Assembly: GCF_001579845.1 (NCBI RefSeq)
Contig: NZ_CP007440.1
Coordinates: 3,432,029-3,496,028 of the forward strand
Reading direction: 5' to 3'
From: Rhodoplanes sp. Z2-YC6860
Lineage (GTDB): Bacteria > Pseudomonadota > Alphaproteobacteria > Rhizobiales > Xanthobacteraceae
DNA: 64,000 nt
In this document: in pieces, positions 1-64,000 of the stretch
Numbering within the stretch: position 1 is the first letter of the stretch
Layout: the number at the start of each line of letters is the position of its first letter
Notes under the pieces: model-generated
Told to the model about the DNA's origin: nothing
The model's input: the letters and a program-made list of their open reading frames with translations, nothing else
The model's database searches: none
Translations under genes and position numbers: made by a program

Positions 1-667
1 CGGGCTTTTCGATGATCGAGATCGGCACCGGCACGTGGCCGGAATTGGCGTGCACGATGCGCTCGATGTTGTAGCGCTCGGTGTAGGACTTGGCGTCCTC
101 CATCAGATGCAGCACCACGCGCGTGCCGCGCGCGGGCGCTGAAGCTGCGTCGACCGGTGCGACCGTGTAGGTGCCCTTGCCGTCGGACGACCACTGCCAG
201 GCCTCAGCGCTGCCGGCGCGGTGCGAGGTCACGTCGACGCGGTCGGCGACCATGAAGGCCGAATAGAAGCCCACGCCGAACTGTCCGATCAGCGTCGCGC
301 TTTCGCTCGCTTTGGCGGCTTCGAGGCGCTCCATGAACGCCTTGGTGCCGGAGCGCGCGATCGTGCCGAGCGCGTCGACCAGTTCGTCATGGTTCATGCC
401 GATGCCGTTGTCTTCGATCGTGAGCTCGCGCTTGTCGGCGTCGAGCGCGATCGTGATGCGCGGCTTGGCATCGTCGCCGAGCAGGGCAGGATTGGCGATG
501 GCGTCGTAGCGCAGCCGCTCGCAGGCGTCGGCGGCGTTCGAGATGAGCTCGCGGAGGAAGACGTCTTTGTCCGAATAGACCGAATGCACCATCAGGTGAA
601 GGAGCCGCGACACGTCGGCTTCGAAGGTGCGATTTTCGGTTTTGGCGTCGGCGGTCGTGTCGGTCAT
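1..667 (-). CDS. htpG: Molecular chaperone HtpG (Hsp90), N-terminal part
   Basis: The first 222 codons of an Hsp90 chaperone; the rest lies beyond the left edge. The N-terminal GHKL ATPase domain is clear: ELISNAADA around residue 40 carries the catalytic Glu and the Mg-binding Asn, DNGIGM (86-91) is the ATP-lid motif, and GQFGVGFYSAF (128-138) is the glycine-rich loop. HtpG is a cytosolic ATP-driven dimeric chaperone that helps client proteins fold under stress. The start is the ATG at 665-667, giving MTDTTADAK. No neighbouring gene on this strand suggests an operon. Confidence 0.97.
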   Translation of the reverse strand, partial: MTDTTADAKTENRTFEADVSRLLHLMVHSVYSDKDVFLRELISNAADACERLRYDAIANPALLGDDAKPRITIALDADKRELTIEDNGIGMNHDELVDALGTIARSGTKAFMERLEAAKASESATLIGQFGVGFYSAFMVADRVDVTSHRAGSAEAWQWSSDGKGTYTVAPVDAASAPARGTRVVLHLMEDAKSYTERYNIERIVHANSGHVPVPISIIEKP

Positions 668-822
668 GGCAGGCTGGGATCCCAAGGAATTTGTCGCGCA
701 GGAAATGGCGGGAAAGGCCTGAGAATTCAAGGCCTAAGTGCGGCTCATCCAACCTCGGGATCGGCGATGAGCGGCATCGCGCGCGGTATCTCGGTAAGCG
801 CCTGAATTAAGAGGCAATTTCC

Positions 823-844
823 GAAGTGTGAGATTGCACACTTC
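823..844. promoter_or_regulatory. Perfect inverted repeat upstream of small membrane protein gene
   Basis: Arms GAAGTGTG and CACACTTC are perfect 8-base complements with a 6-base spacer, 59 bases before the ATG at 903 and about 155 bases upstream of htpG on the other strand. There is no T-run, so it looks more like a dimeric-regulator operator than a terminator. The regulator is unknown. Confidence 0.4.
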
Positions 845-902
845 TGGCTACCACGGCGCGGGAGCAGATTGATAGCGGAGCTGGGCACTTGAGGGGAATG
901 CC

Positions 903-1145
903 ATGACACACATTCTCGAGCATGATCGCACCGGGTTCTTCACCGTGGTTGGTGCTCCCCCCATCGCCGAGGAGCATCAGGATGCCCACAGCCACTATCA
1001 TCTGGACTCGATCAGCGGCACCACCGGCGCATTCGTCGCGGGCGTGTGGTTCGCGCTGTACGCGGCCATCGTGGTGGCGGCGATCCTGGGCAAGGACGGC
1101 GTCGGCCGCATCGTCGAGACGATCACGGCGGCTCTGATCCGCTGA
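903..1145 (+). CDS. Small single-pass membrane protein, unknown function
   Basis: An 80-residue protein with a His/Asp/Glu-rich N-terminal half (EEHQDAHSHYHLD) followed by one hydrophobic segment (about residues 44-62, FVAGVWFALYAAIVVAAIL) and a short charged tail. A good ribosome binding site (GAGGGG) lies about 7 bases before the ATG, a palindrome lies upstream and a strong terminator follows, which supports a real monocistronic gene. The His-rich segment could bind metal, but that is inference. I do not recognise the family. Confidence 0.7.
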   Translation: MTHILEHDRTGFFTVVGAPPIAEEHQDAHSHYHLDSISGTTGAFVAGVWFALYAAIVVAAILGKDGVGRIVETITAALIR

Positions 1146-1167
1146 ATCGATGGTCCACTGAAATCCA

Positions 1168-1200
1168 AAGGGGCGGCGAACGATCCGTTCGCGGCCCCTT
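1168..1200. terminator. Bidirectional terminator between small membrane gene and crp-type gene
   Basis: A 15-bp stem with one mismatch (AAGGGG...CCCCTT outer arms, GCGAACG/CGTTCGC inner arms) and an ATC loop, followed by TTGTTTA on the plus strand and preceded by A-rich sequence for the minus strand. It sits between convergent genes ending at 1145 and 1223. Confidence 0.75.
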
Positions 1201-1222
1201 GTTTATCTGCCGGTTCTCGCCG

Positions 1223-1969
1223 TCACTTCTCGTCGCTGTGCAACTGCTGCAGCAACTCGGGCACGTTGGTCAGCACGAACGCGCCGCGTCGCTTCAGCAT
1301 CAGGCCCGAACGCTCCAGCGCCTTCATCTCCCGCGCCACCATCTCGCGACGCGTGCTGACGCGGGCCGCGATGTCGGAATGCACCGGCGGCGGCGACACG
1401 ATCGCCTGCCGTTCGTTGGTCGGATCGGGCCGCGACCGCCGCAACAGTTCGGCGAAGATGCGGTGCTTCACGTGCATCGACGAAAATTCGTGCACGCGCT
1501 GATCGAGCATGCGGATGCGCGCGACGAGCTGCAGCAGCAGCTGCTCGCTGACGTCCGGATACTTGTGGATGATCTCGCGGAACACCGGCGCGGGCATCGA
1601 GGCGATGGTGGCGTCGGTGATGGCGAGAATGCCGGCCGAACGCGGCTGGCCGTCGATCGCTGCCATCTCGCCGAAATAGCCGCCGGCTTCGATGTCGCCA
1701 AGGATGACCTCGCGGTCAGGCGAGGGCGTGATCAGCACGCGCACCACGCCGCTCGTCAGGAAGAAGATGTCGGTGCCGACGTCGTTCTGCTCGAGCAGCC
1801 ACTCCTTGGCATGAGCATGACGCCAGTTGCAGCGCCGTTCGAAGGAGACGCGGTCGTTTGCGTCAAGCGAACGCAGGAGCCCAACTCGCTCCAGGCTTTC
1901 GTGTGGTTTAGTCGCCCGAATATCCACTGTGTCCTCGATCCTCCCGCCCAGCGATTCCAATATGGGCAA
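1223..1969 (-). CDS. Crp/Fnr-family transcriptional regulator
   Basis: A 248-residue regulator. Residues about 25-140 form a cyclic-nucleotide-binding fold, with the phosphate-binding cassette region GGYFGEMAAIDGQPRSAG. A long dimerisation helix (RIRMLDQRVHEF) follows, then a winged HTH in the last ~80 residues (HSDIAARVSTRREMVAREM). There is no N-terminal Cys cluster, so it is not an oxygen-sensing FNR. The PRSA resembles the cAMP-binding consensus, so cAMP is plausible but unproven. It is divergent from the flavin monooxygenase gene at 2202, 232 bases away, and may control it or itself. Confidence 0.9.
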   Translation of the reverse strand: MPILESLGGRIEDTVDIRATKPHESLERVGLLRSLDANDRVSFERRCNWRHAHAKEWLLEQNDVGTDIFFLTSGVVRVLITPSPDREVILGDIEAGGYFGEMAAIDGQPRSAGILAITDATIASMPAPVFREIIHKYPDVSEQLLLQLVARIRMLDQRVHEFSSMHVKHRIFAELLRRSRPDPTNERQAIVSPPPVHSDIAARVSTRREMVAREMKALERSGLMLKRRGAFVLTNVPELLQQLHSDEK

Positions 1970-2201
1970 GCCCGCCGCGCTCGTATGCGGTCTAGCTCAC
2001 ACTCGCCGGATGCCGGACCAGTGCCGGCTCCGGGTCTCCCAATGACCTGGATTGTGGGCGGCACTGTGCCAACCAAGGCGCAGCCGCTTCCATTGCGCCG
2101 GCACCTTAAATTGCTGCGGGTATTTTGCAATCAGTTTGCGTGCAAATCAGGGCCGCGGGCAGGGTGCTTTTGCCCGGGTTCCATCGTGCTAACAATGCAC
2201 T

Positions 2202-3446
2202 ATGGACGTCATCATTACCGGCGGCGGCATTGGTGGGCTGACCTTGGCCCTCGCCCTTAAGGCGAGCGGCGCGGCGCGTACAATTCGCGTATACGAGGCC
2301 GCAGCCGAGATGCGGGCGCTGGGCGTCGGCATCAATATCGGCGCCCACGCCATGAAGGAGCTGAGCGCGCTCGGCCTCGAAGACGCGCTGGTTGCGACAT
2401 CATGTCAGCCGCAGGACTACGCGTTTTTCACGCGCCACGGCCAGCTCGTCTACCGCGAGCCGTTCGGCAAGGCGGCGGGCCATCAATGGCCGCATATCTC
2501 GCTGCTGCGACCCGACTTGCAGCGGGTCCTGCTCGGCGCAGTGCGCGAGCGCATCGGTGCGGACAACTTTTTCGTGGGGCACCGCTGCACCGGCGTGGAG
2601 CAAAGCTCCGGCCGCGTGACAGCGCATTTTGCCGCGCCTGACGGTACTCCCTTGCCGGATCAGCAAGCCGACATCCTGATCGCCTGCGACGGCATTCACT
2701 CGGTGGTGCGCAAGCAGTTCTATCCCGACGAGGGCGCATTCAAGTTTCGCGGTTACAATCTCTGGCGCGGCGTCACTGTGCACAAGCCGTTCCTCACCGG
2801 CGAGAGCATCGCGCGCATCGGCGCGCGGCACTCGACGATGATCATCTATCCGCTGCGCCGGAACTACGACGGTGACGGTAGCACGCTCTACAATTGGGTC
2901 TGCGAGATCGAGCGCGATGTCGCCGTCCCGGTCGACTGGAACAAGCCGGGGCGGCTCGAGGACTTCCTGCCGAACTATCAGGACTGGGTGTTCGACTGGA
3001 TGGATGTGCCGGCGCTCATTCGGAACGCGCAGCAGATCCTGTCCTATCCGATGGTCGACCGCGATCCGGTGCCGCACTGGAGCTTCGAGCGCGTCACGCT
3101 CCTGGGCGACGCCGCGCATCCGATGTATCCGCAGGGCGGCAATGGCGGCGCGCAGGCGATCCTCGATGCGGCGGCGCTGGCGCGGTTTCTTGCGAGCGAG
3201 GCCGATCCGGTCGCGGCGCTGAAGGCCTACGAGGAAGCGCGGTTGCCGGTCACGGCCAAGATCGTGCTGCAGAACCGCACCGCGCCGCCCAACGTCATCG
3301 TCGACACCGTCGAGCAGCGCACCGGCGGCAAGAAATTCGAAAAGCTGGAAGACATCATCAGCCAGGACGAGATGAAGGCGATCTTCGAGAGCTATCAGAA
3401 GGTCGCCGGCTATCACGTGCAACAGGTTTCACGTCCACAAGGGTAA
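2202..3446 (+). CDS. PhzS-like flavin-dependent monooxygenase
   Basis: A 414-residue FAD monooxygenase of the aromatic hydroxylase (PHBH/PhzS) type. The N-terminal Rossmann motif GGGIGGLTLALAL (residues 7-19) binds the ADP part of FAD, IACDGIHSVVR is the DG motif that contacts NAD(P)H and FAD, and GDAAHPMYPQGGNG is the GD motif binding the FAD ribityl. Such enzymes hydroxylate aromatic or heteroaromatic acids with NAD(P)H and O2. The GlcG/HbpS-like gene follows after 6 bases, so the two are almost certainly co-transcribed. The substrate cannot be read from sequence; a phenazine is unlikely as no other phenazine genes are present. Confidence 0.9.
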   Translation: MDVIITGGGIGGLTLALALKASGAARTIRVYEAAAEMRALGVGINIGAHAMKELSALGLEDALVATSCQPQDYAFFTRHGQLVYREPFGKAAGHQWPHISLLRPDLQRVLLGAVRERIGADNFFVGHRCTGVEQSSGRVTAHFAAPDGTPLPDQQADILIACDGIHSVVRKQFYPDEGAFKFRGYNLWRGVTVHKPFLTGESIARIGARHSTMIIYPLRRNYDGDGSTLYNWVCEIERDVAVPVDWNKPGRLEDFLPNYQDWVFDWMDVPALIRNAQQILSYPMVDRDPVPHWSFERVTLLGDAAHPMYPQGGNGGAQAILDAAALARFLASEADPVAALKAYEEARLPVTAKIVLQNRTAPPNVIVDTVEQRTGGKKFEKLEDIISQDEMKAIFESYQKVAGYHVQQVSRPQG

Positions 3447-3452
3447 GGAAAA

Positions 3453-3875
3453 ATGGCCGACACTGCTCCGTCACTGAAGCTCACCTACGAGGGAGCGGCC
3501 AAGCTGCTCGCCGCCGCCGTCGCCAAGGCGAAGGATATGAGCGTGCCGCAATGCATCTGCATCGTCGACACCGGCGGGCATCTGCTCACCATGGCGCGGT
3601 TGGACGGCGCGTTTGGGCTGTCGGTCGACACGGCGCTGCGCAAGGCGCAGACCGCGGCGTCCTATGGCATCCCGACCGGCGACATCGCAGCCGGCATCGA
3701 CATCAAGCTTGCGATCGCGACCGAAGGCCGGCGGATCAACCTGCCGGGCGGCCTGCCGGTGATCGTCGACGGCCATGTCATTGGGGGTATCGGGGTCGGC
3801 TCCGGCACCGGCGAACAGGACAAAGAGGTCGCCAAGGCCGCGGTTGCCGCTTTTCCGGGCGCAAAGCGCTTCTGA
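3453..3875 (+). CDS. GlcG/HbpS-family heme-binding-like protein
   Basis: A 140-residue single-domain protein of the GlcG/HbpS (DUF336, PF03928) family. Signatures are VDTGGHLLTMARLDGA near residue 40 and LPGGLPVIVDGHVIGGIGVG near residue 95, the glycine-rich closing motif of the family. Members bind heme or small corrinoid/flavin-like ligands, or are accessory subunits of catabolic enzymes. There is no signal peptide, so it is cytosolic. AAGGAAAA just before the ATG is the ribosome binding site. Placement 6 bases after the monooxygenase suggests a helper role in that reaction. Confidence 0.85.
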   Translation: MADTAPSLKLTYEGAAKLLAAAVAKAKDMSVPQCICIVDTGGHLLTMARLDGAFGLSVDTALRKAQTAASYGIPTGDIAAGIDIKLAIATEGRRINLPGGLPVIVDGHVIGGIGVGSGTGEQDKEVAKAAVAAFPGAKRF

Positions 3876-3912
3876 TCGCGTCGCGCTGTCAGTTCCGGTT
3901 TCAGGCGGCCCT

Positions 3913-3940
3913 TTGGAACGTCACAAGGCGCTCCTATATT
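3913..3940 (+). promoter_or_regulatory. Candidate sigma70-type promoter for the reductase-like gene
   Basis: TTGGAA (3913-3918) and TATATT (3935-3940) are separated by 16 bases, 49 bases before the chosen ATG at 3990. This is the only AT-rich hexamer pair in the 114-base gap. The match is to the general consensus only. Confidence 0.4.
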
Positions 3941-3989
3941 GGACGGCGGTCCTGCCGGACCGCCGCACGACAGTATTGCAGGAGCCGCG

Positions 3990-5669
3990 ATGAGCATCGC
4001 CGATACACGACGCCAACAAATCTATCCGGTGCTCACCGCGGCGCAGATCGAGTCGATCCGCCGCTTCGCCAGCGGCGAGCCGCGCGAATTCGCGCCCGGC
4101 GACGTGGTCCAAAAGCTCGGCGAGCGCGGGGCCCCAGCCTGGCTGGTGCTGCGCGGGGCGATCGAGATCGAGATGCGCGATGCGCTCGGCCGGGAATCCG
4201 GCGAGCTGCATATGGGCGTGGGCCAGTTCACCGGTGAGATGGGTGCGCTTTCCGGCAGGGGTGCCTTTAGCACCGGACGTGCCGGTGCCCGGGGGTGCAC
4301 CGCGATCCCATTCGACGCGCCGCATCTGCGCGCGCTGATGGTCGGCTCCGCCGAGGTCGGCGAGATATTCATGCGCGCTTTCATCCTGCGCCGGGTGGCG
4401 CTGATCCAGGACGGTGGCGCGGGCTCGGTGCTGGTCGGGCGCACCAGCGATCCCGAGCTGATGCGACTGCGAAACTTCCTGTCGCGCAATGGCTATCCAC
4501 ACACCTCGCTCGACGCCGACTCCGACGAAGAGGGCCGCGCCGTGATCGAGCGTTTTGGCGTGCAGCCGGACGAGTTGCCGCTGATGGTCTGCCCGGACGG
4601 CACGCTGCTGAAGCGGCCGAGCGAGATTCAGGCCGGCTCCTGTCTCGGCATTACGCCTGAGCTTAATCCGGACGATGTGTTCGACGTGGTGGTGGTCGGC
4701 GCCGGACCCGCGGGCCTTGCCACCGCGGTGTACGCGGCTTCCGAGGGCCTGTCGGTGCTGGTGCTCGATCAGCGCCACTTCGGCGGCCAGGCCGGGGCGT
4801 CGGCGCGGATTGAGAACTATCTCGGCTTTCCGACCGGTATCTCAGGCATGGCGCTGGCCGGCCGGGCCTTCAGCCAGGCGCAGAAGTTCGGCGCGCAGAT
4901 TGCGATCCCGCTGCAGGTCAAGCATCTGGAATGCGGTGGGGCGGAGCGGCGTGACGAGGACCCGCTGCGGCTGATCCTCCAGGACGACCGCGCCGTGCAG
5001 GGCCGTAGCATCGTGATCGCCTCGGGCGCACGCTACCGGCGGCCGGACATTCCGAACCTCGACACCTTCGAAGGCATCGGTGTGTCGTACTGGGCGTCAG
5101 CGGTCGAAGCGAAACTCTGCGAGGGCGAGGAGATCGCGCTGGTCGGCGCCGGCAACTCCGCTGGACAGGCTTGCGTCTTTCTCGCGCCCAAGGTGAAGAA
5201 GTTGCATCTCATTTGCCGCGGCAAGGGCCTCGAAGCCTCGATGTCGCGCTATCTGATCGACCGCATCGGGGCGCTGCCGAATGTCGAGTTGCATGCCAGT
5301 ACCGAGATCGTCGGGCTTGAAGGCGACGGCACTGGCGGACTCAAGAACGCGACGTTCCGCTGCCGCACGACAGGTGAGCTGAAGGTCTGTTCGCCGCGCC
5401 ACCTGTTCCTGTTTATCGGCGCGGATCCGAACGCCGAATGGCTTTCCAAGCGCGTCGATGTGGACGGCGGAGGTTTTGTGATCACTGGCCAGCAGTTTGC
5501 CCAGGGTCGCGCCGGCTCCAACCGCGCGCCGTTGCCGCTCGAAACCAGCGTGCCTGGCGTGTTTGCGATCGGCGATGTGCGTGCGGGCTCGACCAAGCGC
5601 GTGGCGGCTGCGGTGGGCGAGGGCGCCGCGGTGGTGTCGCAGATCCACAGTGTGCTTTCGCCGCACTGA
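3990..5669 (+). CDS. cNMP-binding domain fused to thioredoxin-reductase-like FAD/NAD(P) oxidoreductase
   Basis: A 559-residue fusion. Residues 1-130 resemble a cyclic-nucleotide-binding domain. Residues about 145-215 look like a thioredoxin/glutaredoxin fold (LMRLRNFLSRNGYPHTSLD) without a CxxC. From about 230 it is a low-molecular-weight thioredoxin reductase: VVVVGAGPAGLATAVYAASE binds FAD, FGGQAGASARIENYLGFP is the family signature, and LVGAGNSAGQA binds NADPH. Where TrxB has its redox CATC, this protein reads WASA, so it cannot do dithiol exchange at that site. The start is ATG 3990, with GGAG 6 bases upstream, rather than the in-frame ATG at 3939. The 3' end of this gene is duplicated at 6266-6348. 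Confidence 0.88.
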   Translation: MSIADTRRQQIYPVLTAAQIESIRRFASGEPREFAPGDVVQKLGERGAPAWLVLRGAIEIEMRDALGRESGELHMGVGQFTGEMGALSGRGAFSTGRAGARGCTAIPFDAPHLRALMVGSAEVGEIFMRAFILRRVALIQDGGAGSVLVGRTSDPELMRLRNFLSRNGYPHTSLDADSDEEGRAVIERFGVQPDELPLMVCPDGTLLKRPSEIQAGSCLGITPELNPDDVFDVVVVGAGPAGLATAVYAASEGLSVLVLDQRHFGGQAGASARIENYLGFPTGISGMALAGRAFSQAQKFGAQIAIPLQVKHLECGGAERRDEDPLRLILQDDRAVQGRSIVIASGARYRRPDIPNLDTFEGIGVSYWASAVEAKLCEGEEIALVGAGNSAGQACVFLAPKVKKLHLICRGKGLEASMSRYLIDRIGALPNVELHASTEIVGLEGDGTGGLKNATFRCRTTGELKVCSPRHLFLFIGADPNAEWLSKRVDVDGGGFVITGQQFAQGRAGSNRAPLPLETSVPGVFAIGDVRAGSTKRVAAAVGEGAAVVSQIHSVLSPH

Positions 5670-5678
5670 TCAAAACAC

Positions 5679-5710
5679 CGAAGGCTCCGGCGATGCCGCC
5701 GGAGCCTTCG
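5679..5710. terminator. Bidirectional terminator, copy A
   Basis: A perfect 13-bp stem (CGAAGGCTCCGGC / GCCGGAGCCTTCG) with a 6-base loop, followed by TTAGTT, 10 bases after the reductase stop and 26 bases after the convergent BA14K-like gene ends. Confidence 0.8.
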
Positions 5711-5735
5711 TTAGTTCAAAACAGGAAGCGAACGG

Positions 5736-6167
5736 TTACGGGCAGGGACGCTCGATGCCACCTGCCCCGATGTATGTGCCGGTATTCGGATTGTAACTCC
5801 GGAACCGCTGCATGCAGTAGTCCACGGCGTCCCGACGGCGTGCCGCGTCGGCTGCAATGCCAGCGCCAATGATGCCGGCTGCAATGCCTACACCAATGCC
5901 GATCCCGCGGCCGCCACCGCCGCCGCGCCCACGACCGCCGCCGCCGCGAACAACGTTGCCGCCTCGACCACCACCACCACCGCCGCCGCGGCCACCGCCG
6001 CCACCGGGCTTTTTGCCGCGCTGCGCCATGGCCGGGGAAACGCTCGAGCTCATGAACACGCCGGTCATGGCGATGGTGTTGAATGCATAGACGCCCAGCA
6101 GTGCGCCGGTCGCCAGCAGCCGTGTCAGAAATTTACGGGCCGGTTGGCCCGGTTGTCGCCCAATCAT
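5736..6167 (-). CDS. Glycine-rich secreted protein with BA14K-like C-terminus (copy A)
   Basis: A 143-residue protein. An N-terminal hydrophobic segment (about 18-40) ends in SVSPAMA-Q, a plausible signal-peptidase site. Residues 50-88 are almost only Gly and Arg, then comes a small-residue hydrophobic stretch (IGIGVGIAAGIIGAGIAAD). The C-terminal YCMQRFRSYNPNTGTYIG plus ERPCP resembles the BA14K domain of Brucella/rhizobial surface proteins, which ends in a similar Cys-containing motif. It is probably periplasmic or surface-exposed; BA14K proteins are linked to immunoreactivity and lectin-like binding. GGAGAG precedes the ATG. It is a paralogue of the gene at 6460-6837. Confidence 0.75.
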   Translation of the reverse strand: MIGRQPGQPARKFLTRLLATGALLGVYAFNTIAMTGVFMSSSVSPAMAQRGKKPGGGGGRGGGGGGGRGGNVVRGGGGRGRGGGGGRGIGIGVGIAAGIIGAGIAADAARRRDAVDYCMQRFRSYNPNTGTYIGAGGIERPCP

Positions 6168-6265
6168 AAATCTCTCTCCGTTGTGCCGTTACAGTCCTCC
6201 CCAGACAACCGTAGGCTGTTGTGTTGTATGACACAATGGACGGGTGGGCCGGCATGGGTGCGCCA

Positions 6266-6348
6266 GCTCGACCAAGCGCGTGGCGGCTGCAGTGGACGAG
6301 GGCGCCGCGGTGGTGTCGCAAATCCACAGCGTGTTGTCGCCGCACTGA
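6266..6348 (+). pseudogene. Relic of reductase gene 3' end
   Basis: This 83-base segment matches the last 83 bases of the reductase-like gene (5587-5669) with about 6 substitutions, including the final CCGCACTGA. No upstream coding part is present, so it is a non-functional fragment carried in the tandem duplication. Confidence 0.88.
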
Positions 6349-6401
6349 TCGGTGGTGTCGTTCCGGGGCGCGAGCGGCCGCGGAGAACGTTTCGAAACAC
6401 C

Positions 6402-6431
6402 GAGGGCTCCGGCGGTGCCGCCGGAGCCCTC
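6402..6431. terminator. Bidirectional terminator, copy B
   Basis: GAGGGCTCCGGC / GCCGGAGCCCTC stem with a GGTGCC loop, the duplicate of the hairpin at 5679-5710 with compensatory changes that keep the outer pairs. It lies downstream of the minus-strand gene ending at 6460. Confidence 0.7.
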
Positions 6432-6459
6432 TCGATTTTCACCAAAGCAAATGGATCGC

Positions 6460-6837
6460 TCAGGGGCAGGGGCGCTCGACGCCGGGCGCAGCGAAATAGG
6501 TGCCGGTGTTCGGATTGTAGGTCCGGTAGCGCTGCATGCAGTAATCAACGGCGTTGTTCCGGCGGGCCGCGTCGGCCGCGATCGCGCCGCCGATGACGCC
6601 AGCCGCAATCCCGAGGCCAATGCCAACACCCACGCCGCTGCCACCGCGGCCTCGGCCTCGGCCGCGATCCCAGCCGCCGCGCCCTCTGCCGCGCGCCATG
6701 GCCGGCGAGACGCTCGATGTCATGACCACGCCGGTCATGGCGACGGTGTTGAACAGATAGACGCCCAGCAGAGCGCCGGTCGCCAGCACGCGAGTCAAGA
6801 TTTTACGAGCCGGCCGGCTCGCCTGATGCCCAGTCAT
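6460..6837 (-). CDS. Glycine-rich secreted protein with BA14K-like C-terminus (copy B)
   Basis: A 125-residue paralogue of the gene at 5736-6167. The N-terminus (PARKILTRVLATGALLGVY), the signal-peptide end (SVSPAMA-R) and the C-terminus (YCMQRYRTYNPNTGTYF...ERPCP) are nearly the same. The central Gly/Arg tract is shorter and differs most (GRGRGGWDRGRGRGRGG), as expected of slippage-prone sequence. The conserved ends and the diverged middle suggest both copies are under selection. It is probably exported. Confidence 0.75.
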   Translation of the reverse strand: MTGHQASRPARKILTRVLATGALLGVYLFNTVAMTGVVMTSSVSPAMARGRGRGGWDRGRGRGRGGSGVGVGIGLGIAAGVIGGAIAADAARRNNAVDYCMQRYRTYNPNTGTYFAAPGVERPCP

Positions 6838-7011
6838 CGTGTCGTCTCTCCAAGTCTGTTCGTTGCAATCCTTCCCCCCGGCAACCTAGGCCCTTGCAAG
6901 GTACGATACAATGCAAAGGGGCCGACAAAAGGACGCGCGCAGCGGCAATACACCGCGGACGATGCTATGAGCGATGCGGTGACTGCCAGATGAATGAGGC
7001 ATCGCGAAAAC

Positions 7012-8472
7012 TCATTGCTGCGTTGAGATTTTGCCATCCACAGCAAGCGCCCGTTTCACCAGATCGAGCAGCGGGCCGACATTGGAATCGTTGTAGTAGC
7101 TCGCCGCGACCCGCACCGGATCGCCCGCGTAATAGCGCTCGTACTGCAGCATGCGCTGGCCGAACTGCGTGCCGGTGGCGTCCCAGGCGAGCTTATAGAG
7201 CCGGATGCGCTCCTCGGCTTCGATGCTTGCGCCTTTGTAATAGCGCGCGATGTCAGGGCCGATTTCCGAACGCAGGTCCGCCTCGGTCGGGCTGATGAGG
7301 AGACCGCCTGCGGCCAGCACCTGCGTCACCTGCACCATGCGCTCGTACCATTTCGGCAAATGGTAACGCAGTGCCTGCAGCGGCGCGTAGGCCGGCCGGA
7401 TTGCGCCACGGCCGGTCGGCTCGGCCTTCTGCTCGGCCAGCACGATCGCGGCTTCGATCATCTGCAGATAGCCGAGCAGTTCACCGAGCTGCTCCTGCAC
7501 ATGCAGGAAGCTGTCGGATTTCACGGCGCGGGTGAGCGCAATGACGACGCCGGTCATGAACTGGCATTTGGCAAGGCCGCGCACCGCGGTCTGATGGCCC
7601 GTGTGATTGCGGATCGAGGCCTGCGCGAACAGCGCGTTGCCCATCTTCACGTCACCGTAGAGGAACACGCGGTCCCAGGGGATCAGTACGTCATCGAACA
7701 CGCAGACCGCATCGGGCTCCTCGAAGCGCGCACCGAGCGGATGATCCCAGACCGACTGCCTGCCGTCGTCGAACGGCTCGCGACAGATGAAGCGCAGCCC
7801 CTTGGTGGCGCACGGAATGCCGAAGGCCAGCACATATTTCTCTTCGCCTTCGCGGATGCCGGGCTGCGGATAGATCAGGATCTCGTCGGCGGTCGGGCCA
7901 TGCGTCGCCAGCATCTTGGCGCCGCGCACGATCAGACCTTCTTTGGTTTCCTCGACCACGCCGAGGTGTGCATATTCGTCGCCCTGCTGGTGCGAGCCCT
8001 TGGAGCGGTCGGTCTGCGGATTGACGATGGCGTGGGTCAGGAACAGGTCCTGGTCGCGGCAAAGCTTGTAGTAGTTGCGGACATTGTCGGCGAACTGCGC
8101 GCCACGCTGGCCGAAGAAGTCGGCGCCCTCGGCCCAGGTCATCAGCACGGTGTTGAGATAGTCCGGCGAGCGGCCGACCATGCCGAAGCTCGCCTCCGCC
8201 CAGACCTGCATCGACAGCCGCCGCTTGACCAGATCGGCCGGCGCGCGCGGGATGAGGAACGAGGCGCCGTATTCGGTGCCGTCCTCGCGCTGTGTCATGA
8301 CGTCGCGATGGGCGGGCGCGACCTGCAGATCGTAGAGTTCGGCGATCGAGCGCACGGGGCGGGCGAACATCGGATCGGTGGTGACGTCGGCGATTTTCCG
8401 GCCCGCGGCCCAGACCTCGCGCGGCGCGCCGCGCAGGCCGTCGATGAACTGCTGTCCGCTCCGCACCGTCAT
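7012..8472 (-). CDS. HpaB-family FADH2-dependent monooxygenase (4-hydroxyphenylacetate 3-hydroxylase type)
   Basis: A 486-residue flavin monooxygenase of the HpaB/PheA/CrtE-like acyl-CoA-dehydrogenase fold. Landmarks: RSGQQFIDGLRGAPREVWAAG at the N-terminus, LTHAIVNPQTDRSKGSHQQ near residue 140, and VFDDVLIPWDRVFLYGDV near residue 260. HpaB enzymes ortho-hydroxylate phenols with FADH2 supplied by a separate HpaC reductase; no HpaC is seen here. The ATG at 8472 (MTVRSGQQ) has GGAG 8 bases upstream and is preferred over the ATG at 8502. The gene is divergent from a TctC binding protein, suggesting coupled uptake and breakdown of one compound. Confidence 0.88.
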   Translation of the reverse strand: MTVRSGQQFIDGLRGAPREVWAAGRKIADVTTDPMFARPVRSIAELYDLQVAPAHRDVMTQREDGTEYGASFLIPRAPADLVKRRLSMQVWAEASFGMVGRSPDYLNTVLMTWAEGADFFGQRGAQFADNVRNYYKLCRDQDLFLTHAIVNPQTDRSKGSHQQGDEYAHLGVVEETKEGLIVRGAKMLATHGPTADEILIYPQPGIREGEEKYVLAFGIPCATKGLRFICREPFDDGRQSVWDHPLGARFEEPDAVCVFDDVLIPWDRVFLYGDVKMGNALFAQASIRNHTGHQTAVRGLAKCQFMTGVVIALTRAVKSDSFLHVQEQLGELLGYLQMIEAAIVLAEQKAEPTGRGAIRPAYAPLQALRYHLPKWYERMVQVTQVLAAGGLLISPTEADLRSEIGPDIARYYKGASIEAEERIRLYKLAWDATGTQFGQRMLQYERYYAGDPVRVAASYYNDSNVGPLLDLVKRALAVDGKISTQQ

Positions 8473-8573
8473 TCCGACCGCTCCGTCCTCGCCCGAAGGC
8501 ATAACCTTTGCTTACTATGCATGGCCGCGCGGCACCGCCTAGAGGGGACGCCGCCCCGCAACGGGAGACCGTT

Positions 8574-9548
8574 ATGAGGAATTGGCTTGGTGCAATGGCG
8601 CTCGTTGCAATCGCTGCGAGCCTGGGGACCGCAGACGCGCAGACGTATCCGTCGCGGCCGATCACGCTGGTGGCGCCATTCCCGGCGGGCGGTCCCCTCG
8701 ACGTCATCGCCCGCATCATTGTCGAGCCGATGCGCGAAACGTTGGGTCAGCCCGTGGTGATCGAGAATCTGCCCGGCGCAGGCGGTAATCTCGGCGTCGG
8801 CAAGCTCGCCAAGGCTGAACCGGATGGCTACACCGTCGGCATCGGGCAGTGGAGCACGCATGTGGTCAATCCGGTGACCTATGACGTGCCCTACGACATC
8901 GTGAAGGACTTCGAGCCGATCGCGCTGATCGCCAACACGCCGCAGCTCATCATCGCGCGCAAGGATTTTCCCGCGAAGGACGTCAAGGAGCTGGTCGTCT
9001 GGCTCAAGGCCAATCCGGACAAGGCAACGGCTGCGACCGTCGGCGTCGCCGGCGGCGCGCAGGTTTCGGCGATGTATTTCCAGAAGGAGACCGGAACGTC
9101 ATTCCGCTTCGTGCCCTATCGTGGCGGCGGGCCGGCGGTGACCGACATGATGGCCGGGCAGGTCGACCTGATGTTCGATCAGGCGGCCAACGCGCTCGGC
9201 CCGGTGAAGGGCGGCACCATCAAGGCCTATGCGGTGATGGCGAAAGAGCGCTGGGCGCCGCTGCCCGATGTGCCCTCGATCGACGAGTCGGGGACGCCGG
9301 GGCTTTACGTGGCCTATTGGCACGCGATGTGGGCGCCGAAAGGCACGCCGAAGGAGGTCATCGCGAAACTGAACGCTGCGGTGGTCCACGCGCTCGCCGA
9401 TCCCAACGCGAAGAAGCGGCTGGCCGACATCGGCCAGGACGTCTGGCCGCGCGAGCAGCAGACTCCGGAGGCGCTCGCGGCCTACCACAAGGCCGAGATC
9501 GACAAGTGGTGGCCGATCATCCGCGCCTCGGGGTTGAAGGCGCAGTAG
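8574..9548 (+). CDS. TctC/Bug-family periplasmic solute-binding protein 1
   Basis: A 324-residue substrate-binding protein. A signal peptide (about 22 residues, ending TADA-Q) is followed by YPSRPITLVAPFPAGGPLD, the typical Bug N-terminus, and VIENLPGAGGNLGVGKLAKAEPDGYT, the conserved first ligand-loop region. The family captures carboxylates, aromatic acids or amino-acid derivatives for tripartite tricarboxylate transporters. The start at 8574 is preceded by GGGAGA. No tctA or tctB genes lie in the window, so it must work with membrane partners elsewhere or as an orphan receptor. It is divergent from the HpaB-type gene. Confidence 0.93.
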   Translation: MRNWLGAMALVAIAASLGTADAQTYPSRPITLVAPFPAGGPLDVIARIIVEPMRETLGQPVVIENLPGAGGNLGVGKLAKAEPDGYTVGIGQWSTHVVNPVTYDVPYDIVKDFEPIALIANTPQLIIARKDFPAKDVKELVVWLKANPDKATAATVGVAGGAQVSAMYFQKETGTSFRFVPYRGGGPAVTDMMAGQVDLMFDQAANALGPVKGGTIKAYAVMAKERWAPLPDVPSIDESGTPGLYVAYWHAMWAPKGTPKEVIAKLNAAVVHALADPNAKKRLADIGQDVWPREQQTPEALAAYHKAEIDKWWPIIRASGLKAQ

Positions 9549-9601
9549 GCCTTTTGCTCTTTCCGCCGGCTCGGCGTTTTTGCTTGGCGCTTCTACCTCC
9601 A

Positions 9602-9727
9602 CGTCATGCCCGGCCACAGCCGTCCTAAGGACGGCGTCGCTTCGCTCGCCTACGGTGCCGGGCATCTCGATTAGGTGGGCACGGTGCGTCCCTCATCGAG
9701 ATGGCCGGGACAAGCCCGGCCATGACG
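9602..9727. repeat. Intergenic palindromic repeat (CGTCATG...CATGACG)
   Basis: This gap element begins CGTCATGCCCGGCC and ends GGCCATGACG, with internal inverted arms ATCTCGAT/ATCGAGAT and GGCCGGGACAAGCCCGGCC. Such elements recur between genes in Bradyrhizobium-type genomes and fold into long cruciform or mRNA hairpin structures. It could act as a terminator for the binding-protein gene ending at 9548. Confidence 0.7.
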
Positions 9728-9758
9728 ACTACTGTGGGCCGCGCAGAGGAAATAGAAA

Positions 9759-11036
9759 ATGACCCATCCCGACTACGCCAAAGCCGCAGCCTTTATCAGC
9801 GCCGACAACGTTCGCACCTTGCTGATGGACCTCGTCGACATCTCGAGCCCGACCGGCAGCGAGATCGGCGTCGCGCAATATCTGGTCGCACGGATGCGGA
9901 AGTCCGGCATGGACACCGATCTGCCTTTGGTCGACACCAACCGCCCCAACGCGGTCGGTCACCGCCGCGGCCGCGGCGACGGGCTCAATCTTCTGTTCAC
10001 CGGGCACATGGACACGTCCTACTCGGGGCAGGAGGAGCATCTGCGCGACGCAGGCCTCGGCTTCCAGCCCAAGGCGATCCATCGCGACGGCTGGGTCTTC
10101 GGGCTCGGCGCCAACAACATGAAGAGTGGGCTCGCTTCGGCGCTGATCGCGACCGAAGCCATCGAACGCGCGGGCATCGAGCTTGCCGGCGACATCTCGT
10201 TCGGCGGCGTGGTCGGCGAGATCGAGAAGACCGCGATCGAGGAATTCCAGGGCGTCGAATATTCCGGCTACGGCATCGGCACGCGGCAGCTGGCCACGCA
10301 CGGCGTCACGGCGGACTTCGCACTGCTGGCCGAACCGACCGGCATGCGCATCTCGGTCGCCAACCTGGGCTGCATCTGGCTCCGCATCACGGTCGAAGGC
10401 ACGGTGGCGCATTCGGCGCTCGCCAACCGCCCGAACGTCGTCAACGCTATTGCGGTGATGCATGAACTGCAGACCGACATCGCCAAATGGAGCAAGGACT
10501 ACGAAGCCGCCCATGTGTTCATGGGCGAGCACCCGAACGTCACGGTCGCGGCCATTCGCGGCGGCGCGCCGTGGCGGCTGTCGCGCAATCCATACGAATG
10601 CAGCCTCTATCTCGACATCCGCACCGTGCCGGGCCAGACCGTCGAGAGCGTCAAGCGCGATTTGCGCAAGGTGCTGCGCGGCTTTGCCGACCGCAAGGGC
10701 ATCGCCGAGCCGAAGCTGCACGTTTACGTCAGCGATCCGCCTCTGCTGCTCGACGACAAGCTGCCGATCATCGAGGCGCTCGGCGCGGCGCAAAAGGACG
10801 TCACCGGCGAACGGCCCCCGAACATCATCCGGCGCCCCGGCGCCGATGCGATTCATCTGACAGCCTATGGCGTGCCGTGCGTGGCCTTCGGCCCCGGCGG
10901 CCGGATGCACCCGGAGGCCAAGAACGCCAGCTCGATGCATTCCTTCGGCGAGCACGTGCTGGTCGAGGACTGCGTTGCAGCTGCGAAGATCTATCTGGCG
11001 ATGGCGCTGGACTTGTGCAGCCGGAAAGCAAGCTGA
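9759..11036 (+). CDS. M20-family metallopeptidase/deacylase
   Basis: A 425-residue M20 family hydrolase (acetylornithine deacetylase/ArgE-DapE-carboxypeptidase group). FTGHMDTSYSG (about residue 85) holds the first zinc ligand and its Asp, GEIEK near residue 150 is the acidic pair region, and a dimerisation domain occupies about 200-320. The usual bridging-zinc Asp in the GxxDMKGG motif is Asn here (LGANNMKSGL), which is unusual; the last His appears in MHPEAKNASSMHSFGEH. These enzymes cleave N-acyl or peptide bonds. It sits among TctC proteins and an amidohydrolase, so it probably hydrolyses an imported amide. Confidence 0.85.
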   Translation: MTHPDYAKAAAFISADNVRTLLMDLVDISSPTGSEIGVAQYLVARMRKSGMDTDLPLVDTNRPNAVGHRRGRGDGLNLLFTGHMDTSYSGQEEHLRDAGLGFQPKAIHRDGWVFGLGANNMKSGLASALIATEAIERAGIELAGDISFGGVVGEIEKTAIEEFQGVEYSGYGIGTRQLATHGVTADFALLAEPTGMRISVANLGCIWLRITVEGTVAHSALANRPNVVNAIAVMHELQTDIAKWSKDYEAAHVFMGEHPNVTVAAIRGGAPWRLSRNPYECSLYLDIRTVPGQTVESVKRDLRKVLRGFADRKGIAEPKLHVYVSDPPLLLDDKLPIIEALGAAQKDVTGERPPNIIRRPGADAIHLTAYGVPCVAFGPGGRMHPEAKNASSMHSFGEHVLVEDCVAAAKIYLAMALDLCSRKAS

Positions 11037-11055
11037 GTTAGGCTCAACTCTCACG

Positions 11056-11191
11056 GTGTTCCCCGCGCGCGGCGCAGCACGAAGTGGTGCGCCGCAGACG
11101 CGGGGTCCCGGTTTCTTGATCAGCCAACCGGGGTCCCGGGTCTGCAGCGCATCATTCCGCTGCGCTTCATGCTGCGCTGCGCCGGGGACAC
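11056..11191. repeat. Intergenic inverted-repeat element between convergent genes
   Basis: It starts GTGTTCCCCG and ends CGGGGACAC, with internal pairs such as GGCGCAGCACGAAGTGGTGC, CCGGTTTC...CAACCGG and GCTGCGCTGCGCC. The strong pairing and placement between convergent genes (ends at 11036 and 11198) suggest a shared transcription-stop region as well as a family repeat. Confidence 0.65.
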
Positions 11192-11197
11192 AAGCGG

Positions 11198-12184
11198 TCA
11201 GTCCAAGGCCACACCGCTCGCCTTGATGGTCGCGGCCCAGGACGCGATCTCGTCGTCGACGAACGTCTTCGCGTAGTCGATCGAGCGCCGCTCCGGAGCG
11301 ACCACGCTGACGCCGGCGTTTTTCAGCCGCTGCTGGGTCGCGGGGTCGTTGATCGCCTTCTGCGTGGCATCGTGCAGGCGTGTGACGATTGGCGTCGGTG
11401 TGTCTTTCGGAAAAAAGAAGCCGCTCCAGAAATAGGCCTCGACGCCCGGCAGGCCCTGTTCGGCCGAAGTCGGGATGTCCGGGAAGAGCGGCGAGCGCTC
11501 GCGGGCGAGATTGGCGATGGCCTTGGCGGTCTTGGCCTCGAGCTGGGCCGGCACTGCGGCGCCGAGCGAGCAGTAATAGTCGATGCGCCCCGCGGCGAGA
11601 TCCTGCAGGGCCTGCGCCGAGCCACGATAAGCGATGTGCGTAATGTCGAGGCCGACTGCGGCGAGCGTCCGCGCGCAGGCGAGGTGCGAGCCCGAGCCGA
11701 CGCCGCCCGAGGCGAATTGCATCTTGGCGCCGTTCGTCTTGGCGTAGGCGATGAACTCTTGCAGGTTGTTGGCAGGCAGGTCGGCGCGCGCGAGCAGGAT
11801 GATCGGCTGCTCCACGCTGATCCCGGCGGTGGTGAAATCAGTTTTGGAGTTGTAGAGCGGCTTCTTGTAGGCGGATTGATTGATCGCGATGGTGTCGACG
11901 CTCGCGAGCGCGAATTGATAGCCATCCGGCGCGGCCTTGGCGACGCGAAGCACTCCCGTCATGCCACCAGCGCCGCCGATATTCTCGATCACCACCTGCT
12001 GACCGAGCGGAGCTGCAAGTCCCGCGGCGAGGATGCGTCCGACCACGTCCGACGCGCTGCCGGCCCCAAACGGCACCACCATGGTGACGGGACGCGATGG
12101 CCAGTCGTCGGCATATGCGGCGAGCGATGAGATCGCGAATGCCGAAGCGGTTGCCAGCGTCAGGCCGAGAAGACGAGCAGACAT
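11198..12184 (-). CDS. TctC/Bug-family periplasmic solute-binding protein 2
   Basis: A 328-residue binding protein with a signal peptide (cleavage near AAYA-DD), DWPSRPVTMVVPFGAGSASDV at the N-terminus of the mature domain and VIENIGGAGGMTGVLRVAKAAPDGYQ in the ligand loop. Fold and length are typical of the tripartite tricarboxylate receptor family. It is transcribed in the same direction as the amidohydrolase upstream (gap 87 bases), so it may import that enzyme's substrate. Confidence 0.93.
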   Translation of the reverse strand: MSARLLGLTLATASAFAISSLAAYADDWPSRPVTMVVPFGAGSASDVVGRILAAGLAAPLGQQVVIENIGGAGGMTGVLRVAKAAPDGYQFALASVDTIAINQSAYKKPLYNSKTDFTTAGISVEQPIILLARADLPANNLQEFIAYAKTNGAKMQFASGGVGSGSHLACARTLAAVGLDITHIAYRGSAQALQDLAAGRIDYYCSLGAAVPAQLEAKTAKAIANLARERSPLFPDIPTSAEQGLPGVEAYFWSGFFFPKDTPTPIVTRLHDATQKAINDPATQQRLKNAGVSVVAPERRSIDYAKTFVDDEIASWAATIKASGVALD

Positions 12185-12271
12185 AATTCTATCCCTTGAT
12201 CGGTCAGTGTTCGGAGTGGCCGATGGTTACAGCGCAGCGAAAAAAGCAAGAAACATGCCTGTCGGGCACTA

Positions 12272-13792
12272 TCAGGAGTTTTTCGGCCCGCCAATGTAGC
12301 GCGCGATGCCAAGCTCCGTGCTCCAAACCTTACGGTTGCCTTCAAGAAGCGGCGCGACGAGATCGGCGCTGCGCTTGATCTGCGCCTCGACATCGCGGCG
12401 GAACGCCGGCGAGATTTCGCCGGCCTCGGCGGCGAGCTTGGCCTCGTCGATGGTGGCGAGCTTCCGCCCGCGCACGACGGGGCGGCCCGCCACCAGCACG
12501 GTGTCGATCGAGCCGCCGCATTCGGAGAATACGAGCTGCCGCGATGCGCTGTTGAACGGCACAAAGCTGGGCTCGTTGAGATCGAGGATCATCAGGTCCG
12601 CCGCCATGCCAGGCTTGAGCGCGCCGATCTGGCCTTCCATGTTGACCGCCTTGGCGCCGGTGAGCGTCGCAGCCTTCAGCGCCAGCGCTGCGGTGACCGG
12701 GTGCGGCTCAGGACTGGTGATGGCGGGGAGGAGGCAAAGCATCTTCATGGCGATGAAGATGTTCTGCGTCTCGGCGCAGCTGTAGTTGTCGCAGCCGAGC
12801 GCAACTTCGACTCCGGCCTTATGGAGATCGAGGATCGGCGCAGCCCCGCTCTTGAGCTTGAGGTTGCTGATCGGATTGTGCACCACGCGCGCCCGCGCGG
12901 CGGCGAGCATCTCGATGTCGCTTGGCGACAGCCAGACGCCGTGCACGAGATTGAGCCGCTCGTTGAGGAGCCCTGCGGTCTTCAGCAGTTCCAGCAGAGA
13001 GATCGATTGCACCTTGGCGGCGGCGGCCTGCGGCCGGGTCTCGTAGACATGGGTGAACACCGGCAGCTTGTGCTCGCGTGACAGCGCGGCCATGCCGGCC
13101 AGCAGCTCCGGCGAGCAGCGCTGCGGCGCCGACGGCGCCAGCGCCCAGGTGATCAGCTTCTTCGGCGCCATGCCGAGCCGCTTGATCTGGCCCGCGACGA
13201 AATCGAGCTCCTGCTGCGCTGTGCGGCCAGGCTTGCCGAAGATGCGGTCGCGGATCGCTTCCGGCAGGTCCTTCGCCATCAGCGGCGAAATGTCGAGCTG
13301 CGACTTGTCGCGCGCCGCGATCGCGAAATTGACGCGGATGCCGGCCTCGTCATAAGCCGACAGCACAGTGTCGAGATAGGCTTCTTCGACCGGGTAGAGG
13401 GTGAGGAAGTCCTGCACTGTGGTGATGCCGTTGCGCAGCATCTCGGCGGCGCCGATCAGCGTGCGAATGCGCACCTCGCGATGGGTGCGCGTGCCGTAGC
13501 CGGCCGCGCCCGTGTAGCTCGTCCAGATATCGAACGGCGCTTCCTCGAACATGCCCCGCATCAGCACGTCGTGAGAATGGTAGTGCGCGTTGACGAGGCC
13601 CGGCGCGACAAGCTTGTTCGTTGCGTCGATCACCTGCGCGCCCGCTGGTGCGTCGATATGCGGGGCGATCCGTTCGATCCGCCCCGCGGAAATCAGGATG
13701 TCGCCGGTCGCGGGCTGATGCACGTCGCCATCGTGGTCGTAGATGCGTCCGCCACGAATGAGAATGGTCGCGTTCTGGCCGGCGTCGGTCAT
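12272..13792 (-). CDS. ATZ/TRZ-type amidohydrolase (deaminase-like)
   Basis: A 506-residue amidohydrolase-superfamily enzyme of the chlorohydrolase/MTA-SAH deaminase/guanine deaminase group. The metal site is visible in order: NAHYHSHD (HxH, near residue 70), FTHVYET (His), VHGVWLSPSD (His) and LGCDNYS (Asp). Members remove amino or chloro groups from N-heterocycles or hydrolyse cyclic amides. The N- and C-terminal beta-sandwich (AGDILISAGRIERI; GMAADLMILDL) is intact. The substrate is unknown. It precedes a TctC protein on the same strand and is divergent from a second TctC gene and a RidA relic, all consistent with catabolism of a nitrogenous compound. Confidence 0.88.
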   Translation of the reverse strand: MTDAGQNATILIRGGRIYDHDGDVHQPATGDILISAGRIERIAPHIDAPAGAQVIDATNKLVAPGLVNAHYHSHDVLMRGMFEEAPFDIWTSYTGAAGYGTRTHREVRIRTLIGAAEMLRNGITTVQDFLTLYPVEEAYLDTVLSAYDEAGIRVNFAIAARDKSQLDISPLMAKDLPEAIRDRIFGKPGRTAQQELDFVAGQIKRLGMAPKKLITWALAPSAPQRCSPELLAGMAALSREHKLPVFTHVYETRPQAAAAKVQSISLLELLKTAGLLNERLNLVHGVWLSPSDIEMLAAARARVVHNPISNLKLKSGAAPILDLHKAGVEVALGCDNYSCAETQNIFIAMKMLCLLPAITSPEPHPVTAALALKAATLTGAKAVNMEGQIGALKPGMAADLMILDLNEPSFVPFNSASRQLVFSECGGSIDTVLVAGRPVVRGRKLATIDEAKLAAEAGEISPAFRRDVEAQIKRSADLVAPLLEGNRKVWSTELGIARYIGGPKNS

Positions 13793-13925
13793 GCAAATTC
13801 CTCCGTCACTTCGATCCTAGCATCGCATGCGGATTTGCATTGAGGGAATGTGCGGCAGCGTCGCCCCTGGCATGCGGTGTGCTTGCAGGTATGATCTTTT
13901 TCAAGCTGCCAGGATGGAGCGGGGC

Positions 13926-14909
13926 ATGACTCTCAAAAATGGAATCGTTGCACTGGGCTTGCTGGCGCTCGGTCTCGCACCGGCGCCAGCGCAGAATTAT
14001 CCGAACCGGCCGATATCGTTTGTGGTGCCGTTCGCGCCGGGCGGGCTCACCGACGTGCCGGCGCGTGTGCTCGCTCCGATCATGCAGGAGAAGCTCGGCG
14101 CCTCGATCGTGGTCGAGAACAAGACCGGTGCTTCGGGCGTGGTCGGCGCCACTCATGTGCTGCGCGCCGATCCCGATGGCTACACGCTTCTGGTGAACGC
14201 GCTCGCCGACGTTCAGAACCTGCACTACATCAAGGTTCCTTATGACGCGGTCGCCGACTTTACGCTGATCGGCAAGATCACCGATGGCCCGCCGCTGGTG
14301 CTCGTGGTCAACGCGGCGCTGCCTTACAAGTCGCTCAAGGAGCTGATCGACGACGCCAAGGGCAACCCCAACAAGATCAGCTTTGGTACCTCGGGACCGG
14401 CGACGTCGCCCGCGATTGCCATCACGCAACTCAATGCCACGGCGGGCACCAAGATCGTCGACGTGCCGTATCGCGGCTCGGGCGAGGCGGCCGCCGCCGT
14501 CGTGACGGGGGCCGTGCAGGCGACGTTCACGTTCTATCTGGCGGCCAAGCCGCTGGTCGAGGCCGGCAAGATACGTCCTCTCGCCGTGGCCGGCGCGCAA
14601 CGTATCCCGGCCTGGCCGGACGTGCCGACCATGGAAGAGCTCGGCTACAAGAATTTCAACCATAGCGGCTTTGTCGGTCTCGTCGGGCCGGCGAAGCTGC
14701 CGCAGCCGATTGTCGCAACCTTGTTGAAGGCGCTCAACGAGTCGATCCATACCGAGCTGTTCAAGACGCGGATGCAGGAGCTCGGCATGACGATCCCGGA
14801 TGCGGCCTCGAACACGCCGGAACGCTTCGCTGCCTACATGCGCGCCGAGCGCGAGCGGCAGGCCGAGCTTGCCAAACTCAGTGGGCACAATCCGATGTCA
14901 GCGAAATAG
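13926..14909 (+). CDS. TctC/Bug-family periplasmic solute-binding protein 3
   Basis: A 327-residue receptor. Signal peptide MTLKNGIVALGLLALG... ends at APA-Q, followed by NYPNRPISFVVPFAPGGL and VVENKTGASGVVGATHVLRA. The ATG at 13926 with GGAG upstream is chosen over an in-frame ATG at 13827, because the signal peptide begins here. The RidA-like relic follows 24 bases downstream with its own ribosome binding site, so they formed one operon. Confidence 0.93.
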   Translation: MTLKNGIVALGLLALGLAPAPAQNYPNRPISFVVPFAPGGLTDVPARVLAPIMQEKLGASIVVENKTGASGVVGATHVLRADPDGYTLLVNALADVQNLHYIKVPYDAVADFTLIGKITDGPPLVLVVNAALPYKSLKELIDDAKGNPNKISFGTSGPATSPAIAITQLNATAGTKIVDVPYRGSGEAAAAVVTGAVQATFTFYLAAKPLVEAGKIRPLAVAGAQRIPAWPDVPTMEELGYKNFNHSGFVGLVGPAKLPQPIVATLLKALNESIHTELFKTRMQELGMTIPDAASNTPERFAAYMRAERERQAELAKLSGHNPMSAK

Positions 14910-14933
14910 CACAAATCAGGGAGGAACAAACCC

Positions 14934-15303
14934 ATGGCCAAGATCACGCGAACCAATCCCCCGACGATCTCAAAGCCGTTCTCGAACTATGCGCATGTGG
15001 TGACGGTGGAGGAGGCGAAAAAGCTCGTGTTCTGCGCCGGACAGGTCGCGGCAGACGTCGACGGCACCGTGCTGCCGCCAACCAGCTTCGAGGCGCAAAA
15101 ATGCGCTCGCTGCCGGCGGGGCCAGATTCTCGGACGTCACCAAGGTCACCATCTACATCTGCAATCCGCACGATGTGCCGAAGGCGCGTGCCATCCTGAA
15201 CGACTATTTCGGGGAAAACCCGCCCGGCAGCACGCTGTGCGTCCTGCGCGGACTCGCCAATCCGAATTTCCTGTTGGAGGTCGAAGCCATCGCGGCGGTG
15301 TGA
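14934..15303 (+). pseudogene. RidA-family deaminase gene, frameshifted
   Basis: The first frame encodes MAKITRTNPPTISKPFSNYAH...LPPTSFEAQ, a normal RidA/YjgF/UK114 N-terminus. At the A-run 15097-15101 the reading must move by one base, after which NALAAGGARFSDVTKVTIYI...PPGSTLCVLRGLANPNFLLEVEAIAAV continues to a stop at 15303. About 10-12 residues of the helix normally found between the two halves are also missing, which points to an out-of-frame deletion rather than only one extra base. RidA hydrolyses reactive enamine/imine intermediates. A single-base sequencing error could restore the frame but not the missing residues. Confidence 0.85.
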
Positions 15304-15311
15304 CTCTCGTC

Positions 15312-15458
15312 CCGTCATCCTGAGGTGCGAGCCACCAGCGCGTTCACGCGCGTCTTCGACGCGCTATGGCGAGCCTCGAAGGATGACGGCCCGGCTGTCG
15401 CACCAGCGGGGCCGTCGCCCTTCGAGGCCCGCCTATGGCGGGCGCCTCAGGGTGACGG
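15312..15458. repeat. Large imperfect inverted repeat (intergenic family element)
   Basis: The left arm (about 15312-15394, CCGTCATCCTGAGGTGCGAG ... CTCGAAGGATGACGGCC) is the reverse complement of the right arm (about 15410-15458, GGCCGTCGCCCTTCGAGG ... CGCCTCAGGGTGACGG), with differences. The left arm is itself palindromic. It resembles high-copy Bradyrhizobium-type intergenic elements and fills most of the gap between the RidA relic and the convergent binding-protein gene. Confidence 0.75.
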
Positions 15459-15498
15459 TGATGGTCTACCCAAGTTGCCTGCAGATCGAGGCGGCTTG

Positions 15499-16521
15499 CT
15501 ACTTCTTCATCTCGTAAGCCGCCTTCACTTTCTCGACCAGTTCCGGTGTGAGCGTGCTCACCTCGGCGACGACCTTTTGCAGTTCCTCGCCGGTGAGCGG
15601 GCCGACCGTGAGCTTCAAGCGCTCGGCTTCGGCCAAAAACTCCGGGTCCTTCATGGTGGCATCGAAGGCGCGGCGCAGCGCCTCGACCCGGTCGGGCGGC
15701 GCGCCCGGCGTGGTGAAGAAGGCGGTGCCGATCTCGGCGGCGTTGACCACGGCGCTGAGGATCTTGCGCTGCTCGTCGGTCTTGGCGAGTTCGACCACGG
15801 TCGGCACGTCGGCCATCTCCGGGTGGCGCTTCACGGAGAACTGCACCACGACGTTGATCTTCTTCTCCGGCCGCCAGTCGGGATGCGCGACCTTCACGGC
15901 AGTCCAGGACGTGGAATGGCCCTCGACCTCGCCACGCTCGACCGCAAGCTGCGCGTCGCTCGAGCCCTTGTAGCCCATGATCAGTTTGAACTTGGTACCG
16001 AGCACGTTGTTCATCACGGTCGGATAGATCGCGACCGTCGAGCCTACGCCGGTGCCGGAGAGCTTCGACTCGATCTTGAATGCGTCCTCGATCGTCTTCA
16101 CTGGAGCGGTGTGCCAGAGGAACACCATATTGATCAGTGAGTCGATGCGGCCGATCCAGTTGAACTCGGCGGCCTTGAAGCGCACGCCCTGGGTGCCGAG
16201 CTTCTCGTCAAGCGGCGCGGTGGGCGCGCCGATGCCGATCACGGAGCCGTCCTTCGGCGCGACGTTGTAGACATAGGCGAGGGCGAGAAAGGAGCCGGCG
16301 CCGGGCCGGTTCTGCGGCACGATGGTCGGATTGCCGGGAATGTGTTTGCCGAGGTAACGGCCGAGCAATCGCGCATAGATGTCGTTGCTGCCGGCCGGCG
16401 GATAGCCGATCGCAAGCTCGATCTGCTTGCCTTTGTAGAACTGCTCGGGTGTCTGCGCGGAGCAGGGCGAAGTGCAGATGGCCGCGAAGGCCACAAGGCC
16501 CGCGGCTGTGACACGCTTCAT
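15499..16521 (-). CDS. TctC/Bug-like periplasmic solute-binding protein 4 (divergent type)
   Basis: A 340-residue protein starting MKRVTAAGLVAFAAICTSPCSA-Q, a signal peptide. The mature part has YKGKQIELAIGYPPAGSNDIYARLL and VPQNRPGAGSFLALAYVYNVAPKDG, the receptor-family loop motifs in the variant form typical of a distinct TctC subgroup. The in-frame extension back to 16698 is rejected, because the signal peptide begins at 16521. It is convergent with the RidA operon. Confidence 0.9.
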   Translation of the reverse strand: MKRVTAAGLVAFAAICTSPCSAQTPEQFYKGKQIELAIGYPPAGSNDIYARLLGRYLGKHIPGNPTIVPQNRPGAGSFLALAYVYNVAPKDGSVIGIGAPTAPLDEKLGTQGVRFKAAEFNWIGRIDSLINMVFLWHTAPVKTIEDAFKIESKLSGTGVGSTVAIYPTVMNNVLGTKFKLIMGYKGSSDAQLAVERGEVEGHSTSWTAVKVAHPDWRPEKKINVVVQFSVKRHPEMADVPTVVELAKTDEQRKILSAVVNAAEIGTAFFTTPGAPPDRVEALRRAFDATMKDPEFLAEAERLKLTVGPLTGEELQKVVAEVSTLTPELVEKVKAAYEMKK

Positions 16522-16669
16522 CGGACGTCTCCCATTCACGTACGTTTCTTGTCGTTGACGCCAGATGATGCCGCACGCCAACCCCGAATGTCCTGCGGTA
16601 AACCACCGCGCCGGGCTTGGCAACGTGGACGAAACCCGACGGCCTTGGCTGCCGAGCAAAAAAAGAAGA

Positions 16670-16693
16670 GCCCGCACCGTTCGAGGTGCGGGC
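16670..16693 (-). terminator. Rho-independent terminator of the phosphoesterase gene
   Basis: On the minus strand a 9-bp stem (GCCCGCACC / GGTGCGGGC, 6-base loop) is followed by TCTTCTTTTTTTG. It lies 26 bases after the stop of the phosphoesterase gene and is the clearest intrinsic terminator in the window. Confidence 0.9.
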
Positions 16694-16718
16694 CCCACTT
16701 AGTTCAGGTCAATTCAGC

Positions 16719-18479
16719 TTAGTGGTCGTGATCGCCGTGGCCGTTGCCGTTACCATTGCCGTGGCCGTTACCATTGCCATGGTCATCGTCGTGGTCGTGC
16801 CCGTTGTCGCCACGGCCAGCGGCCTGCAATGCCACCGAGAGGCTGCGGACCGGACGAGTCAGCATCGTCTGCAGGTCGAACCGCCGCTCGATCAGCTTGA
16901 TGATCGATGTCGTGTCGTAGTCTTCATGCGCGACACCGGAGCGTTCGAAGCGCTTCGAGACCAGCAAGGCAGGGATGCGGGTGCCCGGGCCCCATTGGTC
17001 GGCGGCCTGCGCGTCGCGGCCGTGGCGGCCATAGGGCGGGGGCGGGACGTGATCCCACTGACCGCCGAACTCGTCATAGGTGACGATGATCAGCGTGTCC
17101 TTGGCCTGCGGCCCGTTCACCACGGCCTTGATCAGGTCGACCAAGTGGCTGCTGCCCTCGGTCTCGCTGGTGTAGCCCGGGTGCTCGTTCTCCTCGCCGA
17201 CCGGCTTGATGAAGCTTACCGCTTTGAGCGTGCCGTTCTGCGCCGACTGCAGGAACTCGGCCTCGTCGCGGAGATGGGTGCGCCCGACGGTGCCGATCTG
17301 GAAGTTGGCGAAGTAGTTGAACGCCTGATGGTGGTACTGGAAGTTCTTGTCCGGGCACAGCGGGAAGCCAGCGCTCAGATTGGCGTTCGGGTCCGTGCAG
17401 GACGAGGTGCCGTTGGTCCAGCCCGGGCCGCCGACGTTGCCGGAGGCGTTCGACCAGCCGCCCGAATACCAGGCCCAGTCGACGCGCTTGGCCATCAGGC
17501 GATCGCCGATCGTCGGGTTGGTGAGCGGCGGCAGGCGCTTGTTGTCGGCCGTGCCAGGCGAGTAGGGCTGGCTGAACGGCTGCGTGGTGTTGACCGCGTA
17601 GTCGCCGCAGGCGAGGCCGTTCGAAGCCGGGCAAGCCTGGGTCATCATGGTGTCCTTCACCGTGCCGGTCGGCGTGTAGAGCGGCGTGGCGGTCGGCATC
17701 CCGTTCGAGTCGACGATTGAATGGAAGTCGTTCGTCGAGCCGTCGTGGACCGCATTCGCCCAGAACGGAGAGGCGCCTGCAACCAGCCATTGATGGTTGA
17801 GGAACGAACCGCCGAACGCCGCCTGGAAGAAGCTGTCGGCGATCACATATTTCGGCGCGCCGCGCTCATGCAGATACTTGAAGATAGGCAGCTTCTTGGT
17901 GTCATAGGCGCCCATCGTGAGGCCCGAAGCATCGCTGCCGGTCAGATAGCGGTTCTGCTTGCCGCCGTTGAGCTGATACTGCTCGCTGTAGAAGCGATGC
18001 ACGATGTCCTTGGTGCAGCCGCCGGGCAGGGCGCCGGCGCTGCCTTTCGCCAGGCCGTTGGCCGCAAATACGCCGGGAGCCGGGCAGGTGCTGTCGGTCG
18101 CCGCGATGTAGTTGTCGATGAAGAACGGCTCGTTCTTGAAGGCGCTCGTGAACGTCGTCGTGCCGATCGAGGTGTCGCTGCAGGATTGCGCCAACGGCGG
18201 TGACGTCAGGTTGACGTCGTTCTGCAGCAGGCACCTGTATTGAGTGACATTGTCCTGGCGGACCTGCTTGGTGCGCGCCGGCGTGGCGTTCTGCGGGCCG
18301 TTGATCTCGTCTTCGTCCACATCGCCCCAGTGGCCGTAGAGGTTATCGAAGCTGTGGTTCTCCTGATAGATGACCACGATATGCTTGAAATCCTGCAACG
18401 ACGCCGCATGAGCGTTGGGCGCTATGGCAACAAGGCCTGCGATCAACGCGGCCATGGAAATTGAGTCTCTAAAGCGCAT
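16719..18479 (-). CDS. Secreted phosphoesterase (phospholipase C/acid phosphatase family) with His/Asp/Gly tail
   Basis: A 586-residue exported enzyme. The signal peptide ends PNAHA-A. The PF04185 phosphoesterase domain starts with FKHIVVIYQENHSFDNLYG, carrying the metal-binding Glu-Asn of the alkaline-phosphatase superfamily, and contains VTYDEFGGQWDHVPPP near residue 475, the C-terminal metal-ligand motif. Relatives hydrolyse phospholipids or phosphomonoesters in the periplasm or outside the cell. The last ~30 residues (after RGDNGH) are only His, Asp, Gly and Asn, a likely metal-binding appendage. The gene is monocistronic, with a strong terminator downstream. Confidence 0.9.
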   Translation of the reverse strand: MRFRDSISMAALIAGLVAIAPNAHAASLQDFKHIVVIYQENHSFDNLYGHWGDVDEDEINGPQNATPARTKQVRQDNVTQYRCLLQNDVNLTSPPLAQSCSDTSIGTTTFTSAFKNEPFFIDNYIAATDSTCPAPGVFAANGLAKGSAGALPGGCTKDIVHRFYSEQYQLNGGKQNRYLTGSDASGLTMGAYDTKKLPIFKYLHERGAPKYVIADSFFQAAFGGSFLNHQWLVAGASPFWANAVHDGSTNDFHSIVDSNGMPTATPLYTPTGTVKDTMMTQACPASNGLACGDYAVNTTQPFSQPYSPGTADNKRLPPLTNPTIGDRLMAKRVDWAWYSGGWSNASGNVGGPGWTNGTSSCTDPNANLSAGFPLCPDKNFQYHHQAFNYFANFQIGTVGRTHLRDEAEFLQSAQNGTLKAVSFIKPVGEENEHPGYTSETEGSSHLVDLIKAVVNGPQAKDTLIIVTYDEFGGQWDHVPPPPYGRHGRDAQAADQWGPGTRIPALLVSKRFERSGVAHEDYDTTSIIKLIERRFDLQTMLTRPVRSLSVALQAAGRGDNGHDHDDDHGNGNGHGNGNGNGHGDHDH

Positions 18480-18833
18480 CTAGACAGCCTCCCGATTTAG
18501 AAAAATAAAAACCGCGGGAGACGCTAGGCCGGGCACATATCGGTTCGATGACTGTTGATTGACGTTCCCATTTTTTATGTGTGACGGACGTTTGCAGCCG
18601 TTACATCGGAAACCTTGCGCACTCGCGCGCATATTTCGACAGCATGATGTGTTCTGTGACTTGGCTGTCGCCGATCTGTAATTCAAACGTCATCGAAGCG
18701 CTGGTACAGATTCCCAATATCTCGCGATCAGCGTTCGATCGAAATCTTCGCGGAAACCGCGAGCCTTATTGTTGTTCCCAATGCGTCGAGCATCCTGCGG
18801 CGCTCAAGACCTTTGACCGGTACGGAGGTACTG
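18480..18833. other. Intergenic region between divergent secreted-protein genes
   Basis: A 354-base gap, more AT-rich than its flanks near 18500-18580. It must hold the promoters of the phosphoesterase (minus) and the imelysin-like gene (plus). An 88-codon frame runs across 18581-18847 but has no family features and overlaps the next gene's start. I see no strong palindrome or RNA gene. Confidence 0.5.
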
Positions 18834-19673
18834 ATGGCGCGGGCTAAGAAAATTTTGGCGGCCGCGTCGGGCGTCACATTTCGCGGAATTTCGTTTTCTC
18901 TATTCTTTTCCGGCGCGCTGTGGCTCAGCGCCGGCGCCGCGGTGTCGAACGGTGTGCAGCCTTCGCTCGACGAAAGCGCTGAACGCTACCGGGCCTATCT
19001 GATCGAGGACATCGACCACGCGCTCGCCGGCGCGCGGCAGATGCGCGACTGCATGACGGCCAACGACCTGCCGTGCGCAAAAAAAGCTTGGATCGAGGCG
19101 CGCGTCGGCTGGGAGCGGTCGGAGGTATTCACCTCGGGATTCGTGCCTGACCTCGACCAGGACATTGACGCCTGGCCGAACGCCACGCGCGGCTTTCACG
19201 GCGTCGAAGCCAAGCTGTTCGGAGCCGGGAACGCCGACGCGCGTGCCGAAACCAACGTGCTGATCGCGCGGCTCGAGGAACTGGCCGCGCAGCTACGCGG
19301 CATTCCGCTCGCACCGCAGCGCCTGCTCAACGGCATAGCGCGGCTTGCCTTCGAAGTCGGCGGCAACAAGGCCGATGGCGGGGAGTCGCGGCTCAGCGGC
19401 ACCTCCTTGAACGACATGCAGAGCAACGCTGACGGCATCGAGCTCGCCTATCGCGTGATCTTCGCCGACGCGCTCGCGGCCGGCGATCCGAAGCTCGGGC
19501 AGGAGGTAAGGACCTCGGTCGAGCGGCTGAAGGTTGCGGTCAGGATATCAGAGTTGAAGCAGCTCGACGGCGAAAAGCTTCGTGCCGAGAGCGAGGAACT
19601 GGTGACGCTCCTTCAAGTCGCCGCCCCGAAGATCGGACTTGGCAAGCCGACCCTCGAAGAAACCGCCCAGTGA
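18834..19673 (+). CDS. Imelysin/EfeO-like (M75) periplasmic protein
   Basis: A 279-residue exported protein; CGGAGG 6 bases before the ATG at 18834 fixes the start. An N-terminal hydrophobic segment (about residues 12-38, ending AGAAVS) is a signal peptide or anchor. The imelysin-like motif WERSEVFTSGFVPDLDQDID...WP, followed by GFHGVEAKLFG, contains the GxHxxE motif proposed to bind iron in EfeO/imelysin proteins. EfeO helps periplasmic ferrous iron uptake; no EfeU or EfeB is here. The next gene, a di-heme peroxidase, follows after 20 bases, giving a two-gene periplasmic redox/iron unit. Confidence 0.85.
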   Translation: MARAKKILAAASGVTFRGISFSLFFSGALWLSAGAAVSNGVQPSLDESAERYRAYLIEDIDHALAGARQMRDCMTANDLPCAKKAWIEARVGWERSEVFTSGFVPDLDQDIDAWPNATRGFHGVEAKLFGAGNADARAETNVLIARLEELAAQLRGIPLAPQRLLNGIARLAFEVGGNKADGGESRLSGTSLNDMQSNADGIELAYRVIFADALAAGDPKLGQEVRTSVERLKVAVRISELKQLDGEKLRAESEELVTLLQVAAPKIGLGKPTLEETAQ

Positions 19674-19693
19674 CACTCTGAAGTGATATCGCC

Positions 19694-21103
19694 ATGAAGC
19701 TCCGGCTGACGATCTGCCTTGCGACCCTTTGTCTTGCCACCTTCGGCGTCCTCGCCGTTCTGCCGCTGCGCGACGCGAACACATTTCCGTTGAACGGTAA
19801 TGATACGACGCTGCCGGCCGGCACCGAGTTCAACGAGGAAGCGCTCAATCGGCCGCGCGAGCTGTTCCACAGCGAGGCGTTCGGCGGCAAGAAATCGCAC
19901 CTGGTCAACCTCGGCGACATGGCGTTCCATTCGCCGACGCTGTTCGGCGGTGCCGCGCGGCAGGCGGCGCTGAGCTGCGGCACCTGTCACGTCAACGGTG
20001 CGGGCAACGGCAAGCTGTTCGTGCCGGGCCTGTCGACGCGGCCCGGCAACTTCGACACCACGAGCCTGCTGTTCAACCCCAAGACATACGACGCGCAGAT
20101 CAATCCGGTGCGTATCCCGAGCCTGCGCGGTGCGCGATATCTCGCGCCCTATGGCAATGACGGCCGCATCGGCTCGCTGCGTGAGTTCGTCCGCAACGTC
20201 ATCGTCAACGAATTCGCCGGGGCCGAGCCCGAGCCGGCAATCCTCGATGCGTTGGTGGCATATATCAATGACATCGATTTTCTGCCGAATCCGCGGATCG
20301 GCGCCGGCGGGCGGCTCAGTCCCCAGGCCAACCAGTCCGAGCGCCGCGGCGAGACGCTGTTCTTCAGACCATTCCGCAACCAGGCGAACTTGAGCTGCGC
20401 CGGCTGCCACGTGCCGACCGGCGCCTTCGTCGATCATGCGCAGCATGACGTAGGCTCCGGCGGACTGTTCAAGACGCCGACACTCATGAACGCCAATTTC
20501 AACGGTACGTACTTTCACGACGGCCGTTACGCCAGCTACGACGAGGTCGTCGATCATTTCGATGATTACTTCGATCTCGGCTATTCCAGCCAGGACAAGA
20601 CGGATCTGGTCGCCTACCTCAACGCCGTGGGCGATGCCGACCGGCCATACGAGCGCGACAACGGCGCACTGCGCATGAAAGAGGTCAACGATTTCTCCAG
20701 CGTGCTGCTGCTTGCCATTCCGGCACGCGACACCGCGGTCATCTCGATGGTGGCGACCACTGTGGGTGCCGAGCTTCGCGAACTCGCCGAGCGCATTCCA
20801 GACCACAAGAACACCGCAGTGGACGGCGGGCTCGATGAACGCCGCGCCGCACGCAATGCGGTGAAGGATCTGGTGCTCAATCTGCGCCGCATCGAAATCG
20901 CGGCCGCGGCCGGCGATTTCGACAAGGCGGCGGCCGAGTATCAGAGCTTCAGCGACCAGACCTTCATCCAGGTGCCGGCGCTGCTCAAGAAGGCGCAGGC
21001 CTGGACGCTGTTCAACTCCGGCGTCAGCGACGCCCATTACGGCGCGATGCGGCAGATGCTGCAACCGCCGAACGGACCTGCCTCGGACGGGCAGGCCCGT
21101 TAG
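19694..21103 (+). CDS. Di-heme cytochrome c peroxidase (CcpA/MauG type)
   Basis: A 469-residue periplasmic c-type cytochrome. After a signal peptide/anchor (residues 5-25) come two CxxCH heme sites: SCGTCHVNGAG near residue 98 and SCAGCHVPTGAF near residue 236. The spacing matches bacterial di-heme peroxidases and MauG-like enzymes. Conserved family pieces LRGARYLAPYGNDGR, PTLMNANFNGTYFHDGR and VAYLNAVG are present. It would reduce H2O2 or oxidise a protein partner using periplasmic electrons, and needs the Ccm system, part of which lies at 60.6-64 kb. The C-terminal 120 residues beyond the domain are helical and of unknown role. Confidence 0.9.
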   Translation: MKLRLTICLATLCLATFGVLAVLPLRDANTFPLNGNDTTLPAGTEFNEEALNRPRELFHSEAFGGKKSHLVNLGDMAFHSPTLFGGAARQAALSCGTCHVNGAGNGKLFVPGLSTRPGNFDTTSLLFNPKTYDAQINPVRIPSLRGARYLAPYGNDGRIGSLREFVRNVIVNEFAGAEPEPAILDALVAYINDIDFLPNPRIGAGGRLSPQANQSERRGETLFFRPFRNQANLSCAGCHVPTGAFVDHAQHDVGSGGLFKTPTLMNANFNGTYFHDGRYASYDEVVDHFDDYFDLGYSSQDKTDLVAYLNAVGDADRPYERDNGALRMKEVNDFSSVLLLAIPARDTAVISMVATTVGAELRELAERIPDHKNTAVDGGLDERRAARNAVKDLVLNLRRIEIAAAAGDFDKAAAEYQSFSDQTFIQVPALLKKAQAWTLFNSGVSDAHYGAMRQMLQPPNGPASDGQAR

Positions 21104-21114
21104 GCGCTGCCCGC

Positions 21115-21330
21115 CTACGAGGCGAGTGCCTCTTCGTCCTCCCGCACGTCTTCGGCAACGGGCTCCGTGTCCTGCGGCGGTTCGTCCCTGAGCGTTTCCG
21201 TCAAGCGGGCGAGCCTCAACCAGGCCAGCGCCATATTGAGGACGATGATGCGATCCCCCGGCGTCTGCTCGCTCTGCGCCCGGAGCATGCAGTCGGCGGC
21301 GTATTCACGGTAGCTTTCCACATTCATCAT
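21115..21330 (-). CDS. Small conserved rhizobial-type protein (YRxxAxxC family)
   Basis: A 71-residue acidic protein with the pattern SYREYAADCMLRAQ...RIIVLNMALAWLRLARLTE, two amphipathic helices resembling many small Bradyrhizobium proteins of the form YRxxAxECxxlA...LLxMAxxWlxLA. The function of that group is not known to me. Tandem ATGs (21330 and 21327) follow GGGGACC. It is tail-to-tail with the peroxidase gene, 11 bases apart. A related module is fused to the LysR at 39047 and a free copy lies at 31830. Confidence 0.65.
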   Translation of the reverse strand: MMNVESYREYAADCMLRAQSEQTPGDRIIVLNMALAWLRLARLTETLRDEPPQDTEPVAEDVREDEEALAS

Positions 21331-21553
21331 CGATGGTCCCCGCGTTGAACGATTCGCCCGTCCCAGCCTTCATTCATAGGGGCAGCCAAGTGTGGCCTGC
21401 TGCCGACAGGAATGGGGCGATGTCGGCAGGCACTGCCCGATCTCGGACATGATTGGACGGCCGAATTCGAATCGCGAATCGGCACTTTCCAAAGATGCAA
21501 CCCACAGAATGTAAAGTCTCCACAAGCGCGAGCGACTCAGATTAATCGAAGCC

Positions 21554-21823
21554 TTGATGGGGATGCAGGCTGGGGAGCGGCAAGGCTCGGGTTGGCTGGC
21601 GCTGTGGTGGAGTCGCAGGTTTGAGTATCGTCGGCAGATCGAACTTGCAGTGGTTGATATGCACGACCGGTATGGCGCAGCCGCCTATGGCATTGCGCGG
21701 AATTCGGCGCGTGCGCGGGGCGGAGCCGAGCATCGCCGATTCTGGAGCCGAGTGGCACGGCGGCTGCGACGCCATGCTCTCGCTGGCAGTGTCGGCTTCC
21801 TGATCGGCAACCGCACCGCCTGA
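21554..21823 (+). CDS. Possible small protein, uncertain
   Basis: The 519-base stretch 21331-21849 has no certain gene. This 89-codon frame contains MHDRYGAAAYGIARNSARAR...FWSRVARRLRR, which resembles small rhizobial proteins with a YGxxAYxxAR...hWxRVAxxI pattern. The first 35 codons look non-coding, so the true start may be the ATG at 21660 (54 residues). No good ribosome binding site is seen. Confidence 0.35.
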   Translation: MMGMQAGERQGSGWLALWWSRRFEYRRQIELAVVDMHDRYGAAAYGIARNSARARGGAEHRRFWSRVARRLRRHALAGSVGFLIGNRTA

Positions 21824-21849
21824 AGCGTCACCATTCGAGCGAACGGCTT

Positions 21850-22065
21850 TCAGCTTGCTTGGCGCACGAGTGCCCTGCGCCGTGCTGAAGGCTGCGGCTC
21901 ATCGCCGCTTCCGCTGCCGCTCGTTTCCACGCTGCTCCAGACATGCTCGGTGTTGCAGTACGGACAAAAGATGCGTCCGCTGAACATGTCGGTCGATGCG
22001 CCGGCGTTATGGTTGCTGATGATGTAGTTGCCGGTGTAGCGGCACCGGATCATGGTCCGTGCCAT
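21850..22065 (-). CDS. Small zinc-ribbon-like protein
   Basis: A 71-residue protein, MARTMIRCRYTGNYIISN...FCPYCNTEHVW, followed by a Ser/Gly/Arg tail. CPYC plus an upstream Cys and a downstream His make an incomplete zinc-ribbon-like site. AAGGAG 8 bases before the ATG at 22065 sets the start. Similar small proteins (phosphate-site Cys plus CPYC, then EHxW) are frequent in rhizobia with unknown function; a nucleic-acid or metal role is inference. A palindrome lies upstream at 22131. Confidence 0.65.
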   Translation of the reverse strand: MARTMIRCRYTGNYIISNHNAGASTDMFSGRIFCPYCNTEHVWSSVETSGSGSGDEPQPSARRRALVRQAS

Positions 22066-22130
22066 GGTCAAGACTCCTTGTTGCCTCTGCAACGTCGATG
22101 TCACAACCAGCGGCGCGGGCGTGGGTTCCC

Positions 22131-22164
22131 TTCATGAAACGGCACGATCATGCCGTTTCATGAA
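22131..22164. repeat. Perfect 14-bp inverted repeat
   Basis: TTCATGAAACGGCA / TGCCGTTTCATGAA with a 6-base spacer, 66 bases upstream of the zinc-ribbon gene. There is no T-run. It may be an operator for that gene or a hairpin; the surrounding stretch 22066-22437 holds no convincing gene. Confidence 0.55.
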
Positions 22165-22437
22165 GGCTGGCCGACAATTCTCTCTTTATTCCAATGAGAG
22201 ATGAGGCGAAGCGTGCGCCCCGGCGCAATTGGCGCCGATGTGGCGTCAATTTCTCGTCAAACTGTCGGGCGTGCGGCGGATTCACTCTGTTGTGAACGCT
22301 TTCGTTTGATTATGGCGTTTGCGAGTCCTGCGCTTTTGCAAAACTGCCGCAAATCTTCGCTATCGAGGCGACCGTTGGACTGCGCGATTCAAAAAGCCTT
22401 AAGCCGATGAAGCGAAGCGCCTCTCGCGGCCTTAGGC

Positions 22438-22475
22438 AAAGCCCCAGCCGGCATCGACACGCCGGCTGGGGCTTT
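22438..22475. terminator. Terminator of the hybrid kinase gene
   Basis: AAAGCCCCAGCCGGC / GCCGGCTGGGGCTTT, a perfect 15-bp stem with an 8-base loop, 26 bases after the kinase stop on the minus strand. TTTCTTTG follows on the plus strand, so it could stop transcription from either side. Confidence 0.75.
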
Positions 22476-22500
22476 CTTTGTTGAGCGCTGCCGCGCGTAT

Positions 22501-24384
22501 TCAAGCATCCTGCTTGTCGAGCACCGTGCGCACCTTGGTCGCGAGCTGCTCGAGCGTAAACGGCTTGCTCAGAAGCTGAACGCCGGGATCGAGCACGCCG
22601 CCATGCACAACGGCATTGGGTGTGTAGCCGGTGGTGTAGATGACCTTGAGATCGGGCCTTCGGCGCAGTGCTTCGTCGGCCAGCGTTTTGCCGTTGACCT
22701 CGGGCATCACGACATCGGTGAACAGGAGCGCGATATCGTTGCGGAGCTCCAGCACCGCGAGCGCCTGTGCCGCGCTTTCCGCATCGAGCGCGGTATAGCC
22801 GAGCGCGGTGAGACTCTCCATCGTCGTGCGCCGCATCAACTCGTCGTCCTCCACCACAAGGATGACCTCGCGGGCGTTGCCGCTGCTGACTGCTGCGGCA
22901 GAGGGCGGGGGCGCGGCGGCAGCCTCACCTATGAAACGCGGCAGATAGATCTTGATCGTCGTGCCGGCGCCGAGCTCGGAGTAAATCTTGACGTGACCGT
23001 GCGATTGCTTGACGAAGCCGAACACTTGGCTGAGGCCCAGTCCGGTGCCAGTGCCAGCCGGCTTGGTGGTGAAGAACGGGTCGAACACGCGACTGACGGT
23101 TTCGGCGGACATGCCGGTGCCGGTGTCGGTGATGGCCACCATGACGTACTGGCCGGGCTCGACGTCGGTGTTGTCGCGGGCATAGGCCTCGTCGAGATAG
23201 GCGTTGGCGGTTTCGATGGTCAGACGGCCGCCGTCGGGCATCGCATCGCGGGCGTTGATCGCGATGTTGAGGATGGCGTTCTCGAGTTGATGCGGATCGG
23301 CCCGGGAGGTCCACAGGCCGCCGGCCTTGACGGTCTCGATCTGGATCTGCTCGCCAAGCGTCGACCGCAACAGGTCCGACATATTGGCCATCATCCGGTT
23401 GGCATCGATCGGTTGCGGCGCCAGCGGTTGACGGCGTGCGAAGGCGAGCAGCCGTTGTGTCAGCGAAGCGGAGCGCTTGGCGGCTTCGAGCGCCGCGCTG
23501 AGCTGCCGGTCGATGTTGAAGTCTCCAGCAGTGATCCGCCGCTTCATCAGTTCGAGGCTGCCGGAGATCACGGCGAGCATGTTGTTGAAGTCGTGCGCGA
23601 TGCCGCCGCTGAGCTGTCCGATCGCCTCCATCTTCTGCGCCTGGCGGAGCTGGCTTTCCGCGGTTTCGCGCTGGCTGATCTGCTTCAGCAGTTCTTCGTT
23701 GGTGTCGACGAGCTGCCGGTGGGTGCTGTCGATCGCGGCGAACGAGCGGCGCGTCAGCATGGCGCCGAACACCGCAGACGCGCAGATCAGCACAAAGGCC
23801 AGCGCCGCTCCGGATTCGAGCAGCACGCCATAGAGCTGCTGGGCGGCCTGCCGCTTTTGCAGCAGACCGTTTTCCTCCTGCTCCATCCGTCCGACCAGTG
23901 TGCGGATTTCGTCCATCAGATTCTGGCCGCTGTCGCTGTTGACCACGGAGAGCGCGCGGTCGTTGTCGCCGGACCGCTTGAGCTCGACCGTGCTGCGCAC
24001 CTCGAGGAGCTTGTCGGCGGTGATTTGCCGCAGTCGGCGGACTGCATCCTGTTGCGCCGGGTTGTCGCCAACGAGCTTCTCAAGCTCGCCGAGCGCGCGG
24101 GGGATCGCCTCGGCGGCGGCCTCGTAGGGCGTCAGATAGAGCTCGCGCCCCGTGTACAGATAACCGCGCTGGCCGGATTCAGCGCGCTGGATCAGTGTCA
24201 CCACCTGGGCGATCTGATTGCGAACCTCGAGGGTGCGGCGCACCCGGTCGTGTTCGCTTTGCTGGAGTGCCACGAACCAGAACGCCACCCCGACCAGGAT
24301 GGCGGCGAGCACGGTGCTTGCGACGAGGCTGAAGTTGAGCCGCCTGAGGCTCACATCGATAAGCGACCTGAAACGTACCGGCAT
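22501..24384 (-). CDS. CHASE3-domain hybrid sensor histidine kinase
   Basis: A 627-residue inner-membrane kinase. TM1 about 19-40; residues 42-183 form a CHASE3-like periplasmic helical sensor (RAESGQRGYLYTGRELYL is typical); TM2 186-210. HisKA has His264 in GGIAHDFNNML. The HATPase has the N-box NIAINARDAM and DTGTGM/GTGLGLS. A C-terminal receiver starts near 507 with phospho-acceptor Asp557 (FTDVVMP) and Lys in SKPF. The domain order marks a self-receiver hybrid; the DNA-binding partner is not adjacent. It lies 89 bases downstream of the coiled-coil protein gene on the same strand, so the two may be co-transcribed. Confidence 0.93.
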   Translation of the reverse strand: MPVRFRSLIDVSLRRLNFSLVASTVLAAILVGVAFWFVALQQSEHDRVRRTLEVRNQIAQVVTLIQRAESGQRGYLYTGRELYLTPYEAAAEAIPRALGELEKLVGDNPAQQDAVRRLRQITADKLLEVRSTVELKRSGDNDRALSVVNSDSGQNLMDEIRTLVGRMEQEENGLLQKRQAAQQLYGVLLESGAALAFVLICASAVFGAMLTRRSFAAIDSTHRQLVDTNEELLKQISQRETAESQLRQAQKMEAIGQLSGGIAHDFNNMLAVISGSLELMKRRITAGDFNIDRQLSAALEAAKRSASLTQRLLAFARRQPLAPQPIDANRMMANMSDLLRSTLGEQIQIETVKAGGLWTSRADPHQLENAILNIAINARDAMPDGGRLTIETANAYLDEAYARDNTDVEPGQYVMVAITDTGTGMSAETVSRVFDPFFTTKPAGTGTGLGLSQVFGFVKQSHGHVKIYSELGAGTTIKIYLPRFIGEAAAAPPPSAAAVSSGNAREVILVVEDDELMRRTTMESLTALGYTALDAESAAQALAVLELRNDIALLFTDVVMPEVNGKTLADEALRRRPDLKVIYTTGYTPNAVVHGGVLDPGVQLLSKPFTLEQLATKVRTVLDKQDA

Positions 24385-33461: not shown

Positions 33462-34412
33462 ATGCATCGGCGATATGACCGGAACCACATTCCGATCGAG
33501 TTGCTGCGCACGCTCGTCGCCATTGAAGCCGAAGGTAGTTTCACGAAGGCGGGGACGGTTCTCGGGCTGACGCAATCGGCCATCAGCGCGCAGGTTCGCC
33601 GCTTCGAGCAGCTCGTGGGAGGCGATGTTTTCGTAAAATCGGGCGGCGGTCTTTCGCTGACGCCTCTCGGCGCATCGATCGCTCAACACGCTCGCCGCAT
33701 TCTGCAGATCAATGACCAGATTCTGTCGCGGCCTGGTGCGCAATCGTCGGAGCGGCTTGTGCGCATCGGTATATCGACGACGCTCGCGCCCGGGCTCCTG
33801 TTGCCGATACATCATAAATGCCGCACCAGCGGCAAGACTCATCAAATCCAGTTGCATTGCGAAGACTCCGTTGCCTTGAGCAGGGCCATCGAAGGCGGGT
33901 ACCTCGATATTGCCGTGTTGTTCCTGTCGCAGGGGCAGACCCTCGAGGTCATGGAGGAGTGGCTGGAGCCCCTGGTCTGGGCCTGCTCGCCGAATTTGAT
34001 CGTCAGCCCCAATGAGCGCATCCCCTACCTCAGTTGGCTGAACAATCCGGTCGACGACATTGCGATCTCCGCGCTGGAACGGGCCGGCCGCCACTATCTG
34101 GTGTCGTTTGCCACCCCCGATTTCAACGCCCGCATGATCGCTGCAGAGGGCGGCCTCGGATACACCTTGCTGCCGGAACGGGCGGTCACCGACCGTCTCA
34201 AGATCGCGCGCGAGAGTTTCCTGCCAAAGCTACCGCCCGTGCGGATCGGTGTGGTTGTTGGACCCGATTTCGACCAGCACGCCGCACGAGACCTGGTGCG
34301 CGCGGTCATCGAGGTGACGAGACCGGCGGAGCCGTTGCGGCTCGTGGTGGATCGGACGACAGGCGGAACTCTTTCCGTCGCGAGATCGTCGCAGCTGGCG
34401 CAATGGCGCTGA
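33462..34412 (+). CDS. LysR-family transcriptional regulator (window paralogue 2)
   Basis: A 316-residue regulator beginning MHRRYDRNHIPIELLRTL. HTH: GSFTKAGTVLGLTQSAISAQVRR. The effector domain includes IGGYLDIAVLFL-type core, IPYLSWLNNPVDD (the motif at which the other two read LSWPGS) and AEGGLGYTLLPERAV. It is the most diverged of the three paralogues. It is 130 bases upstream of tadE/tadG, transcribed in the same direction, and could regulate them. Confidence 0.9.
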   Translation: MHRRYDRNHIPIELLRTLVAIEAEGSFTKAGTVLGLTQSAISAQVRRFEQLVGGDVFVKSGGGLSLTPLGASIAQHARRILQINDQILSRPGAQSSERLVRIGISTTLAPGLLLPIHHKCRTSGKTHQIQLHCEDSVALSRAIEGGYLDIAVLFLSQGQTLEVMEEWLEPLVWACSPNLIVSPNERIPYLSWLNNPVDDIAISALERAGRHYLVSFATPDFNARMIAAEGGLGYTLLPERAVTDRLKIARESFLPKLPPVRIGVVVGPDFDQHAARDLVRAVIEVTRPAEPLRLVVDRTTGGTLSVARSSQLAQWR

Positions 34413-34542
34413 GTTCGTCGATGCATGAGCGATTTTGATTGGATTTCAAATCTGATCGCGCATTGAGGAGCGTCGATAATCCCTTTACCGGACGAAAGTG
34501 CGCAGCCCGCTACATCGGACTGCACACACGAGTTGTCTTGCC

Positions 34543-34977
34543 ATGAAATTACGGTCCGAGTCGCTTCGCTACGTCGCGTGCCGCGAGGGCACATCGGCGA
34601 TCGAATTTGCGATCGTGCTGCCGGTGTTTGTGATGCTCCTGTTCGGCATCATATCATATGGCGCGTATCTGGCCGTCGTTCACAGTGTCCAGCAGCTCGC
34701 CGCCGAGGCGACGCGTGCGGGGGTTGCCGGCCTGAGCGACAGCGAGCGCGCATCGCTCGCAAGCAGCAACATCGCCGCCAATGTCGCGTCCTATCCGCTG
34801 ATTTCTGCAAAAAAACTCACGGTGAAGAGCGCGGCCACCGATCCGGCGACGAGCACGTTCTCGGTCACGCTGAATTACGACGCATCGGGCATGGTCGTCT
34901 TCACTCTGCCAAGCTTCGTACCGTCGCCGCCGACCACAGTCGTGCGTTCGGCGGCCATCCAGCGGGGCGGCTATTGA
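34543..34977 (+). CDS. TadE-like pseudopilin-family protein
   Basis: A 144-residue protein with the TadE signature EGTSAIEFAIVLPVFVMLLFG (about residues 15-35), where the Glu after the cleavage-like Gly is typical of type IVb pilin-like minor pilins. A single TM and a periplasmic domain of about 90 residues follow. It overlaps the TadG gene in TGATG, so translation is coupled. TadE/TadG take part in Flp/Tad pilus assembly, but no TadZ, CpaA, TadABC or flp gene is near. Confidence 0.88.
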   Translation: MKLRSESLRYVACREGTSAIEFAIVLPVFVMLLFGIISYGAYLAVVHSVQQLAAEATRAGVAGLSDSERASLASSNIAANVASYPLISAKKLTVKSAATDPATSTFSVTLNYDASGMVVFTLPSFVPSPPTTVVRSAAIQRGGY

Positions 34978-36698
34978 TGACCCTCCGCCCGAACGCCGGA
35001 TCGAGGTGGATCGGGCTCGCCAGGCTCGAACTTGCGAAGCTCGAACTTGCCAGGTTCACGGGCGATACACGCGCCAATGTCGCAGTCATCGCCGCGCTGC
35101 TCATGACTGTGGTGATGGGGTTTGCAGCGCTGGCCGTGGATGTCGGCAAGATGTTTACGGATCGGCGCAAGGCGCAGGGCACGGTCGATCTCGCGGCCAT
35201 GGCCGCGGCCTCCGACCTCGCCAACGCCGTCAAGGCTGCCAACGCAACGGTCTCGCGCAACGGCTATGGCGGCGACACCTCGGTCACCGTCGAACTCGGG
35301 ACTTATACGGCCAATGCCGCCGTTGCAGCGAACACCCGGTTCACGCCGTCTTCGGCACCAGGTGCCAATGCGGCGCGGGTGACGTTGCAGACCACCACCA
35401 AGCTTTTGTTCGGCAAGGTCCTGACCCACTCCGACAGCTTTGCGATCAAGACTTCGGCGATCGCCACGCAGTCCGCGTTTGCCGAGTTCGCGATCGGATC
35501 ACGGCTGCTCCAGATCAACAACGGCATTCTCAACAGCGTCTTGGGCGGTCTGCTCGGCGCGAATCTGTCGTTGTCGGTGATGGACTATCAGTCCTTGATC
35601 AACGCAAAGGTCGACCTGTTCGATTTCGTGAACGCCATCGCGACGTCGGCGCAGATCACCGGCCCCACTTACAATTCCGTGCTCGGTGCGAACGTCAAGG
35701 TCGGCACCGTGCTGAACGCTTTGGCGACGACCGAGCAGAACGTGCCCGGCGCGAGTGGTGCCGCGAGTGCTCTGAGCAGTGTGGCAAGCTCTTACTCAGG
35801 GGGCTCCACCAAGATGAGCATTGCTCCTCTCGTGAATCTTGGGCCCTACAGCACGATGCCGCTTGGGCAGAAGCCGAAAACCTCTGTCACCGTTTCGGCG
35901 CTCGATGTGCTGAATGCGGCGGCACAGATTGCCAATGGCCAAAACCAGGCCAACGTGGCGCTTGGCGTCAATCTTCCAGGCATCCTCGGTGCGACATTGC
36001 AGCTCTCCGTCGGAGCGCGTCCGATCAACACGAGCTGGATCACGGTCGGCATGGCCGGCGCACAAGTCCACACGGCCCAGACCCGCCTTCTGTTGACGGT
36101 GCAAGTCGGAGGCACAGGCTCCATCGCATCGGTCAGCGTTCCAATCTATGTCGAACTGGCCTCCGCCACAGCATCGCTCACCAATGTGACTTGCACCTTT
36201 CCAGTCAGCGCATCGACGGTATCGCTCGGCGTGACGCCGTCTGTCATCGATGCGTGGATCGGGAATGTGTCGAGTGCCCAGTTCAATAATTTCACGTCCG
36301 CACCAAACCCTCCGGCGGCCATGCTGGTCAATGCCGCGGGACTGCTTCAGGTCACCGGGCTCGCCCATGTCACGATCAGCAACATGTCACCCCAAAACGT
36401 GACGTTCTCCTATTCCGACATCAGTCAGCAGACCAAGAAGACCGTCACCACCACCAATTTTACATCGTCATTGACCTCGCAGTTGCTGGCCAGCCTGCAG
36501 CTCAACGCCAATGTGCTGGGTCTCGGGCTCGGTCTGCCCGGCGTGCTGACCAGCCAAGTCGCGAACATCTTGGCGGGCGCGACGTCGCCGATCGATCAGC
36601 TTCTGGCGAGCGTTTTGTCCGCGCTCGGTGTCGGTATCGGCCAGGCTGACGTGTGGGTTCCTGGAATTCGCTGCGATGGCGCAGTCCTGGTCAACTGA
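34977..36698 (+). CDS. TadG-like protein (pilus-associated)
   Basis: A 573-residue protein starting at the ATG overlapping the TadE stop. The N-terminal PF13400-like segment VIAALLMTVVMGFAALAVDVGK is followed by MFTDRRKAQGTVDLAAMAAASDL, the usual TadG start. The rest is a large Ala/Thr/Ser/Val-rich exported region with repeated NVALGVNLPGILG-like pieces (residues ~320-335) and a Cys pair (VTCTFP / IRCDG). I see no von Willebrand A MIDAS. It is likely a surface or periplasmic pilus-associated adhesin-like protein. Confidence 0.82.
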   Translation: MTLRPNAGSRWIGLARLELAKLELARFTGDTRANVAVIAALLMTVVMGFAALAVDVGKMFTDRRKAQGTVDLAAMAAASDLANAVKAANATVSRNGYGGDTSVTVELGTYTANAAVAANTRFTPSSAPGANAARVTLQTTTKLLFGKVLTHSDSFAIKTSAIATQSAFAEFAIGSRLLQINNGILNSVLGGLLGANLSLSVMDYQSLINAKVDLFDFVNAIATSAQITGPTYNSVLGANVKVGTVLNALATTEQNVPGASGAASALSSVASSYSGGSTKMSIAPLVNLGPYSTMPLGQKPKTSVTVSALDVLNAAAQIANGQNQANVALGVNLPGILGATLQLSVGARPINTSWITVGMAGAQVHTAQTRLLLTVQVGGTGSIASVSVPIYVELASATASLTNVTCTFPVSASTVSLGVTPSVIDAWIGNVSSAQFNNFTSAPNPPAAMLVNAAGLLQVTGLAHVTISNMSPQNVTFSYSDISQQTKKTVTTTNFTSSLTSQLLASLQLNANVLGLGLGLPGVLTSQVANILAGATSPIDQLLASVLSALGVGIGQADVWVPGIRCDGAVLVN

Positions 36699-36710
36699 AA
36701 GCCACCAGTC

Positions 36711-36890
36711 ATGAGCGCAGCGAAGTCAAGGAACGCCTCGGATCAGCAGGATATGGAGCCTCCGCTTTGCCGGAAATGCTCGGGGGCCATGCGGCTTGTG
36801 TCGTGGATGCGTCGGACCAACGAACTGCCGGGCGTGTACGGTTTTCGTTGCGATCCGTGTCATGAGGTCTATGTTCTGGAGAATGCGTGA
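36711..36890 (+). CDS. Small zinc-ribbon protein (59 residues)
   Basis: A 59-residue protein too short for most gene finders. It has two CxxC motifs, LCRKCSGAM and RCDPCHEVY, 26 residues apart, the form of a rubredoxin-like zinc ribbon. The piece [15 protein letters not shown]...RRTNELPG...FRCDPCHEV resembles small rhizobial proteins of the same pattern, whose role is unknown. Its start lies 12 bases after the TadG stop, so it may belong to that operon. Confidence 0.72.
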
Positions 36891-36967
36891 TCAAAAAGCC
36901 GCGTGCAGCGGCGGTGCGGGAGAGGTGGGCTTGGAAAACTGCAACGCTCTTCTTTCGGGGGATACCG

Positions 36968-38761
36968 ATGTTCTGGAAAGGCAAATCTGAGATTGAAGCC
37001 CGCAAATCCGCAAACGATGACCTAACCGGGCAGATCAAAGCCATCAATCGTTCGCAAGCTGTCATCGAGTTCGATCTGCAAGGAAAAATTCTGACCGCCA
37101 ACGAGAATTTTCTCGCTGCTGTTGGCTATTCGCTGGACGAGATCAAAGGCCAGCATCATCGGATGTTCGTCGCGCTCGCCGATCGCGAGAGCGCCGAGTA
37201 CAAGGCGTTCTGGGACAAGCTCGGCCGGGGCGAATTCGATGCCGGCGAATACAAGCGAATCGGCAAAGGCGGCAAGGAAATCTGGATTCAAGCAAGCTAT
37301 AATCCGATTTTCGATTCCGCCGGCAACCCGTTCAAGGTCGTGAAATTCGCGACCGATGTCACGGCGTCGAAGCTGCGCAACGCCAATTTCGAAGGTCAGC
37401 TCGATGCGATCGGCAAGTCGCAGGCGGTGATCGAGTTCGACCTGAATGGCACGATTCTCACGGCCAACGATAATTTCCTGAAGACATTGGGCTATTCGCT
37501 CGACGAGATCAAAGGACAGCATCACCGGATATTCGTCACGCCAAGCGACCGTGAAAGTCCTGAATACAAGGCGTTCTGGGACAAACTTGGTCGCGGCGTA
37601 TACGACGCCGGTCAGTACAAGCGCATTGCGAAGGGCGGCCGGGAGGTGTGGATCCAGGCGAGCTACAATCCCATTCACGATTTGAACGGCAAGCCCTACA
37701 AGGTCGTCAAGTTTGCCTCCGACATCACCGAGCTGCAGACCATCGCGGAATTCGTTTCCGAAGCGGCGCAGAACAAGGACCTGTCGCAGCGCCTGCCTTT
37801 GGCGGGAAAGGCCGGCGCAACGAAGCTGGTGAGCGAGGGCTTCAACAACTTCCTCGACACAGTCGTCCAGGTGCTTGCGCAGATCAAGTCTTCTTCTGCC
37901 GAGGTCGCCGATGCAGCGGCGGGCATTTCAACCGCAACCACCGATATGTCGCAGCGGACCGAGGAGCAGGCGGCAAGCCTGGAACAGACGTCGGCATCGA
38001 TGGAGCAGATTGCATCGACCGTGAAGAAGAACGCCGAGAATGCCCGTAACGCCAGTCAGACCTCGTCCTCGACTTGCGATATGGCCGAGCGGGGCGGCGC
38101 GGTTGTCGCCCAGGCCGTTTCGGCGATGTCGAAGATCGAGGGGTCGTCGCGGCAGATCGCCGACATTATCGGTGTGATCGATGAGATCGCGCGGCAGACC
38201 AACCTGCTCGCGCTCAACGCGGCGGTCGAGGCCGCCCGCGCCGGCGATGCTGGGCGCGGCTTCGCCGTGGTGGCTTCCGAGGTGCGAAGCCTTGCGCAAC
38301 GTTCCTCGCAGGCTGCGAAAGACATCAAGGACCTGATCAACAACAGCACGGGTCAGGTCAAGGAGGGCGTCGATCTCGTCAATCGCGCCGGCAGTCAGCT
38401 TCAGGAGATCGTCAAATCGATCAAGGGCGTGGCCGAGGTCGTCGCTGATATCGCGGCGGCGAGCAGCGAACAGTCCAACGGCATCGATCAGGTCAACAAG
38501 GCGATTGCTCAGATGGACGAAGTGACGCAGCAGAATTCGGCGCTGGTCGAAGAGAATGCTGCGACAGCGAAGACACTTGAAGAACAAGCCGCCAGCATGG
38601 ACGGATTGATCGCGACCTTCATCCTGGCCGATTCGGAGAACGTGCAAAGTATCGCCACGGGCCATCCGCAGCGCACGGTTCAAGCGCCGCTCTCGGGAAG
38701 CGGTTTTCCCGCGGCTTCAGCGAAGGTTGTTGCGGTGTCTTCCATGCGGCGGAGCGCGTGA
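36968..38761 (+). CDS. Soluble chemoreceptor with two near-identical PAS domains (PAS-PAS-MCP)
   Basis: A 597-residue protein; ATG 36968 after GGGGGA is preferred to 36887. There is no TM segment. PAS 1 (about 20-130) and PAS 2 (about 142-252) are about 70% alike by eye, sharing [34 protein letters not shown] and [10 protein letters not shown]. The C-terminal half is an MCP signalling domain with the hairpin tip [18 protein letters not shown]. No HAMP is obvious; there is no C-terminal CheR-docking pentapeptide. The domain order is that of BdlA-type biofilm-dispersion receptors, which sense redox or ligand through PAS and talk to CheA. Confidence 0.9.
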
Positions 38762-39046
38762 GGCATCGTACATGACAGTTCGGAGCGAGTGTCTTTTGAC
38801 GTTCCCGTAATCTGTTTATCAAAAGACGCGATTTTTGCTGTGCACTGATCAAACAAACGGAGAGGTGAACAGCACGAACAGTTGCTGCACATTTTCTGCT
38901 GGGGAGTGTTTGGACTTATCGCGATGTCGGCTCGAAAACCATCTTGCATAGCCTCCATGCGCAATGGTTCGATTGATGTCAGTAGAATTACTGACGCGGC
39001 GAGCTAAAAACCGCGATACTCGCACTGCAACTTAAGCGAGTTTGCA

Positions 39047-40171
39047 ATGCAGCGCCGTCACGACCAGGAGAATGTGCCGATCGAGATATTGAGATCGTTT
39101 GTAACGATTCTCGATACGAACAGTTTCACCCAAGCCGCTGTGGCGATGGGTTTGACGCAGTCAGCAATCAGCGCTCAGATGAAGCGGCTGCAGAATATTC
39201 TGGGGGACGAGCTGTTTGTCCGCCAACCGACTGGCGTGACGCTCACGAAGCGGGGTGAACTCGTTGCTACATTTGCTCGCCGAATTGTCGGATTGACGGA
39301 TCAACTGCTGACGTTGAATGCGCAAGACCTCCGGATCGGCCTCCCTTCGCTGTACTCGAAGCCGCTGCTTCGGAGGCTGACTGAGAAACGCGCCCAGCTT
39401 GGGCTGGGAAATTTGCAGTACCGCTTCGATTCGAGCGGAAGCCTGATCAAGCAACTTGAAGCGCGACATCTCGACGTCGCGCTCGTTCTTTCTCCGGCAT
39501 CGCGGCCGGATGCGAGGCGCTCTTGGTCATATCGGATGGTCTGGGTGACCTCGCGCGATTTTGTCCATGATCCAAGCAAGCCGATCCCCTGGCTGAGTTG
39601 GCCAGGGTCGACGACTGACGGATTGGCTGCCATCGCGTTTCGCAACGGCGGAGTTCAGTATCAGGCAGTCTCCATTTCTACGGACCAGACGTCGGCCACC
39701 GAGTCGGTCTACGCGGGGCTGGGTTTTCGTCTGATGCCCTACAATCACGTGCCGCGCGATCTGAAGATCGTCGAGCAAGGTGTTCTGCCTGACGCCGGCG
39801 ACCTTTACGTGTGCATTTTGGTCAATGACGACAACGAGAACGAGGGAGTGCGTTCACTCGTTGAGATTCTTGAGGAGATGGTTCGTGGTGCGGAAGTTCG
39901 GCCGGAACCGGCCGCTTCCACGCTGAACCACGGGGACAACGCTCGTTCCACGGCCCGGTTGGGCCCCGGCAAGGCGCATTCGAACGTGGATTATGTCGCG
40001 GAAGGCGAAAGGTATCGCAAAAAGGCCGAGGAATGCCGCTCGTTGTCGGAAACGGCCTATTTGAACGTCAGCCGGGATCAGCTTGCGAAGATCGCCGACA
40101 CTTATGATGGGATGGCCGAGGAGATGGAGCGGCTCGCCAAAAGCGGTCATCCCTGCAAGAAGGCCGGTTGA
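39047..40171 (+). CDS. LysR-family regulator (paralogue 3) with extra C-terminal domain
   Basis: A 374-residue protein. Residues 1-285 are a LysR with HTH FTQAAVAMGLTQSAISAQMK and PWLSWPGSTTD in the effector domain, close to paralogue 1. After a variable linker (about 286-320) the last ~50 residues read YRKKAEECRSLSETAYLNVSR...IADTYDGMAEEMERLA, the small rhizobial module also seen alone at 21115 and 31830. A LysR with this addition is unusual. The usual LysR length is about 300, so the fusion, not a misread frame, explains the size. The 285 bases before it hold no gene. Confidence 0.88.
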   Translation: MQRRHDQENVPIEILRSFVTILDTNSFTQAAVAMGLTQSAISAQMKRLQNILGDELFVRQPTGVTLTKRGELVATFARRIVGLTDQLLTLNAQDLRIGLPSLYSKPLLRRLTEKRAQLGLGNLQYRFDSSGSLIKQLEARHLDVALVLSPASRPDARRSWSYRMVWVTSRDFVHDPSKPIPWLSWPGSTTDGLAAIAFRNGGVQYQAVSISTDQTSATESVYAGLGFRLMPYNHVPRDLKIVEQGVLPDAGDLYVCILVNDDNENEGVRSLVEILEEMVRGAEVRPEPAASTLNHGDNARSTARLGPGKAHSNVDYVAEGERYRKKAEECRSLSETAYLNVSRDQLAKIADTYDGMAEEMERLAKSGHPCKKAG

Positions 40172-40247
40172 CGTGTGTGATGTTGATGTTCGGCGGAATG
40201 AAGCGCAAGGCGTGTGCTGCCCGCGGGATAGGGCAGCCGGCTGAAGG

Positions 40248-41021
40248 TCAGATCGGGCCCACCTGCCTGCGAACCTCGTTTGCGACCGGCCGCAGCGTCT
40301 CGGCCGGCGCCTCGCCGACCAGGCTATAGCCGATGCCGGCGTCCGCCCAGACGAAGCCTGTGACGCTGCCTTTCGATTGAGGCGTCATCGGCGCATTCTG
40401 ATCCGTCGTGCTCATCCGGCGCGTCAGCACCACAATCCGGCCGCCGTGATCGTCGTCGTACATGAACATGGCTGCGGGACCATGCGAAGTCGCCACCAGA
40501 CGCCCGCCCATCAGCCGATAGCCCGACGTCGTCAGATCCGGCGCCTTGACCGGCTGTCCCAGTCGATGGGAGATCCATTGAACGAGCGCCGCGCTGTCGG
40601 ACGCGCGCAGCTCGACCGGGCGGACGTGATCCGGCGCATAGACACTGTAGGAATCCGCGGCCTCCTGGGCGAGCACGGCCAATCCAGCGGGCGGAGGCTG
40701 AAGCGAACCACGCAGCGCCCAGCCGCCGGTGCCGCCGATGCTCAACAGCAGCATCGCGGCAACCGCCCACCACACCCGCGACGGGCGCCGCCTGCGGTTC
40801 TCGATGATCCGCGACAGAACAAGTTCGGCCGGCAACGGCTCCTCGGCAATCGGCGCCAGCGCCGAACGCAACAGCTCGCGCTGATCGGCAAACGCTCCGA
40901 TACGTTTTGCAACATCCGGATGATCGGCCAGGTAAGAGGCGACTTCGGCTCGACGCTCGGGTTCGAGCGCATGGTCGACATAGGCGTGGAGATCGTCCTC
41001 CGTGATCGGCCGCTGGTTCAT
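40248..41021 (-). CDS. Anti-sigma factor, membrane-anchored
   Basis: A 257-residue protein. The N-terminal ~70 residues (DLHAYVDHALEPERRAEVASYL, DVAKRIGAF) match anti-sigma domains of the ZAS-like fold but without Cys ligands. One TM segment (83-104, VWWAVAAMLLLSIGGTGGW) and a periplasmic domain (YRLMGGRLVATSHGPAAMFMYDDD, VTGFVWADAGIGYSL) follow. It overlaps the sigma gene by ATGA. It should hold the ECF sigma at the membrane until a signal from the periplasm releases it. Confidence 0.9.
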   Translation of the reverse strand: MNQRPITEDDLHAYVDHALEPERRAEVASYLADHPDVAKRIGAFADQRELLRSALAPIAEEPLPAELVLSRIIENRRRRPSRVWWAVAAMLLLSIGGTGGWALRGSLQPPPAGLAVLAQEAADSYSVYAPDHVRPVELRASDSAALVQWISHRLGQPVKAPDLTTSGYRLMGGRLVATSHGPAAMFMYDDDHGGRIVVLTRRMSTTDQNAPMTPQSKGSVTGFVWADAGIGYSLVGEAPAETLRPVANEVRRQVGPI

Positions 41022-41542
41022 CGCTGGCTCCGTATCGGCACAACGTTGTTCGGCGCGCTGACCGGACCGTCGATCTCCTGCTGCAATTTCTCGCGGGCCC
41101 GCGACAGCCGCGACATCACCGTGCCCACCGGCACGTTCAATGCCTTCGCAGCCTCGGCATAAGAGAAGTCCTCGACCGCAACCAGCAGCAACACGGCCCG
41201 CTGCTCCTCTGGCAGCTTTGTCAGCTTGTTCAGCACATCCTGATAAACAAGCCTGTGTTCCTGCGCGGCGGCACCGTCGAATCCGGTTTCGCTTGCGGCT
41301 TCGATCGGCAAGTGCCTGCCGTGCGATGCCGCCTTGCGAAACTGACTGACGGCGAGGTTGTGCAGGATCGCGAACAGCCAGGCCCGAATGCTGCCGCCGC
41401 GCCGCTGGTGCCAGCCGCTGAGGGCTCGCTCCAGGCAATCCTGTACCAGATCGTCGGCAGCGGCGCTGTTGTGCAGCAGAGCGCGCGCGTAGCGACGGAG
41501 CGCCGGGATCAGCGGCTCGACCTGGACCAACATGTCCTGCAT
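41018..41542 (-). CDS. ECF-family RNA polymerase sigma factor
   Basis: A 174-residue sigma factor: sigma2 (about 8-75, LRRYARALL, ADDLVQDCLERAL, RAWLFAILHNL) and sigma4 (about 105-160, LPEEQRAVLLLVAVEDFSYAEAAKALNVPVGTVMSRL). It is coupled with its anti-sigma gene by the ATGA overlap, and lies downstream of a DUF305 gene and a YVTN propeller gene on the same strand. The gap to the propeller gene is 39 bases, so the four are likely one operon with an ECF-type promoter at the top. Confidence 0.93.
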   Translation of the reverse strand: MQDMLVQVEPLIPALRRYARALLHNSAAADDLVQDCLERALSGWHQRRGGSIRAWLFAILHNLAVSQFRKAASHGRHLPIEAASETGFDGAAAQEHRLVYQDVLNKLTKLPEEQRAVLLLVAVEDFSYAEAAKALNVPVGTVMSRLSRAREKLQQEIDGPVSAPNNVVPIRSQR

Positions 41543-41581
41543 GACGCGCTCCGTCCGCCGTCCGTCATCGTCGAGCAGACC

Positions 41582-43036
41582 TCATCGGCTCTCGATCTGC
41601 ACAGGCTCGCCTGGCATCGTCGGTTCGCCGGTCGTGATGACCAGATACCGCTTGGCGGCCTTGGCCGATGGGTCGACGATCTGCCGGATCGGACCGACGG
41701 CGTTGACGATAGCCGATCCGGCCGGGTTGGTCATGAAGCCGGCCAGCGGCTGCAACGATCCGCTGCCGTCCTCATGCTCCGCGAGCGCTAACACGTATTT
41801 CTGCTTCGGCTGAAGTCCGGTCACCGAGGCCTGCAGCACCTGGATCAGCCCCTGATCGAACAGCGACACGCTGGTCGGAGCCTTGCCGTCCTTGGCGCCA
41901 CCCTTGGGCGACAGCGTCAGATGCGCAGCCTGGCCTGCTACGCCGAGCCCTTGCAGGTTCTGCCGGTCATCCGGATTGGGCGCGGCATTCGGTACATATG
42001 CGATAGCCTGAGGCGCCTGGCCGATCGGGATGTTTGCGATCACCTTGTTGGTCGCGGTGTCGATCGCGGCGAGCGCATCGGCATTCTCGAGTCCGACATA
42101 AATGCGCGTGCCGTCGCCGGAGGGCCAGACCCCATGCGGAAGATTACCGACCGGGATGGTCGCCACCTGCGAGAAGTCATCGGTGCGGAACACCTTGACC
42201 TCGTTGGTGCCTCCGATCGTGACGTAAGCGAACGTGCCTTTCGCGGTGTGCGCGAAGTTGACGTGATTGGTGATCGGGCCTGTGTCGATCGTCTTGATCA
42301 GATTGAACGGCGGTTTGGCGTCGAACACCTGCGTCTTGCCGATGTCCTTGAGCGTGAACCACACTTGGTCGCCCTCCGGCGTCGCCGCGATGTTCGGGCA
42401 GAACGGGCTCTCCTGCTTGACCTTGGCGACGATCTTGTGGTCGGCCACCGAGACGACGTCGGTCTCGGGGTTGAAGGACGAGCAGATGTAGCCGTACTTG
42501 CCGTCCGGCGAGAATATCTGCATGCCGGGGCCGGCCGGCGTGACGATCCGCGTCTTCTCCTCGAAGGTTTGAGGATCGATCACGGAGATATAGTTTTCGC
42601 CGCGCACGGTGACCCAGACCTCCTTGCCGTCGGGGGTGAAGAACGCCTCGTGCGGCGAACGGCCGATGTAAGTGGTGTGCTTGACCGCGTTGGTCGCCGT
42701 ATCGATGAACGTCACCGAGTTCGAGCCGATCGACACCACGGCGAGCGTACGGTGATCGGGCGAATAGCCCATGCCGTGAACCAGCACCTGACCCTTGTAG
42801 AGCGGGGTGAAGTTGACCGGCTGCGGATCGCCGAGCCTGATGACGCCGAGGAGCTTGTTGTCGACCGGGTCTGTCACCGACACCGTGTTCGAGAACTGCT
42901 CCGCCGCGTAGACGCGGTCATGGTGACTGATCGGTATGTCGGGCGCGGAGAGGGCGCCGGGCGCCTGACCGGCCCAGGCGGCGGAACCAGTCGCCAGCAT
43001 CGTGGCGGCGAGGAAAAACGTCTTACAGCTATTCAT
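41582..43036 (-). CDS. Secreted YVTN/YncE-like beta-propeller protein
   Basis: A 484-residue exported protein: signal peptide MNSCKTFFLAATMLATGSAAWA-G, then YVTN-type blades with repeated patterns such as VTFIDTATNAVKHT, ISVIDPQTFEEK, FAYVTIGGTNEVKVF and AAIDTATNKVIANIPIG, about 7 blades to residue ~340. The last ~130 residues are a separate domain, with TSVSLFDQGLIQVLQASVTGL and QIVDPSAKAAKRYLVI, as in propellers with appended adhesive domains. Propellers of this group often bind metal or polymer. It lies between the DUF305 and sigma genes. Confidence 0.85.
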   Translation of the reverse strand: MNSCKTFFLAATMLATGSAAWAGQAPGALSAPDIPISHHDRVYAAEQFSNTVSVTDPVDNKLLGVIRLGDPQPVNFTPLYKGQVLVHGMGYSPDHRTLAVVSIGSNSVTFIDTATNAVKHTTYIGRSPHEAFFTPDGKEVWVTVRGENYISVIDPQTFEEKTRIVTPAGPGMQIFSPDGKYGYICSSFNPETDVVSVADHKIVAKVKQESPFCPNIAATPEGDQVWFTLKDIGKTQVFDAKPPFNLIKTIDTGPITNHVNFAHTAKGTFAYVTIGGTNEVKVFRTDDFSQVATIPVGNLPHGVWPSGDGTRIYVGLENADALAAIDTATNKVIANIPIGQAPQAIAYVPNAAPNPDDRQNLQGLGVAGQAAHLTLSPKGGAKDGKAPTSVSLFDQGLIQVLQASVTGLQPKQKYVLALAEHEDGSGSLQPLAGFMTNPAGSAIVNAVGPIRQIVDPSAKAAKRYLVITTGEPTMPGEPVQIESR

Positions 43037-43045
43037 CCCTTTCTC

Positions 43046-43570
43046 CTATTGCTTCGCGGGCATGTGCATCTGCATGCCGGAATGATGGTGATCGGTCGTG
43101 GCTGGGCCGGGCTGAGGTTGGGTTGGCACAGGTGTGGTGTCGGTCGCAGGCTGGCCGATCGCGAGCTTCATGGCTGCGATCTCCTGCATCTGGTCGACGA
43201 TGATCTCCTGGGCGATCCGGCGAAGCTGCTCGTTCTTGCCGTAGCGCAATTGAATGACCGCCATGTCGATGGCGCCCTGATGGTGCGGGATCATCATCGC
43301 AACGAAATCGCGATCCACGTCGCCGCTCGGCTTTGCCGCCATGTCGTTCATCATCTTCGTCATCGCGGCGTCATTCTCTTTCAGGAACGCGCTCTCTTCG
43401 GCGGACAGCGCAGCCGGAGCGTGCGCGGGATGAGTCTCATGAGCGAATGCCGGCGACGGCATCGCGGCTGCGATCAGGACTTGCGCGCCAAATATCGCCG
43501 CGACAGGACAGCGAAATCGAGAACCGGCGGCTGGCGCTGCAGTGAGGTGACGGAACGGTGAGCGGCGCAT
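43046..43570 (-). CDS. DUF305-family (CopM-like) periplasmic protein
   Basis: A 174-residue protein with signal peptide (to SPAFA-H), His-rich start (HETHPAHAP), the DUF305 core FVAMMIPHHQGAIDMAVIQL, and a His/Met-rich tail (DHHHSGMQMHMPAKQ). The MIPHHQGAIDM motif, repeated Met and His at both ends suggest copper or silver binding, as for CopM in cyanobacteria. It is the first gene of the probable four-gene operon with propeller, sigma and anti-sigma, so the operon may respond to metal or envelope stress. Confidence 0.85.
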   Translation of the reverse strand: MRRSPFRHLTAAPAAGSRFRCPVAAIFGAQVLIAAAMPSPAFAHETHPAHAPAALSAEESAFLKENDAAMTKMMNDMAAKPSGDVDRDFVAMMIPHHQGAIDMAVIQLRYGKNEQLRRIAQEIIVDQMQEIAAMKLAIGQPATDTTPVPTQPQPGPATTDHHHSGMQMHMPAKQ

Positions 43571-43578
43571 GCTGAACT

Positions 43579-43602
43579 CCCCATGCAGGTGGTTGCATGG
43601 GG
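43579..43602. promoter_or_regulatory. Perfect leader inverted repeat before DUF305 gene
   Basis: CCCCATGCA / TGCATGGGG, 9-bp arms with a 6-base loop, lies between the ECF-like promoter and the DUF305 ATG (start 43570). It would be transcribed and could hide or expose the ribosome-binding region, or bind a regulator. Confidence 0.5.
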
Positions 43603-43606
43603 GTGT

Positions 43607-43631
43607 GACGTCGGCGCTCGCGTTCTATTCC
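43607..43631 (-). promoter_or_regulatory. Candidate ECF sigma promoter for the DUF305-propeller-sigma operon
   Basis: On the minus strand GGAATA (plus 43626-43631) and CGTC (plus 43607-43610) are 15 bases apart, 37 bases above the DUF305 ATG. ECF promoters often carry GGAAC/GGAATA at -35 and CGTC/CGTT at -10 with 15-17 bp spacing. An autoregulatory loop with the downstream sigma factor is likely but inferred. Confidence 0.45.
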
Positions 43632-43818
43632 TCACCGGTCATCGGCATTCCGCTTGCCGGAATGTCCGTGGTTCGGAAAAGCCAGTCGAAACAATGACAA
43701 AGCGCTATCGCACGACGTGATCACATAAACGTTAGCGCAGCCGGCTGGCTTGGTTGAATTGCCTGCCCACAGCGCGTCAAAGAAGCGAGCCAACGCGCTT
43801 ATGGCGGCGCCAGAATTG

Positions 43819-45054
43819 CTATTTTTTTGCTCTCGCGGTTGTCTTCGCCGGCCTTTTCTTTGCGGCGGCCTTCGCGGCCGCCTTCTTCACCGGCGCCTTC
43901 TTCGCGGCCGCCTTCTTCCACAATTCCTTGCTCGCAAGCCGCGCGCCTTCGGCCAGCGCCTCGAACTTTGCCCAGACGATGCTCGGGTGCACCTCCTTGC
44001 TGCCCGCGAAGGTCGCGAAGCCGCAATCGGAGCCCGCTATCACGCGCTCGCGGCCGACGAGGCTCGCGTAACGCATGATGCGCTCAGCGACGAGCTCGGG
44101 ATGCTCGACCAGGACGGTCGAATGGCTGATCACGCCTGGGATCAGCACCTTGTCCTTCGGCAGCTTCGCGTTGCCCCAGACCTTCCATTCGTGCTCGTGC
44201 CGCGGGTTCGCGGCCTCGAACGAATAGGCGCCGGCGTTGATCTTCATGATGATGTCGATGAGGTGTTTGACCTCCATGTCATGCACCCGCGGCCCCATGT
44301 TGATGCCGTAGCAGGTGTGGTGACGAATTTTTTCGGGGGGAATGCCGCGCAAGGCGTGGTTGAGCGCTTCGACGCGCAGCACCGCCCACTTGCGGCATTC
44401 CTCGATTGTCGCGTTGGGATTGACGAGATAGTAGGAGACGAGTCTCGGGTCGTCGATCTGCACGAGGAAGCCCGCGTCGACGATCGCCTTGTATTCCTCG
44501 CGCATCGCCTCGGCGATGGCGAACAGATATTCCTCCGCGGACTTGTAGTAGCGATTGAGCATCCAGTCTTCGATGTTGGCGACTGAAATCGCCGGCATGA
44601 AGGCTTCGACGCCGGTGTCGCCGATCGCCGCTTTGAGATTGGCGATGTCGCGTTGCAGGAGCGACTGGCCGCGATAGGTGACCGGCCCGGTGCAGACCAT
44701 GCGGATGTTGCGCGCCGGTGCGGACGCGTAGAACTCAGGAAACGCCAAACCTTCGCGCGATTCCGACCACGAGCCGCGGCGCGGCGCGTTCGCATCGGCC
44801 TCGAAGCCGGCGAGCCGGTCGTTGACATAGGTGACGAAGCTCGGTTTGGAGTACTCGCCATCGTCGATCACATCGAGGCCGAGCTCGATCTGCTTTTTGA
44901 CGATGTCCTTGACGGCCCCGGGAAGCCGCGCCCGCTGCGCGTCCTCGTCGATCGGCTTGCCCTCGGCCTTGGCGACCAGCATCTCGATCATATCGGCCGG
45001 CCGCGGCAACGAGCCCGCATGCGTGGTGATGATTCGTTTGGTGCTGTGCTGCAT
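43819..45054 (-). CDS. MetE-like methyltransferase-family protein with Lys/Ala-rich tail
   Basis: A 411-residue enzyme of the UROD/MetE-like superfamily, similar to the C-terminal half of cobalamin-independent methionine synthase. TTHAGSLPRP at the start, RHHTCYGINMG (His-x-Cys, a likely zinc site), and GSDCGFAT (second Cys ligand) are typical. Proteins of this kind, without the N-terminal half of MetE, are often called 5-methyltetrahydropteroyltriglutamate-homocysteine methyltransferases but may act on other methyl donors. The last ~35 residues (KKAAAKKAPVKKAAAKAAAK...) are a histone-H1-like basic tail added beyond the catalytic domain. Confidence 0.85.
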   Translation of the reverse strand: MQHSTKRIITTHAGSLPRPADMIEMLVAKAEGKPIDEDAQRARLPGAVKDIVKKQIELGLDVIDDGEYSKPSFVTYVNDRLAGFEADANAPRRGSWSESREGLAFPEFYASAPARNIRMVCTGPVTYRGQSLLQRDIANLKAAIGDTGVEAFMPAISVANIEDWMLNRYYKSAEEYLFAIAEAMREEYKAIVDAGFLVQIDDPRLVSYYLVNPNATIEECRKWAVLRVEALNHALRGIPPEKIRHHTCYGINMGPRVHDMEVKHLIDIIMKINAGAYSFEAANPRHEHEWKVWGNAKLPKDKVLIPGVISHSTVLVEHPELVAERIMRYASLVGRERVIAGSDCGFATFAGSKEVHPSIVWAKFEALAEGARLASKELWKKAAAKKAPVKKAAAKAAAKKRPAKTTARAKK

Positions 45055-45272
45055 GACGCTCTCTGCTTGCCATTCGACGCGCGCGGAAGGCTAGCGGCTC
45101 CGAACCCTATCCGCCAGCATGGGCAACGGCTTGCGGCCGGGTGGGCAAGATTGGTCGCAGGGCGCGGCCGGAGTTTTGCCCCAATCGGTGCGTCTAGCTT
45201 GCGGCAGGTGGGAGGGTCTGCCTGGTGTTCCATTGGCCGGACCACGAAGGCGACTGAAGGCGGGGGACTGCG

Positions 45273-45758
45273 ATGAAATTCAGACTTCTGGCGATGGCGC
45301 TCCCGGGTGCGTTCCTGGGCGTGAGCCTCGCGGGTTGCGCGGCGGACTCGGGGCCGAAAGAGGCGGGCGGCACGCTGGTGGGCGCCGGCGCGGGCGCGCT
45401 GATCGGCAATGCGATCGGCGGCGCAGCCGGCAACCGGGCAGCCGGGACCATTGCCGGCGCCGCGATCGGCGGACTGATCGGCAATCGGGTCGGGGCCGCG
45501 ATGGATGACGAGGACAAGCGCCGGGCTTACGAGGCGCAGATGCAAGCGCTGGAAGCCGGGCCCTCGGGAGCACCGGTTGCCTGGCGTAATCCCGATTCCG
45601 GCCGCTACGGCTCGGTGGTGCCCGGTGCGGCTTATCAGGCCAACGGCATGAATTGCCGGCCTTATACGCACACGATCTATATCGACGGCCGGCCGCAGAC
45701 GACCCGCGGCACAGCCTGTCGTAATCCGGACGGCACCTGGACGGCCCTGCAAGGTTGA
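45273..45758 (+). CDS. Glycine-zipper outer-membrane lipoprotein (17 kDa antigen-like)
   Basis: A 161-residue lipoprotein. The lipobox LAGC (Cys about residue 22) ends the signal peptide. Residues 34-80 form a glycine zipper (GAGALIGNAIGGAAGNRAAG, AIGGLIGNRVGAAMDDEDK), a hydrophobic Gly-x3-Gly motif that packs in the outer membrane. The C-terminal half (YTHTIYIDGRPQTTRGTACR) is an OmpA/17-kDa-antigen-like surface domain. It is close to Rickettsia/rhizobial 17-kDa antigens. It probably supports the envelope. A terminator follows. Confidence 0.85.
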   Translation: MKFRLLAMALPGAFLGVSLAGCAADSGPKEAGGTLVGAGAGALIGNAIGGAAGNRAAGTIAGAAIGGLIGNRVGAAMDDEDKRRAYEAQMQALEAGPSGAPVAWRNPDSGRYGSVVPGAAYQANGMNCRPYTHTIYIDGRPQTTRGTACRNPDGTWTALQG

Positions 45759-45781
45759 GGGCGGAAACATCGATTGCGACG

Positions 45782-45805
45782 CGGGCGGCGAAAGCCGCCC
45801 GTTTT
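45782..45805 (+). terminator. Terminator of lipoprotein gene
   Basis: CGGGCGGC-GAAA-GCCGCCCG with a stable GNRA-type loop, followed by TTTTCGTT, 23 bases after the lipoprotein stop and before the next ATG at 45850. Confidence 0.8.
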
Positions 45806-45849
45806 CGTTATAGAGAGCAGTCGCCGAACAGTGGCGAGGTCGGGGAGAA

Positions 45850-48177
45850 ATGCTGGATCGTTCATCGAAGGCCGCAGGCTTTCCGCTCGCTGCGGCGTTC
45901 GGCATTTACACCGCGGCGTTCCTCGCCGTGGCCTCGCCGTGGCTGCTCGGCTTCGTTGAGGTGCCCTGGGATTCGGTTTCGACGTTCTATCCGCCCTTCG
46001 CGTTCCTGGCCCGCTCGATCGCCACGGGACAATCGCCGTTCTGGACACCGAACATCTTCGCCGGGTGGCCGCAGATTGCCGATCCGCAGGCGCTGATTTT
46101 CTCGCCGCTACATCTGTTCGTTGCGCTGATCGATCCCAGTCCGACACCGCGGCTGTTCGATGCGCTCACCTTCGTGTTGCTCTACATCGGCGGTGCGGGC
46201 GTGATCCTGCTGTTCCGCGATCGCGGCTGGCATGTGGCCGGTGCTGTTGCCGCGGCGCTCGCCTTCAGCCTCGGCGGCTCGGCGGCCTCACGGATACAGC
46301 ACATCGGGCAGCTTCAGAGCCTGGTGTTCCTGCCACTCGCGATCCTGATGCTGTCACGCGCGCTGGAGCGCACGTCATGGATGGCCGGCGCTGCCGCGGG
46401 CCTGTTCGCTTCGTTCATCGTGCTCGGCCGCGATCAGGTGGCGCTGGTCGGCACTGATGTGTTGATCGGATTCGTATTGTGGCACTGGCTCGACGGGCCG
46501 GGCAGGGGCGCTCGTTTTGTCGCGAGCCTCAAGCCGCTGATCGCAGGCGTCGCGGTCGGCGCTTGTGTCATCACGGTTCCGGTGGTGCTCACCGTGCTGT
46601 TGGCGCAGGCCTCCAACCGGCCCGATATCTCCTTTGCGCATGCGGTGCAGGGCTCGCTGCATCCAGCGAGCCTTTTGATGCTCGCTTTCGCCGATGTGTT
46701 CGGCGCTTCCGATTTTCATCGCGAGTTCTGGGGGCCGCCGAGCATTCCGTGGCACGACATGATCGGCCAGACCGGGCTCTACGACTCGCAGAACACCGGA
46801 CAAATTTACACCGGCGCGCTCGTTGCCGTGGCATTGCTCGGGTTCGCGATGACGCGTGGCGTGCTGTGGACGCGCGACGTCCGGTTTTTCACCACGACTG
46901 CTTTGATGGCGCTGCTTTACGCGCTCGGCAAATACACGCCGGTGTTCTATCTGTTGTACGAGTATCTGCCTGGCGTCTCGCTTTATCGCAGGCCTGCGGA
47001 CGCGACCTTCGTGCTGTGTGGGATGCTCGCGATCGTCAGCGGCTATCTGATTCATCGGCTGCTGACCGGAACGCTACCGGTGCGCCGCTGGCAATTTGTC
47101 GTGGCGGCGCTCGCAGTCGGGGTCATGGTTGTGATTTCCGTGGTGCTGGCGCGCTGGGCCGGCACGTTGGAGAGCGCGGCACTGCCGTTGTTGTGGGGCT
47201 GCGGCTTTTTGCTGGCGGCTGTCGGCGCGCTGGCATTGGCTCAGCGTCTGGCGCTGCGAAGTGCGGCCGCTGCCGCTTTCGTGCTCGCGATCTTCTGCGC
47301 CGCGGATTTCGCCTGGAACAATGCGCCGAACGAGTCGACCGGTCTGCCGGCTTCGCTCTATGGCGCGCTGCGTTCTGACAGCAACGACGAAACCCTTGCG
47401 CTGCTGAAATCCAAGCTCAAGGCCGCGGCCGCTCCGGACCGCCGCGACCGTGTCGAGATGGTCGGTGTGGCGTACCATTTCCCGAACATCGGATTGATCC
47501 ACGACTTCGACCATCTCTACGGCCACAACCCGCTGCGGCTTGCGCTGTTCGAGGACGCGACCGGTGCACCCGACACGGTGGCCGCAGTGCGTGGGCCGTT
47601 GACGCCGCTGCTGCCGTCGTACCGGTCGCCGCTGGAGGACTTGTTCGGCGTGCGCTTCCTCGCGTTCGGACAGCCGATCGAAAAAATCGATCCGTCGGTG
47701 AAGGCCGACGATTTCCCGCTCGTAGGCCGCACCAAGGATGCCTACGTCTACGAGAATCCGCGTGCGTTCCCGCGCGTGCTTTTGGCGACGCAGTGGCGGA
47801 AGGCCGATTTTACCGAGATGCTGAAAAAAGGCGGGTGGCCCGAGGTCGATTACCGGCGCACGGTGTTGCTGGAGAATGCGCCCCCGCTCGCACCGCCGGG
47901 CGATGTGCCTGGCCATGTTCGCATCGCGCGTTACGAGAACACCAGCATCGAGGTCGAAGCCGACGCGCCGTCGGGCGGCTTCGTCGTGCTCAATGAGGTT
48001 TGGCATCCATGGTGGCGGGCGACCGTCGACGGCAAGCCGGCGGACATCCTGAAAGCCAATGTGCTGTTCCGGGCGGTCGTCGTGCCGCCGGGCCAGCACA
48101 CGGTGCGATTTACGTTCGAACCCTTGGCGGGCGGCTGGGCGGAACTGCGCGGCAAGCTCGACGCGGCAATGAAGTAG
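45850..48177 (+). CDS. YfhO-family multi-pass membrane protein
   Basis: A 775-residue integral membrane protein with about 12 TM segments between residues 12 and 490, and a long soluble C-terminal part (about 500-775). The N-terminal motif PFWTPNIFAGWPQIADPQ and the DSVSTFYPPF before it resemble the catalytic-loop start of GT-C/YfhO proteins, in which acidic residues bind a lipid-linked sugar. The C-terminal domain ends with NEVWHPWWRATVDGKPAD...VRFTFEP, a YfhO signature. Members transfer sugars onto teichoic acids or envelope polymers in other bacteria; the acceptor here is unknown. The genes around it give no clue. Confidence 0.85.
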   Translation: MLDRSSKAAGFPLAAAFGIYTAAFLAVASPWLLGFVEVPWDSVSTFYPPFAFLARSIATGQSPFWTPNIFAGWPQIADPQALIFSPLHLFVALIDPSPTPRLFDALTFVLLYIGGAGVILLFRDRGWHVAGAVAAALAFSLGGSAASRIQHIGQLQSLVFLPLAILMLSRALERTSWMAGAAAGLFASFIVLGRDQVALVGTDVLIGFVLWHWLDGPGRGARFVASLKPLIAGVAVGACVITVPVVLTVLLAQASNRPDISFAHAVQGSLHPASLLMLAFADVFGASDFHREFWGPPSIPWHDMIGQTGLYDSQNTGQIYTGALVAVALLGFAMTRGVLWTRDVRFFTTTALMALLYALGKYTPVFYLLYEYLPGVSLYRRPADATFVLCGMLAIVSGYLIHRLLTGTLPVRRWQFVVAALAVGVMVVISVVLARWAGTLESAALPLLWGCGFLLAAVGALALAQRLALRSAAAAAFVLAIFCAADFAWNNAPNESTGLPASLYGALRSDSNDETLALLKSKLKAAAAPDRRDRVEMVGVAYHFPNIGLIHDFDHLYGHNPLRLALFEDATGAPDTVAAVRGPLTPLLPSYRSPLEDLFGVRFLAFGQPIEKIDPSVKADDFPLVGRTKDAYVYENPRAFPRVLLATQWRKADFTEMLKKGGWPEVDYRRTVLLENAPPLAPPGDVPGHVRIARYENTSIEVEADAPSGGFVVLNEVWHPWWRATVDGKPADILKANVLFRAVVVPPGQHTVRFTFEPLAGGWAELRGKLDAAMK

Positions 48178-48180
48178 TGC

Positions 48181-48203
48181 GGAGCCCAGGCGGCCCGGGC
48201 TCC
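48181..48203. terminator. Terminator-like hairpin between convergent genes
   Basis: GGAGCCC / GGGCTCC with a 9-base loop, just after the YfhO stop and 14 bases before the convergent propeller gene ends. There is no T-run, so strength is uncertain. Confidence 0.5.
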
Positions 48204-48216
48204 ACACGATCACGCG

Positions 48217-49581
48217 TTAATGGTTGCCGTTCTGCGCCACATGATCATGGTCATGGCCATGATCGTCATCGTCGCGATGCCGGTACACGGCGATGCATCC
48301 CATGTTGTCGCCGCAGATGCCGGCGCCGACTGCCGTCGTATCGCCGCCGCTCCCGACCACTGAAACGGGCGCCACCTGCGGAACGAGGATCAGATTCTTC
48401 TCGGCTTCCGCCGCCACCGAGTGCGAGCCGGACGATTGCGGGATCGTCTCGACCAGCGTGTTGCGGAGTGCGTCGATCACGCCCAGCACTGCGCCACCGG
48501 GCTGCCGGTTGCTGCCGGTGTAGTACCGCTGGTCGCCGCGGTTGAACCAGACCTCGTCGGAGCCGACGATGCCTGCGATCGGGGTCTGCGTCTTGGTGAT
48601 GCCGTTGATCACCAGTGTGATCTTGTCGCTCGGGTTGTTGGCGGGTGTGCAGCCGAGCAGCAGATTGTCGAACGGGCCGACCGTGGAGCCGTTCGGTCCA
48701 CAGCCGTGCAGCGCGACGACACCTTCGTTGGTCGAAGGATCGAACGCACCTTGCACAGCAGTGGGTGTTGCGAGCGTTCGAGGGTTGGTCACCAGGAGGC
48801 CGCCATCGCAGGTGATCGGGCTCCCGCTGACCTGACCATAGTTACAACCCGGCGGATTGTTGGCGATGATCGGGATCGACGTGTAGAAGCGCCGTGTGAC
48901 CGGATCCCAAGACGGCTGCTCCAGCGACAGGCCGAAGCCGGCTGGGATAATCGTTGGATCGACGCTGATCTTCGTGACAATCGAGACATGGCTCACATGC
49001 GAGTCGCCGTTCGCGGTGAGCAGCGTCGCGAAGGGCGGGTCCTCGGCGTTGTTGGCGGCGAGCAAATGCTCGCCACTTGTGGTGAGCGCCATCTCGTCGA
49101 CGCGTGTGGTGCCGCCGGTCGCGATGGTTTGCTTCAGCGCGTCCGCGTGAGGCGCGTCGAGGTCGAACACCTTCAATGTGCTGTCGCCATCGCCGGCATA
49201 AACCCAGCGCCCATGCGCGACCACGCCGTCCGGTCCGGAGTGGTTGTTGTCGATGGCGCCGGACGGATTGAGCTTGACGCCAACGAAGCCGCCGAGCGTC
49301 CGTTTGAACTTCAAGCCGCGAACGTCGATGACGTCGACGCCCGCGTTGGAGCGGTCGGACAGATAATATTCCCCGCGGTGTTGATTGACGAAGCTGATGT
49401 CGAACGACCGCAGCGCGTTGCCGGGGATGTGGATGGCGGTCAGGCACTTTGTTTGCGTCGTGGCTGGTGCTCCGGGACCGGTACACGGACCGGCCAGCGC
49501 CGAAGTGGCTGTAAGCGAAACGAGCAAAGCAGGCAGCAGTGTCGATGACAGGCAAACGATCGATTTAGACGACGATAGCAT
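48217..49581 (-). CDS. Secreted beta-propeller protein with His/Asp-rich tail
   Basis: A 454-residue exported protein. The signal peptide ends SALA-G. The mature part has propeller-like blades (GVDVIDVRGLKFKRTLGG, DSTLKVFDLDAPHAD, GEHLLAANNAEDPP) and conserved FDISFVNQ...YYLSDRSN; the Cys content is high, suggesting disulphides. The C-terminus reads RHRDDDDHGHDHDH, similar in composition to the tail of the phosphoesterase at 16719, and likely binds divalent metal. It is a YncE-like or lactonase-type propeller of unknown ligand. Confidence 0.75.
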   Translation of the reverse strand: MLSSSKSIVCLSSTLLPALLVSLTATSALAGPCTGPGAPATTQTKCLTAIHIPGNALRSFDISFVNQHRGEYYLSDRSNAGVDVIDVRGLKFKRTLGGFVGVKLNPSGAIDNNHSGPDGVVAHGRWVYAGDGDSTLKVFDLDAPHADALKQTIATGGTTRVDEMALTTSGEHLLAANNAEDPPFATLLTANGDSHVSHVSIVTKISVDPTIIPAGFGLSLEQPSWDPVTRRFYTSIPIIANNPPGCNYGQVSGSPITCDGGLLVTNPRTLATPTAVQGAFDPSTNEGVVALHGCGPNGSTVGPFDNLLLGCTPANNPSDKITLVINGITKTQTPIAGIVGSDEVWFNRGDQRYYTGSNRQPGGAVLGVIDALRNTLVETIPQSSGSHSVAAEAEKNLILVPQVAPVSVVGSGGDTTAVGAGICGDNMGCIAVYRHRDDDDHGHDHDHVAQNGNH

Positions 49582-49801
49582 GTCGAGCCTCCCTGTTGAC
49601 GCTTTTGAGGGTTCGCTGAAGACGCGCTTCAGCGACTCTTCTGTCGCCCTTGCATCGTTCCTAGCGGCGCAATAGGGCCGAACGACACGCGATCAATCTG
49701 GAGGTTTTCTTTATTTATCTGCGCAAGTCATCTCTCTGTCATTCCACTGTCATCGGCGCGGAGGCGCGCCGATGGTTGCGAAATCGAACCAGTGGTATCG
49801 G

Positions 49802-50542
49802 TCAATCAAGCCGCGCGTAGATGTCGCCGGAGTTTGCTGCGTGCGGCAGCGCTTCAAGCCAGCGCGCAATGTCGGTGGCGTTGCGCCATTCGCCAAGCTC
49901 CTGGCTTTCGCCAAGCGCTGCGTTGAAGCGCATGTAGCCAAGCGCCGCGCAGCGATCGATGCAGGCTTTGGCGACGTCGCGCTGGATTGTCGTGAACTCG
50001 AACGACAAGGCTGTCACCGGTTGCGTCAGCCCTTCCAGAGCTTCCGCCTCGAAGCCTTCGACGTCGATCTTGATGAAGGCGGGACGCCCGTGCGCGGCGA
50101 TCAAGGCGTCGAGCGTCGTCATCGGCACCACGATCGACTTGCCCCAGCGTTGGCCCTCCCAGCCGGCCGCGCCGTCGGCGGCTTTGACGAACGCATCCGA
50201 CGCCGTCGTCACGGTAGGGTTGTCGATGTTGACCTGCAGGGTGATCTCGCCCGCGGCGCGGCCGACAGCCTTGCGCTCGATCGCGACCAATCTGTCGCGG
50301 CCGTAGATCGCGCTGAGCGTCAGCGCGAGTGCCGGCTGTGGCTCGACTGCGACGACCTTCGCGCCAAGCCTGCGGAACGCGCCGACGCGATCCCCGACAT
50401 GCGCGCCGACATCGAACACCAGATCGCCGGAGCGCACGAACGCGCCATAGAGTTGATCCATCGCGGTGTGGCGCTCGCGGTGGCCGTAGTAGACCCGGAG
50501 CGATCGCAATACGGCGCGCGCGGTGCGAAGCGTCTCGAACAT
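49802..50542 (-). CDS. FkbM-family SAM-dependent methyltransferase
   Basis: A 246-residue methyltransferase. LVFDVGAHVGDRVGAFRRLG (motif I), VVAVEPQPALA (motif II), and FIKIDVEGFEAEALEGL (the FkbM signature) are clear. FkbM enzymes O-methylate sugars or polyketides. The gene starts 4 bases after the OpgH stop, so it is in the same operon and may methylate the glucan or another envelope sugar. Confidence 0.9.
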   Translation of the reverse strand: MFETLRTARAVLRSLRVYYGHRERHTAMDQLYGAFVRSGDLVFDVGAHVGDRVGAFRRLGAKVVAVEPQPALALTLSAIYGRDRLVAIERKAVGRAAGEITLQVNIDNPTVTTASDAFVKAADGAAGWEGQRWGKSIVVPMTTLDALIAAHGRPAFIKIDVEGFEAEALEGLTQPVTALSFEFTTIQRDVAKACIDRCAALGYMRFNAALGESQELGEWRNATDIARWLEALPHAANSGDIYARLD

Positions 50543-50546
50543 CGGA

Positions 50547-52319
50547 TCAGGCCGCGCGCGCCGTGGCTTTGTCGAGGGCCGGCAAGGCGAGCGCCGTCAG
50601 GGCCTCGGGCGGTGCGGTCTCCTCGGGCAGGCGCCCGATACCGAGCCGCGTCAGCCATCGTCCGACCGACGGCCAGGCGCTGATCACGGCCATGGGAACG
50701 GCGAGGGCAGGGCCCGCGGCGAGCAGGAGCGCATATGGAATGGCGCTCGGATGCGTCGCGCAAAGGAGGGCGACGATGCCGAAGCCGAGCACCGCGTGCG
50801 GCCAGAGCTGCTTGAACGCTTCGGCCCACGACACGGTGTGGTCCTCGCGCACCTGTCCGGCCCAGCCGATGGAGCGGCCGAAACCGAGGATGCCGATCAT
50901 GAACAGCGTGTGGCAGAACCACATCATCGGCAGGATCAGAATATAGAACAGCGTCATCACGGCGATGCCGGCGATAAAGCGCGGCGCGCCGCCGAATGCC
51001 TGCCGCAGTTCCGGCCGCAGCAGCACGTCGATCTCGGTGGCAAAGTGCGGTGCGAACCACATCACGAAGGTCAGCGCCATCAGGGCATGGCCGGCGCCGA
51101 AATGCATGAAGTCGGCGGTGGTGGGCGCAACCGCGGCGTCGATCGCGCCGAACACCAGCATGCCGATCCAGGCCGGCGAGGCGAGGAACATCAGCATCGC
51201 GAAAAACAGCTGAAACCGGCTGACCGCCTTCAAACCCGGCATCTTGATGAACGGCCAGTATTGCAGGTTGCCCTGACACCAGCGCTGATCGCGGCGGAGA
51301 AACTCGATCAAGGTCGGCGGGTTCTGCTCCCAGCCGAGGTCTTCCTCCGGCAGCACGCGCACGTCGTAACCCGCGCGGCGCATGAAGGCTGCCTCGATCT
51401 GGTCATGGCTCAGCACATGACCGTCGAGCACGCCGTCGCCCGGCAGCACCGGGATGCGGCAATGCGCGACGAACGGCGCGATACGGATGACGGCGTTGTG
51501 GCCCCAATAAGGACCGCAGTCGGCCTGCCACCACGCCGCGCCGATGGTCCAGGAGCGCATGCCGAGCCGCATGCCGAATTGAAAGAGCCGCGCGAAGGCG
51601 CTGGTCGAGGGCAGGCCGACGACAAGCCCCTGCAATATGCCAAGCTTCGGATCGGCCTGGATGATGCGCACGAGGCGCAGGATCGCGGCAGCGGTCATGA
51701 AGCTGTCGGTGTCGAGCGTCACGGCGAACTCGTGCTTGTCGCCCCAACGCTCGCAGAAGTCCCAGAAGTTGCCGGCCTTGAAGCCGGTGTTCGCGTCACG
51801 CCGGCGGTAGGTCACTGCGATGCGATGCTTCCAGCGCTCGGCGAGCACGGCGAAGCCCGCGTCCTCCTGCGTTGCAATATCGGGCAGGCTCGTGTCGCTC
51901 AGCACATAAAGGTGAAAGCTTTCGCCGGCGCCCGCATTGGCGATCTCGCGCAGCATGGCGTCGAGATTGCGGATAACGCGATCCGGCGGTTCGTTGCGCA
52001 CGAACATGCAGATCGCAGTCGAGGCCGTGATCGGTTCGTCCCCGCGGATGCGCGCCACGGCCGGAACGACCACCGCGATGGGATCACGCGCAAAGCGCAT
52101 GATGCAGAAGCCGATGACGGCGTCCCAGAAGCCGATCACGGTCCAGGGCAGCGTCAGCCCGAAGAAGATCAGCACCAGCGCGTCGAGGACGCCAAAGCCG
52201 CCAGCGGACAGCGCGTACGCCGCCAGGGTCAGCGTGCCGACGATGGTGCCGACGACCAGCAGCGCGAACAGCATCCGCCGCGCGGTCAGTTCCCATTCGG
52301 AGCCGCGGCTGCCGTCCAC
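50547..52319 (-). CDS. opgH: Glucan biosynthesis glucosyltransferase H (OpgH/MdoH)
   Basis: A 590-residue inner-membrane glucosyltransferase of family GT2 with GTG start. TM segments flank the catalytic domain: N-terminal pair (about 15-70) and a group from ~390. Motifs: LDTDSFM (UDP-glucose/metal), GHNAVIR, EEDLGWEQNPP, and RRDQRWCQGNLQYW, the processive QxxRW-like motif with Trp-Cys-Gln. It makes osmoregulated periplasmic glucans. It is shorter than the E. coli protein of 847 residues, as in other alphaproteobacteria. opgG is usually nearby but is absent here. Confidence 0.93.
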   Translation of the reverse strand: MDGSRGSEWELTARRMLFALLVVGTIVGTLTLAAYALSAGGFGVLDALVLIFFGLTLPWTVIGFWDAVIGFCIMRFARDPIAVVVPAVARIRGDEPITASTAICMFVRNEPPDRVIRNLDAMLREIANAGAGESFHLYVLSDTSLPDIATQEDAGFAVLAERWKHRIAVTYRRRDANTGFKAGNFWDFCERWGDKHEFAVTLDTDSFMTAAAILRLVRIIQADPKLGILQGLVVGLPSTSAFARLFQFGMRLGMRSWTIGAAWWQADCGPYWGHNAVIRIAPFVAHCRIPVLPGDGVLDGHVLSHDQIEAAFMRRAGYDVRVLPEEDLGWEQNPPTLIEFLRRDQRWCQGNLQYWPFIKMPGLKAVSRFQLFFAMLMFLASPAWIGMLVFGAIDAAVAPTTADFMHFGAGHALMALTFVMWFAPHFATEIDVLLRPELRQAFGGAPRFIAGIAVMTLFYILILPMMWFCHTLFMIGILGFGRSIGWAGQVREDHTVSWAEAFKQLWPHAVLGFGIVALLCATHPSAIPYALLLAAGPALAVPMAVISAWPSVGRWLTRLGIGRLPEETAPPEALTALALPALDKATARAA

Positions 52320-52456
52320 AGCTTTCAGTTCGAGATCCGACAGACCCGCCCCCTAAAAATCGTCCTTATCTCCGAGCGTCTTGCAGGGTATAGCGGGCAG
52401 TTGGGTTCCGGTCCAACGGCGAAGTCCGGTTCGCGTCGCAGGTTCGGGAGGGGGGA

Positions 52457-53440
52457 GTGTCGGGGCAGGAGGAAATCGCGGAGGCGCTCTGGTACGTGGG
52501 GCCGGGGCGCGCCGAGATTCGCGAAGAGCGGCTCAAGCCGCTGACGGATGGCAAAGTACGGGTCCGGGCGCTCTATAGTGCGCTCAGCCGTGGCACTGAG
52601 GCGTTGATCGCTGCGGGCCGGGTGCCGGTCAGCGAGTACCAGCGGATGCGCGGGCCGTTCATGGCGGGCAATTTCCCGTTCCCGGTGAAATACGGCTACC
52701 AGACCGTCGGCAGGGTCGAGGCCGGGCCCGACGATCTGATCGGCCGCAACGTGTTCGTGCTGTATCCGCATCAGACGCGTTTTGATGTGCCGGCTGATGC
52801 GGTGGTGCCGGTGCCGCAAGAGATTCCACTGTCGCGTGCCGTGATGGCTGCCAACATGGAAACGGCGCTGAACGCCACCTGGGATGCCTCGCCGGGGCCT
52901 TACGGCCGGATCGCCGTGGTCGGTGGCGGTGTCGTCGGCGCTCTGGTCGCTTTCATCTGCGCCCGCATCGACGGCGCCGAGGTCACATTGATCGACATCG
53001 ATCGTTCGCGCGAGGAACTGGCTGCGTCGTTGGGGGTGGCCTTTGCAACACCGGACGCCGCGCCAACCGAATGCGACTACGTGTTCCACACCAGCGCCAG
53101 CGCCGAGGGGCTGACCACGGCGCTCAATATCGCGGCCGAGGAAGCGACCATCATCGAATTGAGTTGGTATGGCTCCGGTATCGTCGCGGTGCCGCTGGGC
53201 GGCGCGTTCCACAGCCGGCGGCTTCGGCTCATCTCCAGCCAGGTCGGCAAGGTTGCGCCCTCGCACCGCGCCACCTACAGCTACCGGGAGCGGCTCGAGG
53301 CTGCGATCACGCTCACCGCACACCCGCATCTCGACGCGTTGCTCACGCCTGCGGTCTCCTTCCGCGAGCTTCCAACGGCGCTTCCCGATATTCTTAAGGC
53401 CCGAAGCGGCGTACTCTGCCAGCTCATCAGCTATTCGTAA
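52457..53440 (+). CDS. Zn-type alcohol-dehydrogenase-like oxidoreductase (cluster gene 1)
   Basis: A 327-residue medium-chain dehydrogenase/reductase with a GTG start after GGGAGGGGGGA. PVKYGYQTVGRVE and GRNVFVLYPH form the GroES-like part, and VVGGGVVGALVAF with IDIDRSREELA is the NAD(P) fold. No Cys-rich structural-zinc loop is present, so it is a zinc-poor subtype. The protein resembles Rhizobiales homologues placed with PTPS, GT and methyltransferase genes. The gene is divergent from opgH (137 bases). The next gene follows after 9 bases, so it heads the operon. Confidence 0.88.
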   Translation: MSGQEEIAEALWYVGPGRAEIREERLKPLTDGKVRVRALYSALSRGTEALIAAGRVPVSEYQRMRGPFMAGNFPFPVKYGYQTVGRVEAGPDDLIGRNVFVLYPHQTRFDVPADAVVPVPQEIPLSRAVMAANMETALNATWDASPGPYGRIAVVGGGVVGALVAFICARIDGAEVTLIDIDRSREELAASLGVAFATPDAAPTECDYVFHTSASAEGLTTALNIAAEEATIIELSWYGSGIVAVPLGGAFHSRRLRLISSQVGKVAPSHRATYSYRERLEAAITLTAHPHLDALLTPAVSFRELPTALPDILKARSGVLCQLISYS

Positions 53441-53449
53441 GAGGTGTCT

Positions 53450-53851
53450 GTGTTCACAGTTGAAGTCCGCGATCACATCATGATCGCCCATTCGTTCCGC
53501 GGCGCGGTGTTCGGCCCGGCGCAGGCGTTGCACGGCGCGACCTTCGTGGTCGATGCCGCCTTCATCGCCGACACGCTCGATGCAAACAGCATCGTCATCG
53601 ACATCGGCCGGGCGCATGAGGTGCTGAAGGCCACGTTGGGCCCGCTGAACTACAAAAACCTCGATGACGTGCCGGAGTTCAAGGGCAAGAACACCACGAC
53701 CGAGTTCCTGACCAAGCACATCTACGATCAGCTCGCGAAAGCCGCCCGCGGCGATGGGCTCGGCCGTCCGGGCCGTGAGCTCAAAGCGATCCGCATCACC
53801 ATCTCGGAGTCGCATGTGGCCCGCGCATCGTACGAGGCGCCGTTGTGGTGA
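53450..53851 (+). CDS. QueD/6-pyruvoyl-tetrahydropterin-synthase-like protein with altered active site (cluster gene 2)
   Basis: A 133-residue T-fold protein of the PTPS/QueD family. Family features: IAHSFRG (His14), ALHGATFVVD (His28), IDIGRAHEVLK and ITISESHVARASYE (Glu). In QueD the zinc site has His plus a HGH motif, and a catalytic Cys in the loop before LHG. Here HGH reads HGA and the Cys position is Ala, so classical activity is unlikely as read. The GTG at 53450 after AGAGG is chosen; an in-frame GTG at 53444 adds two residues. It overlaps the glycosyltransferase gene. Confidence 0.85.
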   Translation: MFTVEVRDHIMIAHSFRGAVFGPAQALHGATFVVDAAFIADTLDANSIVIDIGRAHEVLKATLGPLNYKNLDDVPEFKGKNTTTEFLTKHIYDQLAKAARGDGLGRPGRELKAIRITISESHVARASYEAPLW

Positions 53852-54897
53852 ACCGCGTCGCGTTCGCGGTGCCCGGTGATCTTGCGACACCGACCGGCGG
53901 CTACGCCTACGATCGCCGCATCATCGCTGAGCTGCAGAGGATGGGCTGGCAGGTCGATGTGGTGAATCTCGGCGAAGGCTTTCCGCGGCCGACCTGGGAA
54001 ACCAAGGCCGCGGCAAAGCGCAAGCTCGCTGAAGTGCCCAAAGGATGTCCGATCGTGATCGACGGGCTCGCCTTTGGCGTCATGGACGAGGCCGCGCGCG
54101 AATTGCGCGATCGCAATCCGTTGATTGCGCTGGTGCATCATCCGCTGGCGCTGGAGACCGGCTTGAAGCCCGAGGAAGCGCGCGACCTCAAGGGCACCGA
54201 ACGCGAAGCGCTGTCACACGTTCGCTGGGTGGTGGTGACGAGCCCATCGACCGCGACCATGCTGGTCGACAGCTACGACGTGGATGCCGACCGCATCACC
54301 GCGGCATGTCCCGGCACCGACCGCGCCCCGGCCGCGACCGGCAGCAAGGACGGCACCCTGCGACTTCTTTCAATCGGTGCGGTCGTGCCGCGCAAGGGCT
54401 TCGACATTCTGGTGGCCGCGCTCGCAAGCCTGAAGGATTTGCGCTGGCATCTCACCATCGCCGGCGATCGCACCCGCGATCCGGCTGCGGCCGCGGCGCT
54501 GGACGCGGCGATCGATGAGCACGGCCTTGGCGGGCGCATCGACGTGCTCGGCGCGCTGCCGCCCGACCGCATCGAGGCGCTCTACGCGGGAGCGGACATA
54601 TTCGTGCTCGCCTCGCATTTCGAAGGCTACGGTATGGCCTTTGCCGAAGCACTGGCGCATGGCCTGCCGGTGATTGGCACCACCGGCGGCGCGATCCCCG
54701 ACACGGTGCCGCCCGGCGCCGGCATCCTGGTCGAGCCGAAGGACGTCAAGGCGCTGTCGCGCGCGCTGCGCATGCTGATCGCCAATCCAACCGAGCGGAA
54801 GTGGCTCGCCAATGGTGCGCGCACGGCGGCGCAAGAACTGCCGACCTGGCGCGATTCCGCGAAGCTCGTCGCCAAGGCCATCGAGGCGGCCGTATGA
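53845..54897 (+). CDS. GT4-family glycosyltransferase (cluster gene 3)
   Basis: A 350-residue GT-B enzyme. The N-terminal acceptor domain starts RVAFAVPGDLATPTGGYAYDRR; the C-terminal donor domain has GAVVPRKGFDILVAAL and the EGYGMAFAEALAHGLPVIGT motif (retaining GT4 E-x7-E). GTG start at 53845 or 53848; the latter makes a GTGA overlap with the QueD-like stop. The donor sugar nucleotide cannot be told from sequence. It would glycosylate the cluster's product. Confidence 0.9.
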   Translation: MVNRVAFAVPGDLATPTGGYAYDRRIIAELQRMGWQVDVVNLGEGFPRPTWETKAAAKRKLAEVPKGCPIVIDGLAFGVMDEAARELRDRNPLIALVHHPLALETGLKPEEARDLKGTEREALSHVRWVVVTSPSTATMLVDSYDVDADRITAACPGTDRAPAATGSKDGTLRLLSIGAVVPRKGFDILVAALASLKDLRWHLTIAGDRTRDPAAAAALDAAIDEHGLGGRIDVLGALPPDRIEALYAGADIFVLASHFEGYGMAFAEALAHGLPVIGTTGGAIPDTVPPGAGILVEPKDVKALSRALRMLIANPTERKWLANGARTAAQELPTWRDSAKLVAKAIEAAV

Positions 54898-55697
54898 GCT
54901 TCAGCGCATCCTGGCTTGAGCTTCGCGAGCCGCACGACCGCCGTGCCCGCAACGCAGCAGTGCTCGACGCAGTGGTCAAGGCCTTCGCAGATCGTTCTTC
55001 GGTTGCGATCACCGATCTCGCCTGCGGCACCGGTTCGACCTTGCGTGCGCTGTCGCCACGGCTCAAGGCGCGGCAGAACTGGCGGCTCGCCGACAACGAC
55101 CTGAGCCTGCTCGCCCGCACGCCGGAGTCGCGGCCGCCCGGCCTCATGGTCAGCACAACGCCGGTCGATCTCGAGCGCGATCTCGAGGCTGCGCTCGATG
55201 GCCCAGCCGATCTCGTCACCACTTCGGCGCTGCTCGATCTCGTGTCCGACGCCTGGCTCAATCGGCTTGCGGTCGAAGTCGCGGCGCGACGGCTGCCGGT
55301 CTATGCGGCATTGAGCTATGACGGGCGTGTCGACATGACGCCGTCCGATCCCGGCGACGGTGCGATCGTTGCCGCCGTCAATCAGCATCAGCGCACCGAT
55401 AAAGGCTTCGGTCCGGCGCTCGGCCCTGACGCCGCGAAGCTTGCGCCGCAGCGCTTCGAGCGCGTCGGTTATGCGGTGGTGCAGGGCGCCTCGGATTGGG
55501 TGTTCGGGCCGAACGATCGAGAGATCCAGCTCGAGACTCTAACCGGCTGGGCCACCGCAGCGCGCGAGATGGGCACCGTGCCGTTGCCCGAGGTGGTGTC
55601 CTGGCTCACCCGCCGCCGCGATCTTGTCGCCGCAGGCCGCTCCACGATCCGGGTCGGTCACATCGATTTGTTCGCGAGGCCGACCGGCTCGCGCTGA
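54894..55697 (+). CDS. SAM-dependent methyltransferase (cluster gene 4)
   Basis: A 267-residue class I methyltransferase: ITDLACGTGSTLRAL is motif I, and NWRLADNDLSLLA is the next strand. Downstream residues (AALSYDGRVDM, GVRGHID-like end) are cluster-specific. It overlaps the glycosyltransferase gene by ATGA, so translation is coupled. Its 3' end overlaps the convergent RibD-like gene by 40 bases. The acceptor (sugar or ring) is unknown. Confidence 0.88.
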   Translation: MSFSASWLELREPHDRRARNAAVLDAVVKAFADRSSVAITDLACGTGSTLRALSPRLKARQNWRLADNDLSLLARTPESRPPGLMVSTTPVDLERDLEAALDGPADLVTTSALLDLVSDAWLNRLAVEVAARRLPVYAALSYDGRVDMTPSDPGDGAIVAAVNQHQRTDKGFGPALGPDAAKLAPQRFERVGYAVVQGASDWVFGPNDREIQLETLTGWATAAREMGTVPLPEVVSWLTRRRDLVAAGRSTIRVGHIDLFARPTGSR

Positions 55698-56428
55698 GCG
55701 GAAAGATCGCAGTCGAACAGCACGTCGTCGCCGAGCCGGTGCAGCTTCATCGGTGTCAGCACGGCCTCGTCGACGCGTTCGATCGGCGGCAACGCAAAGC
55801 TCGCGCGGCCGGAGCCCAAGATGATCGGCGCCACCATGACGTGGAGCCGGTCGAGGCATTTCGCGGCCAGAAATCGCGAGATGGTGTTGGCGCCGCCTTC
55901 AATCAGCACGCGACGGAACCCGCGCTCGGCGAGTGCCGCCAGGATCGCCGAAGGCGCGATCTCGCCGCCGGCGCGGGGCAGGGGGACCACTTCGATGTCG
56001 GCAGGCAGCGGCGGCTTGGCGCCGGGGCCCGCCAGCACCAGCCGCCGGACGCCGTCGGCCGCGAGCAGTTTTGCGCCTGACGGCAGGCGCCCGCGGGCAT
56101 CGATCACGACCCGCGCCGGCTGCGGACCAGCCACGCGCCTTACGGTGAGCTGCGGATTGTCGGCGAGCGCCGTGCCGATGCCGATGACCACCGCATCGAC
56201 CAGCGCGCGCAGGCGGTGGAGGTGCGCCAGTGCCTCCGGTCCGTTGATATAGTGAGAATGGCCGGTTTCGGTCGCGATCCGCCCGTCCAAGGACTGGCCG
56301 ATCTGGGCGACCACGACCATATCGTCAATCTTGCTGCGGCGCAGCGGACCGAACAGCGCCTCCCAGGGAGCCGGCAAGGGTCCGTCGGTGACGCGAAACG
56401 CATCCGGAACGCCGGACCAGGAATCCAT
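55658..56428 (-). CDS. RibD C-terminal-type reductase (cluster gene 5)
   Basis: A 256-residue RibD_C/dihydrofolate-reductase-like protein lacking the N-terminal deaminase. Motifs: VAQIGQSLDGRIATETGHSHYING, LRALVDAVVIGIGTALADNP and RVLIEGGANTISRFLA are those of the pyrimidinone-phosphate reductase that in riboflavin synthesis reduces the ribosyl side chain with NADPH. It is the only minus-strand gene in the cluster, tail-to-tail with the methyltransferase. Confidence 0.92.
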   Translation of the reverse strand: MDSWSGVPDAFRVTDGPLPAPWEALFGPLRRSKIDDMVVVAQIGQSLDGRIATETGHSHYINGPEALAHLHRLRALVDAVVIGIGTALADNPQLTVRRVAGPQPARVVIDARGRLPSGAKLLAADGVRRLVLAGPGAKPPLPADIEVVPLPRAGGEIAPSAILAALAERGFRRVLIEGGANTISRFLAAKCLDRLHVMVAPIILGSGRASFALPPIERVDEAVLTPMKLHRLGDDVLFDCDLSAQREPVGLANKSM

Positions 56429-56468
56429 CGATCTGCTTGCCTTAATTCATCATTTTCGGCGTTATTCG

Positions 56469-56538
56469 TCCGACCCCCTCTTGGGTCGGACCGGCCAAAG
56501 GTTTACCAAAGCCAGGACATCACCAAAGCCAAGACATC
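56469..56538. promoter_or_regulatory. Palindrome and tandem repeat in the promoter region of RibD-like and GTP cyclohydrolase genes
   Basis: A perfect inverted repeat TCCGACCC/GGGTCGGA (56469-56490) is followed by a 17-base unit (ACCAAAGCCAGGACATC) repeated directly with one change (56505-56521 and 56522-56538). They lie in the 220-base divergent gap and could be regulator sites. I do not see the conserved features of an FMN riboswitch. Confidence 0.5.
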
Positions 56539-56648
56539 AAGGGACTGACCTTGTCATAATGGTTCCACAATATGACGGGGAATGGCCACGCTATACCCAG
56601 GGTTATTAGTCGGGGGCGTGGTGGTGCGCCAAGGAGTGAATTTTCAGA

Positions 56649-57809
56649 ATGCGGGACGATAACGGGGCGACCGCCGGTTCGATTCTGTTTGGAACGCGTG
56701 CGCAAGTTGGAGTTGGACGAGGGCTGGCGGAGTTCCGGGCTGGGCGTCCGATCGTCGTGAACAGCAGCGGCGAGGCTTTGCTTTGCTTGCCGGTTGAAGG
56801 GCTGGACAAGAGCAGGCTCACCGCGTTCCGCGCGCTGTGCGCGCCGATCGTCCCACGCTTGGTGCTCACCGGTTTCCGCGCCCGATCGCTCGGCATCGAC
56901 ACCGACGAGCCGGTGGCGCTCGAGATGATGGACGATGTCGATGCCAATCAAATCCTGACGCTGTCTGCCGAAGCCGTGTCCAATCACGCCTTCCTGCCGG
57001 AACCCGCGGGCAAGGCCGCTGGTGCCGCGATCGAATTGGTCAAGCTCGCCCAGATTCTTCCGGCGGTGCTGGTTGCCGACACCACGGTCGGGGCACTCGC
57101 CTCGCACAATCCGCCCGTTGTCACGGTGGAAGCCAACGTGGTTGCACGCTTCCGCGCCGAGGCGACGCAGTCGCTCACGATCGCCGGTGAAGCCCATGTG
57201 CCATTGAACTCGGGCGTGCGCACCCGCTTCGTGGTGTTCCGCGACCTGCTCGGCGACGACTCCGTCGCGGTGATCGTCGGCACGCCGGACTTGTCCAAGC
57301 CGGTGCCGGTGCGCCTGCATTCGGCTTGCCTCACCGGCGACGTGTTCGGCTCCAGGCGCTGCGACTGCGGCGACCAGCTCAAGCTTGCGCTGGCGCGGCT
57401 GCAGGAGGCTGGCGGCGGCGTGATCCTCTATCTGGCCCAGGAGGGCCGTGGGCTCGGTCTCGCCAACAAGATGAGGACCTATAAGCTGCAGGACGCCGGT
57501 CTCGACACCGTCGACGCCAACACCACGCTCGGCTTCGACGATGACGAGCGCGACTATGGCGTTGCGGTGCGGATGTTGCAGATGCTGGGCTGCACCCGCA
57601 TCGTGCTGATGACCAACAACCCTGCCAAGCTCGATGGCCTGTCCAAGGCTGGCATTGAGATTACCGACCGCATGCCGATCGAGACGCCCATCAATTCCGA
57701 CAACCGCCGCTACCTCGCCGCCAAGGCGGTGCGCGCCGGCCATCAGCTCGGACATGTCATCGCCTCGCTGAACGAAACGTCCGAGAGCGACGAGCCGGTC
57801 GGGTCGTAA
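56649..57809 (+). CDS. GTP cyclohydrolase II-type protein with N-terminal extension (cluster gene 6)
   Basis: A 386-residue protein. The C-terminal ~200 residues are RibA: CLTGDVFGSRRCDCG gives the three zinc Cys ligands, YLAQEGRGLGLANKMRTY is the catalytic EGRG region, and TNNPAKLDGLSKAGIE is the closing motif. The first ~185 residues (FRAGRPIVVNSSGEALL...) look like a degenerate RibB-type domain without clear catalytic residues. GCH II opens GTP to the diaminopyrimidinone of riboflavin synthesis. AGGAG lies 13 bases before the ATG. The creatininase-like gene follows after 8 bases. Confidence 0.92.
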   Translation: MRDDNGATAGSILFGTRAQVGVGRGLAEFRAGRPIVVNSSGEALLCLPVEGLDKSRLTAFRALCAPIVPRLVLTGFRARSLGIDTDEPVALEMMDDVDANQILTLSAEAVSNHAFLPEPAGKAAGAAIELVKLAQILPAVLVADTTVGALASHNPPVVTVEANVVARFRAEATQSLTIAGEAHVPLNSGVRTRFVVFRDLLGDDSVAVIVGTPDLSKPVPVRLHSACLTGDVFGSRRCDCGDQLKLALARLQEAGGGVILYLAQEGRGLGLANKMRTYKLQDAGLDTVDANTTLGFDDDERDYGVAVRMLQMLGCTRIVLMTNNPAKLDGLSKAGIEITDRMPIETPINSDNRRYLAAKAVRAGHQLGHVIASLNETSESDEPVGS

Positions 57810-57817
57810 GCCCGCCG

Positions 57818-58594
57818 ATGGCTGCAGGCAGGCGAGCGCTCGGACATCTGACCTTCCAGGAGGTCCGCTCCTCGCTGCGCGAGACCTCGATCCTGTGCCT
57901 GCCGATGGGGTCGATGGAGCAGCACGGCCCGCATCTGCCGCTCAACACCGACAGCGTGCTGGCCGAGGCCCTCACAGGAAAGATTGTCGAGCGCTGGGGC
58001 GAGACCCTCGACCTCTGGCAATTGCCGGTGGTCAGCGCCGGCCTTTCGCGCGAGCACGATTGGGCGCCAGGCACGCTGTCGCTGTCGATCTCGGGCATGA
58101 CGGCCTATCTGCGCGATCTCGGCCGAGAGATCGCGCGCTCGCTGCCGACCCGAAACCTGTTGATCGTCAACGGCCATGGCGGCAACCGCGGCATCCTCGA
58201 AGCGCTCGGCCGCGAATTCCGCGCCGACTTCGGGCTCAACGTCGGCACGTTGCATCTCGGCGCCCTGATCAGCCCTGTGACCGATGCGGCGGTGCCGGAG
58301 ATTCACGCCGGTCGCGACGAGACGTCGGCGATGCTGGCGCTGGCGCCCGAACTCGTCCGCAAGGAGCGTCTCGCCGACACCAGGGGCCCGTCCAGCGGCG
58401 CCGCCATCCACGCGCTGGTGCTCGATCCGGCCACGAGCTGGCCGTGGTCGAGCGACGACAAGCGGATCGCGGAGCAGGGCGTTATTGGCGATGCCCGCGA
58501 CGCATCGGTCGAGCATGGCCAAGCGATCGTTTCGCGCGTGGTCGATGTGGCCGGCGCGGTGCTGCGGCAGCTTCGTGAGAACCGGAAGGCCTGA
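57818..58594 (+). CDS. Creatininase-family (ArfB/MftE-like) amidohydrolase (cluster gene 7)
   Basis: A 258-residue creatininase-superfamily enzyme. The metal ligands are in PMGSMEQHGPHLPLNTD (Glu, His, Asp), LIVNGHGGNRG (His) and EIHAGRDETSAML (Glu/His). Relatives are creatinine amidohydrolase, mycofactocin MftE and archaeal ArfB, which deformylates the GTP-derived formamidopyrimidine in F420/riboflavin synthesis. Next to GTP cyclohydrolase, an ArfB-like role on the ring-opened pyrimidine is attractive, but this is inference. Confidence 0.88.
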   Translation: MAAGRRALGHLTFQEVRSSLRETSILCLPMGSMEQHGPHLPLNTDSVLAEALTGKIVERWGETLDLWQLPVVSAGLSREHDWAPGTLSLSISGMTAYLRDLGREIARSLPTRNLLIVNGHGGNRGILEALGREFRADFGLNVGTLHLGALISPVTDAAVPEIHAGRDETSAMLALAPELVRKERLADTRGPSSGAAIHALVLDPATSWPWSSDDKRIAEQGVIGDARDASVEHGQAIVSRVVDVAGAVLRQLRENRKA

Positions 58595-58836
58595 TTGTTC
58601 CTGTTCGCCGGCGCTGCCGTCATTCTCAGTCGGTGCCAGAGCATGTGGCTCTAAAGAGCTGTTATCTCGAAGAAATCGAAATCTTGGGCTGACCTCATCC
58701 AGGCCCATCGAACGCTTCAATATGACTCCAAATAGGTGAGTTATCTCTTTGAAATATCGATGTTTAAATCGGTTTCTGTAAGCTCTAACGCGTTCTTAAT
58801 CCGACAGTTTTATCCATTGGTCCGGACCAAGCGCGA

Positions 58837-60246
58837 GTGGTGCGTATGCTGGGTCAGGGTCACCCTGCCGCGGAAAAGTTGCGTGCCTACCTCCGGCAGC
58901 TGAAACCCGGAGCGCGGGCCCGTTTGATTGCCGAGCTCGAGCGCGGGGTGCTGCACGGCTCGAGCCCTCAGGGCGCCGACATGGTGCTTGCCGAGCTCCG
59001 CAGGAGCTTGCGGGAGGGCAGCGTCCGCATCACCCGTTTCGACGACAATGCGCGGCTGTTCTTTCATCCGCTCGAGCCTTTCCTGGTCGATGACGGGCCG
59101 GATCACGGGCATCGCGGCCGCATCGCGCGCTCCACGCTCGAGCCCATGTGGCTGTGGATCAACAACACGCTGATGCCCGAGGACGCGCGAGCCTATGCGC
59201 TCCTGGTCGACGATGCGATGCTGGCCGGCAACTTCGGCCGCGCCGAACAGGCGGCGCATGAGTTTCAAGACCGCGTGCTGCGACGCGTCCGAGAGGTGCT
59301 CGCCACCGCAACCGACCGTGATCGCGGACGTCTCAGCGTCGAGCTCGGGACCTCGCGCGCGGCCGATGACATCAAGACGTTGAGTGAAATCCTGAGCGGC
59401 CGCGATGCACTGGCCAAGCTCGGCCAGGAGCTGCCGGGCTACATCGGCACGTTCGGCGGGCCGGTGGCGGATAGCGTCCGGTCGCAGCTCGATGAAACGA
59501 TCGGAAACCGGGATCATCTCTTCATCTATGCGCTGCTGATCTCGCTGACGCGGCTGGCCGCGCCCTGGCAGCTGATCCGGCTCGCCACCAAAGTGGCCGG
59601 CGGTGACGACGCCAAGCGCATCGCTGAGACGCCTTATGCCGTGACGGTCGACATCGTGCTTGAGGAGATCGACCGCCGCGTCCGCGAACTGGCCGGCGAT
59701 CTCAAGAGTGGCCGCGGCATTGCCGTGTCGGCCCTGCTCAAGGAAATCCACGATTCCCTGCGCGGGCTCCGTTCCGAGCTCGATCTGTCTGGTGATTCAA
59801 ACTGGAGCCGGCAGCTCGCGACGTTGCACACCGATATCGCCAGGCTTCTCTCCAGCGAAATCGAGCTGATGCCCGGCCGGGTGCGGCGGCTGGTGCGGCC
59901 GCGCCCGTCGAAGGAAATCGGGGCCAACTCAAGACTCGATCCGCATGAGGTCGACGAGACCCAGGCGCTGATCGTGTTCGTATTGACCTGCCGGAAATAC
60001 GCCAGCCAGCTCGCCATCAACGAGGTGACGCAGCGAAGCTTCAACGAATTGCAGCACCTGCTCGACAGCGGCACGCGCGCGCTGCTCGATGCGCTGCGCG
60101 TGGCGCCCGTCCATGAGCGGACGTTTCGCCTATCGCAGATCGATGCCGCGGTGCGCTTCTGCGGCAAGGTGTTCGGCCAGGAATACGCCTCGCTGCTCGC
60201 GAAGGCAGCCGAAGTGGCGTCTCACGCCGAACGCAAAAGCGCCTGA
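58837..60246 (+). CDS. Conserved hypothetical protein
   Basis: A 469-residue soluble protein that I cannot place. The start GTG 58837 is followed by an in-frame ATG at 58846 (MLGQGHP). It is rich in Arg, Leu, Ala with many helices (AAEKLRAYLRQLKPGARARL; LAPWQLIRLATKVAGG near 250) and a mixed C-terminus (VFVLTCRKYASQLAINEV near 385). No signal peptide, TM or catalytic motif is clear. The 242 bases before it, after the cluster's last gene, hold no other gene and are AT-richer. Related proteins of this length occur in Bradyrhizobium-like genomes as far as I recall. Confidence 0.75.
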   Translation: MVRMLGQGHPAAEKLRAYLRQLKPGARARLIAELERGVLHGSSPQGADMVLAELRRSLREGSVRITRFDDNARLFFHPLEPFLVDDGPDHGHRGRIARSTLEPMWLWINNTLMPEDARAYALLVDDAMLAGNFGRAEQAAHEFQDRVLRRVREVLATATDRDRGRLSVELGTSRAADDIKTLSEILSGRDALAKLGQELPGYIGTFGGPVADSVRSQLDETIGNRDHLFIYALLISLTRLAAPWQLIRLATKVAGGDDAKRIAETPYAVTVDIVLEEIDRRVRELAGDLKSGRGIAVSALLKEIHDSLRGLRSELDLSGDSNWSRQLATLHTDIARLLSSEIELMPGRVRRLVRPRPSKEIGANSRLDPHEVDETQALIVFVLTCRKYASQLAINEVTQRSFNELQHLLDSGTRALLDALRVAPVHERTFRLSQIDAAVRFCGKVFGQEYASLLAKAAEVASHAERKSA

Positions 60247-60250
60247 TACA

Positions 60251-60565
60251 TCAGGCCGCGACGCTGATCGTTCCCTTGGTGTTGTCGACCTCGACCGGCG
60301 CATGCAGGTATTCGACCTGCGGCGGCGTGCCGTATTTGCCCTCGACAAACTTCCGCCATTCCGGCGTATAGACCTTGTCTGCCGCAGCGCGGCTCTCCCA
60401 GACATAGACGCCGCCGACCCTGCGACCGTCCTCGCTCATGAAGTAGGTCTTTCGGATCAGTCCCGGGATGCCCTGGTAATTCGGGGCGGTGGACTCGAAA
60501 GTTTTGGTGATTTCGGCAAGCGTTGCGGGCTTCGGCAGCTGAAATGTCGTAATGGTCACGATCAT
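60251..60565 (-). CDS. YdhR/ABM-like small monooxygenase-family protein
   Basis: A 104-residue protein (MIVTITTFQLPKPATLAEITKTFES) with the ferredoxin-like fold of YdhR/antibiotic monooxygenases: GLIRKTYFMSEDGRRVGGVYVW and PEWRKFVEGKYG are typical. GGAGG 7 bases before the ATG at 60565 decides the start; an upstream frame to 60949 is not coding. It is tail-to-tail with the hypothetical gene (4 bases) and divergent from ccmI. The substrate is unknown; such proteins cope with small aromatic or fatty compounds. Confidence 0.85.
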   Translation of the reverse strand: MIVTITTFQLPKPATLAEITKTFESTAPNYQGIPGLIRKTYFMSEDGRRVGGVYVWESRAAADKVYTPEWRKFVEGKYGTPPQVEYLHAPVEVDNTKGTISVAA

Positions 60566-60648
60566 TTTAGACCTCCGGCGAGGGCTTGAGCTTGGTGGAC
60601 GCGAATTCTTATTTTCGGCCCCGTGGCCGGTGATGTAAACCCAGCGCC

Positions 60649-61755
60649 ATGACACTCTGGTTTGTGATGGCGTTGATGACGGCCGCCGCGATTTTCGCGG
60701 TGTTGTGGCCATTGTCGCGGAACAGGCCGCTTGCCTCGGGCAGCGACGTGGCGGTCTATCGCGACCAGCTCGACGAGATCGGGCGCGACCGCGCCGCGGG
60801 TCTGATCGGGGAGGCCGAAGCGGAGGCGGCGCGGATCGAGGTGTCGCGCCGGCTGCTCGCGGCGGCGGATGCGCCGGCGGCGGCGCCGGCCGTGGCGAGT
60901 TCGAAGCGCCGCCGGGCGGTCGCGGTCGTCGCGTTGGTTCTGCTGCCACTCGGAGCCGCGGGTCTTTATCTGACGCTGGGCTCGCCGGAACTGCCGGGGC
61001 AACCGCTCGCGGCGCGGCGCGAAGCGCCAGGGCAACAGTCGATTCCCGAACTCGTCGCCCGGATCGAAGCGCATCTCGAACAGAACCCGGAGGACGGCCG
61101 CGGCTGGGAGGTGGTCGGGCCGGTTTATATGCGAATGGGCCGTTACGACGACGCGGTGACGGCGCGGCGCAATGCGCTGAAGTTTCTTGGATCGAGCCCG
61201 CAGCGCGAGGCCGATCTCGGCGAAGCGTTGACCGCCGCCGCCAATGGTGTCGTCACCGCCGAAGCGAAAGCAGCGTTCGATCGCGCGCTGAAACTCGACG
61301 CCGACGATTTCCGCGGGCGCTATTTTGCGGGGCTTGCCGCCGAGCAGGACGGCCGGCCGAAAGACGCCGCCGAGATCTGGCGCAAGCTTCTGGCCAGCGC
61401 GCCGCCGGGTTCCGGATGGGCGGGTTTCGTGCGCGAGTCGCTGGTGCGTGTTGATCCATCTGCCGCGACCGCGGCGCCTGGGCCAAACGCGGCGGATGTG
61501 GCTGCGGCTGGCGAGATGTCGCCCGAGCAGCGCGAGACCATGATCCGCGGTATGGTCACGCGGCTGTCGGAGCGTTTGAAGCAGGACGGTTCCGACGTTG
61601 ACGGCTGGTTGCGCCTGGTGCGCGCCTATACGGTGCTTGGCGAAAAGGATCAGGCGCGGGCCTCTGCGGACGATGCGCGCCGCGCGCTCAACGGCAATGA
61701 CGATGGGCTCCGCCACTTGGATGAGTTGATCAAGGAACTGGGGCTCGAAGGCTGA
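60649..61755 (+). CDS. ccmI: Cytochrome c maturation protein CcmI (CycH)
   Basis: A 368-residue inner-membrane protein: TM1 about 3-20, a cytosolic Arg/Glu-rich loop with [20 protein letters not shown] (typical of CcmI), TM2 about 88-108, then a TPR-like periplasmic part ([28 protein letters not shown]). CcmI brings apocytochrome c to the heme lyase CcmF/H. The next gene, ccmE, starts one base after the stop. The same order is found in Bradyrhizobium. Confidence 0.93.
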
Positions 61756-61756
61756 T

Positions 61757-62206
61757 ATGACGCGCAAGCAACGGCGCCTTGTTCTGATCGGCGGCAGTCT
61801 CGGCGTGCTGGCGCTGGCGGCCGGCCTGGTGCTGTCTGCGCTGAAGGACTCCATCGTGTTCTTCAACTCGCCGAGCGACGTCGTGGAAAAGCACATCCAG
61901 CCCGGCAGCCGCATTCGCCTCGGCGGGCTGGTCAAGCCGGGTTCGCTCCAGCGCGGCGATCAGCTCGCGGTGCGCTTCGAGGTCACCGACGGCAACAATG
62001 CGATGCGGGTGAACTACCAGGGCATCCTGCCGGACCTGTTTCGCGAAGGGCAGGGCGTGATCGCCGAAGGCACGCTCGAACCCGGCAATATGCTCAAGGC
62101 GGATTCCGTGCTCGCCAAGCACGATGAGAAGTACATGCCGAAGGAAGTGGCCGACGCGCTGAAGAAGCAGGGCCACTGGCAGGAAGATTACGGGAAGAAG
62201 AAATGA
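61757..62206 (+). CDS. ccmE: Heme chaperone CcmE
   Basis: A 149-residue heme chaperone: N-terminal TM (about 9-29), an OB-fold ([48 protein letters not shown]), and [14 protein letters not shown], where His covalently binds heme and the Tyr is its axial ligand. It passes heme to CcmF. Its stop overlaps the ccmF start (ATGA). Confidence 0.96.
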
Positions 62207-64000
62207 TCGCAGAGTTCGGTCACTACGCGCTGGTGCTGGCGCTGGGTCTCGCTCTGATCCAATCGATCGTGCCGATGCTCGGCGCAAGATTTCGCGACGA
62301 CACGCTGATGGGTGTGGCCACTCCCGCCGCGCTCGCCCAGTTTGCTTTCGTCGCCGCATCGTTTGCGGCGCTGACCGCCTGTTATGTCGGCTCGGACTTC
62401 TCGGTCAGCAATGTGTTCGAGAATTCGCATTCGGCGATGCCGCTCATCTATAAATTCACTAGCGTGTGGGGGAACCACGAGGGCTCGATGCTGCTCTGGG
62501 TCCTGATCCTCGCGTTGTTCGGCGCGCTGGTGGCGGCGTTCGGGAGAAACCTGCCGGCGACGCTGAAGGCCACGGTGCTGGCGGTGCAGTCCTGGATCGC
62601 GGCGGCGTTCTATCTGTTCATCCTGGTCACCTCGAATCCGTTCCTGCGGTTGCCGCAGGCTCCGTTCGAAGGGCGCGATCTCAATCCGATCCTGCAGGAC
62701 TTCGGCCTCGCGGTGCATCCGCCGTTTCTCTATCTCGGCTATGTCGGCTTCTCGATTTCGTTCTCGTTTGCGGTCGCGGCGCTCATTGAGGGGCGCATCG
62801 ACGCGGCTTGGGCACGCTGGGTGCGGCCGTGGACTCTCGCGGCCTGGATGTTCCTCACCGTCGGCATCGCGATGGGCTCGTACTGGGCCTATTACGAGCT
62901 CGGCTGGGGCGGCTTCTGGTTCTGGGATCCGGTTGAGAACGCCTCGTTGATGCCGTGGCTTGCCGGGACCGCGCTGCTGCACTCCGCCGTGGTGATGGAG
63001 AAGCGCAACGCGCTGAAGGTCTGGACCATTCTTCTGTCGATCCTGGCGTTCTCGCTGTCGCTGATCGGCACGTTCCTGGTCCGCTCCGGCGTGCTCACCT
63101 CTGTGCACAGCTTCGCCAGCGATCCCACGCGCGGCGTGTTCATCCTCGGCATTCTGGTGCTGTTCATCGGCGGCAGCCTCGCGCTCTACGCCTGGCGGGC
63201 GCCGATGCTGAAGCAGGGCGGGCTGTTCGCGCCGATCTCGCGCGAGGGCGCGCTGGTGCTCAACAACCTGCTGCTGACTGCGGCCTGCGCCACGGTGTTC
63301 TTCGGCACGCTTTATCCTTTGGCGCTCGAGGCTTTTAACGGCGAGAAGATCTCGGTCGGGGCGCCGTTCTTCAATCTGACCTTCGGGCCGATTTTCATTC
63401 TGCTGATTCTGGTGTTGCCGCTCGGGCCGCTGCTGCCGTGGAAACGTGCGGATCTGCTCGGCGTCGGGCAGCGGCTGATGGGCGCGGCGGCACTCGCGCT
63501 CATCGGTATTGCCGCGACCTTTGCGGCGACCTCCGGCGGGCCGGTGCTGGCGCCGTTCGGCATCGGATTGGCGGTGTTTGCCATGGCCGGCGCGCTGACC
63601 GATCTCGTCGAGCGCATGAGCCTGTTCAAGTCGCCGCTTGCCACATCGATCGCTCGGGCGAGGGGCCTGCCGCGCTCGGCCTTCGGCACCGCGCTGGCGC
63701 ACTTCGGCCTCGGGGTTTCTCTCCTGGGCATCGTCTGCGCCTCGACCTGGGGCACCGAGCGCATCATGTCGATGAAACCCGGCGCGGGCGTTTCGATCAG
63801 CTCCTACGATCTGACGTATGAAGGCACGCGGATGCGGCAGGGCGCGAACTATCGCGAGCTCACCGCGAAGTTCACAGTGCGGCAAGGCGGCTCGGCGATC
63901 GCCACGATGGAGCCTTCCAAGCGCAGCTTTGGCACGCGGCAGATGACAACCACCGAGGCTGCGCTGCTCACGCGCGGTTTCAGCCAGCTCTATCTGTCGC
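62203..64000 (+). CDS. ccmF: Cytochrome c heme lyase subunit CcmF (truncated by window end)
   Basis: The first 599 residues of CcmF; the 3' end lies past the window. Multi-pass membrane protein with the WWD-type heme-handling motif [18 protein letters not shown] near residue 235, preceded by the conserved [13 protein letters not shown] (about 173) and followed by [15 protein letters not shown] (about 290), whose His residues bind heme. It ligates heme to apocytochromes such as the peroxidase at 19694. The start overlaps ccmE by ATGA. Confidence 0.96.

Follow-up and report, generated by a model that had tools for sequence, protein, structure and literature searches.

The window, a 64,000-nucleotide stretch of the Rhodoplanes sp. 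Z2-YC6860 genome, appears to carry one instance of a widespread biosynthetic cluster named after its PTPS-IV protein, in which ring-opened GTP would be diverted from riboflavin, decorated and bound to the membrane. We give this reading about an even chance. It draws on the observed gene content, conservation, co-occurrence, gene fusion and residue replacements, from which we infer what reactions take place and in which order, as well as the product and a redox role for it. The cluster is best read as a dedicated pathway in which GTP would be turned into a pyrimidine or pteridine carrying sugar and methyl groups; this compound would then be transported to the membrane or periplasm and might serve in redox reactions. 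It would form a branch of GTP/riboflavin-precursor metabolism that is common in the family of the host.

Gene content of the locus

All seven ORFs proposed in the first-pass annotation were verified at 52457–58594, and five of the encoded proteins matched families above Pfam's cut-offs. The + strand encodes a BchC-like dehydrogenase of the MDR family (52457–53440), a T-fold protein of the PTPS-IV group (53444–53851; PF01242, 75.9 bits; HS..FGPAQ..HGAT), a GT4 glycosyltransferase (53845–54897; PF00534, 109 bits) and a class I SAM-dependent methyltransferase (54894–55697). A stand-alone RibD_C reductase without a deaminase domain follows on the − strand (55658–56428; PF01872, 147 bits). Back on the + strand are a GTP cyclohydrolase II (GCH II) whose N-terminal domain resembles RibB (DHBP synthase) in fold (56649–57809; PF00925, 187 bits) and a creatininase-family hydrolase (57818–58594; PF02633, 186 bits), which may hydrolyse the formamide of the ring-opened GTP product. 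From the ORF coordinates, gaps of 3 and 8 bases were determined for the MDR/PTPS and GCH II/creatininase junctions, and overlaps of 7, 4 and 40 bases for PTPS/GT4, GT4/methyltransferase and the convergent methyltransferase/RibD_C junction. The described close succession was thus found at five junctions, but the opposite strand of the RibD_C gene had gone unmentioned, and because of it the seven genes are not one operon. The RibD_C and GCH II starts are divergent, with 220 bases between them (56429–56648).

The gene list itself had been incomplete. Divergent from the dehydrogenase lies a gene for an MdoH/OpgH-like GT2 membrane glucosyltransferase (50547–52319, − strand), accompanied by an accessory FkbM-family methyltransferase (49802–50542, − strand; PF05050, 59 bits; TIGR01444, 84 bits). 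The region between the MdoH-like and MDR starts (52320–52456, by ORF coordinates) likely contains promoters. The GT2 protein exceeded the curated NCBIfam cut-offs of NF003958 (502 bits, cut-off 419) and NF003962 (442 bits, cut-off 328), which places it in the MdoH/OpgH group; other MdoH models scored below their own cut-offs. Searched against the host at E ≤ 1e-10, it matched only itself. Also overlooked were the replaced PTPS catalytic residues and, in relatives, a CDP-alcohol-transferase/flippase module and cytochrome b561.

The dehydrogenase scored below threshold with ADH_zinc_N (24.1 bits, cut-off 31.8). It is similar to the BchC dehydrogenase over residues 14–240, but its 42.9 bits fell well short of the 291 required by that model. 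Plasmid records call its relatives "zinc-binding alcohol dehydrogenase"; the zinc ligands of classical ADHs were not seen by eye. For the window methyltransferase itself no Pfam or NCBIfam match was obtained. Its class I assignment comes from an AlphaFold model (mean pLDDT 96.2) that matched SAM methyltransferases in Foldseek, and from a relative matching Methyltransf_25 (31.7 bits, cut-off 27). In three genomes (L130, L131, L135) GT4 and methyltransferase form one open frame; these fusions support the earlier assumption that the glycosylation and methylation genes belong together.

The GCH II keeps the zinc ligands Cys54/65/67 as well as Tyr105, Asp126 and Arg128 (E. coli numbering), consistent with its assignment as GTP cyclohydrolase II. 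In Foldseek its model (pLDDT 87.8) matched 2bz0 with E 6e-17 and RibB structures with E values from 2.5e-5 to 3.4e-4. A bifunctional RibBA with an active RibB domain was rejected, as the N-terminal domain gave no PF00926 match and the RibB acidic motif was not seen by eye. Similarly, a bifunctional RibD was rejected, since only RibD_C was matched and TIGR00326 reached 107 bits (cut-off 156) over the C-terminal part only. For the creatininase-family protein, the equivalog models of MftE (mycofactocin; 120 bits, cut-off 172), ArfB (25.4 bits, cut-off 180) and creatininase (87.5 bits, cut-off 235) were all rejected. The previous label "ArfB-like" is therefore loose. A closer functional precedent is BrbF, described as a creatininase-family AFRPP formamidase, assigned to clade II together with SMc02977, that is required for riboflavin in Sinorhizobium (PMC9478397).

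The PTPS-IV protein

The hallmarks of PTPS-I/QueD proteins include a zinc His triad and an Asp-His pair. Their motif is CxxxHGH, compared with CxxxxxHGH in PTPS-II (BH4) and ExxHGH in PTPS-III (folate) (PMC5041015). Alignment of the window PTPS showed that the PTPS/QueD Cys, the third zinc His and the catalytic His are replaced, and that Glu122 is kept. HGA stood in place of HGH in 18/18 aligned rows, with the preceding Cys absent. In the same 18 rows the His of the Asp-His pair was Tyr throughout; the Asp was Asn in most and was kept in L090. The replaced residues, together with a QueD model score of 36.1 bits (cut-off 89), ruled out a PTPS-I/QueD identity, and HGA in all 18 rows ruled out PTPS-II and PTPS-III. 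The host also encodes another PTPS-family protein, which contains CGRLHGH and whose gene adjoins a QueE-like ORF. Because the catalytic residues are replaced, PTPS-IV would carry out different chemistry. Plasmid records label PTPS-IV relatives as 6-carboxytetrahydropterin synthase, assigning them to queuosine synthesis; the PTPS superfamily is heavily misannotated, and the residues of PTPS-IV speak against this label.

According to PMC5445326, PTPS-IV is defined by an FGPAQ signature with a PF00925 and PF01872 neighbourhood; the paper names PF00925 "GTP cyclohydrolase I ... FolE2", the Pfam name being GTP cyclohydrolase II. Signature and both neighbours were found in the window, and FGPAQ was present in 17 of the 18 rows (FGSAQ in L098). 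The best solved relative was PDB 3d7j (E 1.6e-43), the structure of Streptomyces coelicolor SCO6650. In the papers of Spoonamore and Bandarian, SCO6650 is said to have no zinc, no PTPS activity and an unknown function. Identity to the window PTPS had a median of 55% and reached 83% in 20 sampled loci. PTPS-IV was better conserved than GT4 in 19/19 sampled loci, but than MDR in only 15/20. These identities were taken from 20 sampled genomes and not from the 80 loci picked for closeness to the PTPS, where PTPS identities are therefore biased upward.

The fold and the retained Glu122, together with the adjoining GT4 gene, would also suit a glycosylated tetrahydropterin of the limipterin/cyanopterin type. 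Dihydroneopterin triphosphate made by GCH I would then supply the ring, the side chain would be shaped by PTPS-IV and the dehydrogenase, GT4 would add the sugar, RibD_C would act as dihydropterin reductase and GCH II would be a hitch-hiker. RibD_C belongs to the DHFR-like superfamily, as seen in a weak match to the DHFR 1cz3 (E 0.001), and GCH II is absent from 20/56 genomes with PTPS-IV. However, the PTPS catalytic residues are replaced, the best PDB sequence matches of RibD_C (6p8c and 2azn) are named pyrimidinone-phosphate / uracil-type reductases, and GCH II both co-occurs and stays with RibD_C. We consider this alternative unlikely.

Distribution and co-occurrence of the gene set

Members of the alpha-, beta- and gammaproteobacteria and of the Actinobacteria, including Streptomyces, carry the gene set. 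Because it recurs in such distant lineages the arrangement is not due to chance, and the suggestion of a dedicated, conserved set was borne out far beyond Hyphomicrobiales. In 92 loci with full flanks (57 contigs, 13 plasmids and 22 genomes, possible overlap of contig and genome sets being kept), the dehydrogenase was present in 89, directly before the PTPS in 89, GT4 in 88, the methyltransferase in 79, RibD_C in 78 and GCH II in 57. Left out were the window itself, loci without PTPS and loci whose flanks measured less than 3.5 kb upstream or 5 kb downstream of it. Near the PTPS, 14/92 loci lacked RibD_C (among them Streptomyces L089 and five from Roseibium/Rhodobacterales), and 13/92 lacked the methyltransferase. 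On two Streptomyces plasmids PTPS-IV occurs without the rest of the set.

PTPS-IV was found in 56 of the 100 genomes of the host's family. Both PTPS-IV and RibD_C occurred in 43 of these 100, PTPS-IV only in 13, RibD_C only in 1 and neither in 43 (p 2e-15); the sole genome with RibD_C and no PTPS-IV (1/44; L152) has its cluster cut by a contig end. The corresponding numbers for PTPS-IV and GCH II were 36, 20, 5 and 39 (p 5e-8). Counted by 47 genera, they were 23/7/0/17 for RibD_C (p 2e-7) and 20/10/2/15 for GCH II (p 6e-4). PTPS-IV and GCH II lie within 10 kb of each other in 31/36 family genomes having both. Three genomes of one genus have the cluster split into MdoH-MDR-PTPS-GT4-MT and GCH II-RibD_C-cytochrome b561. 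This co-occurrence, and the pair staying together in split clusters, supports the proposal that the set is linked to GTP through GCH II and a RibD-type reductase. Neither enzyme is strictly required, since GCH II is missing from 20/56 and RibD_C from 13/56 PTPS-IV genomes, although housekeeping enzymes might substitute and some genomes are incomplete. Gene presence follows phylogeny, and independent-pair tests, underpowered to a degree that puts significance out of reach, gave 2.3 pairs in the same direction versus 0 in the other for GCH II-RibD_C, 2.4 versus 0 for GCH II-creatininase and 1.5 versus 0.7 for GCH II-cytochrome b561.

The spread is patchy, with PTPS-IV in 27/398 genomes of the phylum, in 20/72,556 plasmid records and in Streptomyces, as might be expected of a specialised metabolite, such as a toxoflavin-like azapteridine or a glycosylated nucleoside-type antibiotic, in place of a cofactor. 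GCH II, RibD and a methyltransferase likewise catalyse the first steps of toxoflavin synthesis. The conservation of PTPS-IV, its presence in over half of one family's genomes, and the membrane-attachment genes and cytochrome b561 make such a product quite improbable.

The MdoH-like gene was present in 67/92 loci and was next upstream of MDR in 65. FkbM occurred within 9 kb of the PTPS in 28/92 loci, ABC-type exporter matches were obtained in 28 and sulfatase-type genes in 7. These neighbours would fit a cell-envelope glycan unit (MdoH, FkbM, GT4, ABC exporter) that shares its region with a pterin-like regulator and makes no single small molecule. However, in other lineages an unrelated CDP-alcohol phosphatidyltransferase with a flippase-like protein replaces MdoH, and the core stays. 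The transferase was present in 14/92 loci; an LPG-synthase-TM protein was found in 12 of these 14 and in 0/65 loci with MdoH only. The GT4-methyltransferase fusion and the RibD_C co-occurrence likewise point to small-molecule tailoring, and we regard a glycan unit as highly improbable. Cytochrome b561 was near the PTPS in 26/92 loci, against roughly 1.5% expected per 18 kb from 7 PF01292 genes in the 8.19 Mb of one genome, that of the host; the window's own cluster has no cytochrome b561 beside it.

Neither ribB, ribE nor ribH was among ten proteins scanned around the cluster, and a riboflavin biosynthesis cluster was rejected on this basis, although the earlier argument from these absences is weak because the genes need not be nearby. 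A ribD-ribE-ribH run lies elsewhere in the host (4362116–4364793; RibD by profile match, ribE/ribH by eye). The GCH II, with the creatininase acting as in BrbF, might nevertheless supply riboflavin as the host's working entry enzyme, the neighbours doing something else. The cyclohydrolase domain of the host RibBA has lost its zinc cysteines, hence this proposal, and the one remaining PF00925 protein of the host matches weakly (50 bits) and is presumably URC1-like. A creatininase-family formamidase is needed for riboflavin in Sinorhizobium (PMC9478397). Against this, 59/100 family genomes have nothing closely related to the window GCH II (57 with weaker PF00925 matches only, 2 with none), GCH II tracks PTPS-IV and RibD_C, GCH II-RibD_C-cytochrome b561 is a separate unit in one genus, and the second host RibD, of bifunctional length, has its own reductase domain. 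A purely riboflavin-directed reading was ruled out by the first two observations, in agreement with the original view, and riboflavin supply by this GCH II appears improbable. F420 biosynthesis was also rejected: the host has no CofD match, so F420 does not fit it, and 37/56 PTPS-IV genomes lack one (CofD in 19/56, versus 7/44 others).

Proposed pathway and known systems

In the preferred reading of a dedicated pathway, GCH II would open GTP to 2,5-diamino-6-ribosylamino-4(3H)-pyrimidinone 5'-phosphate, and the stand-alone RibD_C would then reduce the ribosyl to a ribityl chain. As RibD_C has no deaminase domain, the 2-amino-4-oxo ring would be left. PTPS-IV may bind this ring via its conserved Glu and perhaps close a second ring. 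The BchC-like dehydrogenase would adjust a side-chain alcohol, and GT4 and the methyltransferase would decorate the compound. The MdoH-like glycosyltransferase might finally attach the product and move it to the membrane or periplasm, a role that the CDP-alcohol phosphatidyltransferase and flippase-like protein would take in other lineages. Cytochrome b561 suggests electron exchange there. The MdoH/CDP-alcohol phosphatidyltransferase swap and the cytochrome b561 tie thus hint at the destination and role of the product. More tentatively, and with some doubt, the product may be a bacterial redox cofactor of a new class. GCH II, RibD_C and a rebuilt T-fold enzyme would make a 2-amino-4-oxo ribityl-pyrimidine or pteridine from GTP; methylation and glycosylation would follow, and the compound would exchange electrons with cytochrome b561 either as a membrane-anchored phosphatidyl form or, with MdoH, as an exported glucoside.

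A GCH II with Met in place of the Tyr would leave the formyl group on its product, and in Streptomyces the creatininase-type hydrolase might remove it. Met was found in both Streptomyces proteins examined (n=2), with a creatininase nearby in both. Creatininase occurred within 9 kb of the PTPS in 28/92 loci, 26 of them with GCH II. As a general rule the coupling was rejected, since it fits 2/2 Streptomyces loci but fails for the Tyr-type loci with creatininase (27/64). The window GCH II keeps the Tyr, so formyl retention does not explain the window creatininase.

The combination had been called undescribed. No product for the gene set was named in the literature searched (open-licence PMC papers), but earlier work had already recorded the PTPS/GCH II/RibD_C neighbourhood. 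FGPAQ and the PF00925/PF01872 neighbourhood are shared with the PTPS-IV group of COG0720/IPR007115 (cluster-node 62 of the 2017 network paper, PMC5445326), whose passages on the group do not include the dehydrogenase, GT4, methyltransferase, MdoH/CDP-alcohol transferase and cytochrome b561 partners. The window creatininase is of the same Pfam family as BrbF and may plausibly catalyse the same reaction (PMC9478397), but the host has four family members, the other three being 28–32% identical to that of the cluster. Compared with the early riboflavin pathway (RibA and RibD; in archaea and fungi with reductase before deaminase), the GCH II residues are kept and the reductase is closest to 6p8c and 2azn, whereas the cluster has no deaminase domain, its RibB domain is degenerate by eye and ribE and ribH are absent among the ten scanned proteins. 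Cyanopterin and limipterin are glycosylated pterins; a pterin-like ring with a sugar is likewise proposed here, but the PTPS catalytic residues are replaced. In S. coelicolor, SCO6655 is reportedly (Spoonamore and Bandarian) a formyl-retaining GCH II paralogue. Unlike the SCO6650/SCO6655 pair, the window GCH II keeps the Tyr and carries an extra RibB-fold domain, and in the position of MdoH in the window, the two Streptomyces plasmid loci that carry the set (L089, L094) encode a CDP-alcohol transferase.

Gene order in the window and its conservation

The first-pass annotation had proposed a cluster of seven genes for a GTP-derived pyrimidine or pteridine. All seven open reading frames were found at 52457-58594 of the window, with family matches. 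The order reads MDR>PTPS>GT4>MT> <RibD_C GCH II>creatininase> (MDR, BchC-like dehydrogenase; PTPS, T-fold protein of type IV; GT4, glycosyltransferase; MT, SAM methyltransferase; RibD_C, stand-alone reductase; GCH II, GTP cyclohydrolase II), so that the RibD-type gene is antiparallel to the other six. An MdoH-like GT2 gene and an FkbM methyltransferase gene lie upstream in divergent orientation and belong to the cluster picture. Right behind the cluster, a 469-residue reading frame (58837-60246, plus strand) had no match in Pfam or NCBIfam; its family was present in five compared loci including the window. A cytochrome c biogenesis-like run (ccmI/ccmE/ccmF; 60649-63999, plus strand), judged by eye from translated starts, follows just downstream.

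The idea of a genuine cluster held up when the neighbourhood was checked for conservation. A PTPS scan of named genomes gave 489 encoding stretches, and the best 80 were taken for mapping of the window proteins. Among these 80, many Hyphomicrobiales loci shared the gene order of the window, and outside them the core could still be recognised. GCH II was not nearby in Reyranella-type loci, some of which also lacked MT, and neither RibD_C nor GCH II was nearby in Roseibium loci. Betaproteobacterial loci (Alcaligenaceae, Burkholderiaceae and contigs labelled Polynucleobacter) carried an MT homologue of 33-38% identity on the opposite strand, past MdoH and an ABC exporter gene. Further carriers, identified from plasmid records, were Methylosinus, Rhizobium, Agrobacterium, Palleronia, Thiodictyon (a gammaproteobacterium), Streptomyces and Microbacterium. 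Methylosinus trichosporium OB3b has the core set, with RibD_C but without GCH II in the stretch retrieved. PTPS-IV was present in 27 of 398 genomes sampled evenly from the phylum of the host and in 56 of the 100 sampled from its family.

Neighbours within 9 kb of PTPS were counted in 92 loci with full flanks. MDR was present in 89, GT4 in 88 (absent nearby in 4), MT in 79 (absent in 13), RibD_C in 78 (absent in 14), MdoH in 67 and GCH II in 57; creatininase and FkbM were each present in 28. MDR, PTPS, GT4, MT and RibD_C were all near each other in 65 loci. On the same strand, MDR preceded PTPS in 89 of the 92 loci and GT4 followed it in 84; RibD_C was opposite in strand in 75 of the 78 loci having it. 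Four loci are variants (L011, L012, L017 and L117, three of them in named Bradyrhizobium): GT4 is placed upstream of the dehydrogenase, and the fetched stretch gave no match to MT or MdoH. Inositol-monophosphatase-like genes adjoin the core in L128, where GT4 was not found nearby, and in the Palleronia locus, which also has a PfkB kinase gene. Two Streptomyces plasmids encode PTPS-IV without the other cluster genes; its neighbours there, cupin, MBL-fold and MEKHLA-domain genes, constitute a second context.

PTPS-IV and its partner genes

The window PTPS was 58% identical to its Rhizobium relative, 61% to that of Methylosinus and 44-83% over 17 compared rows. The closest solved structure was SCO6650 (3d7j; E 1.6e-43). 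In the alignment of 18 rows, 25 columns were invariant, including E122, which sits at the position of the pterin-anchoring Glu in PTPS/QueD. Of the PTPS/QueD residues, the Cys and the third zinc His are replaced (the latter giving HGA in place of HGH); the Asp-His pair has Tyr at its His position in 18/18 rows. According to PMC5445326, FGPAQ is characteristic of PTPS-IV, and a PTPS-IV cluster of 561 sequences has PF00925 and PF01872 as neighbours. PMC5041015 assigns PTPS-IV a role in F420, on unpublished grounds. CofD had no match in the host genome and was present in 19 of 56 family genomes with PTPS-IV compared with 7 of 44 without it; F420 was therefore rejected as the explanation of PTPS-IV here.

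Co-occurrence was assessed in the 100 family genomes, with phylogeny allowed for to genus level only. Relatives of the window GCH II (E ≤ 1e-20) were found in 41 genomes. Both GCH II and PTPS-IV were present in 36 genomes, PTPS-IV alone in 20, GCH II alone in 5 and neither in 39; the two genes were at most 10 kb apart in 31 of the 36. Window-type RibD_C was clearly distinguishable from housekeeping RibD by score, with a best hit of 156 bits or more in each genome against 89 bits or less for other hits; it occurred in 44 genomes, 43 of which have PTPS-IV. The sole exception has its cluster at a contig end, up to which GCH II, RibD_C, cytochrome b561, MT and GT4 are encoded. Among 47 genera, PTPS-IV and RibD_C were both present in 23, PTPS-IV alone in 7, RibD_C alone in none and neither in 17; the corresponding values for PTPS-IV and GCH II were 20, 10, 2 and 15. 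In one genus, three genomes (G435, G466 and G486) carry the cluster in two parts, with GCH II, RibD_C and cytochrome b561 together at a second site. G433 and three genomes from a different genus have GCH II but lack PTPS-IV.

Tailoring, membrane genes and a proposed pathway

MT gave a confident class I SAM-methyltransferase model. GT4 and MT form a single open frame in three loci (L130, L131 and L135), and Pfam found both domains in the two frames scanned (L130 and L135). The MdoH-like GT2 adjoins MDR in 65 of the 92 loci. A CDP-alcohol phosphatidyltransferase, present in 14 loci, takes its place beside MDR in 10; both matches occurred together in two loci. A flippase-like LPG-synthase-TM protein was found in 12 of the 92 loci, and in 12 of the 14 with the phosphatidyltransferase compared with 0 of 65 MdoH-only loci. 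Because the swap requires just 4-5 changes on the PTPS tree, which is poorly resolved, the two arrangements are largely bound to lineage. Cytochrome b561 (PF01292) was encoded within 9 kb in 26 of the 92 loci, and these span alpha-, beta- and gammaproteobacteria; the 7 copies in the host genome, the only background used, would predict about 1.5%.

On the simplest reading, the cluster would encode a pathway in which a GTP-derived ring is decorated and brought to the membrane. Synthesis would start at the GCH II/RibD branch point with the 2-amino group of the ring retained, a T-fold enzyme with altered chemistry would process the ring, and its product would be decorated and then delivered to the membrane.

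The window creatininase could be a formamidase by analogy with BrbF, a creatininase-family protein described as a formamidase in PMC9478397. The host has four creatininase-family genes (G000:C1 at 2548972, 810077, 7686843 and 3489873), and the three further members are just 28-32% identical to the window copy.

GCH II compared with known cyclohydrolases

The window GCH II (56649-57809) retains the zinc ligands and the Tyr, Asp and Arg residues. At the Tyr position, 64 of 67 cluster GCH IIs (window included) have Tyr and two, both from Streptomyces, have Met; one sequence is cut. Creatininase is nearby in both Met-type loci. In S. coelicolor, Met in GCH II reportedly leads to a formyl-retaining product. 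Of the 59 family genomes without a close relative of the canonical window GCH II, 57 had weaker PF00925 matches only and two had none. The absence from these 59 genomes is relevant to the missing 'GCH III' that PMC9478397 describes for BrbF-containing bacteria.

Three PF00925 proteins are encoded in the host: the window GCH II, RibBA and one weak match (50 bits). The last is presumably URC1-like. One half of the window GCH II model (pLDDT 87.8) matched E. coli GCH II (E 6e-17), and RibB structures were matched more weakly (E 2.5e-5 to 3.4e-4, 12-18% identity). From these model matches, the window protein is of RibBA type, with the cyclohydrolase retained and RibB apparently lost. The host RibBA (G000:C1:3043252-3044343, in L146) is its mirror image. 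The decay is complementary: RibBA retains the RibB part and lacks the GCH II zinc cysteines, a loss read in the host copy only, and the window GCH II retains these cysteines and, by eye, apparently lacks the RibB acidic motif.
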